A stretch of 33,549 bases of DNA from a virus. A program made the translations under genes and the position numbers. Each line of letters begins with the position of its first letter. The first letter of the stretch is position 1. This document shows positions 1 to 33,549 of this stretch, piece after piece. Under the pieces are notes generated by a model. That model worked only from the letters and a program-made list of their open reading frames with translations. It did not search any database and was not told where the DNA came from. Where the stretch lies: positions 1 to 33,549 of IMG/VR virus record IMGVR_UViG_3300037140_000288, one strand, 5' to 3'.

Positions 1-457
1 CTCCCGTAGCGCCAGTACTCCCGGGAAGTCCAGCAGCGGTGAGGGTAACTGGATTCGCTACGATAAGGCCAGTTGGACCCGTGTACTCTGTTGCGGTAAA
101 CCAACCGCCCGTAACACCGGTCGCCAAATTGAAAGTCGCGTAACCCTGAGCAATCCCACCAAACGTGCCGCCCGGACCAAAGTAATAAGATGAATTAGGA
201 TTGAGTCCAACTGAATTGACGGCTACTAGAAATGTTTCGCCCGTCGCGACCGTCTGGAACGCATCAGATACGTATTGATATGCAGGTGATCCCGCGGGAC
301 CTTGCGGGCCTGTTGCACCAATGAATCCGGGAGCTCCCGTAGCGCCGGGCGGTCCAGTCGGTCCAGTCGGACCTGTGCCGCCCATAGCTCCGCCACCAGA
401 AGGACCAACCTCCTGGATGATGACTGCTGTGCTTGCGGAGCCGGTTTGAAAGGGCAT
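1..457 (-). CDS. Collagen-like tail fibre protein (5' part, runs off the left edge)
   Basis: An open frame starts at ATG 457 and continues without a stop to the left edge, so only about 152 N-terminal residues are visible. After a short head (MPFQTGSASTAV...) residues about 28-57 are Gly-X-Y triplets (GPTGPTGPPGATGAPG type). A non-collagen stretch of roughly 90 residues follows, rich in Thr, Val, Gly and aromatic residues, and Gly-X-Y triplets resume at the edge (GSTGATG). The start lies 3 bases after the stop of the upstream collagen-like gene, so the two are co-transcribed. Collagen-like triplets are common in phage fibres, where they form trimeric stalks. The product is probably a fibre or fibre-tip protein contacting the host surface. 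The family is clear from the triplets; the exact role is inferred from position at the fibre end of the late operon. Confidence 0.8.
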   Translation of the reverse strand, partial: MPFQTGSASTAVIIQEVGPSGGGAMGGTGPTGPTGPPGATGAPGFIGATGPQGPAGSPAYQYVSDAFQTVATGETFLVAVNSVGLNPNSSYYFGPGGTFGGIAQGYATFNLATGVTGGWFTATEYTGPTGLIVANPVTLTAAGLPGSTGATG

Positions 458-460
458 GAC

Positions 461-3067
461 TTAACCTGCCACCGGGAGCCCCGTTAGATACCAAATGGAG
501 GTGCCATCAGATACACATAGGTATCCAATTTGGACTCCTCCTCCTGCTGCCGATGTTTGTCCAGTCCCACTGGGACTGGTAATGGTATCACTTCCAGATC
601 GCACATAATTAACGCTCAAACCACTTTTGCAGAAAAATAGAATTTGCACACCTGCTCCTGATGCGGATGCTCCCGGTAATGTCGCTGTAAGATTGGCTTG
701 TATTGAATAAAAGTATCCAACAACAGCGCTGAAACTGGAAGTTTTAATACCACCAACTCCCCACACTCCTGGACCACCGCCACCAGCAGATCCCGTAGGT
801 CCAGCCGGACCTGTTGGTCCAGTTGATCCAGCGCCACCAGCGCTTCCCGTAGGACCTGTTGGTCCAGTTGCGCCAGCTGTTCCTTGCAATCCACCCGGAG
901 AAACCGGTGATCCGGTTACGATTGTGGTTCCGGTCGCAGGGTTCCCTGCGTAATTCGCAAGCCATGCGCCTGTAGAACCAATGATCGTAGTGACTTTGTA
1001 ATAACCGCCAGTAGCGCCAGTGGATCCGGTTTGCCCAACATAGACAATCTCACCAGAAGCGAGCCATGAATTCTGAGCTAGACCAACTGTGATTCCCGCT
1101 GCGCCCTGAGTGATTCCCGCTGTCGTGGTTGTAAATGCATTTCCACCAGAGAAGCCCGTGGGACCAGCTCCACCCGCCCCACCCGCAGCTCCTGTGGGTC
1201 CCGTTGGTCCTGTACCAGAAGATCCGGTGGCTCCGACTGCGCCTGTCGGACCGGTTGGACCTAATGCTCCGGTCGGACCAGTCGGTCCACCAGCAGGACC
1301 TGTCGGGCCCATCGCTCCCGAGACATTTGTAACCGTGAAATTGGCTTGGCCTATAGTAAGAGATTGAGTGACGCCGGAACCAGATTGTAAAAGTCGAAGA
1401 TCAACAATGTCGCCCGAATTGAGAGACAGGATCCCACTGTTTATTAATTGCTGCGTCGGTTGGCTCGTTACACCCGAAGCTCCACCGCGAACAGCCGACA
1501 AAGTTCCATTAACAGCCACCGCAGATTGTGCCATCAGGGTCGCCGGAACATTCACCTCCATGGAACTTGTTATCAAATATGGCCCAGTGCTGTTTACTAC
1601 GATTGCTGAAAGGGCCGGACTGTAAGTCACACCAGATGATGCTGGATAGGTATTCGACCATGTGATGGTCCCGCCGGGCGCAGCATTGCCAAGAGTTAGT
1701 GTTGTACTCCCGGTCTGGTAGAAACCGCCGTAAACCGGTTGAAGTGCACCAGGACCGGTAGCTCCAACTACTCCTGTGGCTCCAACTGCTCCAATTGGAC
1801 CGGTCGGGCCGGCAGGTCCAGTGACTCCCTGAGCGCCTCCGGAACCAGTTGGGCCCGTTGGACCAAGACCAGAAGCTCCCGTTGAACCAACTGCACCCGT
1901 GGCACCAACAGCACCCGTGGGACCGGTCGGTCCGAGAGGACCCGTAACTCCCTGCGCCCCAACCGCACCGGTAGGCCCAAGAGGACCGGTAGGCCCAATA
2001 GCTCCCGTGGCACCAACAGCGCCTGTAGGACCAACAGCTCCCGTGGGTCCGAGAGGCCCTGTGACGCCCTGCGCCCCAACAGCACCTGTAGGCCCTGTGA
2101 CTCCCTGAGCTCCAACTGCGCCAGTAGCTCCAACTGCCCCCGTGGGACCAAGTGCACCTGTGGGGCCTAACGCGCCTGTTGGGCCTAACGCACCTGTAGC
2201 CCCAACAGCACCGGTGGGTCCTGTCGGTCCGAGCCCAGAAGAACCTGTGGGGCCAACATCACCCGTGGGACCCGTAGCTCCAACAGCACCCGTAGATCCA
2301 AGAGATCCAGTAGGTCCAAGAGCACCAGTTGCGCCAACCGCGCCAGTTGCACCCAAAGGACCGGTCGCACCAACTGCACCGGTTGCACCTACGACACCGG
2401 TTGGACCCGTAGGTCCCAATGCACCAGTCGCACCAGTCGCACCAGCCGGACCGGTTGGTCCAACACCAGACGCACCAGTTGGACCATCAACACCAGTTGG
2501 ACCAGTCGGCCCCGCAGGCCCAGCGGGGCCCGTTCCAGACGCTCCCGTGGGTCCAATTGGACCAGTGGGTCCAACTACGCCCGCCCCGGACATTCCAATT
2601 GGACCAGTAGCGCCCACTCCACCCGTGGGACCTGTTGGCCCAAGAGCACCCGTTGGGCCCATAGGGCCCGTTGGACCAAGCCCAGAAGAACCCGTGACGC
2701 CGGCTACCCCTGTAGGTCCCACGGGTCCTGTAGGTCCAAGGGGACCTGTAGGACCTGTTCCAGAATACCCTGTGGCTCCAATTGGACCCGTGGGACCAAG
2801 AGCACCAGCAGTTCCAGTAGCTCCAACTGCACCAGTTGGTCCGACACCAGAATAACCGGTCGGACCAAGAGCACCAGTGGGTCCTTGAAGTCCGGTGGGA
2901 CCAAGAGCGCCGGCCGGACCTGTCGGTCCAAGAGCGCCCGTAGGACCCGGAATTGTAGAACCTTGCGGTCCAGTCGGTCCCCGAGCGCCGGCACCAGGAG
3001 GCCCCTGCACTTGTTGCAGGATGAAGGCAACACCCGTGTTTGCCGAACCTGTGGGACCGGAAGACAT
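461..3067 (-). CDS. Large collagen-like fibre protein with an internal C1q/BclA-like globular domain
   Basis: This 868-residue protein is dominated by Gly-X-Y triplets, mostly GPTG, GATG and GALGPTG (residues about 20-440, 580-640 and 725-760). Three non-collagen islands interrupt it. Residues about 440-578 (starting [16 protein letters not shown]) form a beta-rich module with the strand pattern of BclA C-terminal/C1q-TNF-like trimerising domains: [21 protein letters not shown], then [19 protein letters not shown] second island is at about 641-724. A C-terminal domain is at about 765-868. In BclA-type proteins the globular domain is normally terminal, so its place between collagen blocks is unusual. 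The gene starts 2 bases after the previous stop and ends 3 bases before the next fibre gene. It probably forms a long trimeric fibre on the virion. Thr-rich GPT triplets are known O-glycosylation sites in BclA; glycosylation here is inference. Confidence 0.85.
1750..3030 (-). repeat. Gly-X-Y coding repeat tract of the large fibre gene
   Basis: The main collagen block is a dense array of 9- and 18-base near repeats encoding G-P-T, G-A-T and G-A-L/V triplets. Third positions vary freely between copies, so the repeat is kept at protein level. Shorter blocks of the same kind occur at about 1150-1320 and 790-900. Such arrays tend to expand and contract by recombination and complicate assembly. Because the repeats are codon-periodic, the other frames also stay open here. 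Confidence 0.85.
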
Positions 3068-3069
3068 GA

Positions 3070-3501
3070 TTACCGGGATACCGTAGGAACGACAAAGAAG
3101 GCACCACAGAGAAGAAGCTCTGTTGTGCCTGTGAACGTGTTGTCCGCCATCAAGTCATATGCGAATTGACGTTGAAGCGGATACGTGGTCGCAATCGTAA
3201 GGGATTGAGCTCTTGTGACAGTGATGGCCACTCCATTTGGTGCAGATGGTGTTGGTGGACCTGGGACGAATGTGGCTGTCGCTGCGACTAAACCACCAGA
3301 AGGACTTGTGAGTGAAAGAATAACGGGGCTTGTTGGATCGTTCGCAAGCCTCACCATCATCCGAAAAACGCAGTCCGTGAAATCACGCGGAACAGCATTT
3401 ACCGGATTCCCAAACCCGGACGGATCAGGTCCGAAGAATGAAAAGGTGTTGGTGAAGTCCACACCCTGATAGAGCTCTAGGATTACGTTAAAATCAGCCA
3501 C
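3070..3501 (-). CDS. Fibre/tail-associated protein, BppU-N-like pattern (143 aa)
   Basis: GTG start at 3501, chosen because AAAGGAG lies 6 bases upstream and overlaps the preceding stop region. The N-terminus ([16 protein letters not shown]...[13 protein letters not shown]) follows a pattern seen at the start of many phage baseplate or fibre-associated proteins: a QGD-type motif, aromatic strands, then a D-(L/F)-T-(G/D)-hydrophobic turn and R-x-x-V/M-R. The rest is beta-rich, ending [11 protein letters not shown]. No catalytic motif is visible. It lies between a 155-aa protein of unknown function and the large collagen-like fibre, so an adaptor or chaperone-like role in fibre attachment is plausible. 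The family resemblance is to a general pattern only, and I cannot assign a named family. Confidence 0.6.
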
Positions 3502-3511
3502 GGCGTCTCCT

Positions 3512-3979
3512 TTAGACCGCCGCGGGATTGCTCTGAAACAGCCTCACGGTGCCGGTTGCAGACCCCACAACTCCCAACCAGTTGTCTTGCGAGTTCTGCA
3601 TCAGGTAGCGGCGCTCAGCGCCAGCGGGAATCCGATGGCAAACTCCTGTTGCGCCCGAGTATCCACCAGTTGCGCTCACGGTCCCTTGGGCGGACAGTGA
3701 AACCGTTCCGACAAGTAACTGGGAAATACCTACGACAATTCCAATATCCGCACCATCAGCGAAGATAGTGATATAATTATCCAGCACTCCGGCCGGTTGT
3801 GAGCTCTGTTCCTGCGACGCATCATATGGCGTCTGAACCAGGACCTTCAGATTAATTGTAACGGGTGTGGTAGATACCCCAAAAACGACTTCTTCACCCA
3901 CCGGACCTGTCGCGCCACTACCATAGAATGGGGCCGGGGCCGATTGTGCTTGATATTTTCTATTCCAAACTGGGTACAC
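3512..3979 (-). CDS. Hypothetical virion-associated protein (155 aa)
   Basis: GTG start at 3979, the only usable start: an in-frame TAG lies 7 codons upstream, and GAGG lies 5 bases before the GTG. The product has a short N-terminal segment (VYPVWNRKYQAQSAPAPFYGSGATGPVG) with a hint of Gly-X-Y triplets, followed by a beta-rich body (VTINLKVLVQTPYDA..., GTVSLSAQGTVSATGGYSG) and a C-terminus FQSNPAAV. No recognised domain is present. Its stop overlaps the Shine-Dalgarno of the next gene (3070-3501), so translation of the two is probably linked. It is the first gene after a 173-base non-coding gap containing a strong hairpin, so it may begin a fibre sub-operon. The function is unknown; a minor structural role is inferred from context. 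Confidence 0.6.
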   Translation of the reverse strand: MYPVWNRKYQAQSAPAPFYGSGATGPVGEEVVFGVSTTPVTINLKVLVQTPYDASQEQSSQPAGVLDNYITIFADGADIGIVVGISQLLVGTVSLSAQGTVSATGGYSGATGVCHRIPAGAERRYLMQNSQDNWLGVVGSATGTVRLFQSNPAAV

Positions 3980-4152
3980 TTGATCCTCGGTTCCAGACCG
4001 CTAACCCGCGGCCCATTTGAGGGGGCGTAAATTCGATTTAAGTCTCTGTATCTATTTCTGTAGGACCGATTGGACAGGAGCGTCTTGGAGCGGAGCGCAT
4101 CGGACCGGAGAGGATCGGCAGGCAGATCCCGGGGAGAAATCCCCGGGATCAA
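3980..4152. other. Intergenic region between ejection and fibre sub-operons
   Basis: This is the longest gap in the left half of the late block. It holds an 11-bp perfect hairpin next to the upstream gene and a degenerate purine-rich stretch with repeated GGA/CGG words (about 4068-4120). No ORF with a start and ribosome site was seen. A promoter for the fibre genes may be here, but no clear -10/-35 pair can be pointed to. Confidence 0.5.
4125..4150 (-). terminator. Perfect 11-bp hairpin downstream of the 93-aa gene
   Basis: GATCCCGGGGA (4125-4135) pairs perfectly with TCCCCGGGATC (4140-4150) across a 4-base loop, GAAA on the plus strand. The hairpin begins 2 bases after the stop codon at 4153, the normal place for a terminator of the minus-strand transcript. 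There is no U-run on either side, so it is not a classical intrinsic terminator. It could pause polymerase, protect the 3' end or mark an RNA-processing site. The structure is certain from the sequence; the function is inferred. Confidence 0.5.
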
Positions 4153-4434
4153 TTAGCGAGAACCAGCGCGCTTAGGAGCGTGATCTTCCGTTTCAGTCTT
4201 CGGGACCTTGAAGCCCGTCTTCTTCCACGCCTTGGCAGCGGAAGAAGACGACATACCTCGAGCGGCAAGAGCGGAATCTTGGCCGTCATCCGGAGAATCC
4301 ATGGCGCCGTACTTATTCTTCTGCGTCGCCGGACCTCCGATATGCTTTTCGGCTACGGTGACGGCTTCCTTTGCCATCGCCTCCGAGTTATCCGTTGTTC
4401 CGCGACCTGAGGGCTTACCCTTTTGAGCTGCCAT
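4153..4434 (-). CDS. Small basic hypothetical protein (93 aa)
   Basis: ATG at 4434 is preferred over an in-frame TTG at 4461 because GAGG lies 8 bases before the ATG. The product (MAAQKGKPSGRGTTDNSEAM...) is hydrophilic, rich in Lys, Ala and Ser, and ends in a basic tail (KTETEDHAPKRAGSR). It contains a predicted helix around AMAKEAVTVAEKHIGG and a Ser-rich turn, and has no signal peptide or membrane segment. It lies 35 bases after the stop of the large putative ejection protein and is followed by a hairpin, so it is the last gene of that transcript segment. The function is unknown; a small virion-internal or DNA-associated role would fit its charge but is speculation. Confidence 0.55.
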   Translation of the reverse strand: MAAQKGKPSGRGTTDNSEAMAKEAVTVAEKHIGGPATQKNKYGAMDSPDDGQDSALAARGMSSSSAAKAWKKTGFKVPKTETEDHAPKRAGSR

Positions 4435-4469
4435 AGTTATATCCTCACTTTCAGTGGTCAATTGAAGCT

Positions 4470-7232
4470 CTAGAGCTTCAAATCTTTGCCGGGTCCGGCT
4501 GAGCCAAGAAGCGATGGAGCAATATTCAATTGCTTCCCGGATCGGGATGCCCCAACTCCACCAGAAGACTTCCCGCCCTTCTTTCCACCGCCGGGTGCTC
4601 CCTGAGCAGGAGATTGAGAAGCGTAATTTCCTTGCAACGCGGTCATGAGTGTCGGATCAACAGCGGGCTTGTCGAGTAACAAAGACATAGCTCGCTGCAC
4701 ACTTGGAGCTGGTGGAGACTTCATAACTCCAATGATATTCGTCAATGTGAGTTGCAGTTCTAGCAAACGCTCTGGATGCGTGGCTTTGAGGGCGTCCACC
4801 TCGGGCTTCGTGAGCGTGCCATCAAGTACGTGCGACGCCACCTTCACAGGATCTACTACCACCTCAAAGACCCGAGCGGCTTTCGTCTTCTGCAAATCAG
4901 AAGGTTCCCTCGTATCCCATTTCGGATTGAGTGCTGATGGATTTGGAGGTGGAGTAGGAAAATTCTGCTTCAAATATGCAAAACTCCGGAGCGCGGCCTG
5001 ACTGAAACCTTGTGCCGTTCGTGGAGCATGACGCGCCATGGTGGCCGTCATCACATCAATTTTTCCTTGACCGTTCTGCGTCTCCCACTTCTCTATCGCG
5101 CGCTTGTAGAGGTCATATTTCCCTAGATCTCCGGCTGTGGGCGGCCTCGGTGGAATCTTTCCTTCTTTGAGGACGTTCCACTTCGACGCCAAACGAGCGT
5201 CTTCGGATAGTGCGGCGCGTCTCGCAGCACCGATGACACCGAGCTTGTCGAGCATGACTGCCGCGGTCGAGTGACCGTAGTCTTTGATGAGCTTTGCGGC
5301 GATAGCTGTGGCCGCTACAGGTACGGCCAAACCTGCATGCCCAGCCGCGATACCCACAGCCGTTCCAATGCCGCCCGCTATCTTGTGTTCAGCGAGTTTT
5401 GCAAGAAAGCCTTTTTCAGATTTTTCGAGCGTTTCCTGCGCAGCGCCGTCGAGTTTTCGCCAAAGTTGAGCTTCACTTCTTGCATTCCCCAGAGTCTCTG
5501 ATAGATTTTTGAAGAAGTTCATCGCCGTCAAAGACTCTTGCGGAGTCTTGCCGGCCAAGTATGCTTCAACCGCTTTCTTATCAGTCTGCTTCTTTAACGT
5601 CTTTTCGAGAAGGCTGTCCAAGTCTTGGACGAGTCCCCGCGATAAAGCACGTTCTGACGCTGGAAGTTTTCCTGCTTGCTTTGAAATATCATCAACTATT
5701 TGCGCTGCGGCCTTGAATGGAATACCGCCAGTCTTTGCGATCTCTTCGGCGGAAGTATATTTGTTAATAATGTCCTCTAGATTCAGAGGACCCTTGTTCT
5801 TCTCAATGATATGACCCAATTCGGCTCCGTCGACACCATGGAGCTTTTCAATGAGTGGATTATCGTAAATATCGTAGAGCGCGCGTTCGGCTTTGGCTGT
5901 CCTGTCGGCGACCTTAGGTGTTATATCACTGATCTTCTCACGCGCCTTTACGACACCAGAATCAATGAGTTCGCGCCGAACAGCGGACTGTTCTCTTGCT
6001 GTGAGTTTCTCCTCTCCTTTAAGGAGAGACCCTGAGGGATTGATGGCTCGGATGGCTTCCTCATTGGCCTTACGCTCAATCGCTGGAATAGCCCGTCCGG
6101 CGACTTCCCGAGAAAGAAGCCCACCAACACCAAGGCCTCCTCCGAGAAGAGCCCCCTGCCAGAAATCCGAAGATACGACGTTCCAAAGCTTCTCACCTGT
6201 GAGTTCTGGCTTATCTTTGAGATTGTCTTCTCCCCAAGCATCTGCCGCGCCGTAGATGGCGGTTTCAGTCCCGGCGCGCATCCCCTTAGCAATCGCCGTT
6301 TGGGCAAGCTTGCCGGCCAGTGAAGAAGCTTGATCTCCAACCAGCTTCTTCACCCCAACTTCAACAAGGTCCCCAACCTTTGAAGCTAGAGATGTGGGAG
6401 CTGCCAGAACCTTGCCCGCTGTACTGGCGACCGCTCCGAGCGCGGAAACGGCCTCCTCGCCTTCTCCTGCGAGTTTGGCTAGCCGAACCGCTTCAACCAC
6501 CTCGGGCGCAATGGCGGGTGTAAGGGCGCCCTCCGAGAGTACGTCCGCGATGATCGGCGCAACAATGCCGACGCCGACACCGGCAAGGGCCGCATTCGGG
6601 TTTGCTGCACTAATGTTTCGAACAGTCTTTCGAGCGTCTTCCGGAACGAATTCCGATGGAATGTCCAGAAAAGCTGTGTTGAGTGCGTTATACCCGAAAG
6701 CTTCGAGACCGTGAGCAACATCCCCGTAATCGCGTTGAAGGACGTGCTCCTCAAACTGTTTTGGTGTCGCGACCTTTCCACCGGCGGCCACAATCCCGGG
6801 GAGTCTTTCGAGCGGGGCCTGTCCTATGTGACCTTGATACTCAATCGGAACAGATTCACCGGCTGCTAGGCCATACTTGCCGGAAAGAAGTGCGGACTGC
6901 ACCTTCTCGTGCGGCATGTACACATTTTTGCCATCTTTATCGACGAGAGTACGGGACCCGTCAGATGGTGCAACGTCTGGTGTTATATCATAAGACGGTG
7001 TTGGCGCTGTTGTCCTTGCGGGAGTCGTCCGAGTCCCGAGGCCCAGACCCAACTGAGATTCAACTAACGCTTGTTGCGAATTACCGACGACCGGTTGGCC
7101 TGTGGGCACAGCCGCGGGCGCAGGATCTTTCTGCTTTAGTAATGCGAGGATATTCTCAACATATGGAGACGGCGCTGCTGGCGGCCCAACATCTGGAACA
7201 TCAGGATTGACACCAAGAGTCGGGTCCGGCAT
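4470..7232 (-). CDS. Large internal virion / ejection-type protein (920 aa)
   Basis: A 920-residue protein with a low-complexity Pro/Thr N-terminus (1-100), a mostly alpha-helical body and three glycine/alanine-rich hydrophobic stretches. These are near residues 211-229 (AGVGVGIVAPIIADVL), 356-374 (WQGALLGGGLGVGGLL) and 616-647 (GGIGTAVGIAAGHAGLAVPVAA), and are candidates for membrane insertion. A C-terminal helical segment (about 794-829, DPVKVASHVLDGTLTKPEVD) precedes a Gly/Lys/Ser-rich tail. No lysozyme or transglycosylase motif is evident. It overlaps the upstream 584-aa gene by one base (TAATG). Last in the tail/internal-protein series before the fibres, it matches the position and size class of T7 gp16-like proteins, which leave the capsid and form a conduit in the cell envelope. 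The role rests on synteny and hydrophobic segments, not on direct homology. Confidence 0.6.
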   Translation of the reverse strand: MPDPTLGVNPDVPDVGPPAAPSPYVENILALLKQKDPAPAAVPTGQPVVGNSQQALVESQLGLGLGTRTTPARTTAPTPSYDITPDVAPSDGSRTLVDKDGKNVYMPHEKVQSALLSGKYGLAAGESVPIEYQGHIGQAPLERLPGIVAAGGKVATPKQFEEHVLQRDYGDVAHGLEAFGYNALNTAFLDIPSEFVPEDARKTVRNISAANPNAALAGVGVGIVAPIIADVLSEGALTPAIAPEVVEAVRLAKLAGEGEEAVSALGAVASTAGKVLAAPTSLASKVGDLVEVGVKKLVGDQASSLAGKLAQTAIAKGMRAGTETAIYGAADAWGEDNLKDKPELTGEKLWNVVSSDFWQGALLGGGLGVGGLLSREVAGRAIPAIERKANEEAIRAINPSGSLLKGEEKLTAREQSAVRRELIDSGVVKAREKISDITPKVADRTAKAERALYDIYDNPLIEKLHGVDGAELGHIIEKNKGPLNLEDIINKYTSAEEIAKTGGIPFKAAAQIVDDISKQAGKLPASERALSRGLVQDLDSLLEKTLKKQTDKKAVEAYLAGKTPQESLTAMNFFKNLSETLGNARSEAQLWRKLDGAAQETLEKSEKGFLAKLAEHKIAGGIGTAVGIAAGHAGLAVPVAATAIAAKLIKDYGHSTAAVMLDKLGVIGAARRAALSEDARLASKWNVLKEGKIPPRPPTAGDLGKYDLYKRAIEKWETQNGQGKIDVMTATMARHAPRTAQGFSQAALRSFAYLKQNFPTPPPNPSALNPKWDTREPSDLQKTKAARVFEVVVDPVKVASHVLDGTLTKPEVDALKATHPERLLELQLTLTNIIGVMKSPPAPSVQRAMSLLLDKPAVDPTLMTALQGNYASQSPAQGAPGGGKKGGKSSGGVGASRSGKQLNIAPSLLGSAGPGKDLKL

Positions 7233-8986
7233 TACGGCGTAATTCCAAGAGACTCCGACGTGGGAGGTGCCGCGGGAGACACTGCGCCTGACGGGCCGGC
7301 TTTGAGTTCATTCTGGAAAGTGTCCCGCTGACGAGTGAGGAACGCCTTCGCACTTTGAAGTTGGGCGTCAGTCGTTCCTAAAGGCGAGTACGCGTTGGGA
7401 TCTTCGGGAAATAGTGCTTTGAGTTCGTGAAGCGTCGTCTCCGACACGCGACCAGCGAGCGCGTGATCCACTCCGATACGGATTGCGGACATTTTGCCAC
7501 CCATGGTTGCCGTGTTCGGAGCCGATAGCGTGCCGCCACCTTGCCTCGTACGTTGCGCAATAACATCGTCCAAGTCAGCGAGAGAACTTTCGAGCTGTGC
7601 CAGTTTAGAAGCTGTGGCCTCGTTCGCTGCTGGTGTCTTGCCAGCCGGGGCCTTCTCAGGCTTCGTGTAGAACTGGCCCTTTCCAGCTTCTCCGGTGCCA
7701 GGAACCATGCCACCGTGCAAATAGAGAGACCAGGCGAGTGCCTGTTGGGGTGTAGATTCTGGATGTTCTTTGCCGTAAAGGATGGCGTCCTTGCGGACTG
7801 CGGCCATATCTACCCCACCGCCACCGCCGACAGTCTTAGGTTGTACCCACTGGTGCTCGCGAATCTTTTCCTGCGTAGCTAGCGGTCCAAACTTGGCCGA
7901 TTCCGCGTCGAGCTTGGAAATAGTGTCGTTGGCCGCTGCAAGATCGACTTTTCCACCAGCGCGTGCAACAAGACTCTGCGTTTCCACCTTTGCTTGCTGG
8001 ATGCCCATTTGAATGGCAGCTGCTGTGGAATCTTTCTCGTCGAGACCTTGCTCACGAGCCATACTGTAAAGAGATTTGGCAGCGATGCCCTTCTCCTTTA
8101 GAGCGTCGTACTCCATCTTCTGCGCTTCAACATCCATCTGGATTTTCTGCGTAACCAGCTTCTGCACCGGGTCTTCACGACCGGTCCATCCCGCGTAAAA
8201 GCCGCCGACAATGGAAGCCAGTCCCATGCGGACTTTGTCGAACGTCCCCATGTTCTGATACAAACGCCCTGGATTCATGTGGAAGGCAGACATTTCGTCC
8301 GCTGCCGCCTTGTAAGCTGCCTGATAAGGCTCTAGCTTATCCGCCCTGCCCTTGGCTTCCTTGTCTAGACGCTCTTTGCCTTCTTCCATGGTGGCCGCTT
8401 CGCCACCAAGAGCCTGTCCTGTTGTTTCAGCTACGTCAGCCTTAGCGACACCGAGCGCGCCCGCCGTAGCCTTCTCTCCTTCGACCGCTTCTTTCTCGCC
8501 CGCTATCCCTTCCTGCATCTCCTTCTGGTATTCAGGATTTGTCAGGTCAGTGTCGTGAGCCTTAATTGTAGTCGAAGGACCGCCTCCTCCAAGAACAACC
8601 CGACCAGGTGAGCCTGCACTAGCATCAGGGGGAGTATTTGCACCGGCTCCTGGCAAAAACTGTCCAGGTCCCTGAGTCACATCAGGGGCTTTCTTCCATG
8701 CGTTTGGATTATTGAAATCCGGAGGCGGAGTATTTTGAGAACGCTGCTGCTCACCGAGTGGTGTAGCGGACTGCGAAGGTGGCTGCCCAGAAAGAGTCGC
8801 CATCTGCTGCGGCGTGAGTCCAGTTGTTGGATCTCTCGGTGGTGGAGGAGGTGGAGGAGGTGCAAATCCGGGAGGTGGAGTCACCAGGCCGTTTCCTACC
8901 GGAGGGGGAGGCGGAATATATGGCGCACCCGGATTACCCATCTGCTGGGCGTATGCAAGAACCGACGGATCGATGTATGGGCGCAT
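7232..8986 (-). CDS. Internal virion protein, Pro-rich N-terminus and helical body (584 aa)
   Basis: The N-terminal 110 residues are proline-rich (runs of P around residues 24-50) and probably disordered. Residues about 150-400 are charged and alpha-helical with heptad-like stretches (EKEAVEGEKATAGALGVAKA, KLVTQKIQMDVEAQKMEYDA). A short hydrophobic patch FDKVRMGLASIVGGFYAGW lies near residue 250. The C-terminus is Ala/Pro-rich again. No enzyme motif is visible. It starts 2 bases after the stop of the Gln-rich protein and overlaps the 920-aa gene by one base, so the three are translated together. Position and architecture fit a T7 gp15-like ejection protein, stored under the portal and released with the DNA. 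Assignment is by context. Confidence 0.55.
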   Translation of the reverse strand: MRPYIDPSVLAYAQQMGNPGAPYIPPPPPVGNGLVTPPPGFAPPPPPPPPRDPTTGLTPQQMATLSGQPPSQSATPLGEQQRSQNTPPPDFNNPNAWKKAPDVTQGPGQFLPGAGANTPPDASAGSPGRVVLGGGGPSTTIKAHDTDLTNPEYQKEMQEGIAGEKEAVEGEKATAGALGVAKADVAETTGQALGGEAATMEEGKERLDKEAKGRADKLEPYQAAYKAAADEMSAFHMNPGRLYQNMGTFDKVRMGLASIVGGFYAGWTGREDPVQKLVTQKIQMDVEAQKMEYDALKEKGIAAKSLYSMAREQGLDEKDSTAAAIQMGIQQAKVETQSLVARAGGKVDLAAANDTISKLDAESAKFGPLATQEKIREHQWVQPKTVGGGGGVDMAAVRKDAILYGKEHPESTPQQALAWSLYLHGGMVPGTGEAGKGQFYTKPEKAPAGKTPAANEATASKLAQLESSLADLDDVIAQRTRQGGGTLSAPNTATMGGKMSAIRIGVDHALAGRVSETTLHELKALFPEDPNAYSPLGTTDAQLQSAKAFLTRQRDTFQNELKAGPSGAVSPAAPPTSESLGITP

Positions 8987-8988
8987 GT

Positions 8989-9900
8989 TTACCCTAAGTA
9001 GTTGAGTCCCTGAGCGTAGTCACCGGCCGTTCCCGGGTCGAGGCCTCCAACTCCGCCGCCTCCGCCGCCACCTTGCATGGCGCCGTACTGCAAACCTGTG
9101 GCGAGTCCGTTCCCGGCTGCTGCCGCTGCCTGTCCACCAAGAGCATTGGTGGCGTTCATTCCACCTTGCTGAATTCCTTGGGCTCCCAAGAGTCCGGACG
9201 TGTAGGAATTGAGTCCCGAGAGCTGCTGGCCTTGTGCCTGCTGTCCGAGACCATAGAGCCCCATCTGCATGGCGTTTTGCTGCTGCTGGTTTTGAAGTTG
9301 GAGCTGAGCCTGCTCTTCGGCGGACTTCTGCTCTAACGCATACTCATTGAGTTGGAGTCCACCAGCTTGGCCGTAAGCCCCAGCTTGCCCACCCATGCCG
9401 AACTGCTGTTGCTGAGCCTGCTGCGTTCCAGCGGCACCTGCGGCACCTGCACCTGCGGTCCCTGCGCCACCCTGTGCGGCGAGCTGCGCTCCACCGACGT
9501 TAGGTCCGCGAGCCCCACCCGCCTGTGCCATAGCGTTTGCCATCGCCTGGCCTTGGCCTTGGTTGTACATGGCGTTGGACGCCGCGGTGTTATTGCCGTA
9601 AGCTTGGTATGCGCCAGCGAGATTATTCAGTCCAGCTTCCGTTCCTTGAAGCTGTTGCTGGCTTTGTGTTTGGTACGGATTCTGGATCTGCGCTGCCTGT
9701 TGCGAATAACCCGCACCAAGTCCGAGAAGATTCTGGGCATTCACCCCAGCTTGATTAATAGCTGCGCCATACTGCTTTTGCGGCGGACCTTGGACGTTAG
9801 GCCCACTTCCCGAAAGAAGATTCTGTATAGCTCCGCCAAATCCTCCGGTGTTTGACCCCGGAAGGACTGTGCCTTGTAGCGAATTGCCCGGTTGTGTCAT
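8989..9900 (-). CDS. Gln/Gly/Ala-rich virion protein, paralogue B (303 aa)
   Basis: The composition is extremely rich in Q, G and A, with runs such as QQAQQQQFGMGGQAG and a C-terminal poly-Gly run. It is clearly a paralogue of the adjacent upstream gene. Both have a near-N-terminal block (GGFGGAIQNLLSGSGPNVQG here, GGIGGMVQGLLSGGGPNIQG there) and a C-terminal block (MGLYGLG...LNSYTSGLLGAQGIQQGG here). It overlaps that paralogue by an ATGA junction and lies 2 bases before the 584-aa gene. Sitting between the tail nozzle and the larger internal proteins, it occupies the slot of T7 gp14. A role in the internal core or ejection apparatus is inferred. Confidence 0.65.
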   Translation of the reverse strand: MTQPGNSLQGTVLPGSNTGGFGGAIQNLLSGSGPNVQGPPQKQYGAAINQAGVNAQNLLGLGAGYSQQAAQIQNPYQTQSQQQLQGTEAGLNNLAGAYQAYGNNTAASNAMYNQGQGQAMANAMAQAGGARGPNVGGAQLAAQGGAGTAGAGAAGAAGTQQAQQQQFGMGGQAGAYGQAGGLQLNEYALEQKSAEEQAQLQLQNQQQQNAMQMGLYGLGQQAQGQQLSGLNSYTSGLLGAQGIQQGGMNATNALGGQAAAAAGNGLATGLQYGAMQGGGGGGGVGGLDPGTAGDYAQGLNYLG

Positions 9901-10775
9901 AACATTAGAGCCATGGCGCCAGCCGTCATAGCGGCGCCTGCTGCTTGGCTTCCGAGTTGATTGGCTGCACCCTGGCCACCCTGTTGAAGCTGCTGGGCTT
10001 GATTCAAACCACTAGTGTAACCGCCCAAAGCGCCCATCTGCTGGCCGTAAGCGTTGAGTCCAAGACCGTAAAGACCGAGCTGCTGCTGGTTTTGCTGGCC
10101 TTGATTTGTTTGCGCATTGGCCGCGTTTTGCATCGCCGACCCTTGCTCAATGCCGTACTGGCCCTGTTGCAACTGCCCAAGCTGCCCGTAAACTTGGCCT
10201 TGGCCTTGAAGAGCCTGAGCAATTTGTTGCTGCCTAATTTGCTGAGATACCGCTGGGGCAGTCGCTTGGAGCATACCGCCCTGCTGCTGAGCTGCTCTTC
10301 CAGCACCGGCCTGAGCTGCCGCTCCACCCTGAGCACTATGAGCCAAGGCCTGCTGCTGGGCCTCTGTGTTATTCATTCCCGTTTGGTACTGCTGCTGGGC
10401 GAGCGTGGGCTGGTTTCCCGAGATAATATCTTGGTACTGCCCGAGGACACCTCCGAGCGAGTTCTCGGTACCGGCAATTTGGCCCTGCGACTGACCCTGA
10501 AATTGGTTATTTATGGTGGGGGCTGCCTGGTTGTAACCCGCGGCGCCGTTGAAGAACGCGGCGCCCTGGTTTCCCGTATTGGTCGCTATGTTTCCATAGG
10601 CCTGTCCAGAGGGTCCCTGAATATTTGGACCTCCTCCTGAGAGAAGACCTTGAACCATCCCACCAATGCCGCCAGAATACTTCGGTCCAATCCCCTGCGA
10701 GAGGCTGGATGGATTTTGCGAGCCGCCCATCCCATTGGAGCCGCCAACTTGACCGAATTGGATAGGATTACTCAT
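9897..10775 (-). CDS. Gln/Gly/Ala-rich virion protein, paralogue A (292 aa)
   Basis: This is the sister of the 303-aa protein just downstream, sharing the LLSGGGPNIQGPSGQAYG and QQLGLYGLG...LGGYTSGLNQAQQLQQGG blocks in the same order. The middle is Gln-rich and probably helical (QQIRQQQIAQALQGQGQVYG). The C-terminus differs, ending in a hydrophobic helix (AAGAAMTAGAMALML) that could touch a membrane. The ATG at 10775 stands head-to-head with a plus-strand HNH gene starting at 10793. Its stop overlaps the next start by ATGA. The tandem arrangement indicates duplication and divergence, perhaps into two subunits of one assembly. The function, an internal virion or ejection protein, is inferred from order. 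Confidence 0.65.
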   Translation of the reverse strand: MSNPIQFGQVGGSNGMGGSQNPSSLSQGIGPKYSGGIGGMVQGLLSGGGPNIQGPSGQAYGNIATNTGNQGAAFFNGAAGYNQAAPTINNQFQGQSQGQIAGTENSLGGVLGQYQDIISGNQPTLAQQQYQTGMNNTEAQQQALAHSAQGGAAAQAGAGRAAQQQGGMLQATAPAVSQQIRQQQIAQALQGQGQVYGQLGQLQQGQYGIEQGSAMQNAANAQTNQGQQNQQQLGLYGLGLNAYGQQMGALGGYTSGLNQAQQLQQGGQGAANQLGSQAAGAAMTAGAMALML

Positions 10776-10792
10776 CGGCTGTAATTTCCGGG

Positions 10793-11302
10793 ATGCCCGT
10801 TCCCCCGAATTTCACGTTCTTCAAACATGGCGCCACAAATGGTCACGGTGCTACGCCCGAGTATAAGGCGTGGCAAAACATGAAGACGCGGTGCAAAAAT
10901 CCCAATTTTCATGCATACCATCGCTATGGAGGACGAGGCATCAAAATTTGCTCGCAATGGATGGACGACTTTATCCAATTTCTTCAAGATGTTGGAACTC
11001 GGCCGAGTTCCAAGCATTCGCTTGATAGGTTTCCCAATGCCGATGGAGATTACGAGCCCGGAAACGTTCGTTGGGCAACGCGTTTTGAGCAAGCCCATGG
11101 ATGCTCTCATGCGAAACTCGACGATTGGGATGTGAAGTTCATTGAATTGTGGCTTCGTCGGGGTTTTTCTCGGAATCAAATCTCGAAGAGCTTTGGAGTC
11201 ACTAACCGCGCGATAAAATTGCGCCTTATCAACGCCGACCGGCAACAGGCACTTGCTGCCACATTCCCCCCAGAGTGTCAAGATCAAAACAAAGACCAAT
11301 AA
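10793..11302 (+). CDS. Free-standing HNH-type (GGRGI family) endonuclease with C-terminal HTH (169 aa)
   Basis: The product carries the conserved layout of a phage family usually annotated as HNH endonuclease. It has KHGATNGHGATPEYKAW..M..RC at residues 11-34, YGGRGIKICSQW at 45-56, and SLDRFPNADGDYEPGNVRWAT at 76-96. Residues about 110-150 form a helix-turn-helix of resolvase type (LWLRRGFSRNQISKSFGVTN) that may help DNA recognition. It is on the opposite strand to all neighbouring virion genes. It starts 17 bases from the start of the Q-rich paralogue and overlaps the 3' end of the tail nozzle gene by 74 bases. It is homologous to the gene at 16945-17418. It is likely a homing-type mobile gene, not a virion component. 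No clear Shine-Dalgarno was seen. Confidence 0.8.
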   Translation: MPVPPNFTFFKHGATNGHGATPEYKAWQNMKTRCKNPNFHAYHRYGGRGIKICSQWMDDFIQFLQDVGTRPSSKHSLDRFPNADGDYEPGNVRWATRFEQAHGCSHAKLDDWDVKFIELWLRRGFSRNQISKSFGVTNRAIKLRLINADRQQALAATFPPECQDQNKDQ

Positions 11303-14300
11303 AACGCATCCCTTGACCTGAATTTGGGGTGGTTGGGACTGTGTCGAACACAGTAATTTGTGCGCTCATACACATATTAAATTGACCAGCTGTATAAAAT
11401 TGCACATTTCCTTGAATGGGGAGAAATTGCAGATCAGTATCATTCCAGAGAGAAGTTTGTACGACTGCTGGATCGTAATTGATGCTCAAATTCATTTGTA
11501 AGCCGCAAGCATCATTTTGGATTCCCATAAATTGGATCCATTTGAGCTGCTGGTAATTCTCCAATTGGACCTTCACCCAAGCGGTGGAGACCGAGGTCGT
11601 GACGAAATGAGTAGCGCCACTGGCGTCCTGGTCGTAATAAGCTTCCGCATCTGTCGGCAGATGCTCTTGCCAAAGATTCCCGTCCTGCGTTTGAAGCGTG
11701 AACTGCGATGGAACTTCGTACGTTTGCACCGCTGAAATGACGGGTGATGTGAGCTGCGCGTAAATATGCGTTGTCCACTGCTTTAGCAGGTAGTCGTAAA
11801 TGATAGCGATGGAAGACTCACCATTCGTGCATGTGAATCTGACCTGTGTTGAATCCGGAACGAGTGTCGCGGAAGTAACGAGCGGGAAATCCCGCAAAGT
11901 GTCGACCACGTTGACGCCGATGAAACTGACCGAACATCCGCGATCGAGTAAATAGATGCCGTTCTCAGCGCGGAACATGAGACCGACCGGCGTGAGCACT
12001 AGCGATTGCCAAGTGACGCAACCCACGTCCGAAGCGACCTTCTGCGGGATAGTCCAGTCAGAACCCTGGCCCGTTTGCGCGGGCCCATCTCCATACATAA
12101 TCCAAATCGAATGATCCTTGAAGGCTACGAATTTATCGTCGAGTGAAGCAATCTGCGTAATATCGCCGCCCTCAGGGAATGGAACAATGAGCGCTTCGTT
12201 GTATCCCGGAGCTAGACTGGCCGATGCCTGCTTCGTGAACCAGACGTTTCTGAGCGTCTCGTCAACAATCGCGTACCGGGACCTGTGAACACATCCGAAC
12301 GCGGGAGAAGGCGGGATGACGTTGTCGAGAACGCCGCCCGTGATGTACATGACGCTCGAAACTTGAAGGTCTTGATCGGATTGAGAATCCGGACCGTAAA
12401 GCGTGTAAGGCTGAATCGTGTTCGACACTTGAACGCGTGCGAGGAAGAAGAATGTCGGGCCACCATCAGTCGTTCGGAAAATGTCCGCGTAGACTTGGCC
12501 TGGAATAGACAAGTCTCTCCAAGTCGCGGAGTAATTGAGGATGTGGAGGTTAATTGCCTCTCCTCCATGCGGCGTGACGCCCTGACCACCGTTCATTGGG
12601 ACGGGAGCACTTCGATGAAGAAGACCGGCCGCGTCCATGAAGCTGTAACAAATGAAGTAAGAATAAGTCCCCGTGAAGGTCGCGGTGTTTCCATCAGTCG
12701 TGACGTAAGAAAACTCGGGGTAATAGAAAAATGAGTCTTCGAATGCTGTAAGAGAATCGGCCACCATGGAGACACCACCTGTTAGGTGGAGTTCTCCGAG
12801 AAGTTCTGAGGGGCCGTAGATGTTGTCGAGTGACGCCTTATCAAAATAGAAATCGGTCATCCAGTTTTGCTGCGCTGGACCTCCAAAGCTCGAAATGTCC
12901 GGAGCGTTTGTAATGACGCCAACCGCCTGCTGCGTAGATAGGATTTGAGGTCCTTGCGAACAAAAAGGGAGTTTTCCTAAGTCTTCGAAATTGAGAATCG
13001 TGAAACTCGACGAGAAGACCTGTCTTGGAGCGACTGTGGCAACCGGCAAAACGGTTGTGGCGTTCGTTCCCGACTGATTGAGCAAGTTACGGAACTGCAT
13101 CAAATAAAGGGTAACCTGCTGCGACGAAGGGTCGGACGGCATCGTGCCGCCCTGTTCGTAGAGGTTCAAATAAGCGGGCTGGTAGACTTGCGGCCCGGTT
13201 GCGGTCTGGATAGTGAAACTTCTCGCTACGGGAACGTATCCACAAGGCCAGTGTCCCGAAGAAAATCTTGTGCCGTCATCGAGAAAGACGTTCCAACCGC
13301 CAGCAACCGTGTTGATGGAGATTGGATTTACGCTTGGAGCGACCGTGTACGTGTAGTTGTAGAGGAACGAATTTGCTTCAATGCGTACGAGACCGGCTGG
13401 AAGGAATCCCGTTGGTTGGGCGGCGATAATGTTTTGCGGTCCTCCCAATTGAGGAACGAGAGCCGTACTTCCATCGTACTGCTGATACCAGTTGGATGTA
13501 TTTCCAGCGCCAGCTCCCGGGGTGTCTTTTTCGGTCCATGACACCCACGTGTGTTCAAGAGCGCCGAATGTGCTAGCGATATAAATTGGATATAGAATGT
13601 AATTGCCACTTGCAATAGTTTGAAGCGTCGTTACAACTGCGGGCGTCGTCGGAAGATGATATTCGACGTTGATTGTGTGACTATTGAGGAATGGTGGAAC
13701 AGAGTACGCAATGACGAATCCTCCTGCGGGATCGTCGACCATCGGCACCATGTCGGCGCCGTTCCCTGAACCCGCTGGCGCAACGGCACCCTGAGCGGTC
13801 CAAGCATTCGTTGCTGGATCGTAATAGAATAAATCGATCTCGCCACCGAGTATACCCGTGAAATGCTGCGTGAACAGCATGAGCTGCTTTCCAGGGGGCG
13901 CGGTCGGCTGCCAGAAAAGTGAAATGATGGGATTTCCCGGAGTCTGAATGAGTGTGGGCTCTAGAATAATATCGCCAGTCTCTACGTCGTAAACTGACGA
14001 GGAAACATTCACGATGTTCGTCGGATCGGGCGATAGATATACGAGCACCCGAAGAAGATGCCCGTTGTAGAACATGTCGGCCGCGTACGGGGGCTCTCCC
14101 GATTGAGTGGCCGTAACGGGCCTTCGAATAGGTTTGACGGCTGGAAGAGCGGCAACTCCAACGCAACCCTCATATGCTGTCGAATAAGTATAGAGCCCGC
14201 CGGGCTGCATCACGGACAAATCTGCATGGCTCCAAGCGGCCAGACGATTTCCGGATGTTATCGCCCTCTGCGAACCCCCAGCAACGAGTGTGTTGGGAAG

Positions 14301-14456
14301 GTGTTCTAGGCCGAGCCTCTTGTCTACCGCACCAACCTTCGTGAAATTGCCATTAACGATGGAGATCTGGTTTTGGTTGGGATCAAGATACTGGGCCGCC
14401 AGCTTTTCGTTGAGTCCCCCTGAAAAGGGAAAGTTGAGCTGGCGAGCATCAACCAT
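11229..14456 (-). CDS. Tail nozzle / tail tubular protein B-type (DNA stabilisation) protein (1075 aa)
   Basis: The N-terminus (MVDARQLNFPFSGGLNEKLAAQYLDPNQNQ...VGAVDKRLGLEHL) has the SGGLN-x-n-L-D-P...x-K-R-x-G signature of phage tail nozzle, gp12 or P22 gp10-like stabilisation proteins. The body is beta-rich with repeated aromatic and Gly strands, as in beta-propeller nozzle proteins. The region WFTKQASASLAPGYNEALIVPFPEGGDITQIASLDDKFVAFKDHSIWIMYGDGP (about 715-770) is a typical blade pattern. It follows the tail tubular A-like gene, as in T7 (11 then 12). ATG 14456 faces an HNH gene at 14470. The last 24 codons are antisense to another HNH gene. The size is larger than T7 gp12 (about 800 aa). 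Confidence 0.75.
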   Translation of the reverse strand: MVDARQLNFPFSGGLNEKLAAQYLDPNQNQISIVNGNFTKVGAVDKRLGLEHLPNTLVAGGSQRAITSGNRLAAWSHADLSVMQPGGLYTYSTAYEGCVGVAALPAVKPIRRPVTATQSGEPPYAADMFYNGHLLRVLVYLSPDPTNIVNVSSSVYDVETGDIILEPTLIQTPGNPIISLFWQPTAPPGKQLMLFTQHFTGILGGEIDLFYYDPATNAWTAQGAVAPAGSGNGADMVPMVDDPAGGFVIAYSVPPFLNSHTINVEYHLPTTPAVVTTLQTIASGNYILYPIYIASTFGALEHTWVSWTEKDTPGAGAGNTSNWYQQYDGSTALVPQLGGPQNIIAAQPTGFLPAGLVRIEANSFLYNYTYTVAPSVNPISINTVAGGWNVFLDDGTRFSSGHWPCGYVPVARSFTIQTATGPQVYQPAYLNLYEQGGTMPSDPSSQQVTLYLMQFRNLLNQSGTNATTVLPVATVAPRQVFSSSFTILNFEDLGKLPFCSQGPQILSTQQAVGVITNAPDISSFGGPAQQNWMTDFYFDKASLDNIYGPSELLGELHLTGGVSMVADSLTAFEDSFFYYPEFSYVTTDGNTATFTGTYSYFICYSFMDAAGLLHRSAPVPMNGGQGVTPHGGEAINLHILNYSATWRDLSIPGQVYADIFRTTDGGPTFFFLARVQVSNTIQPYTLYGPDSQSDQDLQVSSVMYITGGVLDNVIPPSPAFGCVHRSRYAIVDETLRNVWFTKQASASLAPGYNEALIVPFPEGGDITQIASLDDKFVAFKDHSIWIMYGDGPAQTGQGSDWTIPQKVASDVGCVTWQSLVLTPVGLMFRAENGIYLLDRGCSVSFIGVNVVDTLRDFPLVTSATLVPDSTQVRFTCTNGESSIAIIYDYLLKQWTTHIYAQLTSPVISAVQTYEVPSQFTLQTQDGNLWQEHLPTDAEAYYDQDASGATHFVTTSVSTAWVKVQLENYQQLKWIQFMGIQNDACGLQMNLSINYDPAVVQTSLWNDTDLQFLPIQGNVQFYTAGQFNMCMSAQITVFDTVPTTPNSGQGMRFIGLCFDLDTLGGMWQQVPVAGRR

Positions 14457-14469
14457 TGTAAGCTCTTCC

Positions 14470-14871
14470 GTGGAAAAGCTCTGGAAAAAAGCCCGATTGT
14501 CGCTGTGGGTTCATGAATGTTGGCCGATTATCACTCGAAGGCGGGATTATGGCCAGCAAGTTGTCGGTGATAAAACAGAACGAACCCACCGAATCGCCTT
14601 TTTCTTGTCTCGTGGACGATGGCCGATACCACAAGCCCTTCATTCGTGTGACAATCGACGTTGCGTTAACCCCCATCATCTGTTCGAAGGAACGAATGCA
14701 GACAATGTCAGAGACAAGGTAAAGAAAGGCCGTCAACGACGAAAGCTCTCCAATGAGCAAATAACTGATCTGCTCCAACGCTTTGCTAGTGGCGAGGCAA
14801 AGAGATCCCTTGCCCGATTCTTTCAGATCAGCCCGACTGCTGTGCGTTGGATTTTGGCTCATCATCAGTAG
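14470..14871 (+). CDS. HNH endonuclease (HNH_3-like) with C-terminal HTH (133 aa)
   Basis: The core ALHSCDNRRCVNPHHLFEGT (residues about 75-94) is a classic HNH motif of the HNH_3 type. It is preceded by the CW...YGQ strand (residues 16-29) and THRIAFFLSRGRWPIP. The tail (LSNEQITDLLQRFASGEAKRSLARFFQISPTAVRWIL) is a helix-turn-helix. GTG 14470 is chosen because the family usually begins a few residues before the FW/LW-x-K segment (VEKLWKKARL), and earlier codons are antisense to the nozzle gene. No strong ribosome site supports it. The gene faces the nozzle start (13 bases between) and its stop overlaps that of the 156-aa gene by 7 bases. It belongs to a different HNH subfamily from the other two in this window, so it came separately. 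It is likely a homing-type element. Confidence 0.75.
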   Translation: MEKLWKKARLSLWVHECWPIITRRRDYGQQVVGDKTERTHRIAFFLSRGRWPIPQALHSCDNRRCVNPHHLFEGTNADNVRDKVKKGRQRRKLSNEQITDLLQRFASGEAKRSLARFFQISPTAVRWILAHHQ

Positions 14872-15335
14872 CACATAATATCGGCCATCACAGTTTGACC
14901 AGGGAAGGCTGTAACCTGCGTCCAAATCTGGATTTGGAGCTCATCGAGCTTGGAGTTGCTGTTAGGAATCAGCGTGTGCGCGGTCACATAACCGCCGTAA
15001 ACCGCATGGATTTGGTATCCCGTGAACGGTTGCGACAGCCCATGCGCGATAATGTTCGGTGTCGCTCCGTTCGGAGGACAGTTGGAGAGCGTGACGCCCT
15101 GTTGAAGTTTGCCGAACGCGGCAGGATTTGAACCCGACTGCTGCGTCGCCGCCGTGATGTTTTTCTGAATAGCTTGAAAGGCTCTAGCTTGTTCGGGCGG
15201 CATCCCAACCAAGGGCTCAATTCCCTGCGCCGGACCCTTGATCAGCTGAACTGGCGTCGGAACCTTCCGAGCCAAACCGAAATTGTTCACGGTGCCAAAC
15301 GGCTGGTTTTTTACTTGATTTCCTAATTTGGGCAT
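14865..15335 (-). CDS. Hypothetical tail/neck-associated protein (156 aa)
   Basis: The N-terminal 90 residues look helical or disordered. The C-terminal part (VTLSNCPPNGATPNIIAHGLSQPFTGYQIHAVYGGYV...TVMADIMCY) follows a small beta-sandwich pattern (P-x-x-I-x-H-G-L-x-x-P-x-G) found in many minor phage structural proteins near the tail or fibre genes. ATG 15335 has only a weak GTGAG ribosome site, and the gene overlaps a possible small membrane ORF (15217-15408) in another frame. Its stop overlaps the plus-strand HNH gene by 7 bases. It lies between the tail A-like and nozzle genes, so a neck or tail accessory role is likely. The exact function is unknown. Confidence 0.6.
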   Translation of the reverse strand: MPKLGNQVKNQPFGTVNNFGLARKVPTPVQLIKGPAQGIEPLVGMPPEQARAFQAIQKNITAATQQSGSNPAAFGKLQQGVTLSNCPPNGATPNIIAHGLSQPFTGYQIHAVYGGYVTAHTLIPNSNSKLDELQIQIWTQVTAFPGQTVMADIMCY

Positions 15336-15408
15336 GAAGACTCACTATCAGTCCTGTTTGGACCAGAGCGATGCCTGCCAAACAGTAATGAATGAGAGCG
15401 TCGCTCAT
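15217..15408 (-). CDS. Possible small single-span membrane protein, overlapping frame (63 aa)
   Basis: The ATG at 15408 overlaps the stop of the tail A-like gene as ATGA, the same coupling used by confirmed neighbours. The product begins MSDALIHYCLAGIALVQTGL, a hydrophobic span at residues about 5-25, followed by a basic RKSSKK and a hydrophilic Ser/Gly tail. Its 3' 119 bases overlap the 156-aa gene in a different frame. Without it, 72 bases between those genes would be non-coding in an otherwise tightly packed operon. Small one-span proteins include some phage holins and pinholins, and no other lysis gene was recognised here, but no lysis function is shown. The ORF may be fortuitous. Confidence 0.35.
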   Translation of the reverse strand: MSDALIHYCLAGIALVQTGLIVSLHAQIRKSSKKPAVWHREQFRFGSEGSDASSADQGSGAGN

Positions 15409-16124
15409 CACATCCAATCCGCATCGTCAGTCGCAATCTCATGCACGACTTCGGCGGTCTGCATGTCACGCCTTGGTGCCATCGCGCGGATGCGTTCCTT
15501 TTGCTCTGCCTTTCGAGCGTCGAACACTTGAATCATGTCCATGCGGCCCGTTTTGAGCAAGCACTTGATGGCGGCGTCGAGGATAACGTACTCCTCCCAG
15601 CCGTTGATCGAGTCGAATGTGTCCGACGGGTTGAAGAGCTGCGGGCTCGTGGGAACGTAATTGATTTGTACTGAAAATGTGCTTTGGGGAGCGGGTACAA
15701 AGACGATGTTTCCGGCCCAGAGCTGGTAGAAGATCGGCGTATCAAAGAGCCACCCCACGGGATACCAGCGGAACATGTTGCGCTGCTCTTCTTGAAAAGC
15801 GCGACATGAAATAACCTGGTTTGGAGTAATGAAAACGTCACAACTCGTGAGAGAAACGAAATCAGGTGGCAGCGGATAGTAACTGCCAACTGGTGGATTT
15901 TGTGCACCTTGGTACGCCTGCGTCGGAATGGTCTGGAATGGATAGATCGACCGGAAGTACTGGCCGCCCCAAGTCGTTCCTCGAACTTCGTCGTACCACT
16001 CCGCGAGCGATCCGTTGATATATCCGGTCAGCTCTTGATCTGTGATGAAAGCCGTCGCGCCTTCGAGATTTGTTCTCTGGCGCACCGTCTGCATCATCGA
16101 AACAAGACTGACCGGATATGCCAT
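15408..16124 (-). CDS. Tail tubular protein A-type / head-tail adaptor (238 aa)
   Basis: The N-terminus (SLVSMMQTVRQRTNLEGATAFITDQELTGYINGSLAEWYDEV) has the pattern of podoviral gatekeeper or adaptor proteins: helix, QRxNxE, then an ITDxELxxYIN-x-S-x-x-E-x-Y helix. The middle is beta-rich (YPLPPDFVSLTSCDVFITPN, PIFYQLWAGNIVFVPAPQ), and the C-terminal helix (WEEYVILDAAIKCLLKTGR, ARKAEQKERIRAMAPRRD) is also typical. It would form the ring below the portal, to which the nozzle attaches. It lies 5 bases downstream of the 96-aa acidic gene and upstream of the nozzle gene. The order portal, scaffold, capsid, adaptor, nozzle is the T7 gene 8-12 order. Confidence 0.8.
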   Translation of the reverse strand: MAYPVSLVSMMQTVRQRTNLEGATAFITDQELTGYINGSLAEWYDEVRGTTWGGQYFRSIYPFQTIPTQAYQGAQNPPVGSYYPLPPDFVSLTSCDVFITPNQVISCRAFQEEQRNMFRWYPVGWLFDTPIFYQLWAGNIVFVPAPQSTFSVQINYVPTSPQLFNPSDTFDSINGWEEYVILDAAIKCLLKTGRMDMIQVFDARKAEQKERIRAMAPRRDMQTAEVVHEIATDDADWM

Positions 16125-16129
16125 TTGGT

Positions 16130-16420
16130 TTACTCGGCGGCTTCTTCTTCCTCAGGTTCAGCCGCTTCCTCTTCCGGGGACTCGGCCGCTTCCTCTTCGG
16201 GAGATTCAGCTGCACCAGCGGCCACGTCGCTCATCGTCTGAAAACACCTGCCGAGCGCTGCTGCATCGTCAGCTTTGATAGCAGCGAGCATTTCCTTAGC
16301 AGAAGATTCCATGTGCTGGCCGAGACTCTTTCCACCAGAGTCATCTTCCTTCGCGTCGTCCGCTGCCGGTCCACCCATCGGTTTCCCAATGAGCAAGGCT
16401 GCAATACCCTTCTTGTCCAT
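16130..16420 (-). CDS. Small acidic protein with C-terminal Glu-rich repeats (96 aa)
   Basis: ATG 16420 has a strong AAGGAGG site 5 bases upstream that overlaps the stop of the previous gene. Residues 1-10 are hydrophobic/basic (MDKKGIAALLIGK). Residues about 31-67 form a helix (SLGQHMESSAKEMLAAIKADDAAALGRCFQTMSDV). The last 25 residues are three near copies of E-S/-P-E-E-E-A-A. The helical block resembles small phage head-region proteins of unknown role. The acidic tail could mimic DNA charge or hold basic partners, which is speculation. It lies between a possible capsid-associated protein and the adaptor gene, 5 bases before the latter. Confidence 0.65.
   Translation of the reverse strand: MDKKGIAALLIGKPMGGPAADDAKEDDSGGKSLGQHMESSAKEMLAAIKADDAAALGRCFQTMSDVAAGAAESPEEEAAESPEEEAAEPEEEEAAE
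16133..16207 (-). repeat. 24-base tandem repeats encoding the acidic tail
   Basis: Two near-identical 24-base units encode ESPEEEAA, followed by a third diverged unit encoding EPEEEEAA and a final E, directly before the stop. Unit number may vary between relatives by slippage. Confidence 0.65.
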
Positions 16421-16430
16421 TGCAACCTCC

Positions 16431-16850
16431 TTAGGGCTTGGCGAGCGAGTTGCGGAATACGAGCGACATGCTCACAGCGCTTCCGAGTGGAAGGTCTGTT
16501 GCCGTTCCGCTGTCGTAGACGGTGAAGAAGATCGTCCACGTTCCGTCCGCGTTCTGGTACGGAGTGCCGAAAGACACCTCGTAACCACCTTGCGGTGCGG
16601 TGAAAGTCAGATTACCGATCTGGCTCACGACCGCTAGAAACGGATTGGTCGTCTGAATGACGTACGTTCCAGTTTCACCCGTCGCTCCATTGATCCCGGA
16701 GGCGCCACGAATGACCGTGACGAAAGACGAGTGTGGATCTCCTTCTCCCATGAGAGGAGGAGTCGTCCCGCCCTGCGGCTTGACGGTGAAATTGTAAAGA
16801 ACGTGCTTTACACCCTGTGACTGCATATCGTGAAATGATCTTTCTGCCAT
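16431..16850 (-). CDS. Possible capsid-associated/decoration protein with short collagen-like segment (139 aa)
   Basis: ATG 16850 with AGGAG 6 bases upstream. The N-terminus (MAERSFHDMQSQGVKHVLYNFTVKP) and the strand-rich remainder, ending VSMSLVFRNSLAKP, match a pattern of small phage head-region proteins that start with a F-x-D/Q-V...KH-x-L-x-x-G/N-x-F element and end with F-x-N. Residues 49-61 (GASGINGATGETG) are four perfect Gly-X-Y triplets, an oddity in such a small protein. It is the next minus-strand gene after the major capsid gene, separated by an HNH insertion and 94 non-coding bases. Decoration or cement function is inferred from order and size only. Confidence 0.55.
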   Translation of the reverse strand: MAERSFHDMQSQGVKHVLYNFTVKPQGGTTPPLMGEGDPHSSFVTVIRGASGINGATGETGTYVIQTTNPFLAVVSQIGNLTFTAPQGGYEVSFGTPYQNADGTWTIFFTVYDSGTATDLPLGSAVSMSLVFRNSLAKP

Positions 16851-16944
16851 TTGATCTCCTGCGTTTTTACTTTCACGCCGAGAACCTGACCCCGGCTGTG
16901 GACCGGGGCCCGATACTCAATTTATTAGAAATGTATTCTCCGTT
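16851..16944. other. Intergenic hairpin region between capsid-associated gene and HNH gene
   Basis: CCCCGG (16890-16895) and CCGGGG (16903-16908) form a 6-bp GC-only stem with a 7-base loop. On the minus strand this would follow the major capsid gene if the HNH gene were absent, so it may be the remaining capsid-transcript pause site or terminator. No U-run follows. The interval must also carry the start signals for the plus-strand HNH gene, but no clear promoter or ribosome site was seen. Confidence 0.3.
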
Positions 16945-17418
16945 ATGACCAAGCTCATGGGAGAAATCAACGGAAGTTTCAAACATGGTGCTCGTCGAAA
17001 GGGAGAAAAGACCTCGCCCGAGTACGACGCATGGCGCAACATGAAGAAACGGTGTCTCGATCCGAATATCCCTGACTTCCATTTGTGGGGAGGTCGTGGA
17101 ATCCGAGTCTGTGACGAATGGATCAACAGCTTTGAAGCTTTCCTCCTTGCAGTTGGTCCTCGTCCTTCGATCCGATATTCGTTGGACCGATTTCCCGACC
17201 CTGACGGGCATTACGAACCCGGCAACGTCAGATGGGCCACAAAACCGGAACAGAGACACAACTCCAAAGCCGCGAAGCTCGATTGGGAGAAAGCCAAGCT
17301 CATCCGAGAGCGACTGGCCGCTGGGGAATCCCAGCAATCCATCGCTGATTTGTTCGGTGTGAGTCAAAGGAATATCTCCCAAATCAAACTCGGTAGGATT
17401 TGGACGACGGAGTTCTAG
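16945..17418 (+). CDS. Free-standing HNH-type (GGRGI family) endonuclease with C-terminal HTH (157 aa)
   Basis: It has the same architecture as the protein at 10793-11302: KHGARRKGEKTSPEYDAW..M..RC, WGGRGIRVCDEW, then SLDRFPDPDGHYEPGNVRWAT, followed by a helix-turn-helix (ERLAAGESQQSIADLFGVSQRNISQIKLG). The two proteins are clearly homologous but well diverged, which suggests separate arrivals or an old duplication. ATG 16945 is used; an in-frame ATG 4 codons later (MGEING) is an alternative, and neither has a strong ribosome site. The gene runs opposite to the virion operon. Its TAG stop shares the palindrome TTCTAGAA with the stop of the major capsid gene, a 4-base overlap. It is likely a homing-type mobile gene targeting the capsid-gene junction. 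Confidence 0.8.
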   Translation: MTKLMGEINGSFKHGARRKGEKTSPEYDAWRNMKKRCLDPNIPDFHLWGGRGIRVCDEWINSFEAFLLAVGPRPSIRYSLDRFPDPDGHYEPGNVRWATKPEQRHNSKAAKLDWEKAKLIRERLAAGESQQSIADLFGVSQRNISQIKLGRIWTTEF

Positions 17419-18662
17419 AATTGTACAGTGCCGTTGTGGCCGGGGGCCGAGCAGTAGGTGCTGGCGCGGTACAGAGCGCGCATTTGGTACGCGTCTGCAC
17501 CCGCCTGACGGAGCCACTGCAACCCGTCGATGCCTTCGCCTGCGACCCGGATGAGCTCTCCCATTGACGGGATAAGCCACGAGTCGAGTTCAAGCATGTA
17601 ACCCTGTCCTTGCGGACAGAATATGTCGTTGAGGATCTTGACGTGCCCGTACGGCGTCGCCAGATTGATGCCCTCGAACGCAATCTGCGCGTTCTCGAAG
17701 CTCTCAACAGTGATGTACTGGACGCGCGACCCAAGCTCTCGCTCCAAGTCGGCATAGTCAACTGGATTCGTTACGAAAATGTCAGGTCGTCCATTCATGC
17801 GCTGGACGAGCATGCCCAGCTGAATCATCGACTCGGACTTCGGAGCGCCGTTGCCCTGGTAAGCTACTCCGGCAAGACGGACCGGATCTGCGCTACGGAC
17901 GACCCCGTTGAAGGCCGCCGTAAGGCGTCCCGCGTTGCGTTCCGCCTGGGTCGGAATCCAAGCGTCGATGCCTGCAATTGCACCGTTGTAGTTTCCATTC
18001 ATGAAGATGTAGTCGCCTGGCGCGGCGGCTGCAATTCCAGCGGCCCACGAAGCGCCGGAGACCGTGATTGTCCCGAGGTTAATATCCACCCCAGTGACAT
18101 TCACTGTTCCCGTGCGAACGAGAGCGCCACCGGTGCCGTCGTCAGAACTTACTTGCAGGATCTGGCCCTGGAAGAAGTTGAAGATCTGGCTTGGGACGGC
18201 CAGCGTGATCGTGTTCGTAGCGACGTTGGAGCCGGTCGAAATCTGACCGAAAGAACCACCGCCGTCACCGAAAAGATCTGCGCCGAGCTTCTGTCCGAGG
18301 CCAATGAAAGCGCCGTCGAATTCAGAAACCATGGCGTCAACTAGCGCGTTGGCCTCTCCCTTCGAACGGTCGATGGCCTCACCAGTTACGTTCGCCGAAG
18401 CGTACGCGCTCTTCCACGGGCAGAGCCACTGGTTGTATACGGAGCTTGATCCAGTCGTGAAGGCGACTGTATCGCTAGCGGAGACCGCCGACCCAATGGC
18501 CGAACGGATCGCGCCTACGTACTGGACACCACCTTGGTTCGGGTCCTTCGGCATGATGCCGAGCAAACTCGACTTGAATGCCAAGGTCTCAATCTTCTTC
18601 GTCGTATACCGATTCTTTAGAATGGCCGTTGCGGCGGCCACATCAAAATTGAAATTGCTCAT
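17415..18662 (-). CDS. Major capsid protein, HK97-fold type (415 aa)
   Basis: Residues 1-60 (MSNFNFDVAAATAILKNRY...IETLAFKSSLLGIMPKD..GGVQYVGAIRSA) resemble the N-arm and E-loop entry of HK97-type capsid proteins. Residues about 155-230 form a beta-rich insertion (FNFFQGQILQVSSDDGTGGALVRTGTVNVTGVD...PGDYIFMNG). The C-terminal half has the P- and A-domain pattern (MNGRPDIFVTNPVDYADLERELGSRVQY, FEGINLATPYGHVKILNDIFCPQGQGYMLELDSW, LQWLRQAGADAYQMRALYRAS). It directly follows the scaffold gene, the usual order, with AGGA 8 bases before the ATG. The protein would form the procapsid shell with the scaffold at 18698-19654. Confidence is high from context plus pattern. Confidence 0.85.
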   Translation of the reverse strand: MSNFNFDVAAATAILKNRYTTKKIETLAFKSSLLGIMPKDPNQGGVQYVGAIRSAIGSAVSASDTVAFTTGSSSVYNQWLCPWKSAYASANVTGEAIDRSKGEANALVDAMVSEFDGAFIGLGQKLGADLFGDGGGSFGQISTGSNVATNTITLAVPSQIFNFFQGQILQVSSDDGTGGALVRTGTVNVTGVDINLGTITVSGASWAAGIAAAAPGDYIFMNGNYNGAIAGIDAWIPTQAERNAGRLTAAFNGVVRSADPVRLAGVAYQGNGAPKSESMIQLGMLVQRMNGRPDIFVTNPVDYADLERELGSRVQYITVESFENAQIAFEGINLATPYGHVKILNDIFCPQGQGYMLELDSWLIPSMGELIRVAGEGIDGLQWLRQAGADAYQMRALYRASTYCSAPGHNGTVQF

Positions 18663-18697
18663 TTGGAAAGTCCTGGTTGCGGGACTCTCGAACTCGG

Positions 18698-19654
18698 CTA
18701 CTTGGCAACACCCTGAGCTCTCAATTGATCTGCAAGGATCTTCCGCGACTCGCGGTCAGATAACTTGGAATGATCAACTTCGATTATCTTGGTCTTTTGC
18801 CCGGAAAGCTTATTCGTGAGAGTCTTTGTCGACGGCTTCTTGTCGATTGCCGCAGGATCTTTCGCAGAATCAATTAATTCTTTCGCTTTAGAAGCAGCAC
18901 TTTTCGATCGACTGCTACTATGAGTCTCGTATAAAGTTTCTAACACATAACACACGTCGTCGTAGCTCATCTTGGACGCGTCGATGGGCAAGCCTGTGCC
19001 TGGATCGATGGTGCTCGTGATTTTGGCCAAAGTGTTGTAGGCCATATGAACGATAACGTCCGGAGGCTGCTGAGAAAGATGCGGATACTTGGTCTCATCC
19101 GCCGCGGCAGACACGAGATCCTTTTGAGCCTGGGCACGGATTTGAGCGTTCTTCTCGCCCGTGAGTCTGTCCTCTAGAGCCTTCCTGTCACCCTTCTCTT
19201 GATCGAGCTGGGCTTGAAGCTGGGCCATCCGCTGCTCGGGAGACCCCTCCATGATGGAGCGCCGAGCAAGGTCCTCCTCGGTCATGCCGAGATCTTTGAG
19301 CGCCTTGTACGGATCAGCTTTCAGTCGCTGCTGATATTCTCTGGCGGCCTGATTTTCCCTCTGTAGACGTTCGTTCTCACGTCTGACGGAGTCTACTTGA
19401 TTCCGCTGCTGATCCGCCTGAGCTACCCGCTCACGATTAATGCGGGCGTCTTCCCGGGCTTTCTTGGCTGCCTTGGAGGCCTGTGATAGAGGATCCGGAA
19501 CTACAATACCAGAGGCTCCCACCGCAGCGGCATCCGCGCCACTTGCAGGAGACACGGCCTCAGTGGCCGCTGCGGTGGGAGGGGCGCCGGCCTTAACGGG
19601 GCCAGGTACGGGGGCTGTTGCTGCGACAGAAGGTACAGCTGCTGCTTGTGTCAT
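18698..19654 (-). CDS. Capsid scaffolding protein (318 aa)
   Basis: An Ala/Pro-rich, probably disordered N-terminus (1-55) is followed by a long charged coiled-coil region (about 60-190: RERVAQADQQRNQVDSVRRE, LQAQLDQEKGDRKALEDRLT). A C-terminal basic helix (LSDRESRKILADQLRAQGVAK) is of the kind that binds capsid subunits in scaffolding proteins. A short conserved-looking segment DPYKALKDLGMTEEDLARR (about 113-131) is frequent in phage scaffold proteins. AAAGG lies 5 bases before the ATG. It lies between portal and major capsid genes, the standard location. The role is assembly of the procapsid; no protease motif was seen. Confidence 0.8.
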   Translation of the reverse strand: MTQAAAVPSVAATAPVPGPVKAGAPPTAAATEAVSPASGADAAAVGASGIVVPDPLSQASKAAKKAREDARINRERVAQADQQRNQVDSVRRENERLQRENQAAREYQQRLKADPYKALKDLGMTEEDLARRSIMEGSPEQRMAQLQAQLDQEKGDRKALEDRLTGEKNAQIRAQAQKDLVSAAADETKYPHLSQQPPDVIVHMAYNTLAKITSTIDPGTGLPIDASKMSYDDVCYVLETLYETHSSSRSKSAASKAKELIDSAKDPAAIDKKPSTKTLTNKLSGQKTKIIEVDHSKLSDRESRKILADQLRAQGVAK

Positions 19655-19668
19655 TGTTGCCTTTTCGC

Positions 19669-21588
19669 TTAGTTACCGATGCCCGTCAAAGATTGCGCTG
19701 CTTGATGGGCCTGCATCCGTTGCATATCCGTTTGAGTGTGCTGCTCTAAACCTGCCGCCGTTCCTGGTGGAGGAGGGGGACCTGCTCCCGGTTGTGGAGG
19801 AGGCGGAGGGGGTTGCGGAAGCATCGTCGCACATTCATCGATCCATCGACGAATAAGTTCAAGTCGTTCAGAAGGAACGTCATCGAGCCGCGCTTTCAGG
19901 TAACACATCTGCATTATTCTGATGCTTTCCTGAATATTCATATACGGCTCAGGCGGAAAATAATCGTCACGCTCAACGATGGAGTCGTAAGCGCGCATGA
20001 CGTTGTCATAGCTAGCGTCGTTGAACGACCGATACGACTCCAAGTCCGGCATATCGAGCAAGCGCGTTCCCGCTTGCGGATCGATCATGCCAGCATTAAT
20101 CATATCTTGCACGACTTGCAGTCTTGCAGCAGGATCGTCGGCGAGTTGATTTGTCGGGAAAAGCTTAAGAGTGAACTCCTCATCAGCAAGATTGGCGTCC
20201 GCCCAAGCGACCGCCTTCATCATCATCTTGGAACCAGTCGCCTTCACCTCGAAGGACGGATTCATCGCGGACGCTTCACGAGCTAGGTGAACAATGTGAT
20301 GCGCAATATCCAGGAACCAGTGTTGATATTCTCTGTAACACGGCTGGAAGCGCTGTGATTGAACGTCCGCGTAGACGAGCATTGCCTTTCCGCTGTTTAG
20401 GCCCGGTGGCTTCTCGGAAGAGGCTGCCATCTGGCTGATGCCGACAACTTCAAAGCCCTTTCCCCACAGGTTCCAAAGGTGCTCGTACACATCGTTTGCG
20501 ACGGGCTGAAAAGCGATATACTCGGGCTTTTGACCCGTGTAACGAACGATTGAAGCAACAATGTCGTTAATCGCATTCGTGTTGATGCGCGCGTTCTCTT
20601 CAATCATCCAATGACCGACAGCCAATTTTTGGCTGCGCTGGATGTTCTGCATCAAACGTGAAATTTCAATTTGCTGCGGTTGAAGCTCTTCCGCTAAGCC
20701 CAAACCCCAAATGCCGTTGAGAGGCTTCTGTCGATAGAGAACCACGAACGGAAAATGATCGGCCTCATATTCTTCGTCTTCGAGAAGAACGTTTCCGACG
20801 GCCATCGAATGACGCCCGTCTTTGGATCCGTCTTCACCGGGAACGGCGGCGAGGTGCCAGCCTTCAACAACGATGACTTGGTCGAGAAGCTGTGTGCTTC
20901 CGTCCGTCGTGCTCATCGTCGAAGAATCGAGGAAGCCACCGGACGGACCAGCGGATTTAATTTTATCCGCTAAATCAGGATAGCGCTCCATGAGCGCGTA
21001 CCGGTCGACGTACCGATATTGGTACATGTTCTGCGGCTCACCGTAGAACGCGTCCTGGTCATCGACGAGCAGCTCGTGAGGAAAAACTCGGTCGATTTTA
21101 ATTTTAGGCTTAGGACCGTCAGTGTCGAGATACACCTTGACAATACCAAGGCCCCAAATAGCTGAATCTCTTACAATTGTAGGAGCTAAATCCTCTAAGC
21201 CGGTCTCGTACGCGATGCCGTCAATGAACTTCTCTAGTAATTTTGCTTTTTGCTGTAGTGACCAATCACCGCCAGAAGTCTCAAACGAGACTTTCGGGCG
21301 GTCCTTCGTAATGAGAGAAACGTAAGTGTCAATGACTGATTTGATTAAATTTAGTGTGAGCCTGTTGCTCTTGCCCGTAGGAGCCTTGTTTCGATAGAGC
21401 CGGGGCGTCAAGCCCATGATCGGCTGGTTCGAGTACATGCGGGCGTTTATCGCCATCGCTGAGCGCGTCTGCTCTAACGATCGATAATTGTGCCCCGCAA
21501 CATCCATCAAGCGCTCGGCGCGTCTTCCTGACTCTGTCCACCAACGAGCCTCACGCGCTAAGGCACCAAGCGAAGGAGAGAGGGCCAT
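19669..21588 (-). CDS. Portal protein (639 aa)
   Basis: The protein has the portal pattern: an N-terminal helical part, RLTLNLIKSVIDTYVSLITKDRPKVSFE (about 77-104), then paired domains with IVRDSAIWGLGIVKVYLDTDGPKPKIKIDRVFPHELLVDD. A wing/stem section contains PLNGIWGLGLAEELQPQQIEISRLMQNIQRSQKLAVGHWM, and a clip-to-crown helical region follows (GLNSGKAMLVYADVQSQRFQPCYREYQHWFLDIAHHIV). The C-terminus is a Pro/Gln-rich tail. Length is in the podovirus portal range. It forms the dodecameric ring through which terminase packages DNA. The start overlaps the stop of a 66-aa gene (TAATG) and the stop lies 14 bases before the scaffold start. Confidence 0.85.
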   Translation of the reverse strand: MALSPSLGALAREARWWTESGRRAERLMDVAGHNYRSLEQTRSAMAINARMYSNQPIMGLTPRLYRNKAPTGKSNRLTLNLIKSVIDTYVSLITKDRPKVSFETSGGDWSLQQKAKLLEKFIDGIAYETGLEDLAPTIVRDSAIWGLGIVKVYLDTDGPKPKIKIDRVFPHELLVDDQDAFYGEPQNMYQYRYVDRYALMERYPDLADKIKSAGPSGGFLDSSTMSTTDGSTQLLDQVIVVEGWHLAAVPGEDGSKDGRHSMAVGNVLLEDEEYEADHFPFVVLYRQKPLNGIWGLGLAEELQPQQIEISRLMQNIQRSQKLAVGHWMIEENARINTNAINDIVASIVRYTGQKPEYIAFQPVANDVYEHLWNLWGKGFEVVGISQMAASSEKPPGLNSGKAMLVYADVQSQRFQPCYREYQHWFLDIAHHIVHLAREASAMNPSFEVKATGSKMMMKAVAWADANLADEEFTLKLFPTNQLADDPAARLQVVQDMINAGMIDPQAGTRLLDMPDLESYRSFNDASYDNVMRAYDSIVERDDYFPPEPYMNIQESIRIMQMCYLKARLDDVPSERLELIRRWIDECATMLPQPPPPPPQPGAGPPPPPGTAAGLEQHTQTDMQRMQAHQAAQSLTGIGN

Positions 21589-21788
21589 TAAGTGGGCAGC
21601 CCTTCGGTCGCGGCGAAGAGAAGCTCTTCGTCAGTATATTCACGAGGGGGAGGAGATGGGGAACTCCCTCCAATTGGAAAGAAGGCGCCGGGATGGAGTG
21701 TAATTGAAATACCATCCCCTTGAAAACTAGAAATACCCTCCGCCTTCATGACATGGGCGTATTCTGCAAGCTCAGCAGGAGTTAGCAT
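21588..21788 (-). CDS. Small hypothetical protein upstream of portal (66 aa)
   Basis: The N-terminus MLTPAELAEYAHVMKAEGISSFQGDGISITL has a short helix followed by a beta-hairpin, a pattern shared by many tiny proteins encoded next to phage portal genes. The rest is Pro/Ser-rich, ending DEELLFAATEGLPT. The stop and the portal ATG overlap by one base, so translation is coupled. GGAAAG lies 4 bases before the ATG. No function is known for this type of protein. Confidence 0.6.
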   Translation of the reverse strand: MLTPAELAEYAHVMKAEGISSFQGDGISITLHPGAFFPIGGSSPSPPPREYTDEELLFAATEGLPT

Positions 21789-21853
21789 CCTGCTTTCCGG
21801 AAATCAAAAAAGTTCTAGCCGGAAATCTGGAAGGGTTGGACGTACCGGCTGAT

Positions 21854-22006
21854 ATGAAGAAGCTCATTCCCTCATCCCCTCTCCTCGCCATGGCGATGCT
21901 ACTCCTCGCGGTGGGTTGTTACACCGTTCCGAAGTGGTACCTGGACCATCAGGACGAAGAGCCGGCGGCCACAATTGTAGCTGCCAAAGCGGTCTTCGGG
22001 TACTAG
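21854..22006 (+). CDS. Putative small lipoprotein (50 aa), plus strand
   Basis: This ORF is too short to be picked by a usual length cut-off. It begins MKKLIPSSPLLAMAMLLLAVGC: two Lys, a hydrophobic core and a plausible lipobox (LAVG/C, Cys22), leaving a 29-residue mature peptide with a Tyr-Thr-Val-Pro start and an acidic DHQDEE stretch. It runs opposite to the late operon in the gap between the portal and terminase modules. The frame is open upstream to 21752, and TTG 21836 is an alternative start. No good ribosome site precedes ATG 21854. The stop TAG is immediately followed by the ATG of the next small ORF. Short lipoproteins include Rz1-type outer-membrane spanins, but no partner spanin is recognised, so that is only one possibility. 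Confidence 0.45.
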   Translation: MKKLIPSSPLLAMAMLLLAVGCYTVPKWYLDHQDEEPAATIVAAKAVFGY

Positions 22007-22156
22007 ATGGATCTCCCTGACGCTTTCAAGCAGTTGGAAGAGGCTAGAGCAGCCCTTCTTGCGAAGCGTCAGGAACTCATGCTTGAAATCGCTCAGATCG
22101 ACGAAGCCCTCGAAAGTCCGGCAATCCTACGCGTAAAGAAAGTGAAGAAGATATGA
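22007..22156 (+). CDS. Putative small coiled-coil protein (49 aa), plus strand
   Basis: It starts directly on the base after the lipoprotein-like ORF's TAG. The sequence FKQLEEARAALLAKRQELML EIAQIDEALE follows a heptad pattern and would form one continuous coiled coil of about 40 residues, ending in a basic tail KKVKKI. No membrane segment is present. The zero-gap junction with the ORF before it and the ATGA overlap with the ORF after it suggest translational coupling. The function is unknown. Confidence 0.45.
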   Translation: MDLPDAFKQLEEARAALLAKRQELMLEIAQIDEALESPAILRVKKVKKI

Positions 22157-22254
22157 GATCACACGTGAACATGCATAAATGGGGAAGACCGGCTGATGGC
22201 TCTACAGAAACCAAAATATGTGCTCGCGTCGGTAATGACGACATAGCAGATTGA
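22153..22254 (+). CDS. Possible tiny ORF coupled to coiled-coil ORF (33 aa)
   Basis: The ATG at 22153 overlaps the preceding stop as ATGA. The peptide (MRSHVNMHKWGRPADGSTET...) is hydrophilic with one Cys and has no motif. It may be fortuitous. It is listed because it continues the coupled plus-strand chain, and because a competing minus-strand frame here (22159-22341) has no better support. Confidence 0.25.
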   Translation: MRSHVNMHKWGRPADGSTETKICARVGNDDIAD

Positions 22255-22292
22255 AGATTTGCCCGCGGCTGTTTGAAGCGCGAGCATGATTG

Positions 22293-22457
22293 CTATGGCA
22301 GTGATTCTTTTTGAGAAATGTGACGATGCTTCTCCGCCCACACCTCACACAGAAGCAAATCTTCCTTGCAAGTGAAGTGGAGCTCTTCTAGGCAGACGAC
22401 ACAGAACTCTCCATCGAAGAACGGAGACTTTCTGATATTTTCTTTTTCAACGCACAT
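22293..22457 (-). CDS. Small four-Cys (zinc-ribbon-like) protein downstream of terminase (54 aa)
   Basis: Residues 19-37 carry C-x2-C-x7-C-x6-C (CVVCLEELHFTC then KEDLLLC), a likely zinc site. ATG 22457 has GAGG 8 bases upstream. A GTG at 22475 that overlaps the terminase stop would add six residues and is an alternative. It is the next minus-strand gene after the large terminase and is followed by a roughly 500-base interval that lacks well-supported minus-strand genes. Small zinc-finger proteins near phage terminase genes are common and mostly uncharacterised. The function is unknown. Confidence 0.45.
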   Translation of the reverse strand: MCVEKENIRKSPFFDGEFCVVCLEELHFTCKEDLLLCEVWAEKHRHISQKESLP

Positions 22458-22467
22458 TCGGAGATCC

Positions 22468-23895
22468 TCAATCACTACTTCCGGGAAAATCGTTCAGGTC
22501 GAAGGCTGGACCGTAAAGCTCCGAGTCTCCCTCTCCCGCGATAACGCGATTTCGTTTGTCTTTTTCCCAAAAATCTTCAACGTACTTGTGCACGATTTCT
22601 TCCGGCGTCTTTACCTTGTCGTCCGGGAGCTTCTGCAAATAAGTCGTGCACGCGCGCCAAATGTAGAGCAAGCTGTCTGTAAGGTGGTTGTCGAACCCCG
22701 CATGCTCCTTTTTACGGCCCTCGTCCCACGGAAGCTCGACGATTTCCTTTATAAGATCGAGATTCGCGGGGCGGAGTATTTTGATTTTTCCGGCCTTAAG
22801 GTCACCGTTGAGCAAATCGATGTACCCGCGCTTATTGGTCTTCTGCGCGGGCTCCATTGGGACAGAAAACCGACGACGGATCTCTTCTGCGTAGCCCTTC
22901 CCCATGCCACCTTCGTCGCCGATCACTCGGGTGAAATGGAAAACACCTTCAAGCTCCGCCACACGTTCACCAACCTCGTTGGGACTCATCCCTTTCTCTT
23001 TGAAGCTCGCAATGACGTAGGCCACCGGGTCGTGTGGACGGTATCCAAGAAGAGTACAGGCGGTTGCGTCGTCGAAGCCAAAGTCTACCCCCAACATGTA
23101 CGTCCAGGGTTCAGTGGTAGTAAGTTTTGGAAGCTCGTCAATGCAATTTCGCAGCTCGTCGAAGCTACCGTACACCATCCCCTGACTGACGTTGACAAAT
23201 TTTGCTTCATATTCCTGCGCGAACTTAGCCCCAAGCTCGATGCGAGCCTGAGCTAATTCTTCTGGCGAGATCCGCGGGCATTCAGTCGCGGGAACCTCGA
23301 AGCGTTCCCAGATGGCTTGGCGCCGCTCCCAACACTCGAAAAAGTGCCCACGCCGGCCCTTCGGCGTCCCGGACAAGATGAGCCTGCCTCGGCGAATAAT
23401 GAGCATAGGCAAAATTGCCGTGTGCAGCTCGTCCGGAATGTCTCCTGCTTCATCTTCAATTATTAAGTCCGCCGTAAAAGACCTAACGGTTTTCTCGGTC
23501 GCTGGTAGGCTAACGATCCTCGACTTATTTCCGAACAGGATCGTGGAGACAGAATCACCTGAAATTTGAACTTTGAGCGGGAGCCAGGCCAAACGCTCTT
23601 TGCATTTGATGATGAGTTCTTTCGACTGGCGTTCAGCCGGGCAAAAAACGAGGATCGTTGATCCTGGCTTGTAAATCGCTGTGTGAACGCAAAGTGTGGC
23701 GAGAGTTGTGCTCTTTCCAGACTGGCGACTACAATTAAGGAGGATTCTTCTACTTGAAGAACGAAGGACCTTGGTTTGCCAAGGGTCCGGGTCCAAATGA
23801 GTCATCCGCGCGAAGGCGGCAGCGTCTTTATTTGCACGCCTTCGGGCTTTCTCTAGCGCAAGCGCTTCGAGCTGGACGAGAAGTTCTGGGGTCAC
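22468..23895 (-). CDS. terL: Terminase large subunit, ATPase and nuclease (475 aa)
   Basis: All expected motifs are visible: Walker A SRQSGKST at 56-63, Walker B LIIEDE at 144-149 and the coupling motif SGTP at 175-178. The RNase H-like nuclease acids are in GVDFGFDDATA (Asp271), VIGDEGG (Asp327) and NHLTDSLLY (Asp407). The enzyme docks on the portal, pumps DNA into the procapsid with ATP and cuts the concatemer. The GTG start at 23895 overlaps the preceding stop as GTGA; no better in-frame ATG lies before the first conserved segment (DPWQTKVL at 37-44). Length is normal for the family. Unusually, the candidate small subunit lies about 5.7 kb upstream, with a modification cassette between. 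Confidence 0.95.
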   Translation of the reverse strand: MTPELLVQLEALALEKARRRANKDAAAFARMTHLDPDPWQTKVLRSSSRRILLNCSRQSGKSTTLATLCVHTAIYKPGSTILVFCPAERQSKELIIKCKERLAWLPLKVQISGDSVSTILFGNKSRIVSLPATEKTVRSFTADLIIEDEAGDIPDELHTAILPMLIIRRGRLILSGTPKGRRGHFFECWERRQAIWERFEVPATECPRISPEELAQARIELGAKFAQEYEAKFVNVSQGMVYGSFDELRNCIDELPKLTTTEPWTYMLGVDFGFDDATACTLLGYRPHDPVAYVIASFKEKGMSPNEVGERVAELEGVFHFTRVIGDEGGMGKGYAEEIRRRFSVPMEPAQKTNKRGYIDLLNGDLKAGKIKILRPANLDLIKEIVELPWDEGRKKEHAGFDNHLTDSLLYIWRACTTYLQKLPDDKVKTPEEIVHKYVEDFWEKDKRNRVIAGEGDSELYGPAFDLNDFPGSSD

Positions 23896-24233
23896 ACAGC
23901 CTTAGCTTGTTTTGCCTGCATCGCGGCAAGTCCCGCGTTCTTCGGCTTGCTGGCGGCTATTGCCACCTGCGTCGGGTCGACGGGATTTGGAGCTCCCTGA
24001 GCCACACCCTCAGGTTCGCGCACCAATTCTCTCGTCATGGAGACGTGAACGGAGAATTCTTCTCCTCCACGAGAAACGGTGACGAGTTGCGACTCTACGT
24101 CGTAGTCAATGTCGAACGCGCCCCCGTTCGTGTCCGTCCTATTCGTGAAAAGCGCGGTGTTCAAATTGCCCCAACCCGGCGACTTTCCCGGACGCTTCGT
24201 TGCTTCTTTGAGTGTGACGCTCTTTAGTTTCAT
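23892..24233 (-). CDS. Hypothetical protein preceding terminase (113 aa)
   Basis: ATG 24233 has AAGAGG 6 bases upstream. The N-terminal 75 residues are beta-rich (WGNLNTALFTNRTDTNGGAFDIDYDVESQLVTVSRGGEEFSVHVSMT), suggesting a small beta-sandwich or barrel. The C-terminus is Ala/Lys-rich and helical (IAASKPKNAGLAAMQAKQAKAV). No helix-turn-helix is seen, so it is not an obvious small terminase despite its position. Its stop overlaps the terminase start (GTGA), which would couple their translation. The function is unknown. Confidence 0.6.
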   Translation of the reverse strand: MKLKSVTLKEATKRPGKSPGWGNLNTALFTNRTDTNGGAFDIDYDVESQLVTVSRGGEEFSVHVSMTRELVREPEGVAQGAPNPVDPTQVAIAASKPKNAGLAAMQAKQAKAV

Positions 24234-24236
24234 TTG

Positions 24237-24896
24237 TTACCTCTTTTGACTCCAAATAGCCGTACCATTGCCGTCGCCCCAAGGCCCACCCCGATCGTCC
24301 AAGCACACCAGGCCAGCGTCCGCACAGATTCTTTGAAGCTCAGCACGGTCTCCTGGTGTGTGCCATTCATAAACTGCCCAATCCACGTCAGAGAGGTGCG
24401 GGTAGTTTCCGAAGACCTCGACCTCAACACCCTCCGCGTCGCATTTGATGCCGTTCGCCTTGGGCAGGTCTTTCGGATGCATGACCCTGACGTTGATTCC
24501 GGAACGGCCTCTCGTGTTCCTCGCCCCCCAATCCTCGCCGTTAGAGAGAAAAGCGTCAGGAGATACCGTCACGGCGCAAGGATAGATAACGGCGAACGGC
24601 GCGTTCATTTGAAGATACTCGATGCAGTCCTTCGCCGGTTCAAAACAATGGATGGACGCTGTGGGATATTTCTTCCGAGCCCAAACCGCGTACGCGCCCC
24701 AACCCGCCCCAATGTCGAGTATGGAGTCGCAAAGCACGGGCAAGTCAGAATGATCGTATTCGACCGGTGAAGCTATGACTCTGTCATATCCGCCCGTCAC
24801 GCCCCAGACACCTCTTGAAAGCCCGGCACAAATTCGGCTTGTCTCAGGTGGCGAGTCTGGGATTTGAAAGTCACCGAGCGGTCCTTGAATGATCAT
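24237..24896 (-). CDS. FkbM-type SAM-dependent methyltransferase (219 aa)
   Basis: Motif I SILDIGAGWGAYA (58-70) and HCFEPAKD (83-90) bind S-adenosylmethionine. GIKCDAEGVEVEVF (149-162) corresponds to the K-x-D-x-E-G-x-E signature of FkbM-family O-methyltransferases, and WAVYEWHTP follows in the expected place. ATG 24896 overlaps the previous stop as ATGA; an upstream in-frame TTG (24923) is less likely. FkbM members often methylate sugar hydroxyls. Next to two glycosyltransferase genes, sugar O-methylation of a glycan is the likely role. The substrate is not known, and DNA methylation is unlikely since no DNA-methylase motif (N/D-P-P-Y/F) is present. Confidence 0.8.
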   Translation of the reverse strand: MIIQGPLGDFQIPDSPPETSRICAGLSRGVWGVTGGYDRVIASPVEYDHSDLPVLCDSILDIGAGWGAYAVWARKKYPTASIHCFEPAKDCIEYLQMNAPFAVIYPCAVTVSPDAFLSNGEDWGARNTRGRSGINVRVMHPKDLPKANGIKCDAEGVEVEVFGNYPHLSDVDWAVYEWHTPGDRAELQRICADAGLVCLDDRGGPWGDGNGTAIWSQKR

Positions 24897-25237
24897 TGGT
24901 TGTGAATCCACCAAGCTTGACAATCAATATGAGAACAGTCTTTCACGAACACGTCTTTTTCATTGTGGATGGAGCAAATCTTCGGACGCTCTATCATATT
25001 CACGATCCGCGCTTCGTACGCATCCGACGCATTCTGTTGAAGAAGCGACTGATCCCAAGCCCGGTCTCCTGCCTGAGAAAGCTGGCTTTGAGCTTGGGCC
25101 TGCGCGATGCCGTTCATTTGCGATTGCAAATTCGCATTGATGCTTTGCGACATTTGGCTTTGCAAGGACTGGCTTTGCTGGGCTTGCACGGAGTGAGATT
25201 GCTGCTGGGCGAGCTGGCCTGAAAATCGTCCGTTCAT
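24893..25237 (-). CDS. Gln/Ser-rich small protein with C-terminal Cys/His cluster (114 aa)
   Basis: Residues about 8-60 are almost all Q, S, A and L (QAQQSQSLQSQMSQSINANL), probably a long amphipathic helix. The C-terminal 35 residues carry Cys and His (ICSIHNEKDVFVKDCSHIDC...WWIHNQ) that could bind a metal ion. Both ends overlap neighbours as ATGA, with the GT4 gene upstream and the methyltransferase downstream, so it is part of the modification cassette by position. No known family was recognised. It resembles in composition the Q-rich virion proteins at 8989-10775, but no aligned block is shared. Confidence 0.55.
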   Translation of the reverse strand: MNGRFSGQLAQQQSHSVQAQQSQSLQSQMSQSINANLQSQMNGIAQAQAQSQLSQAGDRAWDQSLLQQNASDAYEARIVNMIERPKICSIHNEKDVFVKDCSHIDCQAWWIHNQ

Positions 25238-26298
25238 GTTCGCATCATCTCCGATAAAATTTTACCCGATTTTGCGTAGGTGAAACTGTTCGCAAAAGCT
25301 CGACCAAGCTCGCTATAACGATGCGCCAACAAAGGCTCAGTGAGCATTGCAATCACGGCGTCCCGGAACTCTGGCAGTCGTTCGTGTACCGGTGCTGGGG
25401 TGAGGAGCACGTTCCCTCGATAGACTGACTCTAAAGCGTCCGCTGGTGCAAGTACGACTGGCATTCCAATTTTGAGGCATTCCATGATGCTGGCGCTGAA
25501 CGTCTCACTTGGCGCCAACATAGAACATGGAAACGCGAAAACAGACGCTTCGGAAAGCTTCTTTTCCAATTCGAGTCTTGGCAGGTGATGAGAGCTTGTC
25601 ACGCCACCCGCGCCGATCGCGTAGGCCATATACTCTCGAATCCATTTAGCGCGTTTCGCCCATTCGGAGTTCTCATTTCCACGTTGCGCAAGAACTCCAT
25701 TGCACCAACTTTCCCAATCGGAGACAACGTCGAGCGTTGCATGCGGCACAGCTCTTTTGATTTCTGGCCAGATTTTCAGGAGTAAATGAAGACCTCGGTC
25801 ACAACTCGTGTGATAAATGACTCTTCCTGCAATTGGATTCCAATTAACTGAAGAAGGATTAATTGCATTCGGCAAGACACGCCAATCGGACCAAGGCGCG
25901 TACCAAGCCTTCATCGTTTCAAGGCTAGCCTGTGATGGAGTCGTGTTTATGTCTATGTGTTGCCAAGGCGCCGTCGTGTGGTACGTGTGATGGCTTGCTA
26001 TGCGTAAACAGCCCGAATACTTTTGGAGCGGATAAGCGTAGTAACAGCACCAAACGACTTGCGGTTTTCCGTACCACTCCAACTCGTCAATCGGATAGTA
26101 TTCAATTCCGAGCTGTTTCGACGCCTTCGTGAACGTCGAAAAAGCGCGGACTTTGTGGCCGTTAATTGCAAGCTCCTTCACGAGCGACAAGAAGGCAGTG
26201 CGACAACCGCCTCCCGCATTATCAGAAAACCCTTCGTCCGGGTTCATTTTGACCCCGCCAGAAGCTTCTGTCGTCAAAATTGCGTGTACTAAGCTCAT
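25234..26298 (-). CDS. GT4-type (GT-B fold) glycosyltransferase (354 aa)
   Basis: The C-terminal half shows the nucleotide-sugar site typical of GT4: YHTSCDRGLHLLLKIWPEIKRAVPHATLDVV (162-192), a hydrophobic strand ASVFAFPCS, then PSETFSASIMECLKIGMPVVL with the paired glutamates E265 and E273 (E-x7-E). The N-terminal half has a degenerate acceptor domain with GGG...KELAINGHKVRAFS. No membrane segment or signal peptide is present, so it acts in the host cytoplasm. It overlaps the Q-rich protein by ATGA. The domain closely parallels the C-terminal domain of the 750-aa fusion encoded upstream (both have the x-S-x-DRGL...WPE element), so the two may share ancestry. Donor and acceptor are unknown. 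Confidence 0.85.
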   Translation of the reverse strand: MSLVHAILTTEASGGVKMNPDEGFSDNAGGGCRTAFLSLVKELAINGHKVRAFSTFTKASKQLGIEYYPIDELEWYGKPQVVWCCYYAYPLQKYSGCLRIASHHTYHTTAPWQHIDINTTPSQASLETMKAWYAPWSDWRVLPNAINPSSVNWNPIAGRVIYHTSCDRGLHLLLKIWPEIKRAVPHATLDVVSDWESWCNGVLAQRGNENSEWAKRAKWIREYMAYAIGAGGVTSSHHLPRLELEKKLSEASVFAFPCSMLAPSETFSASIMECLKIGMPVVLAPADALESVYRGNVLLTPAPVHERLPEFRDAVIAMLTEPLLAHRYSELGRAFANSFTYAKSGKILSEMMRT

Positions 26299-26405
26299 GA
26301 TGAGTAGGATCTCAGTGCCCGTCGTGATATGATGCCGGAAGAGATCTCCGGATGCCTGGTAGCAGCCGTAGTAGGGGCCATGAAACAGAAGCGGCGGGCA
26401 TTTTC
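26299..26405. other. 107-base gap in the modification cassette
   Basis: The gap contains a GCGGGC / GCCCGC inverted repeat at its upstream edge, spanning the stop of the 62-aa gene, and a short CCGGA / TCCGG repeat. A 28-codon frame (26295-26381) ends in an ATGA overlap with the GT4 start, but it is too short to support as a gene. Confidence 0.3.
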
Positions 26406-26594
26406 TCAGAAGCCCGCGTTTGTTCGCATGCGGTCAGGAACGTCGTTTATCTGATCGTGAATGGCCTTCAAGACGTTGTCCGACACTTGCATCAGCGTGT
26501 TTGTGAGCTTTTCTGTCAAAATGTCGGAAGCTTGCATGTTTCCAATTAACCTGATGGCCAAACTTCTTGCGATTGTTGTTCTATCGAAGCTCAT
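26406..26594 (-). CDS. Small helical hypothetical protein (62 aa)
   Basis: The ATG overlaps the stop of the 750-aa glycosyltransferase (ATGA), which supports it as a true gene. The product (MSFDRTTIARSLAIRLIGNMQASDILTEKL...) is predicted to be mostly alpha-helical and amphipathic, with no membrane span or motif. It lies between the two glycosyltransferase genes and may be an accessory to one of them. The function is unknown. Confidence 0.5.
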   Translation of the reverse strand: MSFDRTTIARSLAIRLIGNMQASDILTEKLTNTLMQVSDNVLKAIHDQINDVPDRMRTNAGF

Positions 26595-28840
26595 GGTGTG
26601 AACATCCTTTGAAAATCTAACGCTACGCCGTCCCAGCTGAAATTCTCTTTCGCGTACAATTGGAGCGCCTCTCGGTCACCGAGTGTCTCAGGAGCTAGCA
26701 TGGCCGCTACAATTGATTCTTGAAAATCGGGCCAGTAAGTTTCACTGTCCGGGTCGAGAAGGATTCCGCGTTCACCAACGGTTTCTTTCAAGGCGGCCAG
26801 GTCCGATGTAACGATCCGAAGGCCCCCAGCATGAGCCTCCATAGCAGTGATACAGCTAGTCTCACCAAACCAGGTCGGGTAACACCAAACTCCGGCTTGC
26901 AAGAACTCCGTGGCGAGTTCATTTTGCGGGATTCGACCTCGCCATACGACGCCCCTATCAGCAAACGCGGCGAGAAGCCTTTGGAGCCGGTCTATTTGCT
27001 CACGAGCTGCCGCGTTACCGGCAAGGGCCTCGGCATTGTTGAACCCGTAATAGACGTGGAGCTGAGCGTCAGGAACTCGGGCCCGGACCTCCGGCCACAT
27101 GAGAATCGCTTGTTCAAGACCCCGGTCGGGGCTAGAGGAGAAGACCGCGCGATGCGGGTGACGAAGCATAACGAGTCCACCTACGCTCGGAACATGTTCC
27201 CAGCGAGCCAAATCAATGCCATTTCGCGTCTTTTGTACTTGGCTGAGCTTCAAGTACGGGTACTGCTTCAAGAAAAGCGTTCTGTGCCAATTGCTCAAAC
27301 ACAAGACTTTGTCGTAGCGCTTCGCTCTCTCGGGATTGAGCGCCGGAAGCGACGTGTCGTGAGCCCAGAGCAAGCGTTTGGACGCTCTTATTTGATTTGC
27401 GGGATCCGCCGCCTCCGGTCGCCTAGAGGAAATAACAACATCGCAATCAATATTCTTGAACCGCTTGTAATGGAAATACTCGACGCCGTCGAAAACGCCT
27501 TCGAAGCCCGGCCCACAGTGAGCATAGACTCTTACGCGATGACCGAGTTTTCTCAATCCGAGAGCGACTTTAGCGCAGGCCGTTTCCGAGCCGCCAATTC
27601 CGACGTTATCGACGCTGGAAGCATTCCAATCCTCTAAGCCCTGGCCCGCGAAGAAAACAATCTCTTGCTGTCCAACGCTTTGAACGCGGGGCGGCTCAAT
27701 TGGTACAGCTGGTTTTGGAATTAATTTATTTTCATAAGCTTGGAGATTCGCCTTGAAACTCGCGTCGTCCGGAAAAATCCGAAGAGCTTCCTTGCACGAC
27801 GTAATTGCATCCTTTACGCGACCGACCTTGTTTAGAGCGACATTGTAGAACCGGTGAATTTCGAAGTCACGTTCGTACGGACGATTGAAGATTCCGGCTT
27901 GACGCGGCAGGCCGAAGCCTATGTCGCAAAAATGGACACACTTCGCGTACCAGCGCTGGTCGCCCGTCTTTTGCGCTCGGAGAAAGCAGACCTTTCCAAC
28001 GACAAAATAGGCCTGGTCCAGGTCGTGACGCAGAAGAATGGCCTTCCAGGCCCAGGACAGGGCATCGTCGTATCTTTTGACGATTTGGCAGGTTTCGGCC
28101 GCTATGATGCACGCCTCCCAACGTTCGTCATCCCATGTCGACCGCTCCACGTAACGCGTCAGGAACTCTAGAGCGTCATCAACAAATCCAGCGTCTCGAA
28201 GTTCCTTGCCCAGGTAGAAAAGAAGGCGTGGATTTTTGTCACCTTCTTCTTCGTACTGAGCTCTCAAAATGCGCAGGTTCCTTCCAGCTTCGTCCTGTTT
28301 GCCATGCCTGTGGTGGACGAGCTTTGTGATTTGCTCAGTTTCCATATGCCACGGCCCGTGAGGAACGCACACTTCATGGCACCAACCAGTCCAAGAAAAC
28401 TGACCACCAATGAAAAGTCGCTCTCTTTCCTGCTGCATGAGGACGCGGCCATCCTCGTCGATCGCATAGTCGTATTTCATCTTCACGACGACCGGAGTGT
28501 CTTGATGTTTAATTTTGAGCATCTCTATCAAGGAAGAGAGACGCTGGCCGTCGACTAGCTCATCATCACCATCTACCCAAAGGACGTTCGGTTGCGTGGC
28601 CAGTCGAAAAGAGCGATTTCTTGCAACGTCAAATCTGAGGATCCGGTCGTACTCGTCATTGCACCCGGTGAAAACTTCGAACTTATCCGCGTACCGTCTT
28701 GCAATTTCAGGGGTGTCGTCAGTGCTTCCAGTGTCGACGATGCAAATCTCTTGAACGTGAGGACGAATGGACTGCAAGCACGCTTCGAGTTGAAGCGTCT
28801 CATTCCGGACTATCATGCAGGCGGAAATTGCGGCGGCCAT
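26591..28840 (-). CDS. Bifunctional glycosyltransferase: GT2 + TPR + GT4 fusion (about 749 aa)
   Basis: Residues 1-190 are a GT2 (GT-A fold) domain: SACMIVRNETLQLEACLQSI, EICIVDTGSTDDTPEIA and WVDGDDE with the DxD metal site near residue 91. Residues about 200-375 are tetratricopeptide-like helical repeats (LLFYLGKELRDAGFVDDALEF, RFYNVALNKVGRVKDAITSC, EALRIFPDDASFKANL). Residues about 400-750 are a GT4 (GT-B fold) domain with GIGGSETACAKVALGLRKLGHRV, SSSPDRGLEQAILMWPEVRA, and CYPTWFGETSCITAMEAHAGG. Such GT2-TPR proteins are known to build or transfer glycans, and TPRs often bind protein acceptors. The ATG at 28840 is used; a GTG one codon upstream is an alternative. Catalysis of two sugar additions is inferred. 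Confidence 0.85.
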   Translation of the reverse strand: MAAAISACMIVRNETLQLEACLQSIRPHVQEICIVDTGSTDDTPEIARRYADKFEVFTGCNDEYDRILRFDVARNRSFRLATQPNVLWVDGDDELVDGQRLSSLIEMLKIKHQDTPVVVKMKYDYAIDEDGRVLMQQERERLFIGGQFSWTGWCHEVCVPHGPWHMETEQITKLVHHRHGKQDEAGRNLRILRAQYEEEGDKNPRLLFYLGKELRDAGFVDDALEFLTRYVERSTWDDERWEACIIAAETCQIVKRYDDALSWAWKAILLRHDLDQAYFVVGKVCFLRAQKTGDQRWYAKCVHFCDIGFGLPRQAGIFNRPYERDFEIHRFYNVALNKVGRVKDAITSCKEALRIFPDDASFKANLQAYENKLIPKPAVPIEPPRVQSVGQQEIVFFAGQGLEDWNASSVDNVGIGGSETACAKVALGLRKLGHRVRVYAHCGPGFEGVFDGVEYFHYKRFKNIDCDVVISSRRPEAADPANQIRASKRLLWAHDTSLPALNPERAKRYDKVLCLSNWHRTLFLKQYPYLKLSQVQKTRNGIDLARWEHVPSVGGLVMLRHPHRAVFSSSPDRGLEQAILMWPEVRARVPDAQLHVYYGFNNAEALAGNAAAREQIDRLQRLLAAFADRGVVWRGRIPQNELATEFLQAGVWCYPTWFGETSCITAMEAHAGGLRIVTSDLAALKETVGERGILLDPDSETYWPDFQESIVAAMLAPETLGDREALQLYAKENFSWDGVALDFQRMFTP

Positions 28841-28855
28841 CACGTATGTCCGATC

Positions 28856-29122
28856 ATGGCGCTAGATCTAGCGAGCGGGCATAACTGGGAGCCGCGTGAT
28901 AACGGCGACGGCGAGCGATGCACAGAATGCGGGCTCTCAAAAGTGAATAAAGCGGGTGCAATGAAAATCCGTAGGAATGCTATGCATATCAATTGGCAAA
29001 AGATCCAAATAGACCTCTTTTTTATTGGTGTAGAAGGACATGAATGGAAGGTCACTTCCAGTTTTGTGATGCACTGCTCCAAAATGCAGGAATATGTAGT
29101 GCAATCAATCATGGAGTCTTAG
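28856..29122 (+). CDS. Small Cys-pair (zinc-finger-like) protein on the plus strand (88 aa)
   Basis: The frame reads MALDLASGHNWEPRDNGDGERCTECGLSKV: His9 with C22-x2-C25 gives a ribbon-like half site, and H73/C74 (VMHCSK) could complete it. The rest has alternating strands (WQKIQIDLFFIGVEGHEWKVTSSF). The frame continues upstream, but residues before Met 28856 are antisense to the glycosyltransferase gene. It begins 15 bases from the GT2 start and its stop abuts the stop of the GNAT gene with no gap. This is the same insertion geometry as the HNH genes, though no HNH motif is present. The function is unknown. Confidence 0.5.
   Translation: MALDLASGHNWEPRDNGDGERCTECGLSKVNKAGAMKIRRNAMHINWQKIQIDLFFIGVEGHEWKVTSSFVMHCSKMQEYVVQSIMES
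28860..28873. promoter_or_regulatory. 14-bp perfect palindrome at the divergent GT2 / Cys-protein start
   Basis: CGCTAGATCTAGCG is a perfect 14-base palindrome lying 19 bases upstream of the glycosyltransferase start and at codons 2-6 of the plus-strand ORF. Its position between two divergent starts suits an operator, but it may be a chance or coding palindrome. No promoter elements were identified beside it. Confidence 0.3.
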
Positions 29123-29569
29123 CTACCACGCTCTGTACGGATTGAAGGACCAGTTGTCCGGGATTTTTGGAGTCAATTCCTCGAACACGGGCTTGTACGG
29201 GTACTCGCAATCTTTGTGGATGAAATCGTGAAGAAGAGCTTTTGCGATGCCCATCTTCCTCGCTGATTTCTTCACGTACACGTAATGAATTACGTTCGAC
29301 GATAAGTCGACCACGGTCCAGCCGAAAATTGCGTCCTGTTCGTCAGGCACTACGGCTACGAGCGTTACAATTGTTGTTTTTGCTAAAATGTCGCGGATGA
29401 CGCGCTTCTGTTCTCTCATGTAGCAGCGGCCCGCGGAACGGGCTCTCTCGCTGTTCTTGTCCGATTCTATCCAACTGTCTACGATCAAACTGTGATCGAG
29501 CGGATAACCGGGCCTGATGAGAAAAACCGGATTCGCAGGACCAATTTCTTCAGTGCTCGGTGTGGTCAT
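29123..29569 (-). CDS. GNAT-family N-acetyltransferase-like protein (148 aa)
   Basis: The segment VIHYVYVKKSARKMGIAKALLHDFI (93-117) matches GNAT motif A, with the acetyl-CoA pyrophosphate loop R/Q-x-x-G-x-A as R104-K-M-G-I-A. The strand IVTLVAVVPDEQDAIFGWTVVD upstream and an N-terminal helix region complete the fold. ATG 29569 is preferred to an in-frame TTG (29593). The start overlaps the previous gene's stop by 20 bases. The acceptor may be a protein amine, an amino sugar or a small molecule. Location between the candidate small terminase and the glycosyltransferases links it by position to glycan or virion modification, but GNAT genes near terminases also occur without such neighbours. 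Confidence 0.75.
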   Translation of the reverse strand: MTTPSTEEIGPANPVFLIRPGYPLDHSLIVDSWIESDKNSERARSAGRCYMREQKRVIRDILAKTTIVTLVAVVPDEQDAIFGWTVVDLSSNVIHYVYVKKSARKMGIAKALLHDFIHKDCEYPYKPVFEELTPKIPDNWSFNPYRAW

Positions 29570-29999
29570 CAGCTTTAGCACTAAGTTGTGCAACGAGTTC
29601 GACCGTACGCTTTGTTAGTTCATCGTCTGTCAATTGTTCCAATTGCTGATGAACGTCAATTTGCTGCGGGCTCATGACACCCCACAACTCCGCTTGCGTC
29701 CTGAGCGTATTTGCTACGACGCCCCACTTTCTGTCCTTGCTCGCTTCGCGTACGACAGTTTGGAGTGCGGAACTTATACACGCTCGGATTCCTTCTTTAT
29801 CTGTAGAAATCAAGCGCCTTAGAGTGCGGGACGCTTCCTGAGACAGTTGCTCCATCTGATTCTCAGTCGTTTTCCATTCGACCTGAAGCTCACGATTTCG
29901 ACTCGGAGTCCAGATGCCCTTTTCCATTTCCTGGATTATCACGTCCAGATGGATTTCCCGTGAGGACCTTTGTCCGTTCCTTGGTTTTCGGTGTGTCAT
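29550..29999 (-). CDS. Candidate terminase small subunit (149 aa)
   Basis: The product is almost wholly alpha-helical and charged. After a basic N-terminus (MTHRKPRNGQRSSREIHLDVII) comes EWKTTENQMEQLSQEASRTLRRLISTDKEGIRACISSALQTVVREASKDRKWGVVANTLRTQAELWGVMSPQQIDV, then LTDDELTKRTVELVAQL. The A...AELWG...P-x-x-x-D/E-V and L-T/S-D-D/E-E-L pattern near the C-terminus is frequent in small terminase-like phage proteins. These form a ring that recognises the packaging site. The first 110 bases overlap the upstream HTH gene in another frame; an internal start at MEKGIWTP would shorten but not remove the overlap. The identification is by pattern, and the large subunit lies 5.7 kb downstream. Confidence 0.5.
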   Translation of the reverse strand: MTHRKPRNGQRSSREIHLDVIIQEMEKGIWTPSRNRELQVEWKTTENQMEQLSQEASRTLRRLISTDKEGIRACISSALQTVVREASKDRKWGVVANTLRTQAELWGVMSPQQIDVHQQLEQLTDDELTKRTVELVAQLSAKADDHTEH

Positions 30000-30573
30000 T
30001 TGGAATTTTCCCGTTTATTCTGTACACCATCTGTTCGGGTGGGCGTACAATCTCTACTCTTCTGGCGTACAAAGCTTTGAATGCTTCTGAGTAGAAATGC
30101 GGACCTTGGTGCGACGGAATGTGCGCATCCTTGCAAGATGCAAGTTCCTCAATTATCTGCATGAGTTTCTCAGTGACGACTTTATATGCGTCCATGCCGT
30201 AAAGCCGGATTGCGATCTCTTTGAGGCTAAAATTCCTAACGAACAGAACGACGAGTTGGTAGTCCTTCTCCGTCGCGAAGTGGCACCGAATCACGTCGTG
30301 CATGGAAGTGAGCCTGATCTGCGGAAGCTCTCGCAAGACTTCAATCTTCCGGTGAAGCTGCTTCAAGCGACCGCAAACGTTCGGTTGAGAGCAGTTCATC
30401 TCCTCCGCAATCTTTTGCGCCGTGAAACCAAGACACCTACGACGGGCCATCCAGACTTCAACCGGTGAGAGCCTATCCTCGAAGAACTCTAACTCTTCTT
30501 CGTTGAAAGTGTAGAGAATCAGGCGCGTTGGGCTTGGCTTCGGAACACGAATTTTTATCTTTGTGTCGTTCAT
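29890..30573 (-). CDS. HTH (sigma region 4-like) DNA-binding protein (227 aa)
   Basis: Residues about 36-78 (LSPVEVWMARRRCLGFTAQKIAEEMNCSQPNVCGRLKQLHRKI) match a sigma-70 region 4/LuxR-type helix-turn-helix. A second helical repeat at about 105-130 (FVRNFSLKEIAIRLYGMDAYKV) looks like a degenerate HTH. The C-terminus is hydrophilic, ending GNGKGHLDSESKS. ATG 30573 is chosen because residues upstream in this frame are simply the complement frame of the preceding gene. The gene overlaps the candidate small terminase by 110 bases. It could be a late-gene regulator at the head of the minus operon, or it could itself be the packaging-site recognition protein. Confidence 0.6.
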   Translation of the reverse strand: MNDTKIKIRVPKPSPTRLILYTFNEEELEFFEDRLSPVEVWMARRRCLGFTAQKIAEEMNCSQPNVCGRLKQLHRKIEVLRELPQIRLTSMHDVIRCHFATEKDYQLVVLFVRNFSLKEIAIRLYGMDAYKVVTEKLMQIIEELASCKDAHIPSHQGPHFYSEAFKALYARRVEIVRPPEQMVYRINGKIPNDTPKTKERTKVLTGNPSGRDNPGNGKGHLDSESKS

Positions 30574-30607
30574 GCGGGCTCGCTGATTTTGAGTATCGAG
30601 AATCAGC

Positions 30608-30991
30608 CTACTTTTTGGTGGCGAGCTTGTAATGACCGAACTTTGGCCTGACGAGCACGCCATCGGCGACGCCCCGGCTACAAGCGCACAGCACCGAGTT
30701 TCGGGAGACTCCGGGGACGCATTTTGCGAGTGTTTGGACATGGACCAATGTCTCCGGGTTTTTCTTGAACCAATCGATAACCTTTTGCATGCCGCCATGG
30801 TGCTTGTAATTGAACTTTGGCTTCTCGTAAGTCTTACTTATCCCTTCGGGAGTCGACTTTGGTGAAGCCTCTACACCAATCAAGTTCTGGATGACTTGAA
30901 GTTTGGCGACTGGATCGTTATCCAAGTCCAAAAGAGTGAGGGCGTGGTTGAACAGCTTGAAGGCAAACTCTTTGTGTTCCATAACGTACAT
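30608..30991 (-). CDS. Winged-helix-like hypothetical protein (127 aa)
   Basis: The N-terminal part (YVMEHKEFAFKLFNHALTLLDLDNDPVAKLQVIQNLIG) is helical, with a basic linker GGISKTYEKPKFNYKHHGG-like in the middle. The C-terminal 60 residues (MQKVIDWFKKNPETLVHVQTLAKCVPGVSRNSVLCACSRGVADGVLVRP...YKLA) follow a winged-helix pattern: helix, then H/V-T-x-x-L-A-x-x-x-x-x-x-x-x-S-V/I, then a wing with G-x-x-x-K. ATG 30991 is the first good start; ATG 30982 is an alternative. Neither has a strong ribosome site. As the first gene of the minus block beside a divergent intergenic region, an autoregulatory role is plausible but unproven. Confidence 0.5.
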   Translation of the reverse strand: MYVMEHKEFAFKLFNHALTLLDLDNDPVAKLQVIQNLIGVEASPKSTPEGISKTYEKPKFNYKHHGGMQKVIDWFKKNPETLVHVQTLAKCVPGVSRNSVLCACSRGVADGVLVRPKFGHYKLATKK

Positions 30992-31049
30992 TACCAATCA
31001 AAAGGCTAATCACTAGGTATTAAGTGTATTCTTTTGGTAGAGTGAGAGG
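30992..31049. promoter_or_regulatory. Divergent intergenic region, probable promoters both ways
   Basis: These 58 AT-rich bases separate the minus late block from the plus-strand module. Both transcripts must start here or further away. TATTCT at 31027-31032 (plus strand) and TACACT on the opposite strand overlap as weak -10-like words, but no convincing -35 partner was found for either. GAGTGAGAGG sits directly before the plus gene's ATG as a purine-rich ribosome site. Confidence 0.35.
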
Positions 31050-31934
31050 ATGAAGAACTACAGCGAACTCACCCGTCCCGAGAAGCGAGCCATAGAGAAG
31101 CAACGAAACATCGGAAAGGCCGTGAATCTATGTGACCAACTCGACAAAGAGTTTCCACCCCATGGGACGAGTAACCCCGAGCATTCAGACACTCTAGAGC
31201 GAATGAAGGAACAATTCGCCGAAATCCGAAAAGAGTATATGGCGGATTCTCTAGAGGAAGATGAAAAAGAACCCGAGGAGAAGCCCACTCAGAGGGATTA
31301 TCGCAAGGAATACAAACTAACGAAGAACTCGCCTATCGAGAAGCCTATCCGGGATCTCGTCAAGAAGTATCGGCAGCACATCAACACCCTGCTCAACTTC
31401 GAAGAACGGGGACAGTCCGAAGTATTGAGTGAGCTCGACCGGATGCACAAGTCAGGGCCTATCTTGCCTGACACCGCTGACGTGGAAGCCGTTCTTGCTG
31501 CGGCTTTCGAGTTCCGCCGTATTCTCATGAGGGAAATGGCCGCGGTGACGAAGGAGACACCCCCGGAAATCCTAAGGCGTCTCCAACGCTGGCGCGACTA
31601 TGACTACCGGATGCTAGTCTGTCTCTATTATGCATCTTCCAAATGGGGAAATGTGTTCTGCGAAATTTGGAGGACAGTAAACCGCGGCGGTGACTTCTGG
31701 GAACGGTTTCGTCAAGAGCCCGCCTACAAGAACCTTCTAAAGGCAAAATGGCAGCAGGACAAGGTCGATCCTGCATCAAGGGAGGCGTATAAGGGACGAG
31801 ACTCCCGGCGTCGAAAAAGCGACGGACGACGAAGGTATATGAAGGAATATAAATCTTCTCCCGAGTATAAAGCCATCGAAGCTTCTAAGGCAAAAGAACG
31901 TCGGGCCGCAAAGACTCAAAAAACAATGATCTGA
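31050..31934 (+). CDS. Charged helical hypothetical protein (294 aa)
   Basis: The protein is highly charged with long predicted helices. The N-terminus contains MKNYSELTRPEKRAIEKQRN. An acidic stretch (SLEEDEKEPEEKP) is near residue 70. A central helical domain spans about 90-225 (RDLVKKYRQHINTLLNFEER, AVLAAAFEFRRILMREMAAVTKE, RDYDYRMLVCLYYASSKWGNVF). The tail is very basic (RDSRRRKSDGRRRYMKEYKS). Basic tail and acidic middle suggest nucleic-acid or protein binding. No enzymatic motif was recognised. It is the first gene of the plus-strand module and is followed by a 132-base structured gap. The function is unknown. Confidence 0.6.
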   Translation: MKNYSELTRPEKRAIEKQRNIGKAVNLCDQLDKEFPPHGTSNPEHSDTLERMKEQFAEIRKEYMADSLEEDEKEPEEKPTQRDYRKEYKLTKNSPIEKPIRDLVKKYRQHINTLLNFEERGQSEVLSELDRMHKSGPILPDTADVEAVLAAAFEFRRILMREMAAVTKETPPEILRRLQRWRDYDYRMLVCLYYASSKWGNVFCEIWRTVNRGGDFWERFRQEPAYKNLLKAKWQQDKVDPASREAYKGRDSRRRKSDGRRRYMKEYKSSPEYKAIEASKAKERRAAKTQKTMI

Positions 31935-32024
31935 TCGCGTCGGAACCACCTTATAAATCTGTCGTTTTACCCCCCCCCCAGATCAGAAAAAACCAAGATC
32001 CCGATAAAGATGGTGGTTCCGACG
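31930..32024 (+). other. Structured leader with interleaved inverted repeats and a C10 tract
   Basis: In the 132-base gap between two plus-strand genes there are two interleaved repeat pairs. Pair A is TCTGATC (31930-31936) with GATCAGA (31981-31987). Pair B is CGTCGGAACCACC (31938-31950) with GGTGGTTCCGACG (32012-32024), 13 perfect base pairs around 61 bases. A run of 10 C lies at 31970-31979. The order A-B-A'-B' means the two stems can form together only as a pseudoknot, or compete as alternatives. No U-run follows. Possible roles are an RNA regulatory element, a replication or recombination site, or a small inverted-repeat insertion; no target duplication was seen. Confidence 0.5.
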
Positions 32025-32066
32025 TAACAGGAAGATCGTCAGAAAAGAAACGGTTAGGTAGTTCAC

Positions 32067-32300
32067 GTGGACAAAGATCATGTTTATATGACTTATGAGT
32101 CAATGATGTATGAGATGCGAAAGTATCTCGATAAACTCGACGCTATGGACAAACGTGTCAAAGATCTAGAAGCCTCAAAAGCGATCGTAATCGTTCAACC
32201 CGAGACTCAGAAGGAAGAGGAAGTATGGCATACGGCCGAAGTTGTTGATGGTCCAAAACGTCCCACCATTGGGATTCCTGACTTTTTGAAAGATCTATGA
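32067..32300 (+). CDS. Small coiled-coil hypothetical protein (77 aa)
   Basis: GTG 32067 is the start used, with a weak TAGG site about 10 bases upstream; ATG 32088 is an alternative. Residues about 10-38 (MTYESMMYEMRKYLDKLDAM, then RVKDLE) form a heptad-like helix, followed by an acidic linker and a short C-terminal motif RPTIGIPDFLKDL. Its stop overlaps the next start as ATGA, so the two are co-translated. The function is unknown. Confidence 0.5.
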   Translation: MDKDHVYMTYESMMYEMRKYLDKLDAMDKRVKDLEASKAIVIVQPETQKEEEVWHTAEVVDGPKRPTIGIPDFLKDL

Positions 32301-32989
32301 CTACGCTCGAAAGTTTTGATCCCCCGTCCATGGTTGAGCTGCTTTGGACTGACCCGGAGACGTGCGTCACATGCCATTCAACGGCTGTGGCTCAAAGACT
32401 CGTGTTCGGGGACCCTCCCCAGAAGATCGTGCGGTGCTGTGCTGTCCATGCCGTGCCCGTGTTCCCTGAAAAGTTCGGTGAAAAGGGTGGCAATGGGTCG
32501 CAGCTCTATACGGGTCGGTTCCTTTCAGCCTCCGGGATGAAGCAGGTCACGGAGCTCGAACTCCATGAGATCCGTAACAAGGGATGCTTCATGGTAGTAG
32601 ATTTGACCGTGAAGCAATCACCAGGGTTCCATAAAGAGATAGAGCTTTGGAAGAACACTCATAAGTGTCCGATATTCGTCTACAAGGTTGGGCTAGGCTT
32701 CAAGGTCGCATGGCGTCCCATGATGGAAGATCTCTCGAAGAACCAACGCTCATGGACGAAGGATGAGATAAAGATGCATGCTCATGGACAAGTCTTATAT
32801 GGCCAGCTCCAAGAGATAAAGCCTTGGGGCAAGGAGAAAATGAGCATCGACAATGAGAGTCATATGATGGTGACCCCCGTCATATCGGACAAGGATGCCG
32901 CCATGGTATTCGCTCTAGAGGTCTGGCGAATGGAGTCCATCATGCGCGACCCCGATCAACTCGCTGTTTCTATCGTGATGGATGAATGA
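32297..32989 (+). CDS. Hypothetical protein with N-terminal Cys cluster (230 aa)
   Basis: Near the N-terminus CVTC (23-26) and CCAVH (about 47-51) could bind zinc. The following region contains SQLYTGRFLSASGMKQVTELELHEIRNKGCFMVVDLTVK and a mixed alpha/beta body, ending ALEVWRMESIMRDPDQLAVSIVMDE. The start overlaps the preceding gene by ATGA. No family was recognised. Gene coupling suggests a shared role with the 77-aa coiled-coil protein. Confidence 0.55.
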   Translation: MTTLESFDPPSMVELLWTDPETCVTCHSTAVAQRLVFGDPPQKIVRCCAVHAVPVFPEKFGEKGGNGSQLYTGRFLSASGMKQVTELELHEIRNKGCFMVVDLTVKQSPGFHKEIELWKNTHKCPIFVYKVGLGFKVAWRPMMEDLSKNQRSWTKDEIKMHAHGQVLYGQLQEIKPWGKEKMSIDNESHMMVTPVISDKDAAMVFALEVWRMESIMRDPDQLAVSIVMDE

Positions 32990-32995
32990 CAATAC

Positions 32996-33169
32996 ATGAC
33001 CATCGACAAGAGAAGGGGTTTCTCTGCGACCGGCATCGGCTCCGAATACGCTGAGCCCTGGTGTGGAAACCAAGAGCACGAGAAGTACCGTCCTGGCGAC
33101 GGAAAGTCATGTCCTCGATCCAAGTGCACTCATCCGGACTGTCAGGTCGCTCATGTCCATGAGTCTTGA
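32996..33169 (+). CDS. Small Cys/His-rich protein (57 aa)
   Basis: This short ORF starts 6 bases after the previous stop. It encodes Cys at 23, 39, 44 and 49 and His at 46, 53 and 55 (SCPRSKCTHPDCQVAHVH), a likely zinc-binding knuckle. The N-terminus is basic (MTIDKRRGFS). It overlaps the next gene's probable start by 17 bases. The spacing and Cys/His density support a true gene. Small zinc proteins are common in phage early modules and mostly of unknown function. Confidence 0.5.
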   Translation: MTIDKRRGFSATGIGSEYAEPWCGNQEHEKYRPGDGKSCPRSKCTHPDCQVAHVHES

Positions 33170-33509
33170 TGAGCTGATCGCCGCGGCCATCCATGAAGAA
33201 CTACCCCAGACGAACGGCATGGGAGCCCCTCAAAGTGAGACTCTCCTGACTATGCTCGCTAAGCTCGAACGGCACCATGCCTATCCTGACACGAATGTTC
33301 TTTTCCGGGTATCCCCGGAAGAGTGGTCGACTCTCTCCCATGAGTTGGGATCAAGAATCATATATGAGACGGGGATCGACCGCCAAACGGCGATCGTCAT
33401 CCAGTCGAGCAAGATCAAAGGGTATGTAATTTCTGACGACAAAGTGTCGCGCGGTGAAGCCCAAGCCTACGCGATGATGCCTATCTTATGTGGAAAAGTG
33501 ACGTTCTAG
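33153..33509 (+). CDS. Hypothetical protein (118 aa)
   Basis: ATG 33153 is chosen because AGG lies about 7 bases upstream and an earlier in-frame GTG (33063) would overlap the preceding gene almost entirely; ATG 33159 is an equal alternative. The product (MSMSLDELIAAAIHEELPQT...) has an N-terminal helix, a segment FRVSPEEWSTLSHELGSRII, and a beta-rich C-terminus (AIVIQSSKIKGYVISDDKV). It ends with MMPILCGKVTF and a TAG at 33507. No family was recognised. The remaining 40 bases to the edge are AT-rich and hold no gene start. Confidence 0.5.
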   Translation: MSMSLDELIAAAIHEELPQTNGMGAPQSETLLTMLAKLERHHAYPDTNVLFRVSPEEWSTLSHELGSRIIYETGIDRQTAIVIQSSKIKGYVISDDKVSRGEAQAYAMMPILCGKVTF

Positions 33510-33549
33510 AGATACAACCAATCTTGATCTATACAAGAATTCAAAATTA

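Follow-up and report, generated by a model that had tools for sequence, protein, structure and literature searches.

The three characterised glycosyltransferases of GT2-TPR layout that we checked (SunS, GmaR and SgtA) all have protein or peptide acceptors. C. difficile SgtA adds beta-O-GlcNAc in vitro to the Thr residues of the GPT collagen repeats of BclA3 (PMC7157674), and GmaR of Listeria is an O-GlcNAc transferase that modifies flagellin (PMC9638930). In mimivirus, the enzyme L230 has been described as glycosylating collagen-like proteins of the virus itself (PMC4691112). Established cases of phage virion glycosylation are few, and the acceptors named for them in the open-access literature are capsid and tail tube; the virion glycans of mycobacteriophages lie on these two structures according to work cited in PMC11256854 and PMC12619734. 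No description of a glycosylated collagen fibre in a phage turned up in the open-access literature that was searched, with subscription papers mostly outside its scope.

We analyzed a stretch of 33,549 bases (hereafter the window), which is an entire IMG/VR virus record without end repeats and probably a fragment, the records of larger relatives measuring 36-41 kb. The case rests on this one genome and its incomplete record. Its closest relatives among phages are likewise tailed and uncultured and have a capsid protein of the podovirus type; the capsid protein matches NF033394 below the cut-off. A minus-strand run carries, in this order, an HTH protein, a candidate small terminase (TerS), a GNAT acetyltransferase-like gene, the enzymes considered here, g21, the large terminase (TerL), portal, capsid, internal virion and tail genes, with two collagen-like genes at its left end. 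No RNA families or tRNAs were found in the window, and the count of internal promoters and terminators did not exceed that of shuffles. The features of interest are:

2..457, minus strand: second collagen-like ORF, truncated where the record stops (ORF list; composition)
461..3067, minus strand: collagen-like fibre, candidate acceptor (PHROG tail fibre; composition)
22468..23895, minus strand: TerL (phrog_7579, 7e-45; phrog_2, 7e-40)
23892..24233, minus strand: g21, conserved small protein on one island flank (similar-looking short proteins between GNAT and TerL in relatives)
24237..24896, minus strand: FkbM-family methyltransferase (TIGR01444 over curated cut-off; motifs; start)
24893..25237, minus strand: g23, Gln/Ser-rich small protein with a C-terminal Cys motif (ATGA-coupled to GT4 and FkbM)
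25234..26298, minus strand: second GT4 glycosyltransferase, 354 aa (PF13692 over cut-off; family search of the record; EX7E intact)
26406..26594, minus strand: 62-aa ORF (ATGA-coupled to the stop of the GT fusion)
26591..28843, minus strand: GT2-TPR-GT4 fusion glycosyltransferase, 750 aa (Pfam GT2/TPR/GT4, PDB sequence matches, AF2 model, Foldseek)
28856..29122, plus strand: small Zn-motif (CTECG) gene, probable (codon-position GC)
29123..29569, minus strand: GNAT acetyltransferase-like gene on the other island flank, outside the island (next to TerL in 35 relative loci; profile)
29550..29999, minus strand: candidate TerS, unproven (position upstream of GNAT)

The fusion enzyme was recognized by Pfam as GT2 (9e-15) and GT4 (2e-8), and its catalytic motifs are intact (WVDGDD in the GT2 domain, EX7E in the GT4 domain). 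Compared with PDB entries by sequence, the GT2-TPR half matched GmaR best (6e-13) and also SunS (6e-9). The AlphaFold2 model of the fusion (pLDDT 86.9) showed a GT2 domain followed by TPR-like helical repeats, in a predicted SunS-like fold. Foldseek placed SunS/ThuS at the top (9e-18), further matches being OGT/SPY and GlgM/PimA-type GT4 enzymes. The score against TIGR04195, the SunS peptide S-glycosyltransferase family, was 35.6 bits, under the curated cut-off of 350. By sequence and fold the GT2-TPR half thus groups with the protein-glycosylating enzymes SunS, ThuS and GmaR, and we predict a protein acceptor for it.

The second GT4 scored 28.0 bits against PF13692 (cut-off 27), and used alone as query it had no match among viral contigs. 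The methyltransferase scored 43.3 bits against TIGR01444 (curated cut-off 37.7) and its motifs DIGAGWGAY and DAEGVEVEVF are intact; its start is probably the ATG at 24896, overlapping the g23 stop, and not the TTG at 24923. The four enzyme families proposed earlier for a single cassette were all confirmed, but the GNAT gene falls outside it, as seen in the 35 relative loci. The ATGA overlaps described for the minus-strand run were found at three junctions (GT fusion/62-aa gene, GT4/g23 and g23/FkbM); however, candidate terS and GNAT overlap by 20 bases, and 107 bases separate the 62-aa gene from GT4, the sole gap from the fusion through FkbM. The g21 and TerL genes share a GTGA overlap of 4 bases. 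The minus-strand ORF at 28840-29112 is probably non-coding (GC1 0.36 < GC2 0.52). A better coding fit was obtained for the plus-strand CTECG ORF at 28856-29122 (GC1 0.51 > GC2 0.36), for which no family match was found.

Comparison with relatives separated these enzymes from their surroundings. The GNAT signal is weak alone, but a profile of 22 homologues matched a GNAT structure with an E value of 1e-4. In 35 relative loci, a GNAT homologue was found immediately upstream of TerL and no more than 2.0 kb away from it; the corresponding gap in the window is 5.2 kb. The closest comparable relative, L015 (capsid 79%, portal 64% and TerL 56% identical), has the order HTH, TerS candidate, GNAT, apparent g23 counterpart, 88-aa gene, g21, 55-aa gene, TerL; the g23 counterpart, recognized by eye, directly follows GNAT, and the GNAT-TerL interval contains no glycosyltransferase and no FkbM gene. 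Searches for GT2, GT4 and FkbM gave no match in the records of 50 relatives, many of them fragments, while the same GT4 and FkbM searches recovered both genes in the window as positive controls. This absence carries most weight for the interval itself and for L092 and L094, two relatives of nearly full length (37 and 36 kb, with capsid identities of 63% and 58%). The record of a further relative, G043/L093, was considered as a case with a collagen fibre and no glycosyltransferase, and was set aside because it ends 1.5 kb upstream of TerL, at the expected site of the island.

Because L015 and the other relatives carry the module without glycosyltransferases and FkbM, the gene comparison identifies the fusion, GT4 and FkbM as an island inserted between GNAT and g21, found within the clade here alone. 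Composition gave no sign of recent foreign origin, GC3 being 0.52-0.59 for the island genes and 0.50-0.69 for core genes; the insertion is therefore deduced from the comparison only. Gene content, enzyme families, predicted fold and insertion relative to the relatives make up the established part of our results. As judged from the same gene orders, GNAT is part of an old conserved packaging module and not of the island, and since it is conserved in relatives without any glycosyltransferase, the acyl-capping role first given to it was abandoned. The anthrose-like cap proposed with it fared no better, as no rhamnose or anthrose genes were seen among the scanned ORFs of this incomplete record. 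The separation of the two terminase genes had been presented as an anomaly; it is not odd by itself, because GNAT and small genes normally lie between them in this clade. The position of the island upstream of TerL stands, but the candidate TerS on its other side matched no PHROG or Pfam family, and its model (pLDDT 74) gave no significant PDB match and no TerS fold. Homologues of this candidate occur upstream of GNAT in L015, L021, L028 and L033, their position alone being conserved.

To look at the neighbourhood of related enzymes in bacteria, GTDB genomes were scanned with the phage enzyme, blind to collagen, and 17 Bacillota loci (Bacillales/Clostridia) were obtained. A collagen-like GXT gene was present within 5 kb in 11 of the 17, mostly within about 500 bases and often as the next gene, and Thr was the commonest third residue where counted; in one of these loci, L155, the contig stops within a short collagen-like frame. 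Plasmid loci gave a similar picture, with a collagen-like neighbour in seven of nine, several of them annotated as collagen-like proteins. No collagen-like neighbours were found for the non-Bacillota relatives, the Gly-rich proteins of Polyangium being left out of the count. Since collagen domains are sparse per genome, this adjacency is, on an informal judgement, not expected by chance. In a GT2 tree the window enzyme sits on a long branch, and neither grouping with phage kin nor grouping with Bacillota kin was rejected (AU p 0.85 and 0.87).

The phage fibre at 461-3067 contains 169 G-X-Y triplets, of which 45 are GPT, with Thr in third position in 44%. The collagen genes (2-3067) and the GT fusion (26591-28843) are on the same strand and 23 kb apart, so that within the window the glycosyltransferase gene is not beside a GXT-rich collagen-like gene. 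This distance speaks against the fibre as target, as the bacterial glycosyltransferases neighbour their acceptors. Among 33 other phage records with related glycosyltransferases, two contained collagen-like genes and 31 did not, including MW202718.1, which is annotated as a complete genome. Joint presence of the island and a collagen fibre in phages was therefore not retained as proof that the fibre is the target: the survey suggested in the original prediction turned out against it for phages in general. Because most phages with related enzymes have no collagen-like gene, the general acceptor cannot be the fibre, but in this phage it may still play that part. The earlier idea of a glycan on the phage's own GPT-rich fibre thus retains the SgtA precedent and the Thr-rich collagen neighbours of Bacillales and Clostridia, but not the support of other phages (2/33) or of a placement on the tree.

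Taken together, glycosylation of a virion protein of some kind appears likely. We also consider it rather more probable than otherwise that the island is a protein-glycosylation set acting on a virion protein, with the collagen-like fibre at 461-3067 as its most likely acceptor here. The protein acceptor, the order of steps and the fibre as target are what we infer. The TPR domain would hold the virion protein while the GT2-TPR unit, of the SunS/GmaR/SgtA type, would place the first sugar on Ser/Thr or, less likely, Cys; the fused and the separate GT4 would then add further sugars, one of which may be O-methylated by FkbM. Taken by itself, the designation of the fibre as acceptor is tentative, and it falls somewhat short of an even chance. 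A little more tentative still is the full scheme, in which the phage would build an SgtA/BclA-like O-glycan on the Thr residues of the fibre GXT repeats, with the two GT4 domains lengthening this glycan and FkbM O-methylating it. The incomplete record showed no sugar-nucleotide genes.

It is possible, if doubtful, that the island glycosylates another virion protein, for example g23, which is Gln/Ser-rich, or, on the mycobacteriophage model, the major capsid protein. The many phages with related glycosyltransferases and no collagen gene must use another acceptor, the related genes group around TerL, in the head-gene part of the operon, and the phage virion glycans known from the sources cited above are on capsid and tail tube; g23, moreover, is ATGA-coupled to both GT4 and FkbM. 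However, an apparent g23 counterpart is present in L015, which has no glycosyltransferases, relatives without glycosyltransferases also have the major capsid protein, and the SgtA-type precedent favours GXT repeats. Gene placement in other phages bears on the choice between virion and host. In 12 of the 14 phage records in which TerL could be detected, a related GT2-TPR gene is no more than about 8 kb away from it; some of these records are near-duplicates, and in one whole phage group the gene directly follows TerL. This placement near TerL, capsid and tail genes favours a virion-protein acceptor over the host surface. Phage glycosyltransferases are known to modify the host surface, for superinfection exclusion or receptor masking (see the discussion in PMC10202952), but we regard this role as improbable here: family scans found no flippase, GtrA-like or other membrane component, the GT2-TPR kin are protein-acceptor enzymes, and a late virion operon with terminase would be late for exclusion. 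Glycosylation of modified bases in the phage DNA is less probable still, for although phage glycosyltransferases can hypermodify DNA (Pyle et al. 2024, as cited in PMC12619734), no base hydroxymethylation gene was present among the scanned ORFs of this incomplete record and the TPR/SunS-type architecture points to a peptide acceptor.

In the favoured reading, a glycosylation set acts on the fibre. Its enzyme class, for which the mechanism is solved and action on GPT repeats has a precedent, is found here in a phage that encodes Thr-rich collagen-like fibre proteins. If true, this reading would describe a phage counterpart of spore-surface collagen glycosylation with the enzymes in the phage's own virion operon, and phages of this kind would need a glycan of their own making for receptor binding or for the stability of the fibre. 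The idea is open to in vitro work with synthetic GXT peptides, for which phage culture is unneeded. In several unrelated phage groups the same family recurs next to terminase, which suggests that virion-protein glycosyltransferases form a broader class that is so far unstudied.

Compared with described systems, the phage fusion resembles SgtA in having a GT-A catalytic domain followed by TPR, and the GPT Thr on which SgtA acts is present in the repeats of the phage fibre. The likeness is one of layout, and SgtA has 358 aa, lacks a GT4 domain and is encoded beside bclA3, whereas the phage gene is remote from its fibre. SunS/ThuS (SPbeta prophage, Bacillus) share GT2 and a helical repeat domain with a significant sequence and fold match, but they act on a bacteriocin Cys and have no GT4, and the phage protein is far under the TIGR04195 cut-off. 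GmaR, the best PDB sequence match, is also GT2-TPR and its gene adjoins that of its acceptor flagellin, but it has a C-terminal antirepressor domain in place of GT4. Full-length, three-domain matches were found in the uncultured podoviruses MW202524 and MW202718 and in the IMG/VR records L123 and L124. As in the window, the GT2-TPR-GT4 gene of MW202718 lies in the virion region, but between the major capsid protein and tail genes, with other glycosyltransferases, non-FkbM methyltransferases and no collagen-like gene. The mycobacteriophages Che8 and Rita likewise encode glycosyltransferases thought, from the work cited in those sources, to decorate virion proteins; according to the same sources, however, their acceptors are capsid and tail tube, and in Maravista (F1 cluster) the genes are near the genome end. 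Mimivirus L230 is a hydroxylysine glucosyltransferase fused to a lysyl hydroxylase, an unrelated mechanism (PMC4691112). The separate elements are therefore known from mycobacteriophages, mimivirus and C. difficile, and the combination of a GT2-TPR enzyme with the proposed collagen-type glycosylation would be new in a phage.

In one group of phages carrying genes related to the window's GT2-TPR enzyme, the large terminase gene (TerL) is followed by a fusion gene that joins GT2-TPR with the first half of a GT4 domain, then by a GroEL-like gene and by the second half of GT4. This second half is a separate ORF of 185-208 aa, and the intervening gene, assigned as GroEL-like from a reading of its sequence, encodes about 520 aa. 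The GT4 domain appears to be divided between two genes flanking a chaperonin gene. The arrangement was found at the following loci, and also in L132:

L130:9803-13694, apparently split GT4
L131:6678-10996, apparently split GT4
L133:9995-14038, apparently split GT4
L135:1349-5404, apparently split GT4
L143:9809-13688, apparently split GT4
L144:2915-6872, apparently split GT4

Just upstream of TerL, 35 relative loci from a broad clade of uncultured phages (for example L015, L017, L028, L060 and L094) keep a divergent GNAT-like (acetyltransferase-like) gene. In another branch of the clade (L004, L067-L070, L090 and similar loci), TerL is oriented opposite to the portal and capsid genes.

Two small features of the window itself were also recorded:

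28856-29122 (+), small ORF with a CTECG zinc motif, encoded against the direction of the operon
2-457 (-), the second of two collagen-like ORFs, following the fibre gene and truncated by the record end

The minus-strand ORF overlapped by the CTECG ORF is probably spurious. A collagen-like fibre of 1396 aa, with GPQ/GXT repeats, is encoded by a relative at L115:357-4547 (record G043, equivalent to L093). This record stops short of the site that a glycosyltransferase island would occupy, and the position of its fibre gene, behind g2/g3, matches that of the window's fibre.
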